A stretch of 64,000 nucleotides of DNA from Aquirufa ecclesiirivi (GTDB taxonomy: Bacteria > Bacteroidota > Bacteroidia > Cytophagales > Spirosomataceae), in NCBI RefSeq assembly GCF_011250515.1, contig NZ_JAANOP010000001.1, positions 248,001 to 312,000 of the forward strand, written 5' to 3'. A program made the translations under genes and the position numbers. The notes under the pieces are model-generated. The model had not been told where the DNA came from. It was given only the letters and a program-made list of their open reading frames with translations, and made no database searches. Below, piece by piece: positions 1 through 64,000 of the stretch. Position 1 is the stretch's first letter; each line of letters opens with the position of its first letter.

Positions 1-1
1 G

Positions 2-631
2 GGTCACCCTTGGCAAAGCATTCAAGGCTTTTTTGTGTTTTTGGGAGGATCGGCAGATTACTTCAATGAGCAAGATTCAACGATTCGATTGATCTTTAGT
101 TTCTCCATGGGTTTATTATTATTCATCATCATTATTTGGGGCTTTCAACGCTGGATATTTACAAATACAGAAAAAAAATATTCGAGTTTTTCCCAGCGCT
201 GGACATCAGGAGAGTTGGCCAATAGTCATCAACTTTTTTTAGCCGGATGCCTTACTTTTTGTATTTTGAATGGGGTTTTATTAGCCCTCTTACGATCCAA
301 ATCCGGCCCATTTGTCTTTCTAATTGGGAATTATAAAATTATTGCCACACTAGCGATGTTGCTTACTTATGTTGTTTCTACCCATCTCGTTTCTTCTGTT
401 TTTACTACGAAATGGGTACTCCCTGTAGCCATATTATTTTGGCTTAGTTCTATCGTAACGTATTATCCTGCCATAAAAAACCGAAAGGAATTTCTGCTTC
501 AAGACTATCAATCATTCATTCATGATAAACAAGGCCTGGGTTTCAATAAGGAGAATGTAAAAAAATATGAACTCCATCTCATGATGGTTCAAATGATTCA
601 TAAAGGCGAATATATTCCGGGAACTAAGTAG
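2..631 (+). CDS. Membrane protein of unknown function, 5' end outside the window
   Basis: The reading frame is open from base 2, so the gene very likely begins before the window; the first in-window start is a GTG at 35, which I do not trust as the real start. At least four hydrophobic segments are visible: IFSFSMGLLLFIIIIWGF, a segment around LFLAGCLTFCILNGVLL, one around ATLAMLLTYVV, and one around VAILFWLSSIVTYY. The C-terminal 50 residues are charged and soluble. I do not recognise the family. A palindromic repeat follows about 70 bp after the stop. Confidence 0.6.
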   Translation, partial: GHPWQSIQGFFVFLGGSADYFNEQDSTIRLIFSFSMGLLLFIIIIWGFQRWIFTNTEKKYSSFSQRWTSGELANSHQLFLAGCLTFCILNGVLLALLRSKSGPFVFLIGNYKIIATLAMLLTYVVSTHLVSSVFTTKWVLPVAILFWLSSIVTYYPAIKNRKEFLLQDYQSFIHDKQGLGFNKENVKKYELHLMMVQMIHKGEYIPGTK

Positions 632-698
632 TTGATATTCTGAATGTTTTATCAATAGATTGATAGGGTAATTGTCAAAAAATGCCTAATTTTCCCTT

Positions 699-731
699 AA
701 CGCTGGCAAGGTTTAAAACCTTGACAGCGTT
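699..731. repeat. 33-bp palindromic repeat, family A, copy 1
   Basis: The left arm AACGCTGGCAAGGTT and the right arm AACCTTGACAGCGTT are reverse complements except for one base, separated by TAA. It follows the partial membrane-protein gene and precedes the DoxX-like gene. Three other copies are at 1203, 29302 and 30052. A strong stem-loop would form in RNA from either strand, so a terminator or REP-like role is plausible. Confidence 0.85.
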
Positions 732-770
732 GTCGAACTTCCTCCTTTTTCTTTCCATAAACCCTGTACT

Positions 771-1133
771 ATGAAATATTTGAAACTAGTTCCAACCTTC
801 CTATTAGCTTTTTTATTTTTATTCGGAGGCCTTAATTTTTTCTTTGAGTTTGTGCCTACTCCACCAATGTCTGGAAATCAAGCACTCTTTTTTAATTTGA
901 TGGTCCCGACAGGATTTATGAAAGTGGTTAAGATTTTAGAGATTATCGGTGCCGTTTTATTACTAATTCCATCTAAAAGGGCCCTTTCTTTATTAATTCT
1001 GAGCCCTATTGCCATAAATATCCTACTCTTAGAATTATTAGTTCTAGGCGGATTAGGCGCTGGCCCCCTGTTAATTATTTTGATTGGAATAATCGCTTAT
1101 CAGGAATTTGATAAGTTTAAAGCATTACTTTAG
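771..1133 (+). CDS. DoxX-like small membrane protein
   Basis: This 120-residue protein has four hydrophobic stretches: an N-terminal segment near residues 5-26, a segment around VVKILEIIGAVLLLIP, and two near the C-terminus. The size, the topology and the KILEIIGAVLLLIP segment match the DoxX/DoxX-like integral membrane family. Members are often annotated as oxidoreductase-associated or as quinol oxidase subunit-like, but the biochemical role is generally unknown. The gene stands alone and is bracketed by two palindromic repeats (699-731 and 1203-1235). Family call is moderate and function is not inferred. Confidence 0.7.
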   Translation: MKYLKLVPTFLLAFLFLFGGLNFFFEFVPTPPMSGNQALFFNLMVPTGFMKVVKILEIIGAVLLLIPSKRALSLLILSPIAINILLLELLVLGGLGAGPLLIILIGIIAYQEFDKFKALL

Positions 1134-1202
1134 TCTTCTTTCACTTGGGATGTAAGTATCCAACTTATTGGACAATAAGCTTCCTTTTAAATTCGTTCGA
1201 AC

Positions 1203-1235
1203 AACGCTGTCAAGGTTTAGAACCTTGCCAGCGTT
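1203..1235. repeat. 33-bp palindromic repeat, family A, copy 2
   Basis: The arms AACGCTGTCAAGGTT and AACCTTGCCAGCGTT surround TAG. It lies between the convergent 3' ends of the DoxX-like gene and thrC, the position expected of a bidirectional terminator. Compared in reverse complement with copy 1, similarity extends past the palindrome through a short CGAAC tract, so the two copies bracket the DoxX-like gene in inverted orientation. Confidence 0.85.
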
Positions 1236-1247
1236 GTTTTAAACACC

Positions 1248-2555
1248 TTATTCTCCTAATAAATATTGCTTAAAACCAGCATATTCACCCCCCAAGGAAG
1301 TTGCCACTTTTTCTTTATTTAAAAGAACCGACAAGCGCTCAGGAATTGGTACTTCTCTACCTAAAGTAGATTCCACTGTGGGTAAAAACTTAGCATAATG
1401 AGCCGTTGAAAGCAATATTCCCGTAAATTCCCCTACGGTTTCAGCCTTGTATTGTTGTAATCCATCATAAGCTACTGCCGTATGTGGACACATGACATAT
1501 CCAGTCCTTTCATAAACCTCCTTCATCCTAGCCTTCGTTTGCTCATCATTCGTATAGAATCCTTTGACTAACTCCTTCACTGAATCCCAATCTTCACCAG
1601 CCAACAATTTCATCCGAATAAAATTAGATGGATTCCCCACATCCATGGCATTAGAAAGCGTCTCTACACTAGGTTTTGGTTTGTACTCTCCTGTGATTAA
1701 GTAATCAGGTACAACCTTATTCTCGTTACACGAAGCCACAAATGCCTTAACAGGCAATCCCATACGATAAGCCATTAAGCCCGCGCTCAAATTGCCAAAA
1801 TTACCACTCGGAACACTGAATACAATGGGCATTTTTAATCCCTTTCTTTTTGCTTCAGCATAAGCGGCAAAATAATAAAAAGACTGAGGAATCAATCGAG
1901 ATATATTAATGGAATTAGCTGAGGCTAAATTAAATTTGGCCCTCAATTCCTCATCCAAAAAAGCCTGCTTAACCAAACTTTGACAGTCATCAAAAGTCCC
2001 CGTTATTTCTAGCGCATGAACATTACCTCCTAACGTCGTTAATTGCTTTTCTTGAATATCTGAAACCTTTCCTTTTGGATAAAGTATGGTAACAGAAATC
2101 CCAGGAGTATTATAAAATCCCTGAGCCACCGCTCCGCCTGTATCTCCAGAAGTAGCTACCAAAATGCGAATTTCTCTTTTCGACTTCAACAAATAGTGCG
2201 ACATAATCGCCGCCATAAAGCGAGCTCCAAAATCTTTAAATGCCATGGATGGACCGTGAAATAATTCCAAAACCTCAACATCTTTTTCTAGATTAAATAA
2301 AGGAGCGTCAAATGTCATCGATTGACTAATAATTCCATGAATTTCTTCCTTGGTCAAGTCTGAACCTAATAAATGTTGGCAAACTGCCTCCGCAATCTCT
2401 TGAAAACTCTTCTCTTGAATGGATTCAAAAAAAGAAGGATCCATCTTTTCAATAGACAATGGCATATACAATCCATTATCGGGTGGTAAACCTCGAAATA
2501 TGGCCTCCTCTAATGAAACATCTGGACTCTGATGTTGTGTACTATATAACTTCAT
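1248..2555 (-). CDS. thrC: Threonine synthase
   Basis: This PLP-dependent enzyme converts O-phospho-L-homoserine to L-threonine, the last step of threonine biosynthesis. The N-terminus MKLYSTQHQSP, the GLPPDNGLYMP segment and the PLP-lysine motif SMAFKDFGARF (Lys about 107) are typical of bacterial ThrC, as is SGDTGGAVAQGF. I chose the ATG at 2555 because MKLYST is the family's usual beginning and AAGGGG lies directly before it; an in-frame ATG at 2582 would add nine atypical residues. At 435 residues it has normal length. It is the last gene of a minus-strand run with the M28 peptidase, gcvT and comB, 39 bp after comB. Confidence 0.95.
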   Translation of the reverse strand: MKLYSTQHQSPDVSLEEAIFRGLPPDNGLYMPLSIEKMDPSFFESIQEKSFQEIAEAVCQHLLGSDLTKEEIHGIISQSMTFDAPLFNLEKDVEVLELFHGPSMAFKDFGARFMAAIMSHYLLKSKREIRILVATSGDTGGAVAQGFYNTPGISVTILYPKGKVSDIQEKQLTTLGGNVHALEITGTFDDCQSLVKQAFLDEELRAKFNLASANSINISRLIPQSFYYFAAYAEAKRKGLKMPIVFSVPSGNFGNLSAGLMAYRMGLPVKAFVASCNENKVVPDYLITGEYKPKPSVETLSNAMDVGNPSNFIRMKLLAGEDWDSVKELVKGFYTNDEQTKARMKEVYERTGYVMCPHTAVAYDGLQQYKAETVGEFTGILLSTAHYAKFLPTVESTLGREVPIPERLSVLLNKEKVATSLGGEYAGFKQYLLGE

Positions 2556-2594
2556 CCCCTTTTTGTTAATTAGGCCTTGCACCTACATCATTAC

Positions 2595-3299
2595 TTATTT
2601 CAACACCAATTTATTGCCCTTTAAAACAGGCAATACGGAGTATACATCTCTCTCCAAACAGAAATTAATATCCTTTTCTATACCCAATCCCAATAATCGA
2701 TTTACGTGCGAAGACCCCTTCACGGCTTGCATTAAATTAGTCGAAGCCTCTCGATACGCCCCCAAAGCCATCATAGCAGCATCATCTGCTACATGGTAAG
2801 ACCCTTGTAGTAAATCAATCAAAGCCCCCGCAAATAAGGTATCTTCCAAATTTGGCTTCCCTTTCCAACCCGCACAAACAATCAAAGCATCTCCTTCCCA
2901 GTTTTTCAATGCCTCTGCTACTCGTGAAATATTTAAAAAGGCCCCTACGAAAAGCGCTGGAGATTTTCTAGACTTTCGAATCGCCACAGTACCATTGGTC
3001 GTTGTCACACAGATCTTAGCTCCTTTCACATTTTCCACTTGATAGCTAAATGGAGAATTATCAAAATCAAAACCCTCAGGTGTGACTCCATTTCTTTCAG
3101 CCGAAGTCAAATATCCCTTTGTTCCATACGAACTACATAAGTCCATTTTCTCCACGGGAATAATCTCCTTTGCCCCATGAGCAAAAGCTGTCACCATACA
3201 GGAAGTTGCTCTAAAAATATCCACAACAACCACTGCTAGAGAAGGAACGTCATACAAATGAATGAGTTCTGGCGACAAACAAACGTCGATTTTTCTCAT
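2595..3299 (-). CDS. comB: 2-phosphosulfolactate phosphatase family protein (ComB-like)
   Basis: The 234-residue protein matches the ComB family (Pfam 2-ph_phosp) along its length: VVVVDIFRATSCM, a TSAERNG segment, a GAKICVTTTNGT segment and an internal VCAGWKG. Characterised ComB is a Mg-dependent phosphatase that makes sulfolactate from 2-phosphosulfolactate in coenzyme M synthesis in archaea. Bacteroidota do not make coenzyme M, so the local substrate is uncertain; a link to sulfonate or sulfonolipid metabolism is only an inference. It lies 7 bp after gcvT and upstream of thrC in the same run. Family call is strong, substrate is unproven. Confidence 0.82.
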   Translation of the reverse strand: MRKIDVCLSPELIHLYDVPSLAVVVVDIFRATSCMVTAFAHGAKEIIPVEKMDLCSSYGTKGYLTSAERNGVTPEGFDFDNSPFSYQVENVKGAKICVTTTNGTVAIRKSRKSPALFVGAFLNISRVAEALKNWEGDALIVCAGWKGKPNLEDTLFAGALIDLLQGSYHVADDAAMMALGAYREASTNLMQAVKGSSHVNRLLGLGIEKDINFCLERDVYSVLPVLKGNKLVLK

Positions 3300-3306
3300 A
3301 ATTACT

Positions 3307-4395
3307 CTAAATAAATGGCATTTTTACAACCACAGCTTTCAATGACTTATCACGAATCTGTACAAAAATTTCTGTTCCTACTTTAGCATATTCTGTCTTC
3401 ACATATCCCATGCCTATTCCTTTGGATAAATTAGGCGACTGAGTACCAGATGTAACTTCCCCGATGGATTCTCCAACTTCATTCACGATAGGATAATGTT
3501 GACGAGGGATACCGCGGTCAATCATCTCAAATCCGACTAATTTCTTTTTGGCACCTTCTGCCTTTATTTTGGCATGAATATCAGACGCTATAAATTCCTT
3601 ATTGAATGAAGTAATCCATCCCAAACCGGCTTCAATAGGTGAAGTGGTATCATCGATATCGTGTCCATACAAACAATAACCCATTTCAGTACGTAACGTA
3701 TCTCTTGCTCCTAATCCAATGGGCTTAATACCAAATTCTGCACCCGCCTCAAAAATGGCATTCCACATAGCTAGCGCCTGCTCATTTTTGACATAAATCT
3801 CAAACCCGCCAGCACCCGTATAACCCGTATTAGAAATAATCACATCAGAAATACCCGCCATTTGACCTATTTTAAAGGAATAATAAGGCATCGATGATAA
3901 GTCTACATCCGTTAATTTTTGCAATGCTAAAATGGCTTTAGGCCCTTGAACCGCAAACAAACTATATTCGTCACTCTGATTGGTCATTTCCACACCAAAG
4001 GTATTATGTGAGGAAATCCAATTCCAATCCTTTTCAATATTGGAAGCGTTCACCACCAACATATATTCATTTTCCTTTACTCGGTAAACCAACAAATCAT
4101 CGACAATGCCTCCTTGATCATTTGGCAAACAGCTGTATTGAACCTTTCCATCTACCAATTTTGAGGCATCATTGGAGCACACATATTGAATCAAATCCAA
4201 TGCCTTTTCTCCCTTCAAATAAAACTCACCCATATGGCTCACGTCAAATACTCCTACCTGTTGACGCACACAAATATGCTCCTCAATCAAATTATTGTAT
4301 AAAACCGGCATATTAAATCCAGCAAATGGCACCATTTTTGCTCCTAAGGCTACATGGGTTTCGTTCAAATGAACGTGTTGTAATTGTTCTGACAT
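3307..4395 (-). CDS. gcvT: Glycine cleavage system T protein (aminomethyltransferase)
   Basis: GcvT transfers the one-carbon unit from the aminomethyl-lipoyl H protein to tetrahydrofolate, releasing ammonia. Typical segments are the N-terminal [11 protein letters not shown], the [12 protein letters not shown] motif, the [14 protein letters not shown] folate-site motif and [17 protein letters not shown]. Its 362 residues are normal length. The start is one base after the upstream M28 peptidase gene, suggesting translational coupling. The other glycine-cleavage genes (gcvH, gcvP) are not in the window. lipB, whose product supplies octanoyl groups for lipoylated proteins such as the H protein, is at 50.6 kb. 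Confidence 0.96.
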
Positions 4396-4396
4396 A

Positions 4397-5407
4397 TTAT
4401 TCTCGATATAAAACTTGTAATAAAGTTTGCCCTACGGCAAATAAGGTTTTGGGGTCAATAATGGACATATTATCTCCATGCGTGTGATGATATGGACCAA
4501 AAATATCTCCCATACTTCCGGGAGCTTGTGGCCGCAAATCAATAATATCAATCATTTGTATTTTTGCTACTTCATTAACTGCCGTATGGTCGTCTGTTAT
4601 TCCTGGTCCTTCTTCTTGTAGAAATAAGTTCCCAAATCCTAAATCAGCTGCCGCAGACCAAATGGACCGAACAACGGTAGGCGCATATTGCATCGAACCA
4701 TATTCCTGAGGAAATACTGCCCCTTTGCCACCTACCATATCAAGTAAGATTCCATAAAAAGGACGGTAATTTTCTGGAAATAAATGAGCTGCCCAATACT
4801 GAGAACCTAATGCCCAGGTATTTTGAACTTGGGTATCTACTCCTTGTGGTTCGCCGGTATCTTCTAAATCAAAAAACAAAAAATCAACCCCTATCGATGG
4901 CTTTTTCTGAGCCAATGTTAACTGTCTTGCCAATTCGATCATCACTCCAACACCACTTCCTCCATCATTGGCCGCATCGATCGGTTCATTTTTACGTACG
5001 GAATCTTTATCTGCCACAGCTCTCGTATCCCAATGAGCCGCTAACAAAATTCGTTTCCCAATACCTGGCTGAAACTGGGCCATGATATTGGTTCCTTTTA
5101 ATGTTTTCCCAGCGTAATTTGTGGCCGTAAAAGGCTGAGTACTCACTTCTAGTCCATAGGATTTCAGCTTAGCAATGATCCATTCCTGGCATTTTTGATG
5201 TGCATCAGTCCCTGGTACTCTTGGACCAAAGTCTACTTGCTGCTTTATATAAGCATAAGCTGAGTCAGCGCTAAAATTTGGCGTATCAACTAATTGAACA
5301 GTTGCAGCATTCTCTTCACTCACTTTATTGGTACTCTGAAACCAATAAACTATGCCTGAGAGGATAAAGACAAGCAACAATAGTATAGCAACTCGAGATC
5401 GATTCAT
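4397..5407 (-). CDS. M28-family zinc peptidase / glutaminyl-cyclase-like exported protein
   Basis: From the ATG at 5407 the protein is 336 residues with an N-terminal membrane anchor ([17 protein letters not shown]). The M28/glutaminyl cyclase fold is shown by [13 protein letters not shown], the metal motif HWDTR (about 125-129), NDGGSG (about 147-152), a DLEDTGE segment, and a late HTHGDN. Members either cleave N-terminal residues or cyclise N-terminal glutamine; sequence alone does not decide which. I prefer 5407 over an in-frame ATG at 5431 because a TACTTTTG promoter box at 5429-5436 overlaps the longer start. It heads the minus-strand run ending in thrC. Confidence 0.85.
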
Positions 5408-5428
5408 GAATAAGAGGAAAAACAAGCT

Positions 5429-5436
5429 CAAAAGTA
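5429..5436 (-). promoter_or_regulatory. -7 promoter box of the M28-gcvT-comB-thrC run
   Basis: On the minus strand the sequence reads TACTTTTG, an exact match to the Bacteroidota -7 consensus TAnnTTTG. It ends about 21 bases before the chosen ATG at 5407. No clear -33 TTTG partner was seen. Confidence 0.55.
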
Positions 5437-5631
5437 CTAAATAGAATTAGGATTAGGGAATGATGCTCGGGGAATTAATCCCAACCGATTATATTTTAAT
5501 AAATTCAACAAGATCTGCTCTTCAAAATGAAATATGAACATAGATTCTATAGCTCACAAGGAAATAAACAGCTGATAATCATTCTGTAGGTAAAAACCCG
5601 TACCTTCGGGGAAGTTTTAAATTTCAATAAT

Positions 5632-7893
5632 ATGCCAACTTCCCCTAAGGAACAACGTTTTTTGGCTAGTTTACAAAAAGACATCCTAGAGTTTTTCGAA
5701 CTGAACGATTATCGTTCATATTCGATAAACCAAATTCATAAGGCTTTTGCCATTCGTGATCGTAAAACCAAAGAGCTTTATGCTGATTTGGTACAAAAAC
5801 TAGTCATCGAAAATCGGTTAATCCGTCAATCCGATGGAAATTACCGTTTCGATAATGAATCCTTCCAAATTGAAGGTCGTGTTGATCATGTCAATACACG
5901 TTTTGCCTTTGTCATTCCAGATGATGGAAGCAAAGATGTATGGGTAGCTTCGGCAGATTTAATGAATGCCAAAGACGGAGATCGAGTACGGGTTCAAGCT
6001 AGAAGACCTTCGGAAAAAAAGAAGAATGACCGCCCAGAAGGTGAGGTTATAGAAATTCTAGAAAGAAAATCATCTGAAATTGTAGGCGTAATTCAAGTTA
6101 CTGCCCATTACTCATTCCTCATACCTGATTCCAAAAAAATCTATGAGGATATTTACATTCCAAAAACAGAGACCTTACAAGCCAACCATTTGGATAAAGT
6201 CATTGTAGAGGTAACGCGCTGGGGAACACCTGGCAAAAAAGCAGAAGGTCGAGTTATTAAAATATTAGGTAAAGCGGGAGAAAATGAGACCGAAATGCAT
6301 TCCATCTTAGCTGAATTTGGTTTGCCATATGAGTTTCCAGAAATGGTAGAATTGGCCGCTGAAGCTATTTCCACGGAAATTACCAAAGAAGAAATTAAAA
6401 AAAGAAAGGACCTTCGAAAGATCCTTAGTTTTACGATTGACCCCAAAGATGCCAAAGACTATGATGATGCCATCAGTTATCAAAAATTGGCCAACGGAAA
6501 TACGGAAATCGGTGTTCACATTGCCGATGTCTCCCATTATGTTAAACCAGGTAGTATTTTAGATCAAGAGGCATTTCGAAGAGCAACATCAGTCTATTTA
6601 GTAGACCGAGTGGTGCCTATGTTGCCTGAAAAACTATCCAATGGTTTATGTTCTTTAAGACCCAACGAAGATAAATTAACGTTCTCTACCCTTTTTGAAT
6701 TTGACCCCAATGGCATCATTGTCAAGGAGTGGTTCGGAAGAACAGTCATACATTCAGATCGTAGATTTGCTTATGAAGATGCTCAGGTATTAATAGAAAA
6801 CGAGGGTGAGGAAATCGATGCTTATGAGCCTGTCATCAAAGATTTAAATCGTATTGCTAAAAAGCTACGCGATTATCGATTCAAACATGGTTCAGTCAAC
6901 TTTGAAACGGTTGAAGTAAAATTTGAATTGGATGAACATGGCACTCCATTGGCAGTATTTCCAAGAGAGAGAAAAGATGCCCATAAGTTAATCGAGGAGT
7001 TCATGTTGATGGCCAATAAAAAAGTGGCTGAATACGTGCATGAATTGAAAAAAACGGAACCTCGGAATACCATGGTTTACCGAGTTCACGAAGCTCCTGA
7101 TCCTGAAAAATTGCGTGTATTTTCGGCTTTTGCCAAGAAATTTGGCTACCAAGTCTCTACCGAGCCTAAGCAAGTTTCCCAGTCATTTAATGCCCTGATG
7201 GAAAATGTGGAAGGGAAAGCAGAAGAACATGTATTGCAAAGTCTAGCGGTAAGAACCATGTCAAAAGCGCGCTATAGTACCGATGCTGTAGGCCATTTTG
7301 GTTTGGCTTTTCCATTCTACTCCCACTTTACCAGCCCGATTCGCCGTTATCCCGATGTCATGACGCATCGCTTATTGCAACTTTACCTAGACAAAGGGGC
7401 TTCACCAGAAAGGGCTCCATTGGAAATCCAATGTAAACATTGTTCGGATAGAGAAAAACTAGCGGCAGATGCTGAAAGAGCTTCTGTGAAGTACAAACAA
7501 GTGGAATACATGTCCTTACATGAACCTCAAGTTTTTGACGGTATCATCACAGGTGTTACGGAATTTGGAATCTTTGTGGAGATTGGAGAAACTTCTTGCG
7601 AAGGATTAGTAAGAATGGTCGACTTAAACGACGATTACTACGATTTGGATAAGGAAAATTACCGCATTGTCGGCAAATCCAATGGTCGAGTTTTCTCTTT
7701 TGGAGATGTGGTAAAAGTAAAAGTTCGAGATACAAATTTGGCGAAAAGAACGATTGACCTGGAGTTAATCGGGATGAAGTCAGGAGGTGACCGTTTTGGA
7801 AATAATCGAATCCGACGTAGAGAAGGTCGCCCAGCCAATGTCATTCCAAGAGGCAAGGACCGTAGAAATAATATCGGTCGGAAAAGAAGGTAA
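5632..7893 (+). CDS. rnr: Ribonuclease R
   Basis: RNase R is a processive 3'-to-5' exoribonuclease that degrades structured RNA and acts in rRNA and mRNA quality control. The 753-residue protein shows an N-terminal winged-helix-like region (about 1-75), cold-shock OB domains (about 76-220), an RNB catalytic domain with DPKDAKDYDDAI (near 268-279; the aspartates bind metal), the SPIRRYPDVMTHR motif, and an S1 domain (about 635-715, VFDGIITGVTEFGIFVEI). A basic arginine/lysine tail (RRREGR to the end) probably helps RNA binding. It is monocistronic; TACCTTCG at 5601-5608 is a one-mismatch -7 box. A family-B palindrome lies just past the stop. Confidence 0.96.
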   Translation: MPTSPKEQRFLASLQKDILEFFELNDYRSYSINQIHKAFAIRDRKTKELYADLVQKLVIENRLIRQSDGNYRFDNESFQIEGRVDHVNTRFAFVIPDDGSKDVWVASADLMNAKDGDRVRVQARRPSEKKKNDRPEGEVIEILERKSSEIVGVIQVTAHYSFLIPDSKKIYEDIYIPKTETLQANHLDKVIVEVTRWGTPGKKAEGRVIKILGKAGENETEMHSILAEFGLPYEFPEMVELAAEAISTEITKEEIKKRKDLRKILSFTIDPKDAKDYDDAISYQKLANGNTEIGVHIADVSHYVKPGSILDQEAFRRATSVYLVDRVVPMLPEKLSNGLCSLRPNEDKLTFSTLFEFDPNGIIVKEWFGRTVIHSDRRFAYEDAQVLIENEGEEIDAYEPVIKDLNRIAKKLRDYRFKHGSVNFETVEVKFELDEHGTPLAVFPRERKDAHKLIEEFMLMANKKVAEYVHELKKTEPRNTMVYRVHEAPDPEKLRVFSAFAKKFGYQVSTEPKQVSQSFNALMENVEGKAEEHVLQSLAVRTMSKARYSTDAVGHFGLAFPFYSHFTSPIRRYPDVMTHRLLQLYLDKGASPERAPLEIQCKHCSDREKLAADAERASVKYKQVEYMSLHEPQVFDGIITGVTEFGIFVEIGETSCEGLVRMVDLNDDYYDLDKENYRIVGKSNGRVFSFGDVVKVKVRDTNLAKRTIDLELIGMKSGGDRFGNNRIRRREGRPANVIPRGKDRRNNIGRKRR

Positions 7894-7913
7894 AAAGTAG
7901 GAGTGGAAGTGGA

Positions 7914-7961
7914 AGATTTGTCAACTTTTTAAAAGTTGACAAATCTAAAGTTGACAAATCT
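7914..7961. repeat. Family-B palindrome with extra half-unit
   Basis: A perfect inverted repeat with 16-base arms (AGATTTGTCAACTTTT and its complement) surrounds a single T at 7914-7946. A further half-unit, AAGTTGACAAATCT, follows to 7961. It sits between the convergent ends of rnr and the aldo/keto reductase gene. A second copy with several partial units is at 20612-20704. Confidence 0.85.
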
Positions 7962-8030
7962 ATAGAGCCAACAAGCTGCTTACTAAGCTAAGTAGAAAAT
8001 GCATGTAAATCCAACCAACAAATTGATAAT

Positions 8031-8936
8031 TTAATCATGCACCACGGGAGAAGGGCGCGTGGTATGGTATAATTCATACCAATCTTGGTGGTCTAACTTG
8101 ACACTAAAGGAGTTCACAATATTGCGAATACGTGTCTCTTCCAAAGTTCCAATTAATGGTAATGCTCCCAATTTAACAATCCAAGCCACGGCTATTGATT
8201 CAATATTGCTTTCGTACTTATCTGCCATTTCAACCAACTTCTTGCGTACCTTCAAGGCTAACTCATCCGTACCATGCTCTATGCGACCTCCTGCTAAAGG
8301 AGATACCGCCAATGGGCGCATGTATTTTTGCTTGATATAATCTAAGGCGCCATTATCCAAGGCAGAAGTATTAAGTAAATTCAAGTCAATGTGATTAGAA
8401 ACCACAGGAATTGACAAAAATGACTCCAATAATTGATGTTGATAAACTGAGAAATTAGACACTCCAATGTTCTTTACTTTTCCAGCGCTTTTTAACTTCT
8501 CTAAAGCTAAAACCGTACTTTCTAAATCCGAAAGCGGGTCCAATTGATCCAGTAAAAAAACATCCAAGTAATCCGTTTGTAGATTTCTTAAGGAGTTTTC
8601 CACACTTTCAGTAATGTGCTTAGCCGAACTATCTACATGGCTCACCCGAATTTCTGGCTTGGAAGGATCTGGATTATTGACGCCACATTTTGAAAACAAA
8701 ACCACATCGCTTCGCTTAAACGATTTATTGGCAAGCACCTTTCCGAAAAGATTTTCACAACTATATTTTCCATAACGATCCGCATGGTCAAAGGTGTTAA
8801 TGCCTAGTTCCAAACACAAATGAACAATTTGGTCCATGTCTTTTAAACTGTTAGCACTTTCTTTCTCCCATCTCCAAAAACCATAGATAGCTGGAGACAC
8901 TTTAGGGCCGGCGTCACTCAAATAGATCTTTTCCAT
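8031..8936 (-). CDS. Aldo/keto reductase
   Basis: This is a 301-residue NAD(P)H-dependent oxidoreductase of the aldo/keto reductase superfamily, closest in look to the YdhF-like branch. Visible signatures are the DHADRYGKY segment with the catalytic Asp and Tyr, the VLFSKCGV strand with the catalytic Lys, LQTDYLDVFLLDQLDP, and the NIGVSNFS strand. The substrate cannot be predicted. One base separates it from the upstream HAD phosphatase gene, so the two genes and the small membrane-protein gene before them probably form one transcript from the box at 9916-9923. Confidence 0.9.
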   Translation of the reverse strand: MEKIYLSDAGPKVSPAIYGFWRWEKESANSLKDMDQIVHLCLELGINTFDHADRYGKYSCENLFGKVLANKSFKRSDVVLFSKCGVNNPDPSKPEIRVSHVDSSAKHITESVENSLRNLQTDYLDVFLLDQLDPLSDLESTVLALEKLKSAGKVKNIGVSNFSVYQHQLLESFLSIPVVSNHIDLNLLNTSALDNGALDYIKQKYMRPLAVSPLAGGRIEHGTDELALKVRKKLVEMADKYESNIESIAVAWIVKLGALPLIGTLEETRIRNIVNSFSVKLDHQDWYELYHTTRPSPVVHD

Positions 8937-8937
8937 A

Positions 8938-9453
8938 TTATTTCGATAATATAATATTTGATGCTGCTGATAAATCTTTTACTAAAAATGTTGCCTGCGT
9001 GACTGTTCCTTCCTCGGCTATTCGAATGGTCCGCAGGCCTGCCCTTGTTCCAGCCAAAATATCTCTTTCATGATCCCCCACCATAAAGGATTGAGACATG
9101 TCCACATCATATTTAGCCGCAGCTTTTTCAATCAATAAGGAACCAGGCTTCCTTGTTAATGAAGCACTATCATGCAATTCATGATAAGGACAATAATACA
9201 AATCATCCAATGCCCCTCCACATGCTTCTTGAATGGCATCGTGAATAATTTGCACGTCTTTTCTTTCGTATATTCCTTTGGCAATACCACTTTGATTCGT
9301 AATAACAATCAAGATATAGCCTGCTTCTTTTAATGCTTTCAAAGCCTCCACAACCCCTTCTGGAATAATAAAATGACCTAAATGGTATACGTAATCAACT
9401 CGGTCTACATTCAGCACACCATCGCGATCCAAAAAAACGCATTTATGACTCAT
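8938..9453 (-). CDS. HAD-IIIA phosphatase, GmhB/histidinol-phosphatase type
   Basis: The 171-residue protein has the HAD motifs FLDRDGVLN (motif I, nucleophile and acid aspartates), VITNQSGIAKG (motif II) and MVGDHERDILAG (motif IV). This matches D-glycero-D-manno-heptose-1,7-bisphosphate 7-phosphatase (GmhB) and HisB-N-like enzymes. The zinc loop of classical GmhB (CPHHP...CxCRKP) is only partly kept: CPYHELHDSASLTRKP retains the first Cys and His and loses the Cys pair before RKP. Heptose-bisphosphate phosphatase remains the best guess, but the substrate is open. It sits between the aldo/keto reductase and the small membrane protein with 1-bp gaps. Confidence 0.8.
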   Translation of the reverse strand: MSHKCVFLDRDGVLNVDRVDYVYHLGHFIIPEGVVEALKALKEAGYILIVITNQSGIAKGIYERKDVQIIHDAIQEACGGALDDLYYCPYHELHDSASLTRKPGSLLIEKAAAKYDVDMSQSFMVGDHERDILAGTRAGLRTIRIAEEGTVTQATFLVKDLSAASNIILSK

Positions 9454-9454
9454 A

Positions 9455-9892
9455 CTATGCTAAACGACTCCAAGGAATACGACTCAAAATCAAAAGCAAA
9501 GCTATTCCAAATAACAACCAAGCATTCTTGTGTTTTTGGGCATCTGCAATGGCTTTCTTGTTTTTTGAATAAGCTACAGTAACCAAAATAGCTGCCAAAA
9601 TATTAACAGTGATGTGCTCCACAGCGATCAATCTAACAGCAGGATCTTTCATCGCAGCGCCGAAATCAGCAAATGCAGCTTGAGTAACTGGACTAAAAAC
9701 AAAATACAATAACAAACCAATCAATAATTGGGTATGTACAGAAATCAAGAAAAATAATCCTGATTTTCTGTCGGATTCAGTAAATGGTGCTCCGGATTGT
9801 GCCCCTTTAAAACCTCGGTAAATAGCTAAAATTCCTAGAATCAGAACAAGCCAGCGTAAATACGAGTGTACATTCAATAAAATAGCATACAT
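9455..9892 (-). CDS. Four-helix small membrane protein, cytochrome-b-like
   Basis: The 145-residue protein has four predicted transmembrane helices: residues about 14-28, 46-66, 92-108 and 124-138. Histidines lie within or next to the first three helices (near residues 9, 53 and 93), an arrangement compatible with heme ligation. Proteins of this type in Bacteroidota are sometimes labelled cytochrome B, but heme binding is inference. It is first in the minus-strand trio with the HAD phosphatase and aldo/keto reductase genes. Confidence 0.65.
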   Translation of the reverse strand: MYAILLNVHSYLRWLVLILGILAIYRGFKGAQSGAPFTESDRKSGLFFLISVHTQLLIGLLLYFVFSPVTQAAFADFGAAMKDPAVRLIAVEHITVNILAAILVTVAYSKNKKAIADAQKHKNAWLLFGIALLLILSRIPWSRLA

Positions 9893-9915
9893 AATGTGGT
9901 AGTTTTAGTTATTTA

Positions 9916-9923
9916 CAAAGATA
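9916..9923 (-). promoter_or_regulatory. -7 promoter box of the minus-strand trio
   Basis: The minus strand reads TATCTTTG, an exact TAnnTTTG box, ending 23 bases before the ATG at 9892. It is divergent from the box for the DUF983 gene at 9976-9983. Confidence 0.6.
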
Positions 9924-9975
9924 CAAATTCCCCTAAGATGCCCGACCGCTTTCAAATTAATCCTTGAATTTTCTT

Positions 9976-9983
9976 TACCTTTG
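9976..9983 (+). promoter_or_regulatory. -7 promoter box for the DUF983-lptF/G-eamA operon
   Basis: TACCTTTG matches TAnnTTTG and ends 19 bases before the ATG at 10003. It lies inside the longer reading frame beginning at 9964, which argues against that upstream start. Confidence 0.65.
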
Positions 9984-10002
9984 TCCCTTTAAAACAGAAA
10001 AT

Positions 10003-10401
10003 ATGTCAGATCCATCCAAATTAGCCGCCGTTGTCAAGGCGCGTTGCCCTCAATGCCACGAAGGCAGAATTTTTACTCATAAGTGGTGGAATTTATTGAA
10101 GTTTAGCGAAATGCACGAGCATTGTCCATCTTGTGGACTACGCTACGAAGTTGAGCCAGGTTTCTTCTTTGGTGCCATGTATATTTCTTATGCCTTTACC
10201 GTAGGTATCATGATCGTCGGAGGCATCATCATCTACAATTTCTTTGGTGATCCTTCTGCTGAAGGCTATATCATACCAATCACCTTAGTTTCTTTACTCA
10301 TGGTTCCATTCAATTTCCGAATGGCCCGTGTCATTTTCATTCACCTGTTTTCGATGATAAAATATAAAAGTGACGCTGCAGGTACTGCATCTACTAAATA
10401 A
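10003..10401 (+). CDS. DUF983 family zinc-ribbon membrane protein
   Basis: The 132-residue protein has an N-terminal double CxxC zinc-ribbon (RCPQCHEGRIF and HCPSCGLRYEVEPGFFFGAMY) followed by two transmembrane helices, the pattern of DUF983. The function of the family is unknown. The start at 10003 (MSDPSK) is chosen because the promoter box lies just upstream. Its stop overlaps the start of the LptF/G permease gene by one base (TAATG), indicating translational coupling. Confidence 0.85.
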   Translation: MSDPSKLAAVVKARCPQCHEGRIFTHKWWNLLKFSEMHEHCPSCGLRYEVEPGFFFGAMYISYAFTVGIMIVGGIIIYNFFGDPSAEGYIIPITLVSLLMVPFNFRMARVIFIHLFSMIKYKSDAAGTASTK

Positions 10402-11477
10402 TGAAAATACTGGATCTCTACATTCTGAAAAAATTTCTGAAAACGTATGTTTTCGCTGTTTTTTTAATTGTATTGATTGTCATGGTGATCGACTACACGG
10501 AAAAAATCGATGATTTTATCCGCAAACAAGCTCCCTTGAATGAGATCCTCTTTGATTATTACTTAAATTTTATCCCATATTGGGCTAATTACATTAGTCC
10601 ACTAATGGTTTTTATTGCCACGGTTTTCTTCACTGCTAACCTAGCTGCCAAAACGGAAATCATCGCAATCCTAAGTTCAGGGGTAAGTTTCACTCGACTA
10701 ATGAGGCCTTATCTTATTGGCTCCAGTATTGTGGCCGTTGGAACCTTCATCATGATTGGCTGGATTGTCCCCAATGCTAATAAAATTCGGGTACCATTTG
10801 AGCATAAATACATTAATAACACCTATTTCTTTGATAAGCGTGATGTACACATCAAAATTGCTCCAGAAATTTATGCCTACATTGAAAGCTACGACAATAG
10901 TACTAATACTGGCTACCGTTTCAGTTTAGAACGTATTTCTAACAATGAAATCAAAGAAAAGTTGATGTCTGACCACATTACCTGGGATTCCGTTCGCAAA
11001 AAATGGACGATTCATGATTATCGAATTAGAACTTTGGTAGGGAAAAAACCAGGCATTGTTTTTGGTTCAAAAATCGATACGACCCTCAACTTATATCCCA
11101 AAGATTTTCAGAACAAACACCTCTTACACGAGACCTTTACGCTTCCTGAATTGGAAAGACATATTCAATTGGTTCGTTCACGAGGAGCCGATGGAATCGA
11201 AATATTCCTGATTGAAAAATACCTACGCTTTGCAAATCCCTTTTCAGTCATCATTCTAACCATCATTGGCTTTTTAGTTTCTGCCAGAAAATCCCGGGGC
11301 GGAGTCGGTTTTCAAATCGCTTTGGGCTTCTCCCTAGCCTTTGTTTACATCCTCTTTTTCATGATGAGTAAAGGAATAGCCGAAGGTGGTGGCATGCCTC
11401 CGCTATTAGCCGTATGGTTACCCAACATCATTTTTGGTGGCATCGGGATTGGTCTCTATTATACCCTCCCAAGATAA
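10401..11477 (+). CDS. LptF/LptG family permease
   Basis: The 358-residue inner-membrane protein begins MKILDLYILKKFLKTY, the typical opening of YjgP/YjgQ (LptF/LptG) permeases. It has about six transmembrane helices, three at each end, around a periplasmic beta-jellyroll domain (about 115-265). LptF and LptG form the membrane part of the ABC transporter that extracts lipopolysaccharide and feeds the Lpt bridge. Which of the two this is cannot be decided from the sequence. It overlaps the flanking genes by one base on both sides (TAATG). Confidence 0.9.
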   Translation: MKILDLYILKKFLKTYVFAVFLIVLIVMVIDYTEKIDDFIRKQAPLNEILFDYYLNFIPYWANYISPLMVFIATVFFTANLAAKTEIIAILSSGVSFTRLMRPYLIGSSIVAVGTFIMIGWIVPNANKIRVPFEHKYINNTYFFDKRDVHIKIAPEIYAYIESYDNSTNTGYRFSLERISNNEIKEKLMSDHITWDSVRKKWTIHDYRIRTLVGKKPGIVFGSKIDTTLNLYPKDFQNKHLLHETFTLPELERHIQLVRSRGADGIEIFLIEKYLRFANPFSVIILTIIGFLVSARKSRGGVGFQIALGFSLAFVYILFFMMSKGIAEGGGMPPLLAVWLPNIIFGGIGIGLYYTLPR

Positions 11478-12361
11478 TGAGACAGGCTCCACGATTTATT
11501 GACTATTTGAAGATTCACTTCATTGTAGTCTTATATGCCTTTACTGCTATTCTTGGAAATGCTACCCAAGCCAATGCCCTGAGCATCGTCTTTTTTCGAT
11601 GTGTCATTAGCTCGATCTTTTTGCTGGCCATTCTTCGTTTTCAACAGGTCAGTTTTCGGGTTCCAAAGAACATTTTATACCAATGGATTCTAAATGGCCT
11701 TTTCATCGCCTTGCATTGGCTCTTGTTTTTTGGTGCTGCCAAAGTCTCAACCGTTGCCATGTGTTTAGCAGGATTGTCCACTCAAACCTTTTGGACTAGC
11801 TTATTAGAGCCTTGGACAAAAAAAGAAAAAATCAAACGGGTAGAAGTCTTTTTAGGAGTACTCGTCATCATAGCTCTTATTATCATTTTTTCGGTGGAAC
11901 AAGCTCAAGCCTTGGGACTCCTCATGGGCATTGCTTCTGGTTTTTTTGGTGCCCTTTTTTCGGTCATCAATGGAAAATATACGCACCAATATGACCCAAG
12001 ACTCATAACCGTGTATGAAATGATTACGGCCGGAATAATCACCGGTCTAGTTTGGATCTATGGATTTTCGAGCAATATGGAGCATTTTATGCCTCTGGGC
12101 TTAGATTGGCTTTGGATCAGTATATTGGCTGTAGTTTGTACCGTATATGCTTATACAGAAACCATACGTTTATACCGCGTATTCTCTGTTTTCTCCATCA
12201 ATCTTGTAATTACTCTAGAACCCGTATATGGTATTTTATTGGCTGTTTTTATCTTTGGAAGCAAAGAAATTATGCATTCGGGCTTTTATTGGGGTACATC
12301 ACTTTTGGTCATGACTGTCATGATTCATCCCTTCTTAATAAAATCAGGTAAAAAAGAGTAA
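11477..12361 (+). CDS. EamA/DMT family transporter
   Basis: The 294-residue protein has about ten transmembrane helices in two EamA repeats, the drug/metabolite transporter topology. LSIVFFRCVISSIFLLAIL and a late LEPVYGILLAVFIFG segment are typical of the two halves. The ATG at 11477 overlaps the preceding stop by one base (TAATG), which supports it over an in-frame start at 11414 lying inside the permease gene. The substrate is unknown, and the operon with lptF/G need not mean a related function. Confidence 0.85.
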   Translation: MRQAPRFIDYLKIHFIVVLYAFTAILGNATQANALSIVFFRCVISSIFLLAILRFQQVSFRVPKNILYQWILNGLFIALHWLLFFGAAKVSTVAMCLAGLSTQTFWTSLLEPWTKKEKIKRVEVFLGVLVIIALIIIFSVEQAQALGLLMGIASGFFGALFSVINGKYTHQYDPRLITVYEMITAGIITGLVWIYGFSSNMEHFMPLGLDWLWISILAVVCTVYAYTETIRLYRVFSVFSINLVITLEPVYGILLAVFIFGSKEIMHSGFYWGTSLLVMTVMIHPFLIKSGKKE

Positions 12362-12438
12362 AAAAATTCGGATATTGCCTTTTAATCAAACGTGTGAAGC
12401 AGAAAACTTCATACTATTTATTCAATTTACTATCTACT

Positions 12439-13551
12439 ATGAAAAAATTCAACGTTGCCATTGTCGGCCTTGGTTTTGGAGCCGAATTTATCCCCATTTA
12501 TTTAAAGCACCCATTGGCTAATATGTATGCCATTTGCCAAAGAAACGAGGAAAAACTAAATTCAATTGGCGATGCGTATGGAATTGAAACTCGGTATACC
12601 GACTTTGAAAATCTACTTCAAGATCCTAATGTGGATGTAGTTCATATTAATTCTCCTATCCATTTACATGCACAGCAGACACTTCAAGCCTTATTAGCAG
12701 GTAAGCACGTAGCTTGTACTGTTCCAATGGCCACCACAGTAGAAGAGTGCAAGGCAATTGTCGAAGCGAGTCGTAAAATGGGTAAAAAATACATGATGAT
12801 GGAAACGGTGGTTTACTCCCGTGAGTTTCTTTACATCAAAGAATTATACGAAAAAGGAGAACTTGGAAAGATTCAATTCTTGAAAGGTTCACACCAACAA
12901 GACATGGACGGATGGCCAGATTATTGGCCAGGTTTACCTCCTATGCACTACGCTACCCACTGCGTAGGACCTGTAGCAGGTTTACTTCGTTTAGAAGCTG
13001 AGTATGTATCATGCTTTGGTTCAGGTACTATTCGTGAAGAGTTAATTCAACATTATAATTCTCCATTTGCTGTCGAATCCGCACATATCAAATTCCGTAA
13101 TTCAGACCTTAGCGCCGTGGTTTATCGTTCGCTTTTTGACGTAGCTCGTCAATACCGCGAAAGTTTTGAAGTCTATGGTTCTAAAAAAAGCGTGGAATGG
13201 CCTTTGATTGAAGGGGAAGAAATGGTCGTGCATACAGCTAAAAAACCAGAGCCAGAAATTCCAGAAAAAGTAGCAACCCCCGATTTTGCACATTACCTCC
13301 CTGAAGAAATTCAACGATTTACCACGAAAGGGGTTTACGACGAGAATGATAATACCCACCTTTCCTTTACGCAAGGTGGAGGCCATGGTGGTTCTCACCC
13401 GCATTTAGTCAATGAATTTTTACAAGCACTTGCTCAAGATCGTGATCCATTCCCGAATGCCCCACAGTCGGCCAACTGGACCTCTGTGGGAATATTAGCC
13501 CATGAATCTGCTCTTCAAGGCGGTAAAATCATCGAAATTCCTGAATTTTAA
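12439..13551 (+). CDS. Gfo/Idh/MocA family protein with altered catalytic motif
   Basis: This 370-residue protein has an N-terminal Rossmann fold (NVAIVGLGFGAEF) and the C-terminal alpha/beta domain of Gfo/Idh/MocA oxidoreductases, which oxidise or reduce sugars with NAD(P). The usual EKP motif after AGKHV reads CTVP here, so Val (residue 95) takes the place of the catalytic Lys. The enzyme may use another base or may not be a standard dehydrogenase. The start at 12439 gives the normal MKKFNVAIVG opening. It lies 25 bp before the ThuA fusion gene and is probably co-transcribed with it; both may act on keto-sugars. Confidence 0.88.
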   Translation: MKKFNVAIVGLGFGAEFIPIYLKHPLANMYAICQRNEEKLNSIGDAYGIETRYTDFENLLQDPNVDVVHINSPIHLHAQQTLQALLAGKHVACTVPMATTVEECKAIVEASRKMGKKYMMMETVVYSREFLYIKELYEKGELGKIQFLKGSHQQDMDGWPDYWPGLPPMHYATHCVGPVAGLLRLEAEYVSCFGSGTIREELIQHYNSPFAVESAHIKFRNSDLSAVVYRSLFDVARQYRESFEVYGSKKSVEWPLIEGEEMVVHTAKKPEPEIPEKVATPDFAHYLPEEIQRFTTKGVYDENDNTHLSFTQGGGHGGSHPHLVNEFLQALAQDRDPFPNAPQSANWTSVGILAHESALQGGKIIEIPEF

Positions 13552-13576
13552 TCTTTTCGCGTAGGCAAAACAACAC

Positions 13577-16500
13577 ATGAAAAAATTTACTTGTTTCCTC
13601 TTATTATTAGCTGCTTCCTTACAGCTATTGGCTCAAAACCAAAAGCCAAGAAGATTAGAAATGCTTTTTTTAGGAGATCGTGGCCATCATAAACCACTCG
13701 ACCGCTTTCCTTCCTTGCAGTCGGCTTTAGGTGTAAAAGGAATTAATTTGACTTATACGGAATCCCTGAAAGACTTAAATCCAAGCTATCTAAATAAGTT
13801 TGATGGTTTGATCATTTTTGCCAATCACGATTCCATTCCAAAACCGCAAGAAAAAGCCTTGTTGGACTACATCGGTTCTGGCCATGGACTTGTAGCCTTG
13901 CACTGCGCTTCCTTCTGTTTTAGAAACTCTCCAGAATACGTAAAAATGGTTGGAGGGCAATTCTGGCGTCATAAAATGGATTCCATACAGATTAAAAATG
14001 TTCAGCCTCAGCACCCTGTTTTAAAAGGTTTTCCTGGAATCAAAACCGTGGATGAAACCTATTTACACAGCCAATTACAAGCTGACAATAACGTGATTCA
14101 ATCACGTATCATCGGGCCAGAACAAGCCAAAGACAAACCCGGTCAAGCCACAGAACCTTATACTTGGGTAAGAACTTATGGAAAAGGAAACGTTTTTTAT
14201 ACCGCTTATGGTCATGATGAAAGAACTTGGGAAACAACGGGCTTTCAAACCTTGGTAGAACAAGGCATTTTGTATGCGGTGGGTAAAGATAAAGCCACTT
14301 TGTTGGAAAACTTGAAATTGGCTCCTTTGTCTTATCGCGAAGCCAATTTACCTAATTACGAAAAAAGACAAGGCCCACAATTACAGCAATTGCCTTTGAG
14401 CCCAGAGGAATCTGTAAAATACATTCAAATCCCTGTTGATTTTAACTTAACCATTTTTGCCGCAGAACCTGATGTCATGCACCCGATTGCTATGGCATGG
14501 GATGAAAAAGGACGCTTATTTGTTTTAATCACCAAAGACTATCCAAACGAGCGCAAAAACACGGGTGGTAGCGACTATATTTTAATGTGTGAGGATACTA
14601 ACAAAGATGGTAAAGCAGATAAATTTACCCGATTTGCTGAAGGTCTGAGCATTCCTACAGGTATGGTTTTTGCCAATGGCGGTCTAATCATTTCACAGGC
14701 ACCCCATATCTTATTTTTAAAAGATACAGACGGTGATGATAAAGCAGATGTCAAGCAAGAATTAATCACCGGTTTTGGAACGGGTGATACCCATGCTGGG
14801 CCTTCTAACTTACATTATGGTTTCGACAACTGGATTTGGGGTTCCGTAGGTTACTCAGGTTTTAAAGGAAAAGTCGGTAGCGATTCGCTGAATTTCGGAA
14901 ATGCCTTTTTCCGCTTTAAACCAGATGGTTCTAAAATGGAACATGTGACTAATACCTCCAACAATACTTGGGGATTTGATTTCAACGAAGCAGGAGATGC
15001 TTTTGGATCTACTGCCAATAACTCCCATGGTTGGTACATTCCAATTCCACATAAAAATATCTGGCAAGCTCCATATTCATTTAACGGTAGTAAAAGTACC
15101 GACACACACAAGGACATGAAGTCCATCACCAAAAAAGTACGTCAAGTTGACGTTTTTGGTGGATTCACAGCTGCCGCAGGCCACAATTTCTATTCAGCAA
15201 GATCCTTTCCGAAAAAGTATTGGAATAAAATCGCTTTCGTGACGGAACCAACAGGACACGTCGTTCACCAAAATAATATGGTGAAAACAGGTAGTGATTT
15301 TAATGATGTAGAAGCTTTTAACTTATTGGCTGGTGCCGATGAATGGGTTTCTCCCGTATTTGCACAAGTTGGCCCTGATGGCGCAGTTTGGATCGCTGAC
15401 TGGTATAGTTTCATCATTCAACATAATCCAGTTCCTAAAGGCTTTGCCAACGGAACAGGTAATGCTTACGAAACAGATTTGCGTGATTATACCCACGGAC
15501 GTATCTACCGTGTTGGTTGGAATCAAGCTCCTGCTTACCAGCCTATTAGCTTGTCTGCCAATGATCCTGCAGCTTGTATCAAAGCCTTATCAAATAACAA
15601 TTTATTCTGGCGTTTACATGCTCAAAGATTGTTAGTTGAGCGTGGCAAAAAAGACATCGTTCCTGCTTTAATTGCCCTTATCGCGAACAAAAAGGTAGAT
15701 GATTTAGGATTGAATGTAGGAGCAATTCACGCACTTAGAACATTGGAAGGCTTACAAGCTTTAGAACTTCCTGCGGTTAAAATAGGACTCACTCAGGCTC
15801 TTTCCCACCCAAGTGCAGCCGTTCGTAAAAATGCTGTTCAAATTTTGCCAAGAACACAAGCTTGGTCTAAGGTATTGGTTCAAAAAAATGTACTGAACGA
15901 TCGAGATACTTTGGTTGCCCTTCATGCCGTGTTAGCTAGCATTGAAATGCCAGAAAGTACAGAATTGAACAAAGCCATGGAGGCAAAAATTGCGAAAGAA
16001 CAAAACAATCGTGATCGTTGGCTACCAGAAGCTTATTCTGCTTGGACCATGGCTAAAGGAGGTCAAAGAATGAAGGATTTCATTGTGACAGAAGGAAAAA
16101 GAAAGCCTGTTGCCACAGCTGAAAAAGTAGGAAAAGAATTGAATAATCCGAGTATAGAAGGAACCAGCAAAGGACTAGATCTAGTGGTGACTGAGGTACA
16201 AATCAAAGGTGGTCAATTCAAATTGAGGGAGAATAGTTCTTTTGTAATTCGTATCAAAAACAAGGGAGATCAGGCTTTAGAAAAAGGAAAGGTTTTACCT
16301 GTATTTCTAAAGATTGAAGGTATGGGCCGTCGGATCGACATGGAATCATTCACCTTCACGGATGGAGTGGCGCCAGGAGAAACAGTTTCAGTAACTAAAA
16401 ATACCAATGGTCCATGGACGGGTAATTTTGGTTGGAGTGCCGATATAGCTGGTTCTTACAGCATGGAAATTCAGATTGACAAAACAGGTGCTTTGCCTGA

Positions 16501-17227
16501 AAGTGTTCGTAACAACAACATTTATCGAAAAGCGTTAGAAGTCAGTGGACCAAGCTCATTGAATGTTTACATGATGGAAAAAGTTTTCCGTGGAGGTGCA
16601 TCTACTTGGTCAGGAGATGAATTAGTAAACACCTTAAAGAGTATCGAGATTATTGAATCTCCTGCTTTTGGTGCTGCCTTGAAAGGAGCTTCTGCTACTT
16701 GGAATGCAAGAAAGGATCCTAAGTTATCAGCGGATAATTTGGCTTATTTCAAAAAAATAGGCGCTTCTATTCGTCCAAGTGATTTTGATTACTATGAGCG
16801 TTTAGCGGCTACTTGGAAAATCGAAATTGCCAATAATGCAGGCTCTGCCAATGTGGTTAGAAAAGTCATTAAAACAGTGAAAGAAGCCATGCAGTTTGAC
16901 ATTCGTGAATTTAGTGTTCCAGCAGGGGCCAATGTGGAAATCATCTTTGAAAACATTGACGCCATGCAACATAATTTAGTGATTGGACAAATGGGAAGTC
17001 AGGAGAAAATTGGTTTAGCAGCCGATAAGATGATTACCGCAGCCGATGGAGCTCAAAAGAATTATATTCCGAATATTCCAGAGGTAATTGCTTATACTGC
17101 GTTAGTGGATCCAGATGGAAGAGCCAAATTGGTATTTAAAGCACCTACTACTAAAGGAAACTACCCTTATTTATGTACATTCCCAGGTCACTGGAGAATC
17201 ATGAATGGGGTCATGAAAGTAGAATAG
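13577..17227 (+). CDS. Exported ThuA / sugar-dehydrogenase-like propeller / HEAT / cupredoxin fusion
   Basis: The 1216-residue protein begins with a signal peptide (KKFTCFLLLLAASLQLLAQ). A ThuA domain follows (about 26-235, with GLVALHCASF), then a beta-propeller like that of PVC-type membrane-bound dehydrogenases (about 280-620), with calcium-type loops DTNKDGKAD (near 338) and DTDGDDKAD. HEAT-like repeats (about 675-800), a CARDB-like domain (about 855-985) and a C-terminal cupredoxin complete it. Type-1 copper ligands are visible: His1132, Cys1200 and His1205 of CTFPGH, and Met1209 or 1213. The CxxCH heme motif frequent in such proteins is absent. Probable role: periplasmic sugar oxidation passing electrons to copper. 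It is paired with a Gfo/Idh/MocA gene. Domains are clear; the reaction is inferred. Confidence 0.85.
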   Translation: MKKFTCFLLLLAASLQLLAQNQKPRRLEMLFLGDRGHHKPLDRFPSLQSALGVKGINLTYTESLKDLNPSYLNKFDGLIIFANHDSIPKPQEKALLDYIGSGHGLVALHCASFCFRNSPEYVKMVGGQFWRHKMDSIQIKNVQPQHPVLKGFPGIKTVDETYLHSQLQADNNVIQSRIIGPEQAKDKPGQATEPYTWVRTYGKGNVFYTAYGHDERTWETTGFQTLVEQGILYAVGKDKATLLENLKLAPLSYREANLPNYEKRQGPQLQQLPLSPEESVKYIQIPVDFNLTIFAAEPDVMHPIAMAWDEKGRLFVLITKDYPNERKNTGGSDYILMCEDTNKDGKADKFTRFAEGLSIPTGMVFANGGLIISQAPHILFLKDTDGDDKADVKQELITGFGTGDTHAGPSNLHYGFDNWIWGSVGYSGFKGKVGSDSLNFGNAFFRFKPDGSKMEHVTNTSNNTWGFDFNEAGDAFGSTANNSHGWYIPIPHKNIWQAPYSFNGSKSTDTHKDMKSITKKVRQVDVFGGFTAAAGHNFYSARSFPKKYWNKIAFVTEPTGHVVHQNNMVKTGSDFNDVEAFNLLAGADEWVSPVFAQVGPDGAVWIADWYSFIIQHNPVPKGFANGTGNAYETDLRDYTHGRIYRVGWNQAPAYQPISLSANDPAACIKALSNNNLFWRLHAQRLLVERGKKDIVPALIALIANKKVDDLGLNVGAIHALRTLEGLQALELPAVKIGLTQALSHPSAAVRKNAVQILPRTQAWSKVLVQKNVLNDRDTLVALHAVLASIEMPESTELNKAMEAKIAKEQNNRDRWLPEAYSAWTMAKGGQRMKDFIVTEGKRKPVATAEKVGKELNNPSIEGTSKGLDLVVTEVQIKGGQFKLRENSSFVIRIKNKGDQALEKGKVLPVFLKIEGMGRRIDMESFTFTDGVAPGETVSVTKNTNGPWTGNFGWSADIAGSYSMEIQIDKTGALPESVRNNNIYRKALEVSGPSSLNVYMMEKVFRGGASTWSGDELVNTLKSIEIIESPAFGAALKGASATWNARKDPKLSADNLAYFKKIGASIRPSDFDYYERLAATWKIEIANNAGSANVVRKVIKTVKEAMQFDIREFSVPAGANVEIIFENIDAMQHNLVIGQMGSQEKIGLAADKMITAADGAQKNYIPNIPEVIAYTALVDPDGRAKLVFKAPTTKGNYPYLCTFPGHWRIMNGVMKVE

Positions 17228-17245
17228 TCCAAAATCAAATAAAAG

Positions 17246-17284
17246 AAGCGGTGCATGTGAACTCATGTACCGCTTTATTTTTTC
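17246..17284 (+). terminator. Rho-independent terminator after the ThuA fusion gene
   Basis: A 12-bp stem (AAGCGGTGCATG paired with CATGTACCGCTT, one G-U pair) with a six-base loop is followed by TATTTTTT. It ends two bases before the -7 box of tgt. Confidence 0.85.
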
Positions 17285-17286
17285 CC

Positions 17287-17294
17287 TACCTTTG
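17287..17294 (+). promoter_or_regulatory. -7 promoter box of tgt, four bases from the ATG
   Basis: TACCTTTG matches TAnnTTTG exactly. Only TGGC separates it from the ATG at 17299, so transcription would begin at or next to the start codon and give a leaderless or nearly leaderless mRNA. Confidence 0.6.
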
Positions 17295-17298
17295 TGGC

Positions 17299-18432
17299 AT
17301 GAAATTTGAAATTCAATCCACAGATGCCCATTCCAAGGCTAGAGCCGGTAGCTTAAGCACCGACCACGGTACTATTCAAACCCCCATTTTCATGCCTGTT
17401 GGCACAGCGGGTACCGTAAAAGGTGTGCATATTTCCGAATTGACGGATCCCATTAAAGCACAAATTATCTTAGGCAATACCTATCACCTGTACCTTAGAC
17501 CTGGTTTAGATGTGATAGAAGCGGCAGGTGGACTACATCAATTTAATTCTTGGAAAGGCCCTATCTTAACCGATTCAGGGGGCTATCAAGTGTATTCTTT
17601 GGCAGGAACAGGAAGAAAAATCATAGAGGAAGGAGTCAAATTTAAGTCGCACATCGACGGCAGTACACATTTTTTTAGTCCAGAATCCGTAATGGACATC
17701 CAAAGAACCATTGGAGCTGATATCATGATGGCCTTTGATGAATGTACGCCTTATCCATGTACTTACGAATATGCCCGTAAATCCATGGAAATGACGCACC
17801 GATGGCTAGATCGCTGTATCAACAGATTCGAGGCCACAGAGCCAAAATATGGGCACAACCAAGCCTTGTTTCCTATCGTCCAGGGTAGCGTATATAAAGA
17901 TCTTCGTAAAATTTCTGCCGAATACATTGCAGAGAAAGGAGCCTTTGGGAATGCCATTGGTGGCCTATCCGTAGGAGAACCTGTGGAGGATATGTATGAA
18001 ATGGCCGATGAGGTAACGGATATCTTACCAAAAGATAAGCCCCGCTATTTGATGGGAGTAGGTACGCCTGCCAATATTTTAGAAGGAATCGCCCTAGGAA
18101 TTGATATGTTTGATTGTGTGATGCCGACGCGAAATGCGAGAAACGGTATGATTTTTACCACACAAGGCATCATCAACATCAAAAATGAAAAGTGGAAGTC
18201 CGACTTTTCTGTGATAGATCCCGCTTTTGCTGACACGGTCCACGGCCAATACAGCAAAGCCTACGTTCGGCATTTGATTCGTTGCGAAGAAATGCTGGGA
18301 GCCATGATTGCCAGCGTATGTAATCTGCGCTTTTACCTCTGGTTAGTAGGTGAAGCTCGCAAAGAAATCGTTCAAGGAAGTTTCACTTCTTGGAAGAATC
18401 GCATGATTCCGCAGCTAATGCAGCGACTATAA
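17299..18432 (+). CDS. tgt: Queuine tRNA-ribosyltransferase, lacking the usual zinc ligands
   Basis: Tgt exchanges guanine-34 of GUN tRNAs for preQ1 in the queuosine pathway. The 377-residue protein has the family motifs FMPVGTAGTVKG, ILGNTYHLYLRPG, LTDSGGYQVYSL, FDECTPYP, VQGSVYKDLR and GGLSVGEP. The C-terminal zinc site (CxCxxC plus a His in HNL) is not conserved: the region before YSKAYVRHL reads DPAFADTVHGQ (near 307-317) and the His position reads SVCNLRF (near 339-345). The start at 17299 is the usual MKFE opening; the frame continues upstream to 17173 but that part overlaps the preceding gene and its terminator. Its stop abuts the stop of the convergent lrp gene. Confidence 0.93.
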   Translation: MKFEIQSTDAHSKARAGSLSTDHGTIQTPIFMPVGTAGTVKGVHISELTDPIKAQIILGNTYHLYLRPGLDVIEAAGGLHQFNSWKGPILTDSGGYQVYSLAGTGRKIIEEGVKFKSHIDGSTHFFSPESVMDIQRTIGADIMMAFDECTPYPCTYEYARKSMEMTHRWLDRCINRFEATEPKYGHNQALFPIVQGSVYKDLRKISAEYIAEKGAFGNAIGGLSVGEPVEDMYEMADEVTDILPKDKPRYLMGVGTPANILEGIALGIDMFDCVMPTRNARNGMIFTTQGIINIKNEKWKSDFSVIDPAFADTVHGQYSKAYVRHLIRCEEMLGAMIASVCNLRFYLWLVGEARKEIVQGSFTSWKNRMIPQLMQRL

Positions 18433-18903
18433 TCAAGGAATTGGTAAAACTTTTGATTCTTTGAAAGTCGATAAAATCACCATCGTGGAGGTCGCTGATA
18501 CCTCTTCGATTTCGTTGATTTTTTCCAACATCAATTTCTGATAAGTGGAGATATCCTTAGAGATAATCTTCAACATAAAATCTCCTGCACCTGTCACGTG
18601 GTGGCATTCAATCACCTCTGGTATTTGATTGATTTGTCTGACAAAGGACTCCGTCACTTGCTTCTTATGGCCTGTTAAAGTCACTGTAACAAAAGTAGTT
18701 ACACCTAAACCTACTTTATCGCGGTCTACTTGAGCATGGTAACTTTGGATGATTCCAAGACTCTCTAATTTCTTGACACGTTCCAAAGTAGGTGCAGGCG
18801 AAAGGCCTATTTCCTTCGACAATTGGGCGTTGGTAATTTTGGCATTTTGTTGCAAAATTTCCAGCAGTTTGTGATCGGTTTGATCTAGTTTTGTGATGTT
18901 CAT
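18433..18903 (-). CDS. Lrp/AsnC family transcriptional regulator
   Basis: The 156-residue protein has an N-terminal winged helix-turn-helix (about 5-60, LDQTDHKLLEILQQNAKITNAQ) and a C-terminal RAM/AsnC ligand-binding domain (about 65-148, with VIECHHVTGAGDFMLKI). Regulators of this family form octamers and respond to amino acids. The target is not evident: the gene is alone, convergent with tgt and divergent from the tRNA genes. Confidence 0.92.
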   Translation of the reverse strand: MNITKLDQTDHKLLEILQQNAKITNAQLSKEIGLSPAPTLERVKKLESLGIIQSYHAQVDRDKVGLGVTTFVTVTLTGHKKQVTESFVRQINQIPEVIECHHVTGAGDFMLKIISKDISTYQKLMLEKINEIEEVSATSTMVILSTFKESKVLPIP

Positions 18904-18919
18904 GGAATGTTAGAAAAAA

Positions 18920-18927
18920 CAAAATTA
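18920..18927 (-). promoter_or_regulatory. -7 promoter box of the lrp-type gene
   Basis: The minus strand reads TAATTTTG (TAnnTTTG) and ends 16 bases before the ATG at 18903. Confidence 0.55.
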
Positions 18928-18958
18928 TAGAATATTTAAGGGAAATTTACGTTTCCTC

Positions 18959-18989
18959 TTGCATAAATAAGCAAAGGTTCTTAATTTTG
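18959..18989 (+). promoter_or_regulatory. Promoter of the tRNA-Gly/tRNA-Leu pair
   Basis: A -33 TTG (18959-18961) and a -7 TAATTTTG (18982-18989) are separated by 20 bases, the spacing expected for Bacteroidota sigma-ABfr promoters. The tRNA begins 12 bases after the box. Confidence 0.65.
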
Positions 18990-19001
18990 CCCCACGAAAA
19001 T

Positions 19002-19077
19002 GCGAAAGTAGCTCAGCTGGTAGAGCGCGACCTTGCCAAGGTCGAGGTCGCGGGTTCGAACCCCGTCTTTCGCTCCA
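19002..19077 (+). tRNA. tRNA-Gly (GCC)
   Basis: A complete cloverleaf is visible: acceptor stem GCGAAAG/CTTTCGC, D-arm with AGCTCAGCTGGTAGAGC, anticodon stem CGACC/GGTCG around TTGCCAA (anticodon GCC at 19035-19037), and T-arm GCGGGTTCGAACCCCGT. The discriminator T and an encoded CCA end at 19077. Confidence 0.97.
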
Positions 19078-19083
19078 CTTGGA

Positions 19084-19103
19084 AGCACCCCACGGTGCTT
19101 TTG
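19084..19103 (+). terminator. Hairpin between the two tRNAs
   Basis: AGCACC and GGTGCT pair around CCAC, followed by TTTTGAGTTTT. The short U-tract may allow some read-through into tRNA-Leu, 15 bases further on. Confidence 0.5.
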
Positions 19104-19117
19104 AGTTTTACAGGGCC

Positions 19118-19203
19118 GCCTGGGTGGTGGAACTGGTAGACACGCAGGACTTAAAATCCTGTGAGCCGTAACGCTCGTGTGGGTTCGATTCCCATCCCAG
19201 GTA
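19118..19203 (+). tRNA. tRNA-Leu (TAA)
   Basis: This 86-base class II tRNA has acceptor stem GCCTGGG/CCCAGGT (a G-U pair closes it), anticodon stem CAGGA/TCCTG around CTTAAAA (anticodon TAA at 19152-19154), a long variable arm (TGAGCCGTAACGCTCGT) and T-arm GTGGGTTCGATTCCCAT. The 3' CCA is not encoded, unlike the neighbouring tRNA-Gly. Confidence 0.96.
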
Positions 19204-19218
19204 CGAAAATCGACAATA

Positions 19219-19247
19219 ACCCTTCCAAGCAATTGGAGGGGTTTTTT
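19219..19247 (+). terminator. Terminator after tRNA-Leu
   Basis: ACCCTTCCAA pairs with TTGGAGGGGT around GCAA, followed by a T-run. The remaining bases to the next gene at 19347 hold nothing else I can recognise. Confidence 0.85.
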
Positions 19248-19346
19248 GTTGGTAAATAGGCTAATCAAAACTTCCATTTTTGACCTAATTATTATTCCTC
19301 CTGAAATCCTTATATCTTGGCTTAAATTCCATAGAAAATTGAATCC

Positions 19347-20612
19347 ATGAAAAAATATTTACTCATCCTGCTGCTATTTTGTATCAGTTTTAGCCACTAC
19401 GGCCAAGTTCTTTCTCCCAGCATTAAGCCACATCCGAGTATTGACAATCAACGATTGGCCTATGTGGATACCGTTTTGAAACAGTATGTAGATAAAAATT
19501 GGTTAACAGGTGCTGTGACCATCGTAATTAAAGACAACCAAGTCGTACATTATAAAGGGCACGGTTATGCCGACGTAGCCTCCAAAAAGCCCATGCCAGC
19601 TGATGCCATTTTCCGCATCATGAGTCAAACCAAAGGCATCACCAGTGCAGGCATTATGCAACTGTATGAAAAAGGGAAATTTAGCCTAGACCAATCCATT
19701 GGTGATTTTATACCCGAATTCAAGAAACCTAAAGTCATCCAAGATTATAATCCTGCCGATACTAGCTTCACCTTCATTAATGCCAAAAGAGAAATTACCT
19801 TTCGTGATTTACTCACTCACAGCTCAGGTCTCGGTTATGCTGATATCGGTTCTGATCGCATGAAGGCCATTTATGCCAAAGCAGGTGTTCCATCAGGCCT
19901 AGGGACTTTTCGTGCCAATTTGTTAGAAAAAATGAAAATCTTAGGCAAATTACCTTTGGAACATCAACCCGGAGAGAAATTTACCTATGGCCTCAATACG
20001 GATTTATTAGGTTGCCTGATTGAAGTGATTAGTGGCCAAAGTTTGGAAGAATACCTTCAGAAAAACATCTTTGATCCTCTAGGAATGAAGGATACCTATT
20101 TTAATGTCCCGGCTGAAAAGGCCAGCCGACTTCCCAGTGTTTATACCGAAGATGCACAAAAAAACATCATAGCCTGGGCCCCTACTTTTAGGAATATTAA
20201 CCCCAATTATCCCCTAGATAAAAAATCTTATTTCTCAGGTGGGGCAGGCCTTTCCTCCACAGCTTTTGACTATGCTATTTTCTTACAAATGTTACTCAAT
20301 GGGGGGAAATACAATGGAAAACAGATTTTGGGAAGGAGAACCGTAGAACTGATGACCAGTCCACAGTTGGATTTCATCAAAGAAGGAGCCGATAATTTTG
20401 GATTAGGCTTTTCCATTACCTCAGAAAGATCCAGCCATTTACATGGCAGAAACAAAGGCTCTTTTAACTGGGGTGGATATTACGGAACCACCTATTGGGT
20501 TGACCCTAAAGAAAATATAATCTGCCTGATTATGACCCAGCATACCCCTAACTCGCATGGAGATTACAGCAGAAAGGTTGAAAATATCATTTATAGCAGT
20601 TTGCTACGCTAA
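19347..20612 (+). CDS. Exported serine hydrolase of the beta-lactamase class C family
   Basis: The 421-residue protein has a signal peptide (KKYLLILLLFCISFSHYGQ) and the class C beta-lactamase/DD-peptidase fold. The SxxK motif is SQTK (Ser about 92), the Tyr motif is YGLN in FTYGLNTDLLG, and GGAGLSSTAFDYAIF is a typical helix region. It probably acts in the periplasm on peptidoglycan peptides or as an esterase; hydrolysis of beta-lactam drugs is not implied. It is monocistronic. Its stop overlaps the first AGATTTGTC unit of a family-B repeat cluster. Confidence 0.88.
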   Translation: MKKYLLILLLFCISFSHYGQVLSPSIKPHPSIDNQRLAYVDTVLKQYVDKNWLTGAVTIVIKDNQVVHYKGHGYADVASKKPMPADAIFRIMSQTKGITSAGIMQLYEKGKFSLDQSIGDFIPEFKKPKVIQDYNPADTSFTFINAKREITFRDLLTHSSGLGYADIGSDRMKAIYAKAGVPSGLGTFRANLLEKMKILGKLPLEHQPGEKFTYGLNTDLLGCLIEVISGQSLEEYLQKNIFDPLGMKDTYFNVPAEKASRLPSVYTEDAQKNIIAWAPTFRNINPNYPLDKKSYFSGGAGLSSTAFDYAIFLQMLLNGGKYNGKQILGRRTVELMTSPQLDFIKEGADNFGLGFSITSERSSHLHGRNKGSFNWGGYYGTTYWVDPKENIICLIMTQHTPNSHGDYSRKVENIIYSSLLR

Positions 20613-20704
20613 GATTTGTCAAGCTCGAATTGTCGCCGTAGATTTGATTTGTCAACTTAGATTTGTCACTTTAGATTTGTCAACTTTTAAAAGTTGACAA
20701 ATCT
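20612..20704. repeat. Family-B repeat cluster
   Basis: Units of AGATTTGTC begin at 20612, 20640 (imperfect), 20659 and 20673. The last is the left arm of a perfect 32-base palindrome (20673-20704; AGATTTGTCAACTTTT and its complement). The arms equal those at 7914-7946. It fills nearly the whole gap between the serine hydrolase and the glycosyltransferase-like gene. Confidence 0.85.
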
Positions 20705-20716
20705 TGGATTTATACC

Positions 20717-21718
20717 ATGCAAAAAATTGTCCTTACCATTTGCTCCATTAATTATTTAGCACAAGCTAAATCATTGGGAGATTCCCTTTTACAACATAAT
20801 CCTGACTACACCTTTTTAATAGGTTTGGTGGACCGTTTGGACCAATCCAGCATCGATAAATTCCAATTGCCAGATTACCCTTTGATTGAATTACATACCA
20901 TTGGAATCGAGGATCTGGACGAGCTTTGCGATAAATACAATATCACCGAATTAAACACCGCCGTGAAGCCTTTTTTCATGGAATATGTGTACAATACCTA
21001 TCCAGAGGCTGAAATAGTCCATTACTTTGATCCAGACATTTTAGTTTTTCAAGCGCTTAGTGACATTGAGTCTCCATTAAAAAACCATAGTCTAGTTCTT
21101 ACTCCCCATATTGTAAGCCCATATCCAGACACCTCTCGTCCGCAAGAAACAGATTTGTTGAATACGGGTATTTTTAACTTAGGATTCCTCGGCACCAAAC
21201 GTAGTCCAAATACCCTAGCTTTCTTACATTGGTGGAAAGAACGCCTCCGTGATCAATGTTACATCGATTTAGCCAATGGCATGTTTGTAGATCAATTGTG
21301 GGTGAATTTTGCCCCAGTTTACTTTGATGATGTGTACATTAGTCGGCATTTGGGCCTAAATATGGCCTATTGGAACCTACATGAAAGAACCTTGACTGGG
21401 GAAAATATTCCCTACTCTGTCAATGATGCGGTGCCACTCATCTTTTTCCATTTCTCAGGTTATCATCCAGAAAATCCTACTGAAATTTCGAAGTACCAAA
21501 ATCGCTATACCTTTCAAGAGAAGCCCGATGTGGCCACGATTTTCGACCAATACGCACAAATATTGATTAAAAATGGGCATGAGATGTACAAGAAATTTCC
21601 TTGTTTCTATATCAAAGCCCCAATTCCAAAGCCAAGAAAACGCTTCTTACGTATTAGAAAGTACCTAAGCCTTCCTTTCCAAAAAGTAGTCAACTTCATT
21701 GATAAGGTTCAAATCTAA
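20717..21718 (+). CDS. Glycosyltransferase-like protein (nucleotide-diphosphosugar transferase fold)
   Basis: The 333-residue protein resembles GT-A glycosyltransferases: an N-terminal strand VLTICSINYLAQAKSLGDSLL, then YFDPDILVF (about 108-116), a DxD-type metal and sugar-nucleotide motif, and LLNTGIFNLGFLG. The C-terminal 40 residues are basic. The sugar and the acceptor are unknown. No other glycosyltransferase gene adjoins it, so it is not part of the polysaccharide locus near 60 kb. Confidence 0.7.
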   Translation: MQKIVLTICSINYLAQAKSLGDSLLQHNPDYTFLIGLVDRLDQSSIDKFQLPDYPLIELHTIGIEDLDELCDKYNITELNTAVKPFFMEYVYNTYPEAEIVHYFDPDILVFQALSDIESPLKNHSLVLTPHIVSPYPDTSRPQETDLLNTGIFNLGFLGTKRSPNTLAFLHWWKERLRDQCYIDLANGMFVDQLWVNFAPVYFDDVYISRHLGLNMAYWNLHERTLTGENIPYSVNDAVPLIFFHFSGYHPENPTEISKYQNRYTFQEKPDVATIFDQYAQILIKNGHEMYKKFPCFYIKAPIPKPRKRFLRIRKYLSLPFQKVVNFIDKVQI

Positions 21719-21816
21719 TCGTCCGATATCAATTAATCATTTGATAGCAATTCCTTAACAATTCGGTCATACAATTGTCTGTCCTTTGTGATGTCATAAG
21801 CCCAAAGAATCGACAT

Positions 21817-22110
21817 ATGTTAGCCTTTTTATGCTTGATTTTACTTCCAAACTTGGAGCCACAAACTATTCATGGACAGATCATGGATCAGAGAGGTAAT
21901 ACACTTCACGGAGTTAGGATTACGATGAATCACAGCAGGACCATCAGCGATACCAAAGGTCAATTTACCATCAATAATGTTTCTGAAATAGGGAATATTC
22001 GCTTTTCAGCTATTGGGTATAGCACTTATACCCAAACGATACACGCTCATCTAAAAGACATGAAAGTTATCCTGAAAGAGCAAATACCCGAAATAGGCCA
22101 ACAACCTTAA
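21817..22110 (+). CDS. Small exported carboxypeptidase-regulatory-like domain protein
   Basis: From the ATG at 21817 the protein has 97 residues: a signal peptide (MLAFLCLILLPNLEPQ) and one CarboxypepD_reg-like beta-sandwich (HGQIMDQRGNTLHGVRI ... SDTKGQFTINNV ... IGYSTYTQTI). In Bacteroidota this domain usually forms the N-terminus of SusC/TonB receptors; here it stands alone with no barrel. An upstream TTG at 21775 is in frame but poorly placed. Its stop abuts the stop of the convergent OmpA gene. Confidence 0.65.
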   Translation: MLAFLCLILLPNLEPQTIHGQIMDQRGNTLHGVRITMNHSRTISDTKGQFTINNVSEIGNIRFSAIGYSTYTQTIHAHLKDMKVILKEQIPEIGQQP

Positions 22111-23751
22111 TTACAAGATCGCAAATTCCACTCGGCGATTCAATTGTCGGCCTTCTTCTGTTGAGTTATCCGCCTTAGGCTTCGTTTTGCCATAGCCCTT
22201 GGTTCTTATTCGGTCCGACTTAACTCCTTGGTTGATTAAGTAATTTTTAACCGCGTCAGCGCGATCTTGAGATAACTTATTATTTAACTCATCGGAACCC
22301 GTATTATCCGTATGCCCTGATATTTCGATTTGCAGTGTGGCATTTTCTTGCATCACTTGAACAATGCGCTTCAATTCCGGATCTGATTCAGCGGTCAACG
22401 TCGCTTTTCCCGTTTCAAAGAATAAGTTATTAATCGTCATACTAGATCCTTTGGCAATAGGCGCCATTACCAGATCACGCTCGTCCAATTCCAAATAACG
22501 TCCTCTCAATTTACTTAAATCGATGTTGATTGAACTTGGCAAAAAGCCTTTGGCCTTAGCTGTAATACCATAATTGACGCCATATGGTAACACGAGTTTA
22601 TACAAACCCGTCTTAGGATCAGGTTTTGCTATACCAATGGTTTTACCCGTTTTTAAATCCTCATAGCTGATGTTCGTCTCATCAGGCACTTTACCCGTTT
22701 GTGGATCCAAAACTCGGCCTGAGACCAAAACAACCGCTTCTGATTGCTCACTAGAAACTGACCTAGGGCTTCCTTTGACATCTTGTTGGGCCAATACAGG
22801 TTTTTCTTCCGCTTTAGGCTCTACAGGCTTAGCTGGAACAGGGACATCTGGTGCTGCTTCTATCGCAATCCGAAAGATGTCTTTTTTCCCTAAAGAACTT
22901 TTGGAAGATAAAAAATAAGCAAAATCTCCTTTGGCCGACAAGCTATAATAGGCATCGTATTCTTCCGTATTGATAGGGCCGCCTAAATTGATCGGAGTAC
23001 GCCAATTGGTCCAGCTATTGTCCAAACGCTTCGACATATAAATATCTTGGCTTCCCTGGCCTCCTGGTCTATCGGAAGAAAAGTAGAGTGTCTTACCATC
23101 CGCTGCCAAAAATGGAGTAGTTTCGGAAAAATCCGTATTGATGGATCTGCCCAAATTCTTAGGTTCAGTCCATTTCCCATCATTCAGAAAACTCACATAT
23201 AAATCATCTCGATCCGAATTCTTTTTCTCTGAAAAGGCTAACAACAGCGCCTTACCATCCATGGTTAAATAGGCATATTCATTCTTTCCTCGACTCAATT
23301 TTTCATAATCAGGAATATCCAATTTCTCTGGTATGGACCATGAATTCAGTGTCTTTTTCGACATAGAAAAACCTCGTGTTTCATAGACCCCTTGAACATA
23401 AGCCCCTTTCAATAAAATGGTTTGACCATCTGGGGAAATAGATAAAATCGTATTGTATTGATCGCGATTCAGCACATCAGGCATTCTTTTGGCCGTACTC
23501 CACACATCTCCAATGCGTTCGCTATACCAAATATCCTGCGATCCCGCTACGGTTTCTGAACCAGTTGTTCCATATTTATTGGATGGGTGATTTTTCCTGC
23601 CAAAGTACAAGGTCTTGCCATCTGGAGCCATCACAGGATTTAATTCCGAATAATCAGAATTAATCGCTGAACCCAAATTTTCAGGCAATTTTTGAGCCTG
23701 AGTATCCAAAAGACCAAGGAACAACAAGAAAAAAATCACATATTTCATCAT
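22111..23751 (-). CDS. OmpA-family outer-membrane protein with PD40 repeats
   Basis: The 546-residue protein starts with a signal peptide (MMKYVIFFLLFLGLLDTQAQ). PD40/WD40-like beta-propeller repeats follow (about 30-290, recurring NPVMAPDGKTLYF, TPFLAADGKTLYFSS), then a proline/lysine-rich linker (about 305-345), a carboxypeptidase-regulatory-like domain (about 350-415) and an OmpA peptidoglycan-binding domain (about 440-546, with ISGHTDNTGS and NRRVEF). It probably anchors the outer membrane to peptidoglycan. The start at 23751 or 23748 avoids overlap with the LOG gene 13 bases upstream; an in-frame ATG at 23808 would begin inside that gene. Confidence 0.9.
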   Translation of the reverse strand: MMKYVIFFLLFLGLLDTQAQKLPENLGSAINSDYSELNPVMAPDGKTLYFGRKNHPSNKYGTTGSETVAGSQDIWYSERIGDVWSTAKRMPDVLNRDQYNTILSISPDGQTILLKGAYVQGVYETRGFSMSKKTLNSWSIPEKLDIPDYEKLSRGKNEYAYLTMDGKALLLAFSEKKNSDRDDLYVSFLNDGKWTEPKNLGRSINTDFSETTPFLAADGKTLYFSSDRPGGQGSQDIYMSKRLDNSWTNWRTPINLGGPINTEEYDAYYSLSAKGDFAYFLSSKSSLGKKDIFRIAIEAAPDVPVPAKPVEPKAEEKPVLAQQDVKGSPRSVSSEQSEAVVLVSGRVLDPQTGKVPDETNISYEDLKTGKTIGIAKPDPKTGLYKLVLPYGVNYGITAKAKGFLPSSINIDLSKLRGRYLELDERDLVMAPIAKGSSMTINNLFFETGKATLTAESDPELKRIVQVMQENATLQIEISGHTDNTGSDELNNKLSQDRADAVKNYLINQGVKSDRIRTKGYGKTKPKADNSTEEGRQLNRRVEFAIL

Positions 23752-23764
23752 CCTTAATGGGGCA

Positions 23765-24346
23765 TTAAGCGCGGTATATCCATTTCTTTTCCATCTTCTC
23801 GGGCACATAATCCATCATCCAATCCGCTAGTTTAGCTGCATCAGATTCCACATGCAGCGCAGTCAAATTTCGTTCCTTCAAAAAGCCTTCCTGAATCATG
23901 TGTTGCAACTGTTGCAACAAAAGATCATAATATCCAGCGGTATTAAATATTGCAATGGGCATTTGATGTAGATCCAATTGCTTCCAAGTCAACATTTCAA
24001 ATAACTCGTCAAATGTCCCAAAACCTCCTGGCATGGCAATAACTCCATCGGCCAGTTCGGCCATCAATTGCTTTCTTTCATGCATGGATTCTGTCACATG
24101 GCAAGTCTGAATGCCCAAATGTTTCACTTCCCAAGGCTCCATAAAAGAAGGAATCACACCAATGACTTCTCCACCTAGACGAAGGTATTCATCAGCCATA
24201 ACACCCATTAAACCGACACTTCCTGCTCCGAAAATGATGGAACAACCGTGCTTCTTCAGCTCTTGAGCTAATCGTTTAACTTCTTCTTCATACACCGGGT
24301 TATTTCCCTTTGATGAACCACAGTAAATCAATATTTTTTTTGACAT
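23765..24346 (-). CDS. LOG family protein (nucleoside-monophosphate phosphoribohydrolase)
   Basis: The 193-residue protein has the LOG signature PGGFGTFDELFEMLTW and the N-terminal ILIYCGSSKG nucleotide-binding strand. LOG-family enzymes hydrolyse the N-glycosidic bond of nucleoside 5'-monophosphates; in bacteria they act on AMP-like substrates, and cytokinin activation need not apply. It lies one base downstream of the epimerase gene and 13 bases upstream of the OmpA gene in a minus-strand cluster. Confidence 0.92.
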   Translation of the reverse strand: MSKKILIYCGSSKGNNPVYEEEVKRLAQELKKHGCSIIFGAGSVGLMGVMADEYLRLGGEVIGVIPSFMEPWEVKHLGIQTCHVTESMHERKQLMAELADGVIAMPGGFGTFDELFEMLTWKQLDLHQMPIAIFNTAGYYDLLLQQLQHMIQEGFLKERNLTALHVESDAAKLADWMMDYVPEKMEKKWIYRA

Positions 24347-24347
24347 A

Positions 24348-25235
24348 TTAAGGGATTAAATCCTTTAGGGCTTCTGAAAATCGTACAAATCTAAACGAAA
24401 AACCGGCTTCTTTCTGTATGCGATCCGAAGAAACTAAATTTCCGCCTGTCACTAAAACCGCCATTTCTCCCAAAACTAATCGCAAAGCAAATGCTGGAAC
24501 CGCTGGCAAAAATAAAGGTCGATGCATCGCACGGGCTAATTGCTGGTTCAATTCGGATTGACGAAGCGGTTCGGGCGCTACGGCATTATAAACGCCTTGC
24601 ATCGTTTTTTCTTGCAATGCCCATTGAAACATGCCAATCAAATCTTTCAAATGAATCCACGACTGCCACTGTTTTCCTGTTCCGATATTGGCTCCTACAA
24701 ACCAGCGAATCGGCTTTTGTAACACAGGAAAAATCCCCCCTCCGTTTCCCATGACCAAACCGATTCGAAACTTGACCACGCGTATTCCTAACCCTTCAAT
24801 TCCTTTCAGGCTCCCTTCCCAAGCTTGCGTACAAGAAGCAATAAAATCCTGACCAGGTTCGGTGCTTTCTTCACATAATCGCTCACCCGTGTCCGCTCCA
24901 TAATATCCAATGCCCGACGCAGAAATAAGCGTATGCACTTGATGAGGATGCTGTTTCATGGCCTGGTACAACGTTTGTGAACTTTGTACCCGAGATTGAA
25001 TTAACTCCTCCTTTCTAGATTCTGTCCAACGCTTTTCTGCTATACCAGCTCCGGCCAGGTGAATAATGGCATCTACCCCCTCCAAAGCACGAAAATCCAT
25101 TTCTCCTTTGGAAGGATCCCAATGAAAATCGCCACCACTTCGAGATAAAATAACCACTTCATAACCACTTGATCTTAATTGCTTTTGCAATTCCTTCCCT
25201 ATAAATCCTGTACCTCCTGTGATCAGTATTTTCAT
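24348..25235 (-). CDS. TIGR01777-family epimerase (YfcH/SDR39U1-like)
   Basis: This 295-residue atypical short-chain dehydrogenase begins with the nucleotide-binding motif ILITGGTGFIG and carries IHLAGAGIAEKRW, ISASGIGYYG and VKFRIGLVMGNGGG. The C-terminal part (ALRLVLGEMAVLVTGGN) is the DUF1731-type tail. The in vivo reaction is unknown for the family. It is 4 bp after the GH3/beta-lactamase gene and one base before the LOG gene. Confidence 0.9.
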   Translation of the reverse strand: MKILITGGTGFIGKELQKQLRSSGYEVVILSRSGGDFHWDPSKGEMDFRALEGVDAIIHLAGAGIAEKRWTESRKEELIQSRVQSSQTLYQAMKQHPHQVHTLISASGIGYYGADTGERLCEESTEPGQDFIASCTQAWEGSLKGIEGLGIRVVKFRIGLVMGNGGGIFPVLQKPIRWFVGANIGTGKQWQSWIHLKDLIGMFQWALQEKTMQGVYNAVAPEPLRQSELNQQLARAMHRPLFLPAVPAFALRLVLGEMAVLVTGGNLVSSDRIQKEAGFSFRFVRFSEALKDLIP

Positions 25236-25239
25236 GAAT

Positions 25240-28200
25240 TTAGTTTCCTTTCTTGATGGCTTGATAAATCACCTCATTGATTCCTGTACGGATATTCATA
25301 TCGCTTATCTTACTATTATTCCGAGTTGGATAAACACGATTGGATAAAAAGACATACACCAAATCATGTGCAGGATCTATCCAAGTATACGTACCCGTAA
25401 ATCCTGAATGACCAAAACTTTCTGCACTAGCTGAAGCCGCTGCAGAAATCCCTGGCTTCTTTCGGTCTGGTTTATCAAATCCAATTCCCCTGCGTGAGTT
25501 TTCATCGATGGAGAATGGATAGGATGACCACGTTCTCATGGTTTCCTCCTTGATAAACTGTTGGCCTCCATAATAACCTCTTTGCAAATACATTTGCATC
25601 AATTTAGCTAGGTCATTGGCATTTCCAAATAAACCCGCATGTCCACTGATTCCATCTAAAAGCGCCGCACCTTCATCATGAACTTTTCCATGAATTAAGG
25701 TTTTTCTAAATAATGAATCATATTCCGTAGGTACAATTCTATCCATAGGAAAATGCTTATCCGCTTGGTAAACCAAAGTACTTGCGCCCAATGGTTTATA
25801 AAAAGTATCCGATAAAAATTCTGTCCATTCTTTACCTGACAATCTTGGAGAAACTCGAGGTAAATAATAATAAGAAAGATCCGAATACACATATTCTTTC
25901 TTCTCTCTCAAAGGTGAGTTTTTAATAGCTGCAAACAATTGGCTAGACAAACTGCTATGTCCCCACAAATGATCCGTAATCTTGATCGGATATTCTTCTG
26001 AATATTGATACGAGATGGTTTTGGGTTTCCAACGAGTAACTTCGGATTTTATATCGACACAACTATCCCAAAGCATTTTATACTGTTGCTTGATCAATGC
26101 TTTCACACGGTCCTCCCCTTGTGTTTTGGTAATAAACTTTTCTACTACCGTTGTTTTCAAATCTTTCTTGGCAAATCGCTCATTGAATTTTTTGCTGTGA
26201 AAAATCATGTCGGTACTATCCACATATTCCTGCCAAAACGGAATCCAAGCTCTTAATCTTGCCTGATGAGTCAGTACATCTATGTATTTCACATTCGCTT
26301 TATTGGAGGTTTTTAATTCAGGAATTAAAGCTCCCATGCCCTCTTGAAGAGTAAATTTACCTTCATCTTCCCATTTCATTAAAGCGGGAATCGACGTGGA
26401 TATTTTGGTAATAGAAGCGAGGTCAAAAATATCCGATTTACGTAATGGAATACTGGATTCATAGGTTTGATTTCCAAAAGCTTTATGGTAAATCACTTTC
26501 CCTTCTTTGGCAATTAAAACAACTACTCCTGGAGCGCCTTTGACTTGAATGGCCAATTTAGCTAATGAGTCAACTTGTTTGTTTAGGTAAGCTCCTTGTA
26601 GCCCCACCGCCTCAGGCAAAACATTGTACTGCAAACGGGCCAAAGTAGGAGTAGAAATACCCATCCCACGAACATACTTAGCATTTAAGGTCACGGGGAA
26701 CTTTCCTGAGGCAGGTAATCCACCAAAAATCAATTGGGCTGCCACTTCTTGCTGGGCAATCCCATCTTGATACATAGTAATCAAGGCAGCGGCCTTTTGC
26801 AATGAATCAAATTTGGTCAAAGTAAAGGCATTGCCTAAATGTACAACTACCGTCTTTGGACTAATAAAACGATCCACCAAGGTTTTGATAGGAGCTTTGA
26901 TGCTATAATTATTGACTGGACGAATGGATGTTCCGTGAATTCCAAGAAGTACCACATCATAGGCATTTAATTTTGCTTGAGTAGTACTAATCGTTGTATC
27001 AGCACTGGTTTCATCTATATAAAAATGATCCATTTCCATGTAGTTCTGCGCCATTTTTTGAAACTCTGTAGGAAAAGTACTTCCATAATTGGCCTTACCA
27101 ATAGCTAAGGTAGCCACCTTTAGCTGTTGCAAATTTCGAAGTGGAATCAGGTTGTCTGTATTCTTCAAAACTGTTGCCGTCTTTTCAGCCAGCTGCTTAT
27201 TCAGCACTTCTGAATGAATCGGATTTAAATCCTCAATCAGGTTCTCAATGGCAATAGGTTGATATTGATCTAAACCCGCCCATGCTTTAGCATTCAATAT
27301 TTTTTTAACTCGAAAGTTCAAATCTTCCTCGGATAGCTCACCCGTACTTAGGGCTTTTTTGATGGCATTAAAGGCAGAAGGAACATCAACAAAAGTTTCC
27401 AAAATATCATTTCCGGCTAAAATAGCTTTCACATTTGCCGTTCCTTCTGGAAACATTTTGGTAGCCCCTTTCATGTCCATGGCATCGGTAAATACCAAAC
27501 CTTCAAATTTCAATTCATCGCGTAATAAGCCTTTAACAATTGGTTTAGAAAGCGTGGAAGCCAAGCTGGCCGTAGTATCTAAAGAAGGAATATTTAAATG
27601 CCCTACCATGATTCCTTGCAAACCTTTTTGAATTAATTCCCGATAAGGGAATAATTCCAAACTATCCAATCGGCTTCTACTGTGGCTTAAAATAGGTAAA
27701 TCATAATGAGAATCGGTTCCTGTATCTCCATGACCAGGAAAGTGTTTCGCTGATGTAATTACCCCTCCTTTTTGAAGACCTCGCATGTACGCCAGAGCTT
27801 TCTGAGTGACTAAATCTCGGTCTTCGCCAAAGGAACGAAAATTAATAACAGGGTTATTGGGATTATTATTGACATCCACCACAGGAGCATAATTGATATG
27901 AACACCCATGCGCTTGCATTGCTGAGCTATTTGAAAACCCATCTTTTCAATCAAAGCATCATTCCCTTGCATCGCTCCAAGCGTCATTTGGTAGGGATAG
28001 CGAACCGTAGAATCCAAACGCATATTTAAGCCCCATTCTAGGTCCATACCAATAAATAGAGGCACTTTGGACATGGCTTGTAATTTATTAACCAGCCTGG
28101 CTTGGTTCGTTGGATATCCGGCAAAAAACACAAAGCCTCCCACATGATAGTCCCTCACGATGGAATTCAGTCGGGCCGTATCATAAATGGGTCCTGTATT

Positions 28201-28380
28201 ACCACGGGGCATTAATACTTGACCAATTTTTTGGTCTTGGCTAAGCGTTGCATAGACCGAATCCACCCATTTCTGCTTGGCATGAGGAAATAAACTGGAT
28301 TGCGCCAAGGTAAGATTAGCGAAGATGACTAAAATTAAGAAAAGTAACCTTGCACTAAAGGCTTTGATTTGAAGTTTCAT
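25240..28380 (-). CDS. GH3 beta-N-acetylglucosaminidase fused to a serine beta-lactamase-like domain
   Basis: The 1046-residue protein has a signal peptide (about 1-26). The GH3 N-terminal barrel (about 35-350) contains the NagZ-type motif KHFPGHGDTGTDSH and the nucleophile segment FTDAMDMKG; a GH3 C-terminal domain follows (about 405-570). The last 430 residues are a beta-lactamase/DD-peptidase-like domain with SITK (Ser about 653) and GHSGFTGTY near the end. NagZ-type enzymes cleave N-acetylglucosamine from muropeptides, so the fusion probably couples glycan and peptide trimming in peptidoglycan recycling. Such fusions are widespread in Bacteroidota. It heads the minus-strand run with the epimerase, LOG and OmpA genes. 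Confidence 0.92.
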   Translation of the reverse strand: MKLQIKAFSARLLFLILVIFANLTLAQSSLFPHAKQKWVDSVYATLSQDQKIGQVLMPRGNTGPIYDTARLNSIVRDYHVGGFVFFAGYPTNQARLVNKLQAMSKVPLFIGMDLEWGLNMRLDSTVRYPYQMTLGAMQGNDALIEKMGFQIAQQCKRMGVHINYAPVVDVNNNPNNPVINFRSFGEDRDLVTQKALAYMRGLQKGGVITSAKHFPGHGDTGTDSHYDLPILSHSRSRLDSLELFPYRELIQKGLQGIMVGHLNIPSLDTTASLASTLSKPIVKGLLRDELKFEGLVFTDAMDMKGATKMFPEGTANVKAILAGNDILETFVDVPSAFNAIKKALSTGELSEEDLNFRVKKILNAKAWAGLDQYQPIAIENLIEDLNPIHSEVLNKQLAEKTATVLKNTDNLIPLRNLQQLKVATLAIGKANYGSTFPTEFQKMAQNYMEMDHFYIDETSADTTISTTQAKLNAYDVVLLGIHGTSIRPVNNYSIKAPIKTLVDRFISPKTVVVHLGNAFTLTKFDSLQKAAALITMYQDGIAQQEVAAQLIFGGLPASGKFPVTLNAKYVRGMGISTPTLARLQYNVLPEAVGLQGAYLNKQVDSLAKLAIQVKGAPGVVVLIAKEGKVIYHKAFGNQTYESSIPLRKSDIFDLASITKISTSIPALMKWEDEGKFTLQEGMGALIPELKTSNKANVKYIDVLTHQARLRAWIPFWQEYVDSTDMIFHSKKFNERFAKKDLKTTVVEKFITKTQGEDRVKALIKQQYKMLWDSCVDIKSEVTRWKPKTISYQYSEEYPIKITDHLWGHSSLSSQLFAAIKNSPLREKKEYVYSDLSYYYLPRVSPRLSGKEWTEFLSDTFYKPLGASTLVYQADKHFPMDRIVPTEYDSLFRKTLIHGKVHDEGAALLDGISGHAGLFGNANDLAKLMQMYLQRGYYGGQQFIKEETMRTWSSYPFSIDENSRRGIGFDKPDRKKPGISAAASASAESFGHSGFTGTYTWIDPAHDLVYVFLSNRVYPTRNNSKISDMNIRTGINEVIYQAIKKGN

Positions 28381-28492
28381 GGAATGGTCGAATTTGAAAA
28401 TACCAAGCTGTGAAAATACGGCAAAAGCCTGAATCTTTGGGGCTTTGGGATTGATTTTTCGTAGTAATTTTTCTTAAGCCAGAAAGGAATTG

Positions 28493-28500
28493 TAATTTTG
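28493..28500 (+). promoter_or_regulatory. -7 promoter box of tpiA
   Basis: TAATTTTG (TAnnTTTG) ends 21 bases before the ATG at 28522. It overlaps a TTG at 28498 that would otherwise extend the frame, favouring the later start. Confidence 0.6.
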
Positions 28501-28521
28501 CACACCAAAAAAGATGAACGT

Positions 28522-29283
28522 ATGAGAAAAAAGATTGTTGCAGGAAACTGGAAAATGAATAAAACAGCTACTGAAGCTGTAGCATTAGCTGCTGAAGTAG
28601 CGGCATTAGTAAAATCGGATGTCCCATCCAACGTACAGGTGATTATGGCTCCTCCATCGCTATTTATTTCTGAAGTAAATAAAGCGACAAAAGGAATTGC
28701 TAATTTATCCGTATCAGCACAAAACTGCCATGAAAAGGCTTCGGGTGCTTATACAGGCGAAATTTCTGCTCCTATGTTGGCTTCTGCTGGTATTCCCTAT
28801 GTTATTTTAGGACACTCCGAGCGTAGACAGTATTTCCAAGAAAGTAATGCTCAATTGGCTGCTAAAGTGGATGCCGCTTTAGAAAATAAATTAACGCCTA
28901 TTTTTTGTTGCGGAGAGAGTCTTGAGTTACGTGAAGGTGGTGAATTTTTAGCTTTTGTCGCACAACAGTTAACAGAAAGCTTGTTTCATTTAAGTGCCGA
29001 GGCATTTGGTCAAGTGGTGATTGCCTATGAGCCAATCTGGGCTATTGGAACCGGTTTGACGGCTTCTTCTGCCCAAGCTCAAGAAATGCATGCTTACTTA
29101 CGACAGCATATTGCTGGTAAATATGGCCAAGCGATTGCTGATGCTTGTTCTATCTTGTATGGAGGAAGTTGCAATGCACAGAATGCAGCAGAATTATTTG
29201 CTTGTGCAGATGTAGATGGTGGTCTAATCGGCGGCGCTTCTTTAAAAGCTGGAGATTTTATTACAATTGCAAAATCATTCTAA
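28522..29283 (+). CDS. tpiA: Triosephosphate isomerase
   Basis: TpiA interconverts dihydroxyacetone phosphate and glyceraldehyde 3-phosphate in glycolysis. From MRKKIVAGNWKMN (Lys11) the 253-residue protein is full length. The catalytic His is in ILGHSERR, the catalytic Glu in AYEPIWAIGTG, and the phosphate-binding loops are YGGSCNAQNA and GGLIGGASL. It is transcribed alone from the box at 28493-28500, divergently from the GH3/beta-lactamase gene. A family-A palindrome begins 18 bases after the stop. Confidence 0.97.
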   Translation: MRKKIVAGNWKMNKTATEAVALAAEVAALVKSDVPSNVQVIMAPPSLFISEVNKATKGIANLSVSAQNCHEKASGAYTGEISAPMLASAGIPYVILGHSERRQYFQESNAQLAAKVDAALENKLTPIFCCGESLELREGGEFLAFVAQQLTESLFHLSAEAFGQVVIAYEPIWAIGTGLTASSAQAQEMHAYLRQHIAGKYGQAIADACSILYGGSCNAQNAAELFACADVDGGLIGGASLKAGDFITIAKSF

Positions 29284-29301
29284 AAATTTTGATTTTTTCT
29301 A

Positions 29302-29334
29302 AACCTTGCCAGCGTTTCAAACGCTGTCAAGGTT
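29302..29334. repeat. 33-bp palindromic repeat, family A, copy 3
   Basis: The arms AACCTTGCCAGCGTT and AACGCTGTCAAGGTT surround TCA. The same two half-units as in copies 1 and 2 are present but in swapped order. Flanking sequence on both sides resembles that of copy 4, giving an imperfect direct repeat of about 85 bp around the HAD gene. Confidence 0.85.
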
Positions 29335-29374
29335 AACGATAATCCTCCATTTTTCTTGTCCAACAAACTGATAT

Positions 29375-30052
29375 ATGAAAGTTATCGCCTTTGATGCGGA
29401 TGATACATTGTGGGTTAATGAGCCCTATTTCAGTGAGGCGGAAAAACACTTTTGCCAAATGATGGAAGATTTCCTTCCTATTCACAGTACATCACAAGAG
29501 CTTTTTAAAACAGAAATGGACAATCTCGATACCTATGGGTATGGAGTAAAAGGATTTATGTTATCCATGATTGAAACTGCCACACGAATTTCTAAAGGAA
29601 CGATTGGCCTGGATGGAATTGAGCGCATTCTAGCTATTGGAAAAGAATTAATCCACAAACCCATTGAAATTTTACCTGGAGTTGAAGAGGTTTTAGGAGC
29701 TTTATCTCAAAAATATCGCTTAGTCGTTGCAACTAAAGGTGATTTACTAGATCAAGAAAGGAAATTAGCCAAATCTGGATTAGAAAAATACTTCCATCAC
29801 ATTGAAATCATGTCCAACAAAAAGGAGCATGATTATTTAAAACTAATCCAACATTTAGATATTCAAACAAACGAATTTCTCATGATTGGAAATTCCCTCA
29901 AATCGGACATTTTACCTGTTTTGGCCATTGGCGGACATGGTGTTCATGTCCCTTTTCACACTACTTGGGCACATGAACAAGTCTCTCACCAAATCATTCA
30001 TGAGAACTTCCGTGAAGTGAAAGAAATGTTTGAAATTTTAGATTTTCTCTAA
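29375..30052 (+). CDS. HAD family hydrolase
   Basis: The 225-residue protein has HAD motif I VIAFDADDTLW, a cap region (about 15-95), motif II VVATKGD, a motif III lysine near KKEHDYLK, and motif IV IGNSLKSDI. The DDTLW beginning and size resemble YjjG/phosphoglycolate-phosphatase-type enzymes. The substrate is unknown. It is bracketed by two copies of the family-A palindrome and its stop codon overlaps the second, which suggests that gene and repeats could have moved together. Confidence 0.88.
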   Translation: MKVIAFDADDTLWVNEPYFSEAEKHFCQMMEDFLPIHSTSQELFKTEMDNLDTYGYGVKGFMLSMIETATRISKGTIGLDGIERILAIGKELIHKPIEILPGVEEVLGALSQKYRLVVATKGDLLDQERKLAKSGLEKYFHHIEIMSNKKEHDYLKLIQHLDIQTNEFLMIGNSLKSDILPVLAIGGHGVHVPFHTTWAHEQVSHQIIHENFREVKEMFEILDFL

Positions 30053-30084
30053 ACGTTGCCAGCGTTTGAAACGCTGTCAACGTT
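30052..30084. repeat. 33-bp palindromic repeat, family A, copy 4
   Basis: The arms AACGTTGCCAGCGTT and AACGCTGTCAACGTT surround TGA. Relative to copy 3, both arms carry a compensating C-to-G/G-to-C change, so pairing is preserved although the sequence has changed. It lies between the convergent HAD and NifU-family genes. Confidence 0.85.
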
Positions 30085-30121
30085 AACGAAAGATTCGATT
30101 TTTTCTTGTCCAAGAAACTGA

Positions 30122-30712
30122 TTAAACACCTTCGGCGACTACTTCCTTCACTTGAGGTACCATGCGTGTCATTAAGGCCTCAATGCCGGCCTTTAAGGTC
30201 ATGGTAGATGATGGACAACCTGAGCAAGATCCTTGCAATAATACTTTTACTTGGCCCGACTCCTCATCAAAGGAATAAAAAGAGATAGCCCCTCCGTCAG
30301 ATTCAACGGCTGGCTTGACATATTGCTCCAACACTTCTTTGATTTTAGCAATCACCTCAGACTCCTCCGCATCGGATTCTGAAATAGCACTTTCTGGTAA
30401 ACTAAAAACGGGCCTTTTCTCTTCAAAATACTTTTTCAAATATTGCTTGATTCCAAAAAGTTCATCCTCCCATAGCACATGTTCTGCTTTCGTTAAAGTG
30501 ACAAAATTGCTGGTGATAAATACTCGCTTGACAAAATCAAAACCAAATAAAGCTACCGCCAAAGGTGAATTTTTCTCCTTGGTTAATCCATCTGCGGGCT
30601 GAGTATAATCAAACGACATGCCATCAGGCAATAATTCCACATTGAAAACAAATTTCATGGACTGTGGATTAGGAGTTGACTCGGTGTATATATGTATCTG
30701 AGATTGCAGCAT
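30122..30712 (-). CDS. NifU-family iron-sulfur scaffold (Nfu type)
   Basis: The 196-residue protein has an N-terminal Nfu_N domain (about 1-95, starting IHIYTESTPNPQSMKF) and a C-terminal NifU domain with CSGCPSS (about 167-173), whose two cysteines hold a transient Fe-S cluster. Nfu proteins carry clusters to target enzymes. It is monocistronic, with a TACCTTTG promoter box upstream on the minus strand. Confidence 0.95.
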   Translation of the reverse strand: MLQSQIHIYTESTPNPQSMKFVFNVELLPDGMSFDYTQPADGLTKEKNSPLAVALFGFDFVKRVFITSNFVTLTKAEHVLWEDELFGIKQYLKKYFEEKRPVFSLPESAISESDAEESEVIAKIKEVLEQYVKPAVESDGGAISFYSFDEESGQVKVLLQGSCSGCPSSTMTLKAGIEALMTRMVPQVKEVVAEGV

Positions 30713-30732
30713 ATCATTTTTATTTAACCCAA

Positions 30733-30740
30733 CAAAGGTA
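30733..30740 (-). promoter_or_regulatory. -7 promoter box of the NifU-family gene
   Basis: The minus strand reads TACCTTTG, ending 20 bases before the ATG at 30712. Confidence 0.6.
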
Positions 30741-30764
30741 GGGGCTTTTTGGTTTCAAACGCAC

Positions 30765-30795
30765 AAAAAAAAACCTGATGTAAAAACACCAGGTT
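30765..30795 (-). terminator. Terminator of the rplU-rpmA operon
   Basis: On the minus strand AACCTGGTG pairs with CATCAGGTT around a short loop, followed by a run of nine T. It lies 23 bases after the rpmA stop. Confidence 0.85.
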
Positions 30796-30817
30796 CTTTT
30801 AATATCAATCAGACAAA

Positions 30818-31231
30818 TTACTCAGCTGCTGGAGCTGCTTTCTTTGCTGGTGCTTTCTTCGCTTTTGGAGCTGCCTCTACCGCAGCTTCCTCTGCTACTT
30901 CAGCTTTAGGAGCTGGAGCTGCTTTCTTCGCTGGCGCTTTGGCAACCGCTGGTTTGTCAGCAGCTACTGCACTAGCAGCGATAGGTAAAACGTGAACGAA
31001 AGAACGACCTTTAAATCCTTTTTTGAAGGTTACAACACCATCAGATAAAGCAAATAAAGTATGATCTTTTCCTAAACCTACGTTCAATCCTGGATTGTGA
31101 GCTGTTCCTCTTTGACGAACAATAATGTTACCTGCGATAACTGCTTGGCCACCAAATAACTTAACGCCAAGTCGTTTACTATGCGATTCGCGACCGTTTT
31201 TGGATGATCCGGCCCCTTTTTTATGTGCCAT
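30818..31231 (-). CDS. rpmA: Ribosomal protein bL27 with long Ala/Lys/Pro tail
   Basis: Residues 1-85 are standard bL27: [41 protein letters not shown] and [12 protein letters not shown]. bL27 lies by the peptidyl-transferase centre of the 50S subunit. The protein continues to 137 residues with about 48 residues rich in Ala, Lys, Pro and Glu (repeated APAKKAAPA), well beyond the usual 85-95. The base sequence of the tail is repetitive but has no stop or frameshift. It is second in the rplU-rpmA operon. Confidence 0.95.
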
Positions 31232-31270
31232 GTTTTATTATGTTAAACGTATAAAACGTTGATTAAACAA

Positions 31271-31585
31271 TTATTTTAAAGAAATTGACTCGATCAAAAC
31301 CTTCGTCAAATCCTGACGGTGACCATTCATTTTTTGGTAACTCTTTCTACGCTTCTTCTTGAAAACCAAGACTTTCTCGCCACGAACGTGAGCTACAATT
31401 TTTCCTGTGATTTTAGCTCCCTCTACAGTAGGGGCTCCAACGGTCACATCTCCGTCTTTGTCAACAAGTAAAACCTTGTCGAAAACCAGTGCAGCGCCTT
31501 CCTCTCCCGCCAAACGGTGGGTATAAACGGAACGGTCTTTTTCTACTTTAAATTGCTGCCCGGCAATTTCTACGATTGCGTACAT
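31271..31585 (-). CDS. rplU: Ribosomal protein bL21
   Basis: This 104-residue 50S subunit protein binds 23S rRNA. It begins [16 protein letters not shown] and carries [15 protein letters not shown] and the basic [18 protein letters not shown] segment. It precedes rpmA by 39 bp in the conserved order rplU-rpmA. Its transcript would have a leader of roughly 65 bases from the promoter at 31658-31688. Confidence 0.97.
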
Positions 31586-31657
31586 TCTTTTATGTATTTA
31601 AGTGAAACAATCCCACGAGGCTAGGAATACCTTTCAAAAGCCTTTTAAATGGGGGTG

Positions 31658-31688
31658 CAAATATAAAAAGTTATTGGCAAACTTGCAA
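31658..31688 (-). promoter_or_regulatory. Promoter of rplU-rpmA
   Basis: On the minus strand a -33 TTG (31686-31688) and a -7 TATATTTG (31658-31665) are separated by 20 bases. The long leader that follows could house regulation, but I see no recognised element in it. Confidence 0.6.
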
Positions 31689-31711
31689 GTAAGCCCTTGA
31701 TTTAATTGTGA

Positions 31712-32878
31712 TTAATACACAAACTCCCCAAATTCACTTCGAATGCTCAACTTCTTCATGGGAGAAGATTCCACTCGACCAATCACCTGTGCAGGTATCC
31801 CAAAGCTTTGAGAAATCTGAATAATCTGGTCTGCATACGTAGGATTAACATAGATTTCCATCCGATGACCCATGTTGAACACCTGATACATTTCCTGATA
31901 ACTCGTGCCGCTCTCTTTTTGAATCATCTCAAACAAAGGAGGTACTGGAAATAACTGATCTTTAATGATATGTACCTGATCCACAAAATGCATCACTTTG
32001 GTTTGGGCACCACCCGAACAATGGACCATCCCGTGCAAATGAGGTCGAAACTCTTCTAATATCGCCTTAATCACGGGAGCATAGGTTCTAGTAGGTGATA
32101 AAATCAGTTGACCGACATTCATGGGTGTTCCCGACACAGCCTCTTCTAATCTTCTTGATCCAGAATAAACCAAATCCCGAGGAACTTGAGGATCAAAACT
32201 TTCTGGATATTGACCTGCTAAATAATGACCCAGCACATCATGACGAGCCGAAGTCAAACCATTACTTCCCATTCCTCCATTATAAGTTTTCTCATAATTA
32301 GCTTGGCCATCTGATGCCAAACCGATGATGACATCCCCCGCTTGAATATGCTCATTTGAAACCACATCCGAACGTTTTAAACGGGCAACCACCGTACTAT
32401 CAACAATGATGGTTCGTACCAAATCTCCCACATCTGCCGTTTCTCCACCCGTACTATAAATGCCTATTCCATTATCCCGAAGCATCTGAAGCACCTCTTC
32501 GGTACCTTGAATAATCTCAGCAATAACTTCTCCTGGAATCAAATTTTTATTACGCCCAATTGTGCTGGATAACAACATATGATCCGTTGCTCCCACACAA
32601 ATTAAGTCGTCCGTATTCATGACAACCGCATCTTGAGCAATGCCCCTCCAAACAGAAATATCTCCTGTTTCTTTCCAATAGAGGTATGCCAAAGAGGATT
32701 TTGTACCTGCACCATCCGCATGCATGATGTTGCAATATGCCTCGTCTCCTCCCAACATATCAGGAGAAATTTTGCAAAATGCTTTCGGGAATAATCCTTT
32801 ATCTAAGGTTGATATCGCCTTGTGTACATCATCTTTTGATGCAGAAACCCCTCTTTGTAAATAACGATCTGAGGACAT
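31712..32878 (-). CDS. purM: Phosphoribosylformylglycinamidine cyclo-ligase (AIR synthase) family
   Basis: AIR synthase closes the imidazole ring in purine synthesis using ATP. The 388-residue protein shows the PurM fold motifs MHADGAGTKSSLAY, DAVVMNTDDLICVGAT, GIYSTGGETADVGD and an ATP-site GLASDGQANYEKTYNGG. It is about 40 residues longer than E. coli PurM, as is usual for the Bacteroidota AIR-synthase-related form. It follows hemB by 3 bp on the same strand and is probably co-transcribed. Confidence 0.85.
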   Translation of the reverse strand: MSSDRYLQRGVSASKDDVHKAISTLDKGLFPKAFCKISPDMLGGDEAYCNIMHADGAGTKSSLAYLYWKETGDISVWRGIAQDAVVMNTDDLICVGATDHMLLSSTIGRNKNLIPGEVIAEIIQGTEEVLQMLRDNGIGIYSTGGETADVGDLVRTIIVDSTVVARLKRSDVVSNEHIQAGDVIIGLASDGQANYEKTYNGGMGSNGLTSARHDVLGHYLAGQYPESFDPQVPRDLVYSGSRRLEEAVSGTPMNVGQLILSPTRTYAPVIKAILEEFRPHLHGMVHCSGGAQTKVMHFVDQVHIIKDQLFPVPPLFEMIQKESGTSYQEMYQVFNMGHRMEIYVNPTYADQIIQISQSFGIPAQVIGRVESSPMKKLSIRSEFGEFVY

Positions 32879-32881
32879 ATA

Positions 32882-33853
32882 TTACGCTAATTTTAATTGT
32901 GCAAACTCTTTCGCAAAATAGGTCAAGATAACTTGAGCTCCTGCTCGCTTAATTGATAATAAACTCTCCAACATGGCCTTTTCTCCATCGATCCAGCCGT
33001 TTTGGGCCGCTGCTTTTACCATGGCATATTCCCCTGAAACATTATAGGCGGCAATCGGCAAGTGACTATTTTCTTTCAATAAGGCAATGATATCCAAATA
33101 GGCTAAAGCAGGCTTCACCATTAAAAAATCAGCTCCTTCCATTTCATCCAATTCTGCTTCTATCAATGCCTCCCGACGATTCGCAGGGTTCATTTGATAG
33201 CTTTTCTTATCTCCAAACTTAGGTGCAGATTCCAATGCATCGCGGAATGGGCCATAAAATGCCGATGCATACTTAGCGGTATACGCCATGATACCCACCT
33301 GAGAATATCCCGCATCATCCAAAGCCTGACGCAAATAACCTACCCGACCGTCCATCATATCCGATGGGCCAATCAATTTACTTCCCGCCTGAGCCTGAGC
33401 AATCGCCATCTTGGCCAAAACCGGTAAGGTTTCATCATTTAAAATCTGACCGTCTTTAACGATGCCATCATGTCCATCCGAACTATATGGATCCATCGCT
33501 ACATCAGTCAATAAGCTGATTTCTGGGAATCGTTGACTGATTTCATAAATGGATTCGGTGTAAATGTTTCCATTTTTATAACTCTCCGTAGCCATAGAAT
33601 CTTTTTTAGATTCTGGGATTTGAGGAAATAAAGCAAAGGACTGAATACCCATTTTAACACAGGATTCAATCTCTACCAATAATAAGTCTAAGGTAAACCG
33701 GTAAATTCCCGGCATGGAAGAGATCTCCGTTTGAGTATTTTGACCTTCCATGACAAAAAGCGGAAACATCATATCTTTAACAGATAATCTAGTTTCTTCC
33801 ACCATGGAACGGATTACAGCACTTTGACGATTTCTACGAGGTCTTTGCAACAT
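32882..33853 (-). CDS. hemB: Porphobilinogen synthase (delta-aminolevulinic acid dehydratase)
   Basis: HemB condenses two 5-aminolevulinates into porphobilinogen, the second common step of heme synthesis. The 323-residue protein carries both Schiff-base lysines: YTAKYASAFYGPFRDA and LMVKPALAYLDI. The N-terminal MLQRPRRNRQSAVIRSMV and SDMMDGRVGYLRQ are typical. It is first in a two-gene run with the purM-like gene, from the box at 33873-33880. Confidence 0.97.
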   Translation of the reverse strand: MLQRPRRNRQSAVIRSMVEETRLSVKDMMFPLFVMEGQNTQTEISSMPGIYRFTLDLLLVEIESCVKMGIQSFALFPQIPESKKDSMATESYKNGNIYTESIYEISQRFPEISLLTDVAMDPYSSDGHDGIVKDGQILNDETLPVLAKMAIAQAQAGSKLIGPSDMMDGRVGYLRQALDDAGYSQVGIMAYTAKYASAFYGPFRDALESAPKFGDKKSYQMNPANRREALIEAELDEMEGADFLMVKPALAYLDIIALLKENSHLPIAAYNVSGEYAMVKAAAQNGWIDGEKAMLESLLSIKRAGAQVILTYFAKEFAQLKLA

Positions 33854-33872
33854 GATTGATCCAATTAAGCTG

Positions 33873-33880
33873 CAAAGTTA
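33873..33880 (-). promoter_or_regulatory. -7 promoter box of hemB
   Basis: The minus strand reads TAACTTTG, ending 19 bases before the ATG at 33853. Confidence 0.6.
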
Positions 33881-33891
33881 CAGAATAAAAA

Positions 33892-34242
33892 TTAACCCCG
33901 TTGCTCCAATTTAGCACTCAACTCGGCTATTTTCTTTTGCAATTCCAGAATCAGCCGTAAGGATTCATCAAATTCCTTGCGCATGACAAAACTATAACCT
34001 TCACTCGGGTTTAAATTATTGGTATTTCCCAAGGTATATGCTGGTTTTTCCATTAAGATTTCTCCTAAATCAAACTCTAAGACCTCGGCAATTTGATTCA
34101 TTCGCGACAAAGACGGATCTGTTTGACCCCGCTCAATTTTAGAATAGGAAGACGTCGAAATATTTAATTTCATCGCCACGTAATCTTGGCTATATCCTTT
34201 ATCTGATCTAATTTTTCGAATGCTTTTTGCGAAGTCTTTCAT
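33892..34242 (-). CDS. XRE-family helix-turn-helix regulator
   Basis: The 116-residue protein has an N-terminal HTH_3 domain (about 5-62: KIRSDKGYSQDYVAMKLNISTSSYSKIERGQTDP spans it) and a C-terminal coiled-coil-like helix (ESLRLILELQKKIAELSAKLEQ) that may dimerise. The target is unknown. Nested inverted repeats at 34283-34329, upstream of its start, could be its own operator. The hemB promoter box lies 12 bases beyond its stop codon. Confidence 0.85.
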   Translation of the reverse strand: MKDFAKSIRKIRSDKGYSQDYVAMKLNISTSSYSKIERGQTDPSLSRMNQIAEVLEFDLGEILMEKPAYTLGNTNNLNPSEGYSFVMRKEFDESLRLILELQKKIAELSAKLEQRG

Positions 34243-34282
34243 CGCAGTAAAATTCCAAAAGAATTAGAGGATTGCTGTGTGC

Positions 34283-34329
34283 GCCAAATGACATAAAATA
34301 AACTTATGCGACATTTGCAATCGTTTGGC
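34283..34329. promoter_or_regulatory. Nested inverted repeats upstream of the XRE gene, possible operator
   Basis: GCCAAA (34283-34288) mirrors TTTGGC (34324-34329), and inside it CATAA (34292-34296) mirrors TTATG (34304-34308); CATTTG at 34312 is the complement of CAAATG at 34285. The arrangement is what a dimeric regulator might bind, but no binding consensus is known to me. Confidence 0.35.
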
Positions 34330-34363
34330 GACAAATTTTATCATTTATCAATTACTTGATAAG

Positions 34364-35803
34364 TCATTGAAGCCATTTCTCGCCATCTGAATTCAAATCT
34401 TCATGCAATAGATTCAATAATAATCCACGATCAGAACGCTCCAATTTCAATCCTACAAAATCCAATAGCTCGTTCAATGGCCCCTCCAATGGATCATTCC
34501 CCTCTACCCACACCTGCCAAAAATTAGTCAAACTAGCATCATAGACCTCTTCCACTATTTGATAGACATCCGCTAAGGCATAACCTTGCTGTTTCATTCC
34601 AAACCTTTCATTCATTAGAAGCATTACATCCCGTATCGATTTTCGGTGTTCAAATTTCTTCCGAATCAATAAATCCATCCCTAGAGCCACAATAGCCCCT
34701 TTATAATAAATGGAAACTCTTTTATCTGGAATAGCCTTTCCATAGCCATCCAACCATAAATCAATCGAACTATCAATCAACGATTGCTTGGACGCCCCAT
34801 CCCGTTCAAAATGCAATTTCAAATTGCCTAAAAGAGAAGCCAAATACTCGTCTGTTTGATATACCCCAGAAGCCACTAAAAACCAATCTCCTAAATAGGT
34901 AGTCACTCCCTCCACAAACCAAGCTGTTGGAAAATACACTTCTTCCGCATAATTATAGGGCCACAATTCCTTAGGGCGGATCGTCGCGATATTCCACACG
35001 TGAAACAATTCATGGGAAGCCAAACCAATCAAATCATCGTATAAATCTCGATCAGGAGGGCCCAAAACCATCATGGTTGAACTGCGATGTTCCACACCAT
35101 GATAAAAGGCCTCCTCTTTGATCCAATGTAGAAAACGATATTCCTTCACAGGAAAATGCCCCATCCATTGCAATTGATAGGCCGCAATTTGTCGATAGGA
35201 CTCCAACAACTTGCCTTGAAAAATATTGGCAGGACCAATCCCTTCTGCCCAAAAATGAACATGACCTTCTTTCCATTGATACTGGAATATTTTTCCACTC
35301 GCCATGAATGTAGCATCCACTAATTCGCGATAAGTAGGAGCAGACCAAAGCCCTTTTTTGCTCTCATTCAATGATGTTACGATCTTCCATGCTATCGGAA
35401 TATCTACCTTGACTTCACATGCACGCTCCTCTTGACCTTGAATAAAGAGTAAACATGTGATAAAATTCACATAAAGCATCTCCTGATTCGATACGCTTCC
35501 TCCAGCATCTGCTTGCTGGGCATAATAGGAATATCGCACTTCCACGCATTGATTTTTGCTTCCCTGAAATTCCCAAGCGGAGGTTCCCTTTTTGTTCAAC
35601 TTGATTTCCTCACCAGCTGAATCAAAAGCCCTCACTTGAGGGATATTCTTAGAAAAATGCTGAGCCTGATACCTCCCCGGTCGCCAAATAGGCAATTGCA
35701 TCTTGGTAACACCTGTCTTACTTAATTGAAATCGAAAAACAATGTTCAAAAAATGCTCCTCCGTTTCAGAAGGAGTCAATTGATAGAAATTTACTTGCTT
35801 CAT
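34364..35803 (-). CDS. M61-family metallopeptidase
   Basis: The 479-residue protein has an N-terminal beta domain and a thermolysin-like catalytic domain with the zinc motif HELFHVWN (about 266-273) and the downstream Glu in WFVEGVTTYLGDW. The M61 family includes glycyl aminopeptidase. Many members end with a PDZ domain; this one stops soon after the catalytic domain and no PDZ-like sequence follows the stop. There is no signal peptide, so it is probably cytoplasmic. Its ATG overlaps the recO stop by four bases (ATGA). Confidence 0.88.
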   Translation of the reverse strand: MKQVNFYQLTPSETEEHFLNIVFRFQLSKTGVTKMQLPIWRPGRYQAQHFSKNIPQVRAFDSAGEEIKLNKKGTSAWEFQGSKNQCVEVRYSYYAQQADAGGSVSNQEMLYVNFITCLLFIQGQEERACEVKVDIPIAWKIVTSLNESKKGLWSAPTYRELVDATFMASGKIFQYQWKEGHVHFWAEGIGPANIFQGKLLESYRQIAAYQLQWMGHFPVKEYRFLHWIKEEAFYHGVEHRSSTMMVLGPPDRDLYDDLIGLASHELFHVWNIATIRPKELWPYNYAEEVYFPTAWFVEGVTTYLGDWFLVASGVYQTDEYLASLLGNLKLHFERDGASKQSLIDSSIDLWLDGYGKAIPDKRVSIYYKGAIVALGMDLLIRKKFEHRKSIRDVMLLMNERFGMKQQGYALADVYQIVEEVYDASLTNFWQVWVEGNDPLEGPLNELLDFVGLKLERSDRGLLLNLLHEDLNSDGEKWLQ

Positions 35804-36489
35804 GATGCCATCACTTCTTGTAAAATCTGCCAGGAACGAATCTCACCGATGGACTCCATATGAATTTGATAATATTGCAACATAATCGCCACCAATTCCT
35901 TGCGCTGTAATTTAGTCATAGAAACCGTTTTCCCATAGCCAGCCCCAATTAATTCCCCTAAAATAGGAGATAGGCTAGCTATTTTTTCTGCTCCAATCCA
36001 CGGACTCATTTGACTAAAAAACTCAGCAGAACTACTAGATCCAAAACCTAAATAGGCACTCAATTCCCATAAAAATTGAATATGAAAATTCTCAACATGG
36101 GCTTCTGTCTTATCCAAGAATTGGAAGGATTCTTCCAAAAAATCAAATAAAGGAATATTTTCTTCTTCTTCTTTCAATACCTTTCCTAATACTTCGCTTA
36201 AGAATAGCGCGATGCTAGACTTAATGATATCAAAAGGGATTTGCTGATAAGGATAATAACATTTGGCCTCAGAGATTCGATGTAGACCTTTTCCTGGTTT
36301 ATGGTAAACTTCTAAGTCTAACAAAGTCAAAGGCTGAAAAAGGGCCATTTTATGTTTGGCCTTGGCCGATCGAACGCCATTTTCAATGTAGGAAGCGATG
36401 CCGAACTCTGCTGTATATATGGTAATCAAGAGGGAGGTCTCACGATACCGCATGTTGTTAATCACCAAACCCCTCGTTTTCCGCTGCAT
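35800..36489 (-). CDS. recO: DNA repair protein RecO
   Basis: RecO helps load RecA on gaps as part of RecFOR. The 229-residue protein begins with the OB-fold pattern TRGLVINNMRYRETSLLITIYTAE, with GVRSAKAKHK and PLTLLDLEVYHKPGKGL following, as in Bacteroidota RecO. It lies 3 bp after plsC and overlaps the M61 gene by 4 bp, in a four-gene minus-strand run that starts with the 1557-residue exported protein. Confidence 0.92.
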   Translation of the reverse strand: MQRKTRGLVINNMRYRETSLLITIYTAEFGIASYIENGVRSAKAKHKMALFQPLTLLDLEVYHKPGKGLHRISEAKCYYPYQQIPFDIIKSSIALFLSEVLGKVLKEEEENIPLFDFLEESFQFLDKTEAHVENFHIQFLWELSAYLGFGSSSSAEFFSQMSPWIGAEKIASLSPILGELIGAGYGKTVSMTKLQRKELVAIMLQYYQIHMESIGEIRSWQILQEVMAS

Positions 36490-36492
36490 CGA

Positions 36493-37284
36493 CTAATCAA
36501 TCTTATTTTCTTCCTCTAAAGTTAAGCCTACTTCAAAAGCTATTTTGTCTAAAATAGCCTCCACCGTATCGTCTTCTTGAAATTGTATAGGCTGACGAAA
36601 CTCTACTTCCAATTGAGTATTGTACATTTTCAATAACAATCCCTTTTTATCAAAAGCTCTCCTAAATCCATTAATTCGAACAGGAACTACAATAGGATTC
36701 GTACTTTTAATTAGATGAGCCGTTCCTTTTCTCAAGGGGGCAAAGGCCCTTGTAGTTCCCTGAGGAAAACTAATCACCCAGCCAAAACCCAAACCCTTTT
36801 TTATTTTTTCTACCGCTTCTAAATCCACTTCTCGCTTGACATTCTCTCCTTTAGCTCTCCATGACCGATTCACCAAAATGGCTCCTGCTTGTGCAAAAAC
36901 CTTCGGCAAAATCCCGTCATCCTTCATCGTTTCTGCAGCTGCCACATAAAATAAATTAGAACGGGGGGCCAACAAATAAATGGGATAATTAACCGAATTT
37001 CTAAAGCCCCATTTGACCGAGAAAAAAATATGGTACAAACAAATCACATCCATAAAATAGGTCTGGTGATTCGATAAAAATAATACACCTCGCTCGGGCA
37101 AATCATCCAAATGTTCAGTGCCCTTGATTTTGGTTTTATTGTACATGACCAAGCGACTGTAGGTCAAAAATCCCAGAACCACCATAATGATACGCTTAAA
37201 AACAATGGGATTGCCAAATGGGTCCCTTTCTCCAAGACCCAGCGTATCCATAAATTGAAATAAGCGCGTTAACTTTGATGCCAT
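36493..37284 (-). CDS. 1-acyl-glycerol-3-phosphate acyltransferase family (PlsC-like)
   Basis: The 263-residue protein has a membrane-associated N-terminus and the PlsC/LPLAT motifs SNHQTYFMD (His-Asp, with five intervening residues rather than the classical four) and FPQGTTRAF (the PEGT-type glycerol-phosphate site). It probably makes phosphatidic acid in phospholipid synthesis. I chose the ATG at 37284 (MASKLTRLF) because it begins just after the stop of the preceding gene; an in-frame ATG at 37353 would overlap that gene by 68 bases. Confidence 0.82.
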   Translation of the reverse strand: MASKLTRLFQFMDTLGLGERDPFGNPIVFKRIIMVVLGFLTYSRLVMYNKTKIKGTEHLDDLPERGVLFLSNHQTYFMDVICLYHIFFSVKWGFRNSVNYPIYLLAPRSNLFYVAAAETMKDDGILPKVFAQAGAILVNRSWRAKGENVKREVDLEAVEKIKKGLGFGWVISFPQGTTRAFAPLRKGTAHLIKSTNPIVVPVRINGFRRAFDKKGLLLKMYNTQLEVEFRQPIQFQEDDTVEAILDKIAFEVGLTLEEENKID

Positions 37285-37285
37285 A

Positions 37286-40200
37286 TTAAAATCCTCCAGA
37301 CTTCGTTTTCGGTTTTGTCGTAGGACCTGTTTTCGGTGTGGCTTTCGGTGCAACCTTTGACTTTGGCGCTTGTTTTTTGACTGGAGGTTCTTGCCTGTAC
37401 AAGGTTAAAAACTTCTTAACAAAAACCGCTTTTTCATCACTGGCTGCTTCTACCACTCGAACTTCTCCCTCTTTTTTATCTTTCTTTTCATTTTTAACCG
37501 CCTCTCTCACAGCCGCTAAAAATTGATTATCCGAGGAATAAACCCCTAATTCTCCGTTAAAATACGCAAAATAATACCAAAGATCTTCGGATAGTTCCCA
37601 ATAACCATAAAACTCTTCTTTACTCGGTTTCTTGATTACTTCCATGTAGCCTATCAGCGTGCTATTCACATCCACAGGTCCTACATTGACCAAAGGAATT
37701 CCGCCCAAAGAGTAAAATGCACTCAAATTAGGCGACCAAGCCCATTTCACCGCCGAAAAGTTGATGGACTTACTGAACTCCAAAGAAACCTTATCTAATG
37801 CCAAATGGTTTTGATCCATCTTCGATTTTATAGCCTCGGGTATCGCCTTACCCAATACTTGCTCGGCTCGTTTCAAATAATCATCCCGTAGTTCTGGCTC
37901 ATCTGCCGATACCGTACTTAAACCTTCTTCCAAATTATACTTCACAATACGATCCCCCATGATTTTTAAAATCGTAGGAGCAAAGGGAAATTGTAAACTA
38001 GTCCATGTTTCTACTCTTGGAATTAGAGTATCCGTCGACATCGAAATCTTACCAAAGGACGTTAGTAGCTTATTCCCTGTAAACAATTGAACAGCCCCTT
38101 CTGCTTCTAATCTTCGCTCTTTGACATACAGTTTCATATCACTTTGCTTGCCCTTCACTTGATAAAAATCTTTCTCTTCCATGACCTCTCCTTCGGCACT
38201 ATACAATACTGGATCTAGATCATCCGACTGTGGGCCCAAAAAGGTGGGGTATAGTTTATTGTCAGCATTGATGAATATCCCCGCCGTCACAGGTCTGCCT
38301 GCTTCATCACGTAAGCTTGGACTCAACTTTAAATTAGGAGATTCTCCACCCTGGTTTTCGAAGGGAATCCATGCCGCTTTAAAGTTAGATAGCCCTATGA
38401 CTGGTCGTATAAATCCTTTGAAATTCAAAAACTCCTGATTAGACTTAAAGAAAATTTCTCCTTTAAATTGTTGATGTGCTGACAATGCCAAAGGAACTTT
38501 TTCGCTCAAAACGGCCTCCGCTTGAATGTATTTTTCGGCTGCTTTTTTAGCAGTAGCAGCATCCTCAACAAAGCTGAAATTCCGCATTTTAATTTTGGTA
38601 CTATCCCCCGATGCACGAGGCAATAAATACGTGGCCTCGCCTTTCCATCCATCGGCATTCACTTCACTAACTTGTAGTTCGCTGACAATATGTCGCTTAT
38701 TGTCAGGATCTAATATGGCTCTGGCGCCTATAAATGGCTTAAACTGCCCGTCTTTCTGTATGGCCAATAATCCTTTAGCTGGAAAAACAATGGCTGGTCC
38801 AATACCCACCTGTTTAACACCCCCCAATTGTAATACCTGAGCTTTTAAATCATAATCGGCTGTACTGGCCCGAATGAGGCCCTTATCTGAATAGGCTATT
38901 TTCTTTTGTAAGGTCGTTGAATCTTGACTAAACATGGTGGAATCAGCAGACCACTGACTTAGTTCAAAGCCCGACTTCCCTGACAGCTTAAATCGCTGTG
39001 CCGCCAAATCCCAAGTAGCTTCTGAAATCGTACTTTGATAGCCAATGAACGGAAACAATAGCGTACTATTTTCATCCGATAATGCCTTGGATTTCTTTGC
39101 TCTCATAGACACTTTCTGTGATCCCATTATAGCTTCCACCGAAATGGATTGAGCATAAACGGAAGGCTTAAATAGATTCATCTGCCGCCCAATCTTCACA
39201 TCACTCAGGTCGCTTTGCCAAGCATTTGAACTAAAGAGAAAATTTTGAGAGCTAAATACGCCATCTCCATAAAATACTTGACCTTGACCAAACACTTTTT
39301 TCTGGTGAAACCCTAAATTTCCTGCCAATTGGATTTGGTTATTATACAAGCCAATTCTGTTTTTCTGAGGATAAATCCATAAGCTATCTACGGTAGGATA
39401 CCAATGCAAATGATGAGCGCCAAAACTAGCAGATGGGAACATGTTTTTTCCCTGGTACATACTTGTCAATTTCCCATCCAAACCTTTCGCCACCAAGGAA
39501 TCTGGATAAAAAGTAGTGGTTTTGGTGTTGGAACTTAAACCCCAAATGGCCAAATTTCCCGAAGCGTGTAAACCCTCTCGATCCATCATTAATGCCTCAT
39601 TTAACGTAAACTTGGCTTGGCTCTTATAAATATCTAAAGGGCTTTTAATGGAATACTTAAAACCAAATGATTGATCAGGCATTAATTCCAATTTTGTTTT
39701 AAGCACAGGCAATAATCCATCGGAAAAAAAGCTTCCATCAAATGTAATATCCTTCAACAATAAGCTGTCCAATTCGATTCGAGGGACCTTGAAATAGTAT
39801 TTTTTCCCATACAAGCCTTGCGCTCGCCAAGATTCATCAAAATAGGTCGTAACTCCCTTGGGTATAACTAATTTTGGATAAGCCGCCACTCCTAATCGAC
39901 CGGATTTATTGTTCGGAGGACTTAATTGTAACATCCCTGATTCATACTTAAAATGCCCTCCTAATTCTCTTGTACCCAATGAACCATCTTTCAACCTGGG
40001 CAAAAAGGTAATGGAATCAATCTTGGGGAAATTGACGGTAAATTCCGCGAAATTAAATTGAAAGTTCGGGCCTCTAAATCGATAATTCCCCACTTTAATT
40101 TCTCCCTGAAAATCAAAGTCCCGACCTTTCGTAAAGACAATTTGTTTATTTTGAGGAACAAAATTTGCCTTTAAAGAATCCGAAACGCGTATTTCATCAA

Positions 40201-41959
40201 TTCCCCGAACAATTAACCTTTGTCTGGATAATTCCAGACTAATATTGGCAGAATCTTTCTCTATCATATCCGCAAAAGAGGCCACATAAAATCGATCAAA
40301 ATCCTTTTTTTCAAATTGAACCAACGCATAATGACGCCCCATTTTAGTAAAAGAGATTTGATCCGTTTCATGCTGATACTGGATATAACCAGCATCTCGG
40401 TACATCATAAATCCTGACTTCAAAGCGGCATAATCCCGTTTATATTTGACAGCAATGTCCCTGAGGTAAACCTGAGGACTTTTTGTTTCTATGATTTGAT
40501 TATACAATATGCGCAAGGGATTGTAATTTAAAATCCCCTGTAAGGCCGTCAATCTGCTTTCTTCAAAATAATCAAAGGATTCTACCCAGGCAGGTACTTG
40601 GTTTTTGCCAGATAAACGGAAAAAGTCTACTTTTTTTGCCTGTGGATGTAGAATCGCTAAATCTGCAGATATTCGCACTTGATGGTAAGTATCTTCAAAT
40701 AATAGGCGCTCCATAGGACCTCCGTCTATTTTTCGAATATGCAACAACTCTTGAAGGGGGTACCAATTGGCTCGAATACTTGGATGTTGTAAAGTATCTT
40801 TAGTCCCCATATATGCCGCAAACTGTCCTTCAGGGATGTTTACATTTCCCTCGGCACTTAGCCACATTAATTTTGTTTTAATCTGGCCTACTACCTGTTT
40901 ATCTGAAAGGACTTGAAAATAGGCTGTTTGACTTGTAGAAGAAATCAAACCTCGCTTGTCTCCTAAAATCCATAATCGCCCATTGGCTCTCCACGACTTC
41001 TCTTGAATGGGAGATGCCATGACATCAATGGAGCGAAATTCAAAGGGGAATACAAGGGAGTTTGATTTTCGTTTCAAACTTAGTTTGCCTTTTCCAGCCA
41101 AATTCTTTTCAAATTGAAACCAATCTCCTTCTAAACCCACCAACTGGCCTTTTTTAGGTAAAATTTCAAACGATTTAATCTTCCATTTGGCATCCAGATA
41201 ACCGAGTAATTCTCCAGCAATCTCCACATCGGTTCCTTTTCCCATCTTATTCAGGACAGACCATTGGAAGGTTTTTGGAGAAAAAATTAGGCTATCTCTG
41301 CCTGTTTTATAATTGATTTCAGGAAATTTCCATAATAACACAGGACCGCCGGTTTTTGTCTCAACAAGCCAATTTTTATCTGAGGCATTAGGTGCTTCTA
41401 TGTCAGATGAACCAGGCGTATCCCAGCCATCATTATCAACGGATTTTTGTCCTAGGGAATCAGCCATTAAAACATCACTAGGCCATGTAACCAATAATCG
41501 ACCTTTTACCCGAATGGACATAGAAGCCAAGCCGGGTATCTGCTGATTATATTGCCAATTTTCAACGGTTTCTGCCAAAGTTAAAGCCGTCCGAAAGTCT
41601 TTCTTTTCCACTAATTTACCCCAAACCTGAATAAGGCTTTTTAATGCTTCCGCATCATCACTAAATTGTACTGTACATCGAATGAATAGATAAGCTAATT
41701 GAGGAGATTTAAAGCCCATGGAAGGCATGGTCTTGACCAGTTTTTCAAACTGATCTTGCTCTGCGGCATTCAGATTGGAATAAGGCCATTTTGCCATCCA
41801 CAAATCAGCTACAGCTGGGGCTTCCTTATTTCGACTAAGTAGCATCCAATTTTTAACTTCGGTAGAAAAGTCTCCTTTCGAATTGGAAAATTTTTGTGCC
41901 TGTGTGGATAAACTCATCCCCAAACAAACAAAAACGAAGAAAATTAGGGTTCGAAACAT
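37286..41959 (-). CDS. Giant exported protein of unknown function (1557 residues)
   Basis: A signal peptide (MFRTLIFFVFVCLGMSLSTQAQ) begins the protein. About 130 residues look helical, and the rest is a long series of beta-rich segments with recurring patterns such as FNFAEFTVNFPKIDSITFLP, with LQLSPPNNKSGRLG and IRVSDSLKANF. The last 40 residues are a Lys/Pro/Thr tail (KKQAPKSKVAPKATPK). I do not recognise a named domain. The long repetitive beta character recalls AsmA/TamB/OstA-type lipid-bridging proteins, but this is only an impression. It heads a run with plsC, recO and an M61 peptidase, and is divergent from kdsC; an envelope role is plausible. Confidence 0.75.
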   Translation of the reverse strand: MFRTLIFFVFVCLGMSLSTQAQKFSNSKGDFSTEVKNWMLLSRNKEAPAVADLWMAKWPYSNLNAAEQDQFEKLVKTMPSMGFKSPQLAYLFIRCTVQFSDDAEALKSLIQVWGKLVEKKDFRTALTLAETVENWQYNQQIPGLASMSIRVKGRLLVTWPSDVLMADSLGQKSVDNDGWDTPGSSDIEAPNASDKNWLVETKTGGPVLLWKFPEINYKTGRDSLIFSPKTFQWSVLNKMGKGTDVEIAGELLGYLDAKWKIKSFEILPKKGQLVGLEGDWFQFEKNLAGKGKLSLKRKSNSLVFPFEFRSIDVMASPIQEKSWRANGRLWILGDKRGLISSTSQTAYFQVLSDKQVVGQIKTKLMWLSAEGNVNIPEGQFAAYMGTKDTLQHPSIRANWYPLQELLHIRKIDGGPMERLLFEDTYHQVRISADLAILHPQAKKVDFFRLSGKNQVPAWVESFDYFEESRLTALQGILNYNPLRILYNQIIETKSPQVYLRDIAVKYKRDYAALKSGFMMYRDAGYIQYQHETDQISFTKMGRHYALVQFEKKDFDRFYVASFADMIEKDSANISLELSRQRLIVRGIDEIRVSDSLKANFVPQNKQIVFTKGRDFDFQGEIKVGNYRFRGPNFQFNFAEFTVNFPKIDSITFLPRLKDGSLGTRELGGHFKYESGMLQLSPPNNKSGRLGVAAYPKLVIPKGVTTYFDESWRAQGLYGKKYYFKVPRIELDSLLLKDITFDGSFFSDGLLPVLKTKLELMPDQSFGFKYSIKSPLDIYKSQAKFTLNEALMMDREGLHASGNLAIWGLSSNTKTTTFYPDSLVAKGLDGKLTSMYQGKNMFPSASFGAHHLHWYPTVDSLWIYPQKNRIGLYNNQIQLAGNLGFHQKKVFGQGQVFYGDGVFSSQNFLFSSNAWQSDLSDVKIGRQMNLFKPSVYAQSISVEAIMGSQKVSMRAKKSKALSDENSTLLFPFIGYQSTISEATWDLAAQRFKLSGKSGFELSQWSADSTMFSQDSTTLQKKIAYSDKGLIRASTADYDLKAQVLQLGGVKQVGIGPAIVFPAKGLLAIQKDGQFKPFIGARAILDPDNKRHIVSELQVSEVNADGWKGEATYLLPRASGDSTKIKMRNFSFVEDAATAKKAAEKYIQAEAVLSEKVPLALSAHQQFKGEIFFKSNQEFLNFKGFIRPVIGLSNFKAAWIPFENQGGESPNLKLSPSLRDEAGRPVTAGIFINADNKLYPTFLGPQSDDLDPVLYSAEGEVMEEKDFYQVKGKQSDMKLYVKERRLEAEGAVQLFTGNKLLTSFGKISMSTDTLIPRVETWTSLQFPFAPTILKIMGDRIVKYNLEEGLSTVSADEPELRDDYLKRAEQVLGKAIPEAIKSKMDQNHLALDKVSLEFSKSINFSAVKWAWSPNLSAFYSLGGIPLVNVGPVDVNSTLIGYMEVIKKPSKEEFYGYWELSEDLWYYFAYFNGELGVYSSDNQFLAAVREAVKNEKKDKKEGEVRVVEAASDEKAVFVKKFLTLYRQEPPVKKQAPKSKVAPKATPKTGPTTKPKTKSGGF

Positions 41960-42032
41960 ATTCAGCTAAACCATGGGATAAGCAAGTAAAAATAAGCAAA
42001 ATTTTAAGATATTTGCGGTAAATAAGCCCATT

Positions 42033-42545
42033 ATGCAAAACGTCCTTTCCCTGTTTAATCGTATAAAAGCCTTTGTTTTTGATGTGGATGGAGTCATGAC
42101 AGACGGCCAAGTACATGTACTCGAAACAGGCGAACACTTTAGAAGTTTTTACATTCGCGACGGATATGCCATTGATAAAGCTCGACATGCTGACTATCAA
42201 ATGTGTGTCATTACTGGAGGAAGCCATCCTGGAGTTCAAAAACGCCTTGAAAACCTAAAATTTCAACACATTTATAGCAGCTTAGGAAGCTCCAACAAAA
42301 CCGCAACTTTTGAAAAGTGGTTAGAAGAAGTTGGGCTTGCCGAAGATGAAGTTTTGTACATGGGTGATGATGTTCCTGATTTAGAAATACTATCTAGACC
42401 CCAAATTCTAAGTACTTGCCCTTTTGACGCAATCCCTGAAATTCATCAAGTTGTTAAATACATTTCTCCCTTTAAAGGTGGTCAAGGTGCTGTTAGAGAC
42501 GTCATTGAGAAGGTGATGAAACTACAAGGAAAATGGCCTAATTAA
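42033..42545 (+). CDS. kdsC: 3-deoxy-D-manno-octulosonate 8-phosphate phosphatase (KdsC-type HAD)
   Basis: KdsC removes phosphate from KDO-8-phosphate, giving KDO for the lipopolysaccharide inner core. The 170-residue protein has the type C0 HAD motifs FDVDGVMTDG (motif I), CVITGGSHPGVQKR (motif II) and YMGDDVPDLEIL (motif IV), and has no cap domain, as expected for this tetrameric enzyme. It is followed after 6 bp by the carbonic anhydrase family gene. KDO synthesis fits with the LptF/G permease at 10.4 kb. Confidence 0.9.
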   Translation: MQNVLSLFNRIKAFVFDVDGVMTDGQVHVLETGEHFRSFYIRDGYAIDKARHADYQMCVITGGSHPGVQKRLENLKFQHIYSSLGSSNKTATFEKWLEEVGLAEDEVLYMGDDVPDLEILSRPQILSTCPFDAIPEIHQVVKYISPFKGGQGAVRDVIEKVMKLQGKWPN

Positions 42546-42551
42546 TAAGCT

Positions 42552-43061
42552 ATGGCAACAATATTAGCAGTAGAAGGTCATTCACCCCAGTTCGGCGAAC
42601 ACGTTTGGTTAGCTCCCAACGCCACGGTTGTTGGAAATGTTTCCATTGGGAAACATGGGACTGTTTGGTTCAATGCCGTCATCCGTGGAGACGTCAATCG
42701 TATTCAAATTGGAGATTATAGCAATGTACAAGACGGGGCTGTGATTCATTGTACCTATCAAAAAACGGAGACAATTATCGGAAATTATGTATCTATTGCC
42801 CACAATGCCATTGTCCATGGCTGCACCATCGAAGACCGCGTTTTAGTAGGCATGGGAGCCATCATCATGGATGGAGCCTACGTGGAATCGGGAAGTATTA
42901 TTGCAGCAGGAGCCATCGTTACCCAAGGAATGCGTATTCCATCTGGGAGTATTTATGCCGGAAATCCTGCCAAATTTTTAAAACCTGTAAGTGAAGACGC
43001 TGCCGAAGTATTCATGCGAACTGCCATGAATTATGTCAAATATGCAAGTTGGTTTGAATAA
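42552..43061 (+). CDS. Gamma carbonic anhydrase family protein
   Basis: The 169-residue left-handed beta-helix protein has hexapeptide repeats from about residue 15 to 140. The three metal-binding histidine positions of the family appear in DGAVIHCTY, VSIAHNAIVHG. YrdA/PaaY-type homologues are often annotated this way, and carbonic anhydrase activity varies among them. It is the second gene after kdsC and convergent with the GH3-type gene. Confidence 0.88.
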   Translation: MATILAVEGHSPQFGEHVWLAPNATVVGNVSIGKHGTVWFNAVIRGDVNRIQIGDYSNVQDGAVIHCTYQKTETIIGNYVSIAHNAIVHGCTIEDRVLVGMGAIIMDGAYVESGSIIAAGAIVTQGMRIPSGSIYAGNPAKFLKPVSEDAAEVFMRTAMNYVKYASWFE

Positions 43062-43076
43062 CGATATTCCGATTAT

Positions 43077-44585
43077 TCAGCATTTCTCCGTTTTTAATCC
43101 CAATAAGCCCTCCGCTAATATTCGATCATTGGATAAACGTGGAACCTTATTTTGTCCCCCCAATTTTCCTTTTGACTTCATGTATTGAATAAAGGAATCC
43201 TTGGCCAAGGATTGAATACGCAAAGGCTGAAGGATATTCCCTGTAATCAAATCTTGATAATAGATATTTTGTCGTTGCATAGACGCATCCAAGGTCTTTT
43301 GAAACAACTCCATATCCTTGGGTGCTGAATCAAACTCCATCAACCATTCATGATGCGGCATTAGTCCATCCTTAGGAGTAATGTTTGGAGCAACAGTAAA
43401 TTCCACAATTTTGGTTTCAGGACATGCTTCCATCGCTTCCTTCACCGCCAATTCTACCTCTTCCGCAATCACATGTTCTCCAAAAGCAGAAATAAAATGC
43501 TTGATTCTCCCCGTTACCACCACTCGGAAGGGATCCAATGAAACGAATTTAACCGTATCTCCTATGGAATATGACCACAAGCCTGCATTCGTCGTCATCA
43601 ATAAGGCATAATTGACTCCTAACTCTACTTCCGATAAACATAGTCGGGTAGGACTAGCCGAGAAATAAGTGTCTGTTGGGACAAACTCATAAAAGATTCC
43701 CGCATCCACCAATAAAAGCAATCCCTCTTCACCCGTAGAATCTTGAAAGGCAATGAATCCTTCGGAAGCAGGGTAAGTTTCTATGACATCTACTTTTCTA
43801 CCGATGGACTGCATCAACTTATCGCGGTATGGTTCAAAGTTGACACCACCGGTAACAAATACTTGAAAATCTGGGAATAAATCCCCAATTTTTTTTCCTG
43901 ATTGTGCTTCCAATCGATCAAAATACATTTGTACCCAAGGTGGTATTCCAGAAATCAAACCCATGCGCTGGTCCTTCGTTTCTCGAACAATCGCAGCTAA
44001 TTTTTCTTCCCAATCCTCCATACAATTCGTAGCGTATGAAGGCAACTGATTCGTTCGTAAATAGGAGGGAACATGGTGATTCACTATGCCTGAAAGGCGA
44101 CCTGTTGGCACACCATTCTTTAGTGCCAATTCAGGAGACCCCGATAAAAATATCAATTTTTGATCTAAAAAGGAGGCATTGCCACTATGATGCACATAAT
44201 GCAATAAAGCGTCCCTTGCTCCTAAAATATGAAAGGGCATGGACTCTGAACTTATTGGAATGTACTTGGCTCCTGATGTAGTACCCGATGTTTTGGCAAA
44301 ATATGCCGGTTTCCCTGGCCACAAAATATCCTTTTTACCTGCTACTGCTTCCTCAATATATAGCTTAATGTCCTCGTACTCAAAAATGGGCACCTGAACT
44401 TTGTAATCAAGGTAATTTTGGATTTTATCCAAGCCATAAGCTTTTCCAAAAAGCGTTGATTTTGCTTTTTCTATGTTTGATTTTAACCAAAAATGCTGTT
44501 TTTCAATGGCCTCGGATGGCGTAATCCGATACTTGTTGACTACCCAATAGGCAAATGGCTTAGCGAAAAAAGAACGAATACCCAT
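43077..44585 (-). CDS. GH3 auxin-responsive-promoter family protein (acyl-adenylate type)
   Basis: The 502-residue protein matches the GH3 family named after plant auxin-conjugating enzymes: an AKTSGTTSGAKYIPIS phosphate-binding motif (about 95-110), an ETYPASEGFIAFQ segment and LWSYSIGDTVKF. Members of the ANL superfamily activate a carboxylate with ATP and transfer it to an amine. The bacterial function is unknown. It lies 16 bp after the TPR gene on the same strand. Confidence 0.9.
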   Translation of the reverse strand: MGIRSFFAKPFAYWVVNKYRITPSEAIEKQHFWLKSNIEKAKSTLFGKAYGLDKIQNYLDYKVQVPIFEYEDIKLYIEEAVAGKKDILWPGKPAYFAKTSGTTSGAKYIPISSESMPFHILGARDALLHYVHHSGNASFLDQKLIFLSGSPELALKNGVPTGRLSGIVNHHVPSYLRTNQLPSYATNCMEDWEEKLAAIVRETKDQRMGLISGIPPWVQMYFDRLEAQSGKKIGDLFPDFQVFVTGGVNFEPYRDKLMQSIGRKVDVIETYPASEGFIAFQDSTGEEGLLLLVDAGIFYEFVPTDTYFSASPTRLCLSEVELGVNYALLMTTNAGLWSYSIGDTVKFVSLDPFRVVVTGRIKHFISAFGEHVIAEEVELAVKEAMEACPETKIVEFTVAPNITPKDGLMPHHEWLMEFDSAPKDMELFQKTLDASMQRQNIYYQDLITGNILQPLRIQSLAKDSFIQYMKSKGKLGGQNKVPRLSNDRILAEGLLGLKTEKC

Positions 44586-44601
44586 AGCTCTTTTCTAATT
44601 A

Positions 44602-45303
44602 TCATTTAAAAATACCCTTGGGATCTGGCATTTTTTCCATGAGTTGCTGTGAGAAATTTAAATCCAATTGGGTCAAATCTAAGGCCCGACATTCATGAAA
44701 ATAGCTCCAGGCTAATTCGTATTTTTCTTGTAAAAATGCCACCTGACTTTTCTTCATCCAAGCATTGGCATTCGTTGGATCTTCTTGCAAAGATTGACTC
44801 AACAAAGTATCAACCTCTTCCAAAGTACCGCAATCCATGTTTTTTAAATAGCAACTAAGTTTTACTATGGCATAATCTACCCGCATGACACTCAGCTTGG
44901 GGTTGATTTGTAAACCCTTCCCCAATAACTCAATCGCACCAGGAAAATCCAAACGCTGAAAAGCAACCACACCTAATCCCCAATAAGCTTCCACGCTTGT
45001 CGAGTCTAAAGCATGAACTAAATTAAAACGATAAGTAGCAGTATCTAATTTGCCTTCAGAGACATATTCCCAAGCCCTTTCCGATAAAAACTTAACCCCT
45101 TCCGCTCGATTAGGAAAACTTTGATCCACACTAGTAATAATCTGCGTAACCTCTTCTTGATCTTTCTTATTTAGCGGCTTTTTACCAAACAGTGCCTGAT
45201 ATCGAGGTATTCTAAGTAATGAATCTGCCGACATAGCAGCAAGCGTGGGAACCGATAAACATAATAATAATCCTATTAAATAGGCTTTTCTTCTTAGCAT
45301 CAT
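44602..45303 (-). CDS. Exported TPR protein
   Basis: The 233-residue protein has a signal peptide (MMLRRKAYLIGLLLCLSVPTLA) and two or three TPR-like helical pairs: VEAYWGLGVVAFQRLDFPGA (about 105-124), and NANAWMKKSQVAFLQEKYEL (about 180-200). It is probably periplasmic and mediates protein contacts; no specific role is evident. It lies 9 bp after the DEAD-box gene. Confidence 0.75.
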   Translation of the reverse strand: MMLRRKAYLIGLLLCLSVPTLAAMSADSLLRIPRYQALFGKKPLNKKDQEEVTQIITSVDQSFPNRAEGVKFLSERAWEYVSEGKLDTATYRFNLVHALDSTSVEAYWGLGVVAFQRLDFPGAIELLGKGLQINPKLSVMRVDYAIVKLSCYLKNMDCGTLEEVDTLLSQSLQEDPTNANAWMKKSQVAFLQEKYELAWSYFHECRALDLTQLDLNFSQQLMEKMPDPKGIFK

Positions 45304-45312
45304 ATCACAAAT

Positions 45313-46686
45313 CTACCTTTTCTTTTTTATGGAGGATGTATTTGAACGAAATTTTGATGCGCTTTTAGGTTTTCCCTTAGAATTATTTCCTTTAGCAGGG
45401 CCTTTTGCAGAACCTTTTATTCCCGCCTTAGCCCGAGGTTTAAACTTCTTTTCATGAAATGCTCCTTTGAAATCGGGATCTTCTCTTTTGCGCTGATCAT
45501 CCACAGCCCGCAACATATCTTGCTGCTCTAAAAAAGGAGTGTCTTCTTCATAAATCCCTGAAGGTAAATGCTCTATCTCTATTTTCTGTTGAATAATTGT
45601 TTCGATTTTTGCCCAATGGTAACGCTCAGCCAAAGTTACAAATGTGATCGATTCCCCAATTTCTGCTGCTCTACCCGTCCTACCTATACGATGAACATAA
45701 TCTTCATAAATCAGAGGAACATCAAAATTGATGACATGAGAAACTTTAGGAATATCGATGCCCCTTGCCGCTACGTCAGTAGTAACTAAAACCCGAACTA
45801 AGCCTTCCCTAAATTGCTGCATAGCATTGATTCGCGTATTTTGGCCCTTATTGGAATGTATCACCCGAACTTGATCTTCTGCCAAAATTTTTCTACTCAA
45901 AAACTTCTCCACTTGATTGGCCACCTCTTTACTCCTGCAAAAAATCATAACTCTTTCAAAATCAGCGTTTTGCATAAAATATGCTAAAGCATTGATTTTC
46001 GTTTTTAAATTAGGCGCTTCAAACACATGTTGCTTCACCTGGCTAGCGGGAGTCGCTTGCGGGGTGATTTCTATTTTATGAGGAAATTCCAAAAACTCAT
46101 GTGATAGGTTTTCTACTCGCTCAGGAAACGTAGCCGAAAACAAGCCATTTTGACGTTTTTTATAGGGAATTACCTCCAAAATTTGACGAATCTGAGGCAT
46201 AAAACCCATATCCATCATTTTATCTGCTTCATCAAGGACCAAATGCTTCAATTCTTTAACGATAATCACTTCTTTTCGATATAATTCGAGGAATCGTCCA
46301 GGAGTAGAAACGATGATATCCACACCTTTTTCTATCGCTTGTATCTGAGGCTTTGGCCCCAATCCACCATATAATGCCAAAAGTCTCAAGTCCGTAAATT
46401 GAGCCAAGCTCACCATCACCTCATAAATTTGCATGACAAGCTCTCGCGTGGGCGCAAGAATTAAGGCCCTAGGATTTTGTCCTTGTGCATATTTACATTG
46501 CATCAATAGAGGTAAAACATAGGCTGCAGTTTTCCCAGTACCCGTTTGAGCAATTCCTAACACATCGTGTCCACCCAAAAGTAAAGGAATAGCCTTTTCT
46601 TGAATTGGTGTAGGTTCTTGATAACCCAAGGCATCACATGCTCTTTGTAATTGTGGGTTCAATCCCAAGCTTAAAAAATCAACCAT
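45313..46686 (-). CDS. DEAD-box ATP-dependent RNA helicase
   Basis: All helicase motifs are present: the Q motif YQEPTPIQEKAI, AQTGTGKT (I), PTRELV (Ia), DEAD (II), SAT (III), ARGID (V) and HRIGRTGR (VI). The C-terminal 65 residues are basic (Lys, Ser, Gly) and probably bind RNA, as in RhlE-type helicases. The ATG at 46686 (MVDFLSLGL) is preferred over 46725 because a TACCTTTG promoter box (46707-46714) lies between them. Confidence 0.95.
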   Translation of the reverse strand: MVDFLSLGLNPQLQRACDALGYQEPTPIQEKAIPLLLGGHDVLGIAQTGTGKTAAYVLPLLMQCKYAQGQNPRALILAPTRELVMQIYEVMVSLAQFTDLRLLALYGGLGPKPQIQAIEKGVDIIVSTPGRFLELYRKEVIIVKELKHLVLDEADKMMDMGFMPQIRQILEVIPYKKRQNGLFSATFPERVENLSHEFLEFPHKIEITPQATPASQVKQHVFEAPNLKTKINALAYFMQNADFERVMIFCRSKEVANQVEKFLSRKILAEDQVRVIHSNKGQNTRINAMQQFREGLVRVLVTTDVAARGIDIPKVSHVINFDVPLIYEDYVHRIGRTGRAAEIGESITFVTLAERYHWAKIETIIQQKIEIEHLPSGIYEEDTPFLEQQDMLRAVDDQRKREDPDFKGAFHEKKFKPRAKAGIKGSAKGPAKGNNSKGKPKSASKFRSNTSSIKKKR

Positions 46687-46706
46687 TTCGTAGAAAATTA
46701 TCCCTA

Positions 46707-46714
46707 CAAAGGTA
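46707..46714 (-). promoter_or_regulatory. -7 promoter box of the DEAD-box helicase gene
   Basis: The minus strand reads TACCTTTG, ending 20 bases before the ATG at 46686. Confidence 0.65.
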
Positions 46715-46796
46715 GCTAAATTCATTCGATTTAACGGAAATGACTGAATAGCTGCCTATTGGCATCATTCCTTCTTCAATCCTTCCATTATTTCCC

Positions 46797-46804
46797 TAAC
46801 TTTG
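46797..46804 (+). promoter_or_regulatory. -7 promoter box of the CLC gene
   Basis: TAACTTTG ends 19 bases before the TTG at 46824. This spacing equals that of several ATG genes in the window and supports the TTG as start codon. Confidence 0.6.
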
Positions 46805-46823
46805 GGCGAATTATTCCAATAGC

Positions 46824-48041
46824 TTGATACCAGCAACCCGACTTTGGCTTTCTAGAATTTTCATGGGATTATCCACTTCTTTTCTCGTGGGATCCGCTTC
46901 GTCTTTGTTTTTATGGGGATTAGAAAAGATTCAAATTTACCGATCAGAACATCTTGCCCTATTATATGTATTGCCCCTTCTTGGTGCAGCTTTTCAATTT
47001 GTCTCTCAAGTTCCCCATTCTCCGAGTAAGTTAGGAACAAATGATTTGATTGATCGAGTTAACCAAAAAAGAGAGGACATAGCATGGCACTTAGGACCAT
47101 TCATTTTATTAGGCACTTGGTTGAGTCAGCTCTTTGGTGCATCAGTTGGGAGAGAAGGAACGGCTGTGCAAGTGGGGGGAGTGCTTGCGCATCAATTTTC
47201 CCATTGGTTGAAATTAAACGAGTTGGATAAAAGAGATTGGTTGCAAGCTGGCATGTCAGCAGGTTTTGCTTCCGTCTTTGGAACCCCTTGGGCAGGTTGT
47301 CTATTTGGACTTGAAATCTCCAAAGTGGGTTATCTTTCTTTTCGCTCCTGCATACCCTGTCTTTTTTCTGCTTTTGGAGCCAATTGGGTGAGCGTCCACG
47401 TGTGGGGCACGAATCACACCATTTATCCCATCATTTTTCTGCCAGAATTAAATGGGTTGTTTTGGGTCAAATTGGCCAGTATTGGCCTATTTTTAGGTCT
47501 TCTAGGCCTCTTCTATTCGCGCCTAGAATCGATTATTTCTAAAAGCTTCGCCCAATTACCCATTCACTACATTCTCAAAGGGATTCTCGCGGGCTTCATT
47601 TTGCTACTTATTTTTCAAATTCCTTTTTTTCAAGAATCCATAGGCTTAGGTTCCTCATTTTTACTACGCCCATTTGAATCTGGAGAAACCGCCAACTTTG
47701 CTTTGGGCAAGACCATTGCCACCAGCTTAAGTTTAGGTTTGGGATTTAAAGGGGGAGAAGCTACTCCTTTATTCTTAATCGGAGCACATGCAAGCAGTGC
47801 ATTACATGAAATCATTTCATTACCAATTCCTTTATTAGCAGCTCTGGGTTTTACCAGTTTATATATGGGCTTAGCTAAAACCCCTCTAACATCCATCGCT
47901 ATGGGTATGGAATTATTCGGACCTCATGCTTGGTTCTGTTACTTTATTTGTACGCTCATGGTAATGTACATTTCTGGTAAAAATGGTATTTTCAAAAATC
48001 AAGCATGGGCAAGCTGGGTCCCTAAACCTTTATATTCATGA
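46824..48041 (+). CDS. CLC-family antiporter, probably fluoride type (CLC-F)
   Basis: The 405-residue protein has the CLC membrane fold. The gating Glu is present in GREGTAVQ (Glu about 111). The canonical anion-site motif GSGIP is replaced by LGTNDLI (about 70-76), the second reads GREGT rather than GREGP, and the third reads KGGEATP rather than GGIFAP. These deviations resemble CLC-F fluoride/proton antiporters, which expel fluoride, rather than chloride channels. I take the TTG at 46824 as start, because of the promoter and because RLWLSRIF completes the first helix; an ATG lies at 46863. The M14 peptidase gene overlaps its end by four bases. No fluoride riboswitch was recognised upstream. 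Confidence 0.8.
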   Translation: MIPATRLWLSRIFMGLSTSFLVGSASSLFLWGLEKIQIYRSEHLALLYVLPLLGAAFQFVSQVPHSPSKLGTNDLIDRVNQKREDIAWHLGPFILLGTWLSQLFGASVGREGTAVQVGGVLAHQFSHWLKLNELDKRDWLQAGMSAGFASVFGTPWAGCLFGLEISKVGYLSFRSCIPCLFSAFGANWVSVHVWGTNHTIYPIIFLPELNGLFWVKLASIGLFLGLLGLFYSRLESIISKSFAQLPIHYILKGILAGFILLLIFQIPFFQESIGLGSSFLLRPFESGETANFALGKTIATSLSLGLGFKGGEATPLFLIGAHASSALHEIISLPIPLLAALGFTSLYMGLAKTPLTSIAMGMELFGPHAWFCYFICTLMVMYISGKNGIFKNQAWASWVPKPLYS

Positions 48042-49237
48042 TGTTTCATTTATTACTAGATCAGTACGACAGCTTTCAAGAAAAACGCATTTCATGCCGC
48101 AGATTTTCAGAAAAAATTTGGCATGATTTATTTCAAGAATGGTCCGAAAATACGCTCTTCAGTATCCGAAAATTAGGTGAAACTTTTGAAAGTCGAGCCA
48201 TCCAAGAAGTCCGTTTTGGAGAGGGTCCAATCCACATTGCGGCATGGTCACAGATGCATGGAGATGAAGCTACAGCCACCATGGCTTTAGCTGATATTTT
48301 TCTTTTTTTATCCCAAAATGAGCAAAATTGGGATCAATTCAAGAAAGAATTACATCAGAAAGTCAGTGTTTTCATTATTCCTCAACTAAATGCAGATGGG
48401 GCCAAAACATGGACAAGAGAGACGGCTTTGGGTATCGATATGAATCGGGATGCATTAACCCAGAATTGTCCAGAGGCCAAAATTTTAGCTCGATGGCTAG
48501 ATGAAATTAAACCTATTTTTTCTTTTAATCTACACGACCATAATCGTTTATATTCTGTTGGTAAAACACAACATCAAACACACATTGCATTACTCGCTAC
48601 TGCAGGAGATGAGCATGGCACTTGGACAGCATCTAGGCTGAGAGCGGCTAAAATCGCAAATCGTATGGCCCGACAATTACAGCCATTATTACCAGATAAA
48701 ATAGCTAAATGGCCAGATGAGTTTGAGGCGCGCGCATTTGGAGATTTTGCTCAAGGAAAAGGTTATGGCTTGGTATTATTGGAATCGGGAGGTGCGGGAT
48801 GGGATTTGGAAAAACAAATTTTAAGAAAATACCATGCCTGTTTATTATTAGACGCCTTTCATTCCATAGCTACAGAAACCTGGAGAACAGAAGAGACACT
48901 TCTATATCATCATTTACCAACGAATGAAAGACAAATCTTTGATATACTCATCAAAAATGCACCACTAAACCAAGATGCGCCTATTTATCGAGCAGACATT
49001 GGTTTAAACATCCAAGAGTCCGCCAAAGAAGACGGCTCCATGGAATATGCATGGGTTCTTGAAGACATCGGAGACTTAAGTCCTTGGTATGGATTAACGG
49101 AAATCGATGGGGAAGCCTTACATTTGCATTCAGAAAAAATGCTAAAGAAAGAGGGTGTATACCATCAACTTCTTCTAACAAAAAACAATCAAGTGGCATT
49201 TGATCTTCATTCATACACGCTAAAAATCAATTCCTAA
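48038..49237 (+). CDS. M14-family zinc carboxypeptidase-like protein
   Basis: The 399-residue protein has the M14 ligands: HGDE (about 74-77, His and Glu), NxxR-type DMNRDA (about 135-140), the third zinc His in FNLHDHN, and a late Glu in LLESGGAG. No signal peptide is visible, so it should be cytoplasmic; it may trim cell-wall peptides or other small peptides. The last 100 residues are not recognised. It overlaps the CLC gene by four bases and is followed after 1 bp by the acyltransferase gene. Confidence 0.82.
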   Translation: MMFHLLLDQYDSFQEKRISCRRFSEKIWHDLFQEWSENTLFSIRKLGETFESRAIQEVRFGEGPIHIAAWSQMHGDEATATMALADIFLFLSQNEQNWDQFKKELHQKVSVFIIPQLNADGAKTWTRETALGIDMNRDALTQNCPEAKILARWLDEIKPIFSFNLHDHNRLYSVGKTQHQTHIALLATAGDEHGTWTASRLRAAKIANRMARQLQPLLPDKIAKWPDEFEARAFGDFAQGKGYGLVLLESGGAGWDLEKQILRKYHACLLLDAFHSIATETWRTEETLLYHHLPTNERQIFDILIKNAPLNQDAPIYRADIGLNIQESAKEDGSMEYAWVLEDIGDLSPWYGLTEIDGEALHLHSEKMLKKEGVYHQLLLTKNNQVAFDLHSYTLKINS

Positions 49238-49238
49238 T

Positions 49239-49874
49239 ATGACATCCTTACCTGTAATCATCATCGGTGTAAATCCATTTGCTTTGGAAGTTGCCTCTAT
49301 CTTTCAAAAAAACGAGGTAGTTATCTACGGCTTTTTAGACGATGATCCAAAGAAAAAAGATACACAAATAGGCGAAATTCCCGTTTTAGGTGGAACAGAA
49401 GACGAAGCTTATTGGGGATTGATTGGGAAAAATTGTGGTGTATTTGTCGCATTAGAAAACCCCACTGAAAGAAAAAAGATGATTGAAACCATCATGGAAG
49501 ACCGACAAGTGAAACCCGTGAATGCTATCCATCCATCTGCCATCATTGCTGATGTTAAAAACTTAGCTTATGGCGTCTTTATCGGTGCAGGAGCTATCAT
49601 TCAGCCAGAAGCTAAACTTGCAGACCATTGCATGATTGGGGCTGGAGTAATCATTGAAACAGGCACACAGGTTGAAGAATATGTTCAAATTGGAGCTGGT
49701 TCTGTGATTGGGAAAGAGTGTAAATTAGATACCAATTGTTTTATTGGAATTCAAAGCACCATTGTAGGAAGCATTAAAATAGGAAAAGGAGCAACAGTAG
49801 GAGCGGGAAGTGTTGTCATTGAACCTGTTCCTGCCTCAAAAAGAGTCTTCGGAAATCCCGCTAAATTGATGTAA
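49239..49874 (+). CDS. NeuD/PglD-like sugar O- or N-acyltransferase
   Basis: The 211-residue protein has an N-terminal Rossmann-like domain (PVIIIGVNPFALEVA, GFLDDDP) and a C-terminal left-handed beta-helix of hexapeptide repeats (about 95-205), ending with the VFGNPAKLM loop. This is the NeuD/PglD arrangement, which acetylates sugars such as sialic acid or UDP-amino sugars. The acceptor is unknown. Its 3' end overlaps the convergent exonuclease gene by 14 bases. Confidence 0.85.
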   Translation: MTSLPVIIIGVNPFALEVASIFQKNEVVIYGFLDDDPKKKDTQIGEIPVLGGTEDEAYWGLIGKNCGVFVALENPTERKKMIETIMEDRQVKPVNAIHPSAIIADVKNLAYGVFIGAGAIIQPEAKLADHCMIGAGVIIETGTQVEEYVQIGAGSVIGKECKLDTNCFIGIQSTIVGSIKIGKGATVGAGSVVIEPVPASKRVFGNPAKLM

Positions 49875-50595
49875 TTCGGTCTATATTTTTTTCTTCCACC
49901 ATTTGCAAAAAATGATATCTCAAATATAATTGGGCAAGTGTAACTACGTCCTCTACACAATAGGCAGCAATTTTTGCTAAGTCATGTTCGTGATAATACA
50001 CCCCATGAACTTTATCTCCCGTCAGGTTCGTTTTAGAACCGGGAATTCCCAACAATTCAGCCAATAAATCCAAGGAGATATAGACTTTCCGATCACCAAA
50101 TTTCCATAATTCCATGGTATCTTGATGCAAAACCTCCCAAGGTTTTTTGCCATGAAGCTGTAAAGGTTTAGGAATTTCTAATCCATTCACTAGCATCCTA
50201 CGACATAAATAAGGAAAATCAAACTCCTTTCCATTATGGGCAACCAGCGTTAGTTCTTTGGATTTATAAGTAACATTGATAAACTCGATAAATTCCAAAA
50301 GCAACGATCTTTCATCCTGATTAGCAATGGTCTTAACTTTTAAACAGAGCTCTTTCTCTTTATTTTGATATAAAAACCCCATTCCAATCACTACAATTTT
50401 GCCAAATTCAGCAAACAATGCTGCTCGATCTACATACAAGTCCTCCAAAGGCAAGTTTTGTGGATTTGTCACATTCTTCGCCTTTTTTAGCCAAAATTGT
50501 TTCATTCTATCCGAAAGTAGGGAAAAATCAGATTCTCCTGATACCGTTTCAATATCAATAAATAAAGTGTTTTTAAAATTCTTTTTAGGCTCCAT
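49861..50595 (-). CDS. Predicted 3'-5' exonuclease (PolB-exonuclease-like)
   Basis: The 244-residue protein has an RNase H-like DnaQ fold: ExoI LFIDIETVSG (Asp-Glu), ExoII AHNGKEFDFPYLCRR, and ExoIII in AAYCVEDVVTLAQLY (Asp with a preceding Tyr). This matches the family of predicted exonucleases related to the exonuclease domain of PolB. It has no polymerase domain. It is second in a two-gene minus-strand unit after lipB (3 bp gap). Confidence 0.88.
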   Translation of the reverse strand: MEPKKNFKNTLFIDIETVSGESDFSLLSDRMKQFWLKKAKNVTNPQNLPLEDLYVDRAALFAEFGKIVVIGMGFLYQNKEKELCLKVKTIANQDERSLLLEFIEFINVTYKSKELTLVAHNGKEFDFPYLCRRMLVNGLEIPKPLQLHGKKPWEVLHQDTMELWKFGDRKVYISLDLLAELLGIPGSKTNLTGDKVHGVYYHEHDLAKIAAYCVEDVVTLAQLYLRYHFLQMVEEKNIDRITSI

Positions 50596-50598
50596 GGA

Positions 50599-51336
50599 TT
50601 ATTGATTTAGGGTTAGGTTCAATGTTTCACGTGAAACATGATGTAAATTCCACTCGAATAACTGCGATAAGTGTGCTAAAACAGCAGACTTTACCTCTTG
50701 AATGTCCATTTCACGACCTAACTCCTGCTGTAAAGAGCTTACGCCTCTGGTGGCGATACCACAAGGAACAATGTGCGAGAAATAAGATAAATCCGTATTC
50801 ACATTAAAAGCAAAACCATGCATACTAATCCAGCGAGAGGCCTTTACGCCTAGAGCACATATTTTTCGAGCATTATTAGATTCAGGATCAATCCATACAC
50901 CTGTTAAACCTTCTATTCTTCCTGCTGTCAATCCGTATTCTTGACAAGTTAAAGTGATTGCTTCTTCTAGCATACGTAAATACAAATGTATATCTGTATA
51001 AAAATTCTCCAAATCCAAAATAGGATAGCCCACTAATTGTCCTGGACCATGATAAGTAATATCTCCACCGCGATTAATCCGATAAAAACTCGCTCCAATG
51101 CTCGCCAAAAATGGCTCTTGCATCAACAAATGTGATTCATCTCCGCTTTTCCCCAAGGTATAAACATGAGGATGCTCACAAAAAAGCAGAAAATTAGGGC
51201 TTTCCTCAACTAATCCCTCGCGACGATTCCTCAATTTTATTTGAGCAATATGATTCAGGAGCGCTTCCTGCAAATCCCACGTTTCTTGGTAAGGGGCTAA
51301 ACCAATATCAACAAATTGAACTTCTTTATTAGGCAT
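50599..51336 (-). CDS. lipB: Octanoyl-[acyl-carrier-protein]:protein octanoyltransferase
   Basis: LipB moves octanoate from acyl carrier protein to lipoyl domains, the first step of lipoate assembly. The 245-residue protein has the family motifs RGGDITYHGPGQLVGYPI, ARKICALGVKASRWISMHG and FNVNTDLSYFSHIVPCGI (catalytic Cys in PCGI). The C-terminus ends HHVSRETLNLTLNQ; its VSRET codons are a perfect parS site (50623-50638). The target glycine-cleavage H protein is consistent with gcvT at 3.3 kb. Confidence 0.95.
   Translation of the reverse strand: MPNKEVQFVDIGLAPYQETWDLQEALLNHIAQIKLRNRREGLVEESPNFLLFCEHPHVYTLGKSGDESHLLMQEPFLASIGASFYRINRGGDITYHGPGQLVGYPILDLENFYTDIHLYLRMLEEAITLTCQEYGLTAGRIEGLTGVWIDPESNNARKICALGVKASRWISMHGFAFNVNTDLSYFSHIVPCGIATRGVSSLQQELGREMDIQEVKSAVLAHLSQLFEWNLHHVSRETLNLTLNQ
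50623..50638. other. parS site 1 (ParB binding), inside lipB
   Basis: TGTTTCACGTGAAACA is a perfect 16-bp palindrome and matches the parS consensus TGTTNCACGTGAAACA known from Bacillus and other bacteria. It is within the last codons of lipB, 6 kb left of the putative origin. Confidence 0.88.
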
Positions 51337-51405
51337 CTCATAATATCAAGGGATTATTGAAAAGGAATGATTCCCTTATATACCTTGCCACACAAAGATA
51401 AGAGA

Positions 51406-51759
51406 ATGGCAAAACATTTAAAGCTTGGCAAACGAGCAGAAGGAATAGCAGTTGACTATTTGCGCAGAAATCACTACCAAATACTTGATAAAAATTACAG
51501 AACAGGCAAAGCAGAAGTAGATATCATCGCTTTAGATAAAAACACCTTAGTCTTTATTGAGGTAAAATCCCTTAAAAGAACCCGATTTGGTTACCCCGAA
51601 GAACAAATCAACACACATAAAATCAACATGCTTTCTCAAGCTGCTAATGAATACCAAACAGAACAAAAGTGGGAAAAAGAGATTCGATTCGATAGTATAT
51701 CGATTACTTTTTTACCACAAGCAACCAAATTAGAACATTTCGAGGATGCTTTTTTGTAA
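51406..51759 (+). CDS. YraN family (UPF0102) endonuclease-like protein
   Basis: The 117-residue protein matches UPF0102: GKRAEGIAVDYLRRN (about 7-21), ILDKNYRTGKAEVDIIALD and VFIEVKSLKRTRFG. The Asp and Glu-x-Lys arrangement is that of the restriction-endonuclease-like (PD-(D/E)xK) fold, but activity is unproven. The ATG at 51406 fits the family start better than 51367. It is 23 bp before ybeY. Confidence 0.85.
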   Translation: MAKHLKLGKRAEGIAVDYLRRNHYQILDKNYRTGKAEVDIIALDKNTLVFIEVKSLKRTRFGYPEEQINTHKINMLSQAANEYQTEQKWEKEIRFDSISITFLPQATKLEHFEDAFL

Positions 51760-51782
51760 ATTAGCTCTTTGAATGAAAAACC

Positions 51783-52205
51783 ATGATACAATTTTGCTCA
51801 GAAGAGATTGCCTTTTCACTGCCAAACAAAAACAAGCATAAAGCCTGGTTAAGAGCCGTAGCCACAGAAGAACAAAAATCCATTGGAGAAATAAGTTACA
51901 TCTTTTGCTCTGACGACTATCTGTTAGAAATCAATAAAACTTATTTAAACCATGATACCTTAACGGATATTGTTACGTTTGACAACTCGGAAGATTCCAA
52001 AAAACTTGAAGGAGACATCTTTATTTCCTACGATAGAATCCAAGAAAACGGCAAAAAACTAGGAACAGAAAATAGTGAATTACAACGCGTCATGGTTCAT
52101 GGATTGCTGCATTTAGCAGGGTATAAAGACAAAAAGAAAGAGGATAAAGAACTTATGACAGCCAAAGAAGATTATTATTTGGCCCTATATTTTAAAGAAC
52201 AATAA
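51783..52205 (+). CDS. ybeY: Endoribonuclease YbeY (16S rRNA maturation)
   Basis: YbeY is a metal-dependent RNase needed for 16S rRNA 3'-end processing and ribosome quality control. The 140-residue protein has HDTLTDIVTFD (about 59-69) and the metal motif HGLLHLAGYKD (about 108-118). The third ligand position, His in E. coli (GYDH), is GYKDKK here, a variant I recall as usual in Bacteroidota. A parS site lies in the 26-bp gap to mnmG. Confidence 0.92.
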   Translation: MIQFCSEEIAFSLPNKNKHKAWLRAVATEEQKSIGEISYIFCSDDYLLEINKTYLNHDTLTDIVTFDNSEDSKKLEGDIFISYDRIQENGKKLGTENSELQRVMVHGLLHLAGYKDKKKEDKELMTAKEDYYLALYFKEQ

Positions 52206-52206
52206 A

Positions 52207-52222
52207 TGTTTCACGTGAAACA
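52207..52222. other. parS site 2 (ParB binding), between ybeY and mnmG
   Basis: TGTTTCACGTGAAACA, identical to parS site 1 and a perfect palindrome. It begins 2 bases after the ybeY stop and ends 9 bases before the mnmG start, so mnmG translation signals and ParB binding overlap. It is 4.4 kb left of the putative origin. Confidence 0.88.
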
Positions 52223-52231
52223 AAATAGAAA

Positions 52232-54094
52232 ATGCAACAACAAGCATACGATGTAATTGTAGTAGGAGCGGGGCATGCCGGTTGTGAAGCAGCACATGCT
52301 GCCGCTCAAATGGGATCAAGCGTCTTGCTCATCACCATGAATATGCAAACCATCGCACAAATGTCATGCAACCCGGCTATGGGTGGAGTTGCAAAAGGAC
52401 AAATTGTACGAGAAATTGATGCCCTTGGAGGAATGTCAGGTTTGATATCAGACAAAACCATGATTCAGTTCCGCATGCTAAATCGTTCCAAAGGTCCTGC
52501 CATGTGGTCACCAAGATGCCAATCAGATCGAATGCGCTTTGCAGAAGAGTGGAGAATGGTTTTAGAACAAAATACCAACGTAGATTTCTGGCAAGATTCT
52601 GTTCAACAATTACTGATCAAAAACAACGAGGCCTGTGGAGTAATAACACGCATGGGAATTGAGTTTAAAGCGCGCACCGTAGTACTCACGAATGGGACTT
52701 TTTTAAATGGCTTAATACATATAGGAGAAAAGCATTTTGGGGGAGGACGAATGGCCGAACCCATGGCACAAGGATTAACAGAACAGCTGGTTCAATTAGG
52801 CTTTGAATCGGGGAGAATGAAGACGGGCACGCCGCCCCGAGTAGATGGAAGAAGCCTAGACTATTCAGCGATGGAAGAACAAAAAGGAGATGAAAACCCT
52901 AGCAGTTTTTCCTATTTAACAGAAACCCCCATTCAAGAACAAAGATCTTGCTGGATTACACATACCAATACCAAAGTACACGAAGTACTAAGAAAAGGCT
53001 TTGATAAATCTCCCATGTTTGCCGGTAGAATTAAAGGCCTAGGTCCTAGATATTGCCCATCCGTAGAAGATAAAATTAACCGCTTTGCCGATAAAGATAG
53101 TCACCAAATTTTTGTAGAACCAGAAGGGTGGAATACCGTAGAAATCTATGTGAATGGCTTTTCTACATCCCTTCCCGAAGAGATACAATATGAGGCCATT
53201 CGACTTATCCCAGGCTTCGAAAAAGCTAAACTTTTTAGGCCCGGTTATGCCATCGAATACGATTACTTTCCACCAACCCAATTACAAGCAACCCTAGAAA
53301 CTAAACTAATTCAAGGACTCTATTTTGCAGGACAAATAAATGGAACAACAGGTTACGAAGAAGCCGCTTGTCAAGGACTTATGGCAGGGATCAATGCCCA
53401 CCAAAAAGCAAAACAATTAGACCCATTCACTCTCTCCAGATCGGATGCCTATATCGGAGTTTTGATAGATGACCTAATCAACAAAGGCACCGACGAGCCC
53501 TACCGTATGTTTACTTCACGAGCTGAATTTAGAACGCTTTTGAGACAAGATAATGCGGATGAAAGATTAACAGTAAAAGGTTATGAATTAGGCCTTGCTA
53601 CAAAAAAACGCATGGATAAATTCCAACAAAAGCAAAGCGATGTTGCCCGATTACTTGACCATATTAAAACAAGTAAAGTAAAGCCTGACGAGATGAATAC
53701 TTGGCTAGAAAATCAAGGCAGCTCAAGCCTGAGAGAAGGAACACCCATTGTCAATCTACTGAGACGATCAGACCTAAGCTTCTCCGCATTATTACAACAT
53801 CCATTGATTCAGCATATTCAAGAAACGTATTCCCAAGAAGTCATCGAACAAGCTGAAATCATCGTGAAATACGAAAGCTATATCGAAAAAGAAAGGCTGA
53901 TGGTAGATAAAATGAAAACCATGGAAGATTTGAAAATTCCAGATACTTTCGACTACGACAAAATTAAAACACTCTCCACCGAATCTAGAATTAAATTAAA
54001 ATCCATCCGACCACAAACCATTGGTCAGGCTAGCAGAATATCAGGAGTATCTGCATCCGATGTATCCATTCTACTTTTATTCATGGGTCGATAA
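52232..54094 (+). CDS. mnmG: tRNA uridine-5-carboxymethylaminomethyl modification enzyme MnmG
   Basis: MnmG (GidA) works with MnmE to place the cmnm5 group on U34 of several tRNAs, using FAD. The 620-residue protein has the FAD motif VIVVGAGHAGCEAAHAAA, CNPAMGGVAKGQIVREIDALGG, MKTGTPPRVDGR, FAGQINGTTGYEEAA and FTSRAEFRTLLRQDNAD. The length is typical. In many bacteria this gene lies beside oriC, in agreement with the origin-like gap at 56.6 kb and the parS sites. Confidence 0.97.
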   Translation: MQQQAYDVIVVGAGHAGCEAAHAAAQMGSSVLLITMNMQTIAQMSCNPAMGGVAKGQIVREIDALGGMSGLISDKTMIQFRMLNRSKGPAMWSPRCQSDRMRFAEEWRMVLEQNTNVDFWQDSVQQLLIKNNEACGVITRMGIEFKARTVVLTNGTFLNGLIHIGEKHFGGGRMAEPMAQGLTEQLVQLGFESGRMKTGTPPRVDGRSLDYSAMEEQKGDENPSSFSYLTETPIQEQRSCWITHTNTKVHEVLRKGFDKSPMFAGRIKGLGPRYCPSVEDKINRFADKDSHQIFVEPEGWNTVEIYVNGFSTSLPEEIQYEAIRLIPGFEKAKLFRPGYAIEYDYFPPTQLQATLETKLIQGLYFAGQINGTTGYEEAACQGLMAGINAHQKAKQLDPFTLSRSDAYIGVLIDDLINKGTDEPYRMFTSRAEFRTLLRQDNADERLTVKGYELGLATKKRMDKFQQKQSDVARLLDHIKTSKVKPDEMNTWLENQGSSSLREGTPIVNLLRRSDLSFSALLQHPLIQHIQETYSQEVIEQAEIIVKYESYIEKERLMVDKMKTMEDLKIPDTFDYDKIKTLSTESRIKLKSIRPQTIGQASRISGVSASDVSILLLFMGR

Positions 54095-54096
54095 TT

Positions 54097-54984
54097 ATGG
54101 AAAAACTAGAAGAATGCCCCGCTTGCTCAAACAAAGAATTTATGATAATTCTGAGTGCCAAAGATTACACAGTTTCGCATCAGACATTCCAAGTGATGGA
54201 ATGCCAAAGCTGTCATTTACGCTTTACAAACCCAAGACCCAAAGCAAGTGAAGCGGGGCCCTATTACAAATCAGAAAACTACATTTCTCATAGTAATACA
54301 GAAAAAGGTTTCATAAACCAATTGTATCAACGGGTAAGAAATATCACCCTGAAACTAAAAACCAATTGGATAGAATCAGAGAAAAAGGGTGACAAAAACA
54401 TATTAGATATAGGCTGTGGTACGGGACATTTCCTTCAAGCTTGTCAAGAAAGAGGATGGCACATTCATGGCATGGAACTAGATCCAAGTACTGCTCAAAA
54501 AGCAGCACAATTAACAGGTAAATCAATCTATCCTCATTTAACCCATATTCCAGAATCAGATACCTTTCAAGTCATTAGCCTTTGGCATGTACTTGAACAC
54601 GTCTATGAAATACATGAGTACTTTACTTTCTTTAAAAAGAACTTAGCTCCTAATGGTAAATTGTTATTGGCTTTACCCAATTGCAACAGCTACGATGCTC
54701 AATACTTTCAAGAATACTGGGCAGCATATGATGTACCAAGGCATATTTATCATTTTACACCAGAAACAATACAAGCCATAGCCAAACAATATGGATTCTC
54801 ATTAAAAGAAAAAAAAGGTTTAATTTTTGATAGTTTTTACATTTCCTTAATGAGCCATGAATACCAAAGAGGTTCTAAAAAAATAATTTTATCCTTTATC
54901 ATAGGTCTCTTTTCAAATATCAAAGCCTACTTAGGGAAAGGAAATTATTCCAGTAATTTATATATCTTCGAACATGCTCAGTAG
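54097..54984 (+). CDS. Class I SAM-dependent methyltransferase with N-terminal zinc ribbon
   Basis: The 295-residue protein begins with a zinc-ribbon-like double CxxC (ECPACSNKEF and ECQSCHLRFTNP). The methyltransferase domain (about 95-205) has the SAM motif ILDIGCGTGHFLQAC, followed by DTFQVISLWHVLEHV. This architecture is common for Methyltransf_23-type enzymes acting on sugars or lipids, but the substrate is unknown. It is 2 bp after mnmG and overlaps the next gene by 11 bases. Confidence 0.88.
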   Translation: MEKLEECPACSNKEFMIILSAKDYTVSHQTFQVMECQSCHLRFTNPRPKASEAGPYYKSENYISHSNTEKGFINQLYQRVRNITLKLKTNWIESEKKGDKNILDIGCGTGHFLQACQERGWHIHGMELDPSTAQKAAQLTGKSIYPHLTHIPESDTFQVISLWHVLEHVYEIHEYFTFFKKNLAPNGKLLLALPNCNSYDAQYFQEYWAAYDVPRHIYHFTPETIQAIAKQYGFSLKEKKGLIFDSFYISLMSHEYQRGSKKIILSFIIGLFSNIKAYLGKGNYSSNLYIFEHAQ

Positions 54985-56617
54985 GCTAAAAAACATAATA
55001 CTATTTACCTTTTTATCGGGAATGTTTATCGTTCTGATCCTACAAAGTTGTGCCCAAATGGCTAACCCTCCCGGAGGAAAAAAAGATACCCTTGCCCCAA
55101 AAATCAGTGAATCCATTCCACTAAATAAAAGCCGAAATTTTAAAGGGAAAAAAATCGAACTTACATTTAACGAGTATGTAGGAATTAGAAACCTAAATCA
55201 AGAACTGTTAATAACACCTTCGGTAGGAACCTATCAAACAAAAATAAGACCTCAAGGTCTTAGCATTGTTTTAGATAGTTCTCTAAAAGATAATACCACC
55301 TATACCTTCAATTTTAGAAATGCCATAGAAGATGCCTCAGAAAGAAATATCGGTAAAAATATCAAACTGGTTTTTAGTACTTCCAATGATATAGACTCAC
55401 TACAAATCAAAGGAAATGTCAAGCAATTAATGACACAGAAACATCCTGAAAATATATTAGTGGCGCTTTATCCTTGGAATGACACCCTATCCATTCAGCT
55501 TACAAAACCATATTATTTCGTTAAAACAGATACGTCTGGAAATTACCTCTTAGAAAACATTGCCCGAGGGAAATACTACATGGCGGCATTTAACGACATC
55601 AATAATAACTTACTGTATAATTCCAATAGAGAAGCAGTGGATTTCATTTCTGAAAAATACATTGATTTAGTTAAAAATCAAGAGCAACATTTTGCTATAA
55701 GTATTCAAAATCAAGATTCATTGAAGCTAAGCAAAACAACCGCTACAGCTAAAACGGTTTTGTACGAATTTAACCGAGGAATCAAATCCATGGTTCTTCA
55801 AAATGTACCCAAGTCTCAACTATACTACCAACAAGAAGACAACAAAAACCTTAGATTCTACGTCTTAAATCAAAGCAGCTCAGACACCATCTTCGTTCAA
55901 GCAACAATGACCGATTCATTGGACAGAAAATATCAAATTCCATTAAAAATAAAATTTAGAGAAATTACCAAAAAAGAAAAAATTCAAAAGCTAGATCTAA
56001 ACTTTGAAGTAAAGCCTGCACCAGGAAAATTACTCTCTCCTTCAGACTCTGTACAAATAAAATTTACAAGGCCAGTACAACAATGGGTATCAACCAATTT
56101 ACTATTTAAAACAGAAGAAGGCGAAACCCTTACTTTACCTGATCAAGCTTTCCAATGGAATCAATATCAAAACAATTTAATAATCAGAAACACCTATTTA
56201 CCTAGTAGAACAAAATTCGAATTAAACATTTTAAAAAATGCATTTGTTGGTGTAGAAGCTGATTCCAGTCAAGCATACACACAAAAGATGGAATGGCAAG
56301 ATGTTGAAAATTACGGAAGTATTGATGGTCAGGTTTCAAGTCTAGCAACAAATAGTCACTTTATAGTAGAATTAATTAAAGCTGATACATTTGAGCCATA
56401 CATGACCATTAAAACCATGAAGCGCTTTGAATTTATCCACGTGGAACCTGGAATCTATCAAATCCGAGTTATTGCAGATCTTAACAACAATGGGTATTGG
56501 GACATCGGTAATTTCAAACTTAGAAAAAAATCAGAACCCGTGTATTTCTTTGAAGGTAAAATAAAGCTGAAGGCTAATTTTCAGATTTCTGATTTGTTGA
56601 TAAATACACAAAAATAG
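54974..56617 (+). CDS. Ig-like (Big_5) domain lipoprotein
   Basis: The 547-residue protein has a lipoprotein signal (FIVLILQSCAQ; lipobox Cys about 26) followed by an Ig-like Big_5 domain (about 40-135, KISESIPLNKSRNFKGKKIELTFNEYV). Later beta-rich regions include one ending in DLNNNGYWDIG. It is probably anchored in the outer membrane. Such proteins are widespread in Bacteroidota with unknown function. It ends one base before the putative origin, so it is the last gene on the left arm. Confidence 0.85.
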   Translation: MLSRLKNIILFTFLSGMFIVLILQSCAQMANPPGGKKDTLAPKISESIPLNKSRNFKGKKIELTFNEYVGIRNLNQELLITPSVGTYQTKIRPQGLSIVLDSSLKDNTTYTFNFRNAIEDASERNIGKNIKLVFSTSNDIDSLQIKGNVKQLMTQKHPENILVALYPWNDTLSIQLTKPYYFVKTDTSGNYLLENIARGKYYMAAFNDINNNLLYNSNREAVDFISEKYIDLVKNQEQHFAISIQNQDSLKLSKTTATAKTVLYEFNRGIKSMVLQNVPKSQLYYQQEDNKNLRFYVLNQSSSDTIFVQATMTDSLDRKYQIPLKIKFREITKKEKIQKLDLNFEVKPAPGKLLSPSDSVQIKFTRPVQQWVSTNLLFKTEEGETLTLPDQAFQWNQYQNNLIIRNTYLPSRTKFELNILKNAFVGVEADSSQAYTQKMEWQDVENYGSIDGQVSSLATNSHFIVELIKADTFEPYMTIKTMKRFEFIHVEPGIYQIRVIADLNNNGYWDIGNFKLRKKSEPVYFFEGKIKLKANFQISDLLINTQK

Positions 56618-56890
56618 TGTGGATAACCTGTTCATAAGTGGGCAAAAAAGTGAACAATTCATAAGAAAATTGTGGAAAGAATTTTAGAGAACAAAGTTGT
56701 GGACAATATTACCGAAGTATCCACAGAGTTTTTTAAACTTATCTACATAAATAAACTAAGTAAAAAATATATATATAATTTATTATCAGATAGTTATATA
56801 TCAAAAAATGTCTTATCCACTTATCCACAGTGAATAACAATAAGAAACAAAAAAGAGATTTATAAAACTTTTATTTTTTTTAAATAAGTC
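56618..56890. other. Putative chromosomal replication origin (oriC)
   Basis: This gene-free 273-bp stretch holds two perfect DnaA boxes: TGTGGATAA (56618-56626) and TTATCCACA (56821-56829). Near matches are TGTGGAAAG (56671), TGTGGACAA (56698), GTATCCACA (56717), TTATCTACA (56739) and TTATCCACT (56813, abutting the perfect box). Between about 56748 and 56810 is an almost pure AT tract of alternating TA, as expected of a DNA-unwinding element. A second AT-rich stretch reaches the next ATG. parS sites are 4.4 and 6 kb to the left and mnmG is close by. The dnaA gene is not in the window. Confidence 0.9.
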
Positions 56891-58408
56891 ATGTGGAAAA
56901 CATTTTCTAAATCTTTTTTATTTCTCGCATTCCTACTAGTAGGTTATGGTCTTCCTTTGCAGGCTAGTGCATTTATAAAAAGTCCAGATTCTTTATTTGT
57001 AGATAGACTACATCAAATTCTTGCCATTAAGAAAGAAAAGAAAAGGACTAAACAGTTAGAAGAATTGTTTATAAAAAACACGAATAATGGTTCTTTTTTA
57101 ACATTTTATTCCTTTAATGAAATCATTAAAGGAAATTTAGCACCTTTATGGATTAAGTATTGTGGACAAATTGTTGATAAGTTAGTCAATACACAAGGCT
57201 TAGAAGTAGCGAAAGATTGGTTAATTGGCTTAAAAGATCAGGGGATTGCTAATCGAGAAGTAGAGCAAATGCTTGTTTTATTGATACAATCTAATCCTGA
57301 ACAGGGCAATCCTGTCGAATTAATCATTCATTGGTATGCTTTAAATCAACAATGGGAAAAAGTTTGGATGCAGAGAAAGGCATTGGATATCCGTTTTAAA
57401 ACCGGAGGAAAGGAAGTTAATGATTTTGGTATTGCTTGTTTTCAACGTCAACAATGGCCTTTAGTAAATCAAGTATTTGATTATTTGATTAAAACATACC
57501 CTCGTTCCCCACAATTGTTGAATTGGAAACAATTAGTATTAGCTTCTCGCGAACAAAGCATACAGAACAAGATGGTGATTGAAAAAACGGAGTTTTCAAA
57601 TTTAATTCAATCCTATCGAGAGCTAAGAAAAGACCGAGGAAATAATCCTGGGACTGCTGAGACCTATTTATCTGAAGCCAGAATATTTCTGTATCAATTA
57701 AATCAATTGGATTCAGCTGAACAGGTTTATCAAAAGGGGATTGAGTTATCTGAGTTCAATGTCAATTTACAAGCACAGATGAAATTGGAGTTAGGAGATG
57801 TGTATTTATATGCTGGTAGAAAATACGATGCATTACTTCAATATGCCCAAGTGGAGAAATTAGTTAAAGATTCACCGATAGCTTATGAAGCTAAATTGAA
57901 GACGGGTAAATTATACTATTATTCGGGGGATTTCGAATTAGCAAAAGCCAATTTTGATGTATTAAAACAAAGTACTCAAAAAGAAATTGCCAATGATGCC
58001 TTGCATTTAAGTTGGGTTATTGAAGACAATACGGGCATAGATACTTTGGAAACGGCTTTAAAATCATTTGCTACGATTCAATGGCTATATGAACAAAAGA
58101 AAGTGCAAGAAGCCGATAAGGCCTTGGATGAATTATTTAAAAATCAAAAAGGCCAGAGTTTAGAAGATGATATCTTGTATCAAATGGCTCAAAGGTCATT
58201 AGAAAAAAAGCAAGTAGAACAAGCCAAAATTTTATTTAAAGATATTTATGATCGATTTGATCAAGATATATACGGTGATGATGCACTATTTCACTTTTTA
58301 CAATTAACCGATTTTAGAGACAAGGATTTAGCTTTACAATTCATTACCAAGTATCCAAGTAGTATCTATTTACACGATATTCGTAAGCACATAGCTGTCC
58401 CTGAATGA
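56891..58408 (+). CDS. Exported TPR-repeat protein
   Basis: The 505-residue protein has a signal peptide (residues about 1-26, SFLFLAFLLVGYGLPLQA) and is helical throughout, with TPR-like pairs: QMKLELGDVYLYAGRKYDALLQYAQ (over about 295-320) and LKTGKLYYYSGDFELAKANF (about 340-360). It is probably periplasmic and may mediate protein assembly. It is the first gene to the right of the origin; its relation to replication, if any, is unknown. The coding strand is visibly richer in G than in genes left of the origin. Confidence 0.8.
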   Translation: MWKTFSKSFLFLAFLLVGYGLPLQASAFIKSPDSLFVDRLHQILAIKKEKKRTKQLEELFIKNTNNGSFLTFYSFNEIIKGNLAPLWIKYCGQIVDKLVNTQGLEVAKDWLIGLKDQGIANREVEQMLVLLIQSNPEQGNPVELIIHWYALNQQWEKVWMQRKALDIRFKTGGKEVNDFGIACFQRQQWPLVNQVFDYLIKTYPRSPQLLNWKQLVLASREQSIQNKMVIEKTEFSNLIQSYRELRKDRGNNPGTAETYLSEARIFLYQLNQLDSAEQVYQKGIELSEFNVNLQAQMKLELGDVYLYAGRKYDALLQYAQVEKLVKDSPIAYEAKLKTGKLYYYSGDFELAKANFDVLKQSTQKEIANDALHLSWVIEDNTGIDTLETALKSFATIQWLYEQKKVQEADKALDELFKNQKGQSLEDDILYQMAQRSLEKKQVEQAKILFKDIYDRFDQDIYGDDALFHFLQLTDFRDKDLALQFITKYPSSIYLHDIRKHIAVPE

Positions 58409-58446
58409 TATATACTAAATCCTAAAAAATAATCCAATTCTCACAT

Positions 58447-58477
58447 TTTGTTTTTAGATTTGGCTATCTTAGATTTG
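58447..58477 (+). promoter_or_regulatory. Promoter of the acyl-CoA ligase gene
   Basis: A -33 TTTG (58447-58450), 19 bases, and TAGATTTG (58470-58477) match the Bacteroidota consensus spacing exactly. A second TAGATTTG box is at 58455-58462. The ATG is 20 bases after the downstream box. Confidence 0.7.
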
Positions 58478-58497
58478 TTTAAACTAGAACCATTTTT

Positions 58498-60270
58498 ATG
58501 AAACATACTTCATTAACACGTGTATTTGATTTATTAGAAGTTTATAAAAATTTCCACAAGTCGGACCTATTTAACAAGAAAGAAGATGGATATTGGAAAA
58601 ATTATTCAAATACAGATACTTTAGAAACAATTGAACAGCTCGCATTAGGTTTGCTGAGTTTAGGTGTCAAACAAGGGGATAAGATTGCTATTATTTCAAC
58701 CAATCGACCGGAATGGAATTTCGTTGATTTTGCGGTTCAAGTACTTGGTGCGGTGACAGTTCCCTTATATCCCACCATTACTGTTGAGGATTATGCTTTC
58801 ATTTTTGAGGATTCAGGAGTGGAGTTCATTTTTGCAGAAAATGAAGAACTTTACTTTAAAGCCAAAGAAGCAGTAAAAGGAAACAGCAAAATTAAATCCA
58901 TTTATACCTTTGAACCCATTGCTGGAGCTAGTTTATGGACAGAAGTAAAGGAATTAGGTCAAGGTAAAGAAGCCAGCGTTTTGGAGCCAATAAAAGCATC
59001 TGTTCAAGCGGATGATTTGCTTACTTTAATTTATACCTCCGGAACAACAGGCAGGCCTAAAGGTGTCATGTTGACACATCATAACATCATTAGTAATGTG
59101 AAAGCTTTGGACCGAGGAGATTTTTTTCAAATCAATTCTCGAGATAAAGTGTTGAGTTTTCTACCTATGTGCCACATTTATGAGCGTACAAATATTTATT
59201 TGTATGTTTTTTATGGTGTATCCATTTATTATGCAGAAAATTTGGATACCGTAGCTGAAAATATCAAAGAAGTAAAACCAGCCATGTTTGCCACAGTTCC
59301 TCGGCTTTTAGAAAAAGTGTATGATAAAGTGTTGGCCAAAGGAAATGAGTTAACAGGGATTAAGAGGACCTTGTTTTTTGCCGCCATTGATTTTGGCTTG
59401 AAATACGATCCCATGGAAAAATTGGGATTTTTGGATAGTATCAAATTGTCCATTTTTAGAAAGTTGATATTTAGTAAATGGCAAGAAGCACTGGGTGGAA
59501 ATATTCGTGCCATTACTTCGGGCTCAGCAGCACTCCAGCCGCGCTTAAGCCGTATTTTTTGGGCAGCAGGTATTCCTATTGCCGAAGGATATGGTTTGAC
59601 CGAGACCTCTCCCGTGATTTCTGTTTCCAAAATTTCACCTCCTGATTTTAAAGTAGGTTGCGTAGGAACCTTATTGGATTGTGTTCAATTGAAAATTGCA
59701 GAAGATGGCGAAATATGTGTAAAAGGAGATTCGGTAATGCCGGGATATTACAATAATCCAACAGCCACCGCTGAGGCTATTGACTCTGAAGGATGGTTTC
59801 ATACGGGAGACATAGGAGAATTGGTGGATGGTAAATATTTGAAAATTACCGATCGAAAAAAAGAAATTTTTAAAACCTCTGGCGGCAAATACGTAGCTCC
59901 TCAGTTGGTTGAAAATAAACTCAAGGAATCGACCTTTATTGAACAATGTATGGTGGTGGGAGAAGGGCAAAAATTTCCTTCGGCACTCATCATACCTGAA
60001 TTTAATGCACTTCAAGTTTGGTGTAAACAACAGGATCTTGTGCTTAGTACGCCCGAAGAGATGATTGCACATCCTAAAGTAATCGAAAAAATGAATGAGG
60101 AAGTTTTAATGACGATGGCTTCCGTAGCTCGATACGAACAAGTTAAGAAATTTGTCTTATTACCTAGATTGTTCACCATTTCAGATGGGGAATTAACACC
60201 TACCTTGAAATTAAAACGCAAGATAATTGTATCGAGATATGAAAAGTTGATTCTAGGACTTTATGATTAG
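58498..60270 (+). CDS. Long-chain fatty-acid--CoA ligase family protein
   Basis: This ANL-superfamily enzyme activates a fatty acid via an acyl-adenylate to acyl-CoA. The 590-residue protein has LIYTSGTTGRPKGVMLTH (P-loop-like motif, about 178-195), GYGLTETSPVIS, EGWFHTGDIG and KITDRKKEIFKTSGGKYVAP, as in FAA1-type ligases. It should be cytoplasmic or membrane-associated. It has its own promoter and a 129-bp gap to gmd. Confidence 0.93.
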   Translation: MKHTSLTRVFDLLEVYKNFHKSDLFNKKEDGYWKNYSNTDTLETIEQLALGLLSLGVKQGDKIAIISTNRPEWNFVDFAVQVLGAVTVPLYPTITVEDYAFIFEDSGVEFIFAENEELYFKAKEAVKGNSKIKSIYTFEPIAGASLWTEVKELGQGKEASVLEPIKASVQADDLLTLIYTSGTTGRPKGVMLTHHNIISNVKALDRGDFFQINSRDKVLSFLPMCHIYERTNIYLYVFYGVSIYYAENLDTVAENIKEVKPAMFATVPRLLEKVYDKVLAKGNELTGIKRTLFFAAIDFGLKYDPMEKLGFLDSIKLSIFRKLIFSKWQEALGGNIRAITSGSAALQPRLSRIFWAAGIPIAEGYGLTETSPVISVSKISPPDFKVGCVGTLLDCVQLKIAEDGEICVKGDSVMPGYYNNPTATAEAIDSEGWFHTGDIGELVDGKYLKITDRKKEIFKTSGGKYVAPQLVENKLKESTFIEQCMVVGEGQKFPSALIIPEFNALQVWCKQQDLVLSTPEEMIAHPKVIEKMNEEVLMTMASVARYEQVKKFVLLPRLFTISDGELTPTLKLKRKIIVSRYEKLILGLYD

Positions 60271-60399
60271 ATTCGATATTTCCCAGATTCCTATGAATAA
60301 ATAAGCCTTAGCACTCGGAAATTTTAGTAATTTTATGTGTTAAAGGTTTTTAGAAAGGGACCCAAGTTCCTTTCTTTTTAATTATTGAATCAAACTTAT

Positions 60400-61476
60400 A
60401 TGTCGCAAGCACAAAAAGTGGCTTTAATAACGGGCATCACGGGACAGGATGGCGCGTATTTGGCAGAGCTTTTATTAGGAAAGGGTTATCGTGTTCATGG
60501 AATAAAGCGTAGAAGCTCCTTGATTAATACACAAAGGATAGACCACCTTTACCAAGATCCCCATGTGGATTCCTCCAATTTTCATTTACATTATGGAGAT
60601 TTGAGCGATTCCACCAATATCATTCGAATCATCCAAGAAGTTCAACCCGATGAGATTTATAATTTAGGGGCAATGTCACACGTAAAGGTGTCATTTGATG
60701 AACCGGAATATACAGCCCAAGTAGACGGATTAGGCACTTTGCGTATTTTGGAGGCGGTACGATTATTAGGATTGACGCAGAAAACAAAGATTTATCAGGC
60801 ATCCACATCAGAACTTTATGGTTTGGTCCAAGAAGTTCCACAATCTGAAAAAACGCCATTTTATCCTCGTTCTCCCTATGCCGTAGCTAAAATTTATGGA
60901 TATTGGATTACGGTGAATTACCGGGAAGCATATCAAATGTTTGCCGTAAATGGTATTTTATTTAACCATGAATCCCCTTTACGAGGAGAAACATTTGTTA
61001 CACGTAAGATTACTCGAGGGGTATCCCAAATAGCCCTTGGTCAGCAAGACAAAATCTATTTAGGAAATTTGGATGCCAAACGAGATTGGGGTCATGCGAA
61101 AGATTATGTAGAAGCCATGTGGTTGATTTTGCAACAAGAGCAACCAGAAGACTTTGTGATTGCAACAGGAATAACGACTACCGTTCGCGATTTTGTGATT
61201 ATGGCATTTAACGAAGTGGGAATAGAACTGGAGTTTAAGGGAACGGGAATCGAAGAAGTTGCTTTGGTAAAAGCTTGTCACAATCCCTTATACCAAGTAG
61301 AATTAGGCAAAGAGGTGGTAGCTGTAGATCCTCGGTATTTTAGACCCACGGAAGTAGAGTTATTAATTGGTGATCCTACGAAAGCCCAAACTAAATTAGG
61401 TTGGAAGTTGAAATATGATTTACCAGCCTTGGTAAAGGATATGATGAGTTCTGATATTCAATTGTTTTCTAAATAA
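60400..61476 (+). CDS. gmd: GDP-mannose 4,6-dehydratase
   Basis: Gmd converts GDP-mannose to GDP-4-keto-6-deoxymannose, the precursor of GDP-fucose and related sugars. The 358-residue protein has [15 protein letters not shown] (nucleotide binding), [17 protein letters not shown], the STSELYG Ser-Thr segment and the Tyr-Lys pair in [13 protein letters not shown]. The ATG at 60400 gives the usual start; a TTG at 60385 is in frame. It opens the polysaccharide gene run; the next gene is 3 bp downstream. Confidence 0.95.
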
Positions 61477-61479
61477 TCG

Positions 61480-62733
61480 ATGAACCAAAGTATTGCCATT
61501 ATTGGATTAGGATACGTAGGCTTTCCTCTTGCAGTTGAGTTTGGAAAATTATATCCAACGCTTGGGTTTGATATAGATTTAGAGCGAATAAGCGAATTAC
61601 AGAGGGGAATAGATAGAACTCATGAGGTGTCAGAAGTACAATTACAATCTTCTACGCAATTGACCTTTTCATCAGAGGAAAGGGATTTATCCAATTATCA
61701 AATTTTTATTGTTACCGTCCCAACGCCTATCGATCATTTTAAAAAACCAGATTTGAGCCCATTGATTAAGGCTTCTGAAATGATAGGTCGCCATCTTAAA
61801 AAAGGGGACATTGTCATATATGAATCAACGGTTTATCCGGGCTGTACAGAAGAGGATTGTGTTCCCGTTTTGGAAAAATATTCTGGGTTAACATTTAACA
61901 AAGACTTTTATTGTGGGTATTCTCCTGAGAGGATAAATCCAGGAGACAAGATTAATACTCTAACAAAAATTAAGAAGGTAACATCTGGATCTACACCAGA
62001 AATAGCTAATCAAGTAGATGCATTATACCGTTCTATTATTATAGCTGGTACGCATAAAGCTTCATCCATTAAAGTAGCTGAAGCAAGTAAAGCGATAGAA
62101 AATGCACAGAGAGATGTCAATATATCTTTTGTTAATGAGCTAGCTTTGATATTTGATAAAATGGGCATTGATACGACAGAAGTATTAGAAGCTGCTGGAA
62201 CAAAATGGAATTTCTTAAATTTTAAACCTGGGTTAGTTGGTGGTCACTGCATTGGAGTAGATCCTTATTATTTGTTGCACAAATCGGAGAGTTTGGGATA
62301 TTATCCACAAGTAATTTTATCAGGTAGAAGGGTAAATGATAACATGGGAATTTTTGTGGCTAATAAATTAGTTAAATTATTAATTCGTAAAGGACACAAA
62401 ATAGAAGGAGCAAAAACCTTAATGTTAGGAATTACATTTAAGGAAAATTGTCCAGATATTAGAAATTCTAGAGTGGTTGATATATACCGTGAATTGACAG
62501 ATTTTGGAATGGACGTGGATGTATTTGATCCATGGGCTAATGCTGAAGAGGTAAAAAATGAACACGGAATAAATCTCGTTTCAACCATGTCAGATAATTA
62601 TCAGGCAATCGTTTTAACGGTTGCCCATGATGAGTTTTTAAGTTTAGATTATGGTAAACTCAAGGCGCCTTCAGGAATATTATTTGATATTAAAGCGGTA
62701 TTAGATCGTGCTTTAGTGGATGCTCGTTTATAA
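61480..62733 (+). CDS. Nucleotide-sugar dehydrogenase (WbpA/TviB-like)
   Basis: The 417-residue enzyme has three UDP-glucose/GDP-mannose dehydrogenase domains: the NAD domain (IAIIGLGYVGFPLA), the central domain (about 200-295) with the catalytic Cys in GLVGGHCIGVDPYYL, and the C-terminal UDP-binding domain (LMLGITFKENCPDIRNSRVVD). Similarity in style to UDP-GlcNAc or UDP-GalNAc dehydrogenases (WbpA, TviB) suggests UDP-N-acetyl-uronic acid synthesis, but the sugar is not certain. It follows gmd by 3 bp and probably supplies capsule sugars. Confidence 0.92.
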   Translation: MNQSIAIIGLGYVGFPLAVEFGKLYPTLGFDIDLERISELQRGIDRTHEVSEVQLQSSTQLTFSSEERDLSNYQIFIVTVPTPIDHFKKPDLSPLIKASEMIGRHLKKGDIVIYESTVYPGCTEEDCVPVLEKYSGLTFNKDFYCGYSPERINPGDKINTLTKIKKVTSGSTPEIANQVDALYRSIIIAGTHKASSIKVAEASKAIENAQRDVNISFVNELALIFDKMGIDTTEVLEAAGTKWNFLNFKPGLVGGHCIGVDPYYLLHKSESLGYYPQVILSGRRVNDNMGIFVANKLVKLLIRKGHKIEGAKTLMLGITFKENCPDIRNSRVVDIYRELTDFGMDVDVFDPWANAEEVKNEHGINLVSTMSDNYQAIVLTVAHDEFLSLDYGKLKAPSGILFDIKAVLDRALVDARL

Positions 62734-62742
62734 TTAGTTTAC

Positions 62743-63228
62743 ATGACTATGGCCTGGTATGCTTTATATACAAAATCACGTGTTGAGAAAAAAGTTGCTT
62801 TGCGCCTAGCCGAACAAGGTATTACATGCTATTGCCCATTGACAAAAAAACGTAAACAGTGGTCGGATCGTAAAAAATGGGTAGAAGAACCTTTATTTAA
62901 GTCGTATATATTTGTCGATATAGATCTAGCCTTGCAAAGTAGTCAAGTTCGTCAAGTAAATGGGGTAGTCAATTTTGTGTATTGGTTGCACAAACCTGCG
63001 GTCATTCAAGACTCCGAAATTGTTTCAATTCAACATTTTTTATCGGAGCACTCCGAAGTAGAGGCTTTGGGTAATTTAGTTAATATTGGAGATTTTGTAA
63101 CCTTGGATTCAGGAGCCTTAGCAGGTCAAAAGGCAGAAGTGGTCGGGTTTAAAAATAAGCACGAAGTCCGACTTAGATTAGAAAGTCTTGGATTTGAACT
63201 TGTCGCTTACATAAATCAAAGTCAGTAA
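62743..63228 (+). CDS. UpxY-type NusG-like transcription antiterminator
   Basis: The 161-residue protein has an N-terminal NGN domain (AWYALYTKSRVEKKVALRL, about 4-22) and a KOW domain (about 110-155, GDFVTLDSGALAGQKAEVVGF). In Bacteroides, UpxY proteins bind the elongating polymerase at the start of capsular polysaccharide operons and prevent early termination. Its place after two nucleotide-sugar genes and before a wzi-like gene agrees with this role. The next start is 46 bases away, with a promoter box. Confidence 0.9.
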   Translation: MTMAWYALYTKSRVEKKVALRLAEQGITCYCPLTKKRKQWSDRKKWVEEPLFKSYIFVDIDLALQSSQVRQVNGVVNFVYWLHKPAVIQDSEIVSIQHFLSEHSEVEALGNLVNIGDFVTLDSGALAGQKAEVVGFKNKHEVRLRLESLGFELVAYINQSQ

Positions 63229-63243
63229 TTTCAAATTTTCAAC

Positions 63244-63251
63244 TATCTTTG
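63244..63251 (+). promoter_or_regulatory. -7 promoter box of the wzi-like gene
   Basis: TATCTTTG ends 5 bases before an ATG at 63257 and 23 bases before the ATG at 63275. The latter gives the leader length seen at other genes in this window. Confidence 0.55.
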
Positions 63252-63274
63252 AATTGATGAGCCAAACGAACTAT

Positions 63275-64000
63275 ATGAGTCAATTAAAACAGATGAATGT
63301 AAAAAAAGGTATTGTAATCATTTGTTTATTCATTTGTTCAACTACTCTATGGGCTCAGCGGGAAATCAAGTCAGATTTTTCTATTGGCATGGGAGGCACA
63401 ATCGGGGGTGTATATAATCCTCTTTGGTTACGAGCTAATCAGTATGGTCTTGTCCCTGCTTCCGGATCTTATGGTTTTGCAGGTATTTCTCATCGTGTGG
63501 ATTATCGTACCAAGAAACAGGCTGATTGGGCATATGGTTTCTCTTCTCAAGTGAATTTAGGTGAAAATAAAGCAGATGTATTTTTCCCTGAATTGTATCT
63601 GAAAGGAAAATTAGGGATTTTTGAATTGAATGCTGGGCGACAGAAACAAATACAAGGATTAGTAGATTCAACACTTAGTTCGGGATCTTATATTTGGTCG
63701 GGGAATGCTTTGCCCATACCCAAAGTAGAATTACAAGTGAAGGAATATTGGTCACCTGGGTTTCTCAAAGGAGTATTGGCATTCAAGGGAAACTATTCAC
63801 ACGGCTGGTTTGAAAATTCAAGAGAAGATGTCAAGGATTTTTATTTGCATCAAAAATCATTTTATGGCCGATTTGGAAAGCCAACTTGGCCAGTAAAATT
63901 TTATGCTGGTTTTAACCATCAAGTACAGTGGGGAGGTAAATTAAAATATGCAGATCCATATAATGTATCTGGGAAAAATGGTATCGTTCCTTCTGATTTT
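63275..64000 (+). CDS. wzi: Capsule assembly Wzi family protein, 3' end outside the window
   Basis: The frame is open to the last base (242 codons visible). It has a signal peptide (KKGIVIICLFICSTTLWAQ) and beta-strand segments of an outer-membrane barrel: NPLWLRANQYGLVPASGSYG, FFPELYLKGKLGIFELNAGRQ, IPKVELQVKEYW. This is the start of the Wzi/Cap-assembly family, which binds and anchors capsule or exopolysaccharide at the surface. An ATG at 63257 is also in frame, but the promoter position favours 63275. The rest of the barrel is beyond the edge. Confidence 0.82.
   Translation, partial: MSQLKQMNVKKGIVIICLFICSTTLWAQREIKSDFSIGMGGTIGGVYNPLWLRANQYGLVPASGSYGFAGISHRVDYRTKKQADWAYGFSSQVNLGENKADVFFPELYLKGKLGIFELNAGRQKQIQGLVDSTLSSGSYIWSGNALPIPKVELQVKEYWSPGFLKGVLAFKGNYSHGWFENSREDVKDFYLHQKSFYGRFGKPTWPVKFYAGFNHQVQWGGKLKYADPYNVSGKNGIVPSDF

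Follow-up and report, generated by a model that had tools for sequence, protein, structure and literature searches.

A predicted chromosomal replication origin in a 273-bp intergenic gap downstream of mnmG in Aquirufa ecclesiirivi

Where does chromosome replication start in Aquirufa ecclesiirivi, and might it start in a short gap between two protein genes, on a contig without dnaA? We addressed this question in a window of 64,000 nucleotides, the whole stretch of DNA that was analysed (C11:248001-312000), which belongs to a 766-kb contig, C11, of a draft genome (36 contigs, 3.12 Mb in total). The gap had been noted in a first-pass annotation as 273 bp long and gene-free, and this size matches the open reading frame list exactly, the flanking frames ending at 56617 and starting at 56891. 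The gap is 76% AT, and a search for RNA genes and tRNAs in and near 56618-56890 found none. To its left lies mnmG, whose end is 2.5 kb away, with a methyltransferase gene and the Ig-like gene in between.

56618..56890, no strand: gap, the proposed oriC (ORF list, box statistics, contig skew minimum)
52232..54094, plus strand: mnmG (gidA), PF01134, E 1.2e-165
54974..56617, plus strand: Big_5 (Ig-like) domain protein, left neighbour of the gap, PF13205
56891..58408, plus strand: TPR-like protein, right neighbour of the gap, TPR models below their cut-offs

From the sequence evidence we predict that the gap is the chromosomal origin, oriC, with a probability of roughly 0.94. This prediction rests on a cluster of DnaA boxes, AT-rich flanks, the skew minimum of the contig, a nearby pair of parS sites, conservation in the genus and a complete DnaA encoded elsewhere in the genome. 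The boxes with at most one mismatch are the following:

56595..56603, minus strand: DnaA box, one mismatch, within the end of the left gene, outside the gap
56618..56626, minus strand: perfect DnaA box, immediately following the stop codon of the Big_5 gene on the left
56698..56706, minus strand: DnaA box, one mismatch
56717..56725, plus strand: DnaA box, one mismatch
56739..56747, plus strand: DnaA box, one mismatch
56813..56829, plus strand: tandem DnaA boxes with 8-bp pitch (one-mismatch box 56813-56821, perfect box 56821-56829)
56892..56900, minus strand: DnaA box, one mismatch, at the start of the right gene, outside the gap

The two perfect boxes reported earlier at 56618 and 56821 are both present, and so is the tandem pair at 56813-56829. 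Five near matches had been counted as well; only four one-mismatch boxes lie within the gap (56698, 56717, 56739, 56813), giving six boxes with at most one mismatch, two of them perfect. Boxes with two mismatches occur at 56629, 56671 and 56829. Dinucleotide shuffles of the gap contained on average 0.002 perfect boxes and 0.118 boxes with at most one mismatch, and none of 2000 equalled either observed count. No other 273-bp stretch of the window is as dense in DnaA boxes, and elsewhere in the genome, over 250 kb of sampled sequence, the background is 0.42 boxes per kb with at most 3 per 273 bp. Since the genome has 50 perfect boxes in total, compared with 40 matches to a reversed control pattern, the signal is the clustering of boxes and not their number. 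At least two perfect boxes within 300 bp are found at three places in the genome, namely the gap and two sites on contig C36.

Cumulative GC skew along C11, sampled as 36 5-kb stretches together with 8 segments into which the window was divided, falls from the contig start to ~304 kb, which corresponds to ~56 kb in the window, and rises beyond; this is the lowest of the 44 segments. A skew minimum at about 56.6-56.9 kb had been proposed as a check on the origin, and it is borne out on the 766-kb contig; in this draft of 36 unordered contigs, the curve covers C11 and not the whole chromosome. Inside the window, the base-by-base G-C minimum is at 56202, i.e. 416 bp left of the gap, and the keto-amino minimum is at 58445, outside the gap. 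Six other contigs sampled for skew had no minimum comparable to that of C11. Skew was positive in 9 of 11 stretches on C31, negative in 15 of 17 on C26 and in 4 of 4 on C32, and mixed and shallow on C19, C35 and C36.

We also took coarse skew samples from three relatives assembled as single contigs (G007, G028 and G033), and in none of them does the lowest cumulative skew fall at the homologous place. In G007, a member of the same genus read in 40 samples, skew changes sign at the site, from negative to positive, yet a lower minimum lies near 0.2-0.26 Mb. This chromosome (G007:C1) shows two skew minima and two maxima, a pattern as seen after a large inversion or a misassembly; that one of these caused the double minimum is our guess. 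G028 has a weak and local turn only at the homologous place and its lowest value near 2.0-2.5 Mb, and G033 has neither a skew minimum nor a box cluster beside mnmG. The skew of these relatives is not decisive and leaves the site without confirmation.

Two sites related to chromosome segregation lie close to the gap:

50623..50638, no strand: perfect parS palindrome
52207..52222, no strand: perfect parS palindrome, just upstream of mnmG

When the whole 3.12-Mb draft was searched for the parS pattern TGTTNCACGTGNAACA with at most one mismatch, three sites were found. These two are the only perfect ones and both lie left of the gap, at 4.4 and 6.0 kb; the third, with one mismatch, is on C31. Together with the skew minimum of C11, the only two perfect parS sites of the genome, both within 6.0 kb and an independent marker that the first-pass annotation had not drawn on, support the earlier reading of the gap as chromosomal origin. 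A plasmid collection searched with 55800-57700 returned no match.

The position of parS next to mnmG extends beyond this species. Of the best 80 of 588 Bacteroidota mnmG loci, 54 carry a parS site with at most two mismatches in the 250 bp upstream of the gene, compared with 11 of 1484 control segments; part of the 26 loci without it have little or no upstream sequence. In these same best 80 of 588 loci a second parS is often found just downstream of mnmG. An open-literature search for parS directly upstream of mnmG found no paper.

Within the genus the box cluster is well conserved. We compared 25 genomes including the one under study, and the gap was readable in 20; in the other five a contig end intervened, or mnmG was not found or was present as a fragment only. 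A tandem pair, as defined here, is in the gap in all 20 readable genomes, with identical 17 letters in 16 of them, and the clusters hold 6 to 13 boxes. In eight genomes the right-hand TPR gene has no match anywhere and the next gene (AMP-binding) directly follows the gap. Five of these eight assemblies are incomplete (83-86%, one 73%), but the gene replacement is visible in the read stretch itself. Cluster and right flank are kept in 8/8, so that the cluster is not merely the promoter of the TPR gene.

Beyond the genus conservation becomes patchy. Among named mnmG loci (the best 80 of 588), 13 have a cluster 2-3 kb downstream of mnmG (L071-L073, L075-L079, L081-L083, L088 and L097), 2 have one elsewhere and 65 have none by this box definition; a cluster was called at a score of at least 5, a threshold set after the scores were seen, and L071 and the genome G013, whose contigs agree in length (576707), are probably one genome. 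In genomes of other families of the same order, read beside mnmG, a cluster was found in 2 of 12 (G028 and G032). In G037 the cluster adjoins the TPR gene and is on another contig.

How might initiation proceed at the predicted origin? ATP-DnaA would fill the boxes between 56618 and 56829, and the tandem pair beside the unwinding element would act as anchor. DNA would then open in one AT-rich flank, where DnaA could hold one strand, so that the helicase would be loaded and two forks would leave. ParB bound to the parS pair, 4.4-6.0 kb from the gap, might organise the newly copied origin region. Two flanks come into question for the opening step:

56747..56806, no strand: left AT-rich flank, candidate unwinding element, least stable 60-mer of the window
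56830..56892, no strand: right AT-rich flank, candidate unwinding element, its 60-mer from 56833 ranking second in instability among the separate 60-mers of the window

On either side of the tandem boxes there is thus one of the two separate 60-mers with the lowest stability in the window (starts 56747 and 56833). The left flank had been described as an AT-only tract at about 56748-56810; it is actually 89% AT, and its longest AT-only run measures 26 bp (56761-56786). Its earlier assignment as the unwinding element agrees with its low stability, but the right flank is better conserved. Averaged over 30 columns on each side of the tandem boxes, the 20 genomes give 1.53 bits on the right and 1.10 on the left, with 12 and 3 invariant columns, respectively (Mann-Whitney p = 0.002, merely indicative because the columns were compared without gaps, the rows are related, and neither rows nor columns are independent). 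In the eight genomes without the TPR gene the values are 1.84 bits on the right and 1.46 on the left. On the minus strand of the right flank, TTGT and TTATT are located 5' of TGTGGATAA; within 60 nt of this box TTGT occurs in 20/20 and TTATT in 12/20 same-genus genomes, both as raw counts. A role of TTGT/TTATT motifs in unwinding elements is described in the available part of PMC10316083. Taken together, we regard it as moderately probable from these sequence comparisons that DNA opens in the right AT-rich flank rather than the left.

The best surviving alternative keeps the origin in the gap and lets unwinding start in the left AT tract, 56747-56806, in the manner of B. subtilis, where tandem boxes stand next to DnaA-trios. 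The trios have a defined polarity relative to the box, from which the expected reading of the triplets follows. In this reading we found 3 NAN triplets in a row, which is not above chance, as 1459 of 2000 shuffles reach the same run. In addition, the left flank shows weaker conservation, and its AT content within the genus is only 65-88%. For a left-hand opening speaks that no other 60-mer of the window is less stable than this tract, and also that the better match of the tandem boxes is the distal one, the arrangement called most frequent for the B. subtilis system in PMC8287927. We consider opening on the left possible but somewhat doubtful. For opening on the right, a tentative extension would be that the genus-wide unwinding element right of the tandem boxes consists of conserved A-rich triplet repeats (AAC/AAT/AAG type) whose T-rich complement is read by DnaA as in E. 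coli. With the parS directly upstream of mnmG it might form a parS-mnmG-oriC segregation and initiation module, the parS-mnmG part of which might extend across much of Bacteroidota.

The other places in the genome that could be thought of as origin are dnaA and contig C36. That dnaA is absent from the window had been noted before and is correct: the genome has a single match to it, on contig C19, where the encoded DnaA is complete with three domains (PF11638, PF00308, PF08299). The ParB-family gene is also on C19 (C19:345152), as a single copy 9 kb from dnaA. An origin at dnaA was rejected, as no DnaA-box cluster was found in 20 kb around the gene and skew on C19 is mixed and shallow. A second cluster was observed at C36:45562-45792 (locus L151, 9562-9792), with 5 boxes, 4 of them perfect. 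It sits between an HTH gene and a gene for a PRA-PH (MazG-like) pyrophosphohydrolase, followed by a two-component pair, and at least 3 boxes are present in all 11 same-genus loci with upstream sequence, the own one included. Possibly it serves DnaA titration or the control of a nucleotide-pool gene by DnaA. An origin at this cluster was rejected as well, the local skew turning from plus to minus, the wrong way, and no parS being present there. The same contig carries two perfect boxes 215 bp apart at C36:66009-66232.

It is very improbable that the gap itself serves to bind DnaA for regulation or titration, in the way of datA or of a promoter under DnaA control, with the true origin elsewhere, e.g. 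at dnaA: the C36 cluster demonstrates that extra-origin clusters exist in this genome and holds more perfect boxes than the gap, but the skew minimum and both perfect parS sites are found at the gap, as would not be expected of an extra-origin (datA-like) cluster, local skew at the C36 cluster has the opposite sense, the 20 kb around dnaA show no box cluster, and the gap cluster outlasts the loss of its right-hand gene.

The gap is very probably an origin and, given that origins on the mnmG side have already been predicted in relatives, mostly an ordinary find. Automatic annotation tends to place origins at dnaA; in this lineage, which has been little studied, the origin would lie well away from that gene. 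The gap also offers a compact and conserved origin for asking which flank opens, and by which contact between DnaA and the strand. Our open-literature search on Bacteroidota origins returned computed predictions and found no experimental origin study.

Compared with the basal unwinding system of B. subtilis (boxes plus DnaA-trios), the gap likewise has tandem boxes beside an AT-rich flank, the difference being its trio run at chance level. The origin of Escherichia coli (L313) is also near mnmG, and it has a perfect TGTGGATAA box beside an AT-rich element with TTGT/TTATT 5' of the box on the same strand, an order that recurs on the minus strand of the right flank. The gap differs from the E. 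coli origin in that 8 of 20 same-genus genomes lack TTATT, and in its position between unrelated genes, at a distance of 2.5 kb from mnmG. The closest known cases are in Flavobacteriaceae, where Ori-Finder predicted mnmG-side origins in Mariniflexile litorale and Algorimicrobium (Ori-Finder 2022; PMC11278836, PMC12843772, as far as these texts were available). The accessible text of PMC11278836 states that dnaA did not fit the skew, and one of its figure legends swaps the ori and ter labels relative to the text; the available part of Ori-Finder 2022 notes that origins may also lie at a distance from dnaA. In most of the Flavobacteria-type loci that we scanned, a search up to 10 kb from mnmG found no TTATCCACA cluster. 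As far as the available parts of these sources go, the gap shares with the Flavobacteriaceae predictions a place in Bacteroidota, an origin beside mnmG and not at dnaA (stated for Mariniflexile) and support by GC skew; unlike them, it is separated from the end of mnmG by 2.5 kb with a methyltransferase and an Ig-like gene, and it has the support of parS.
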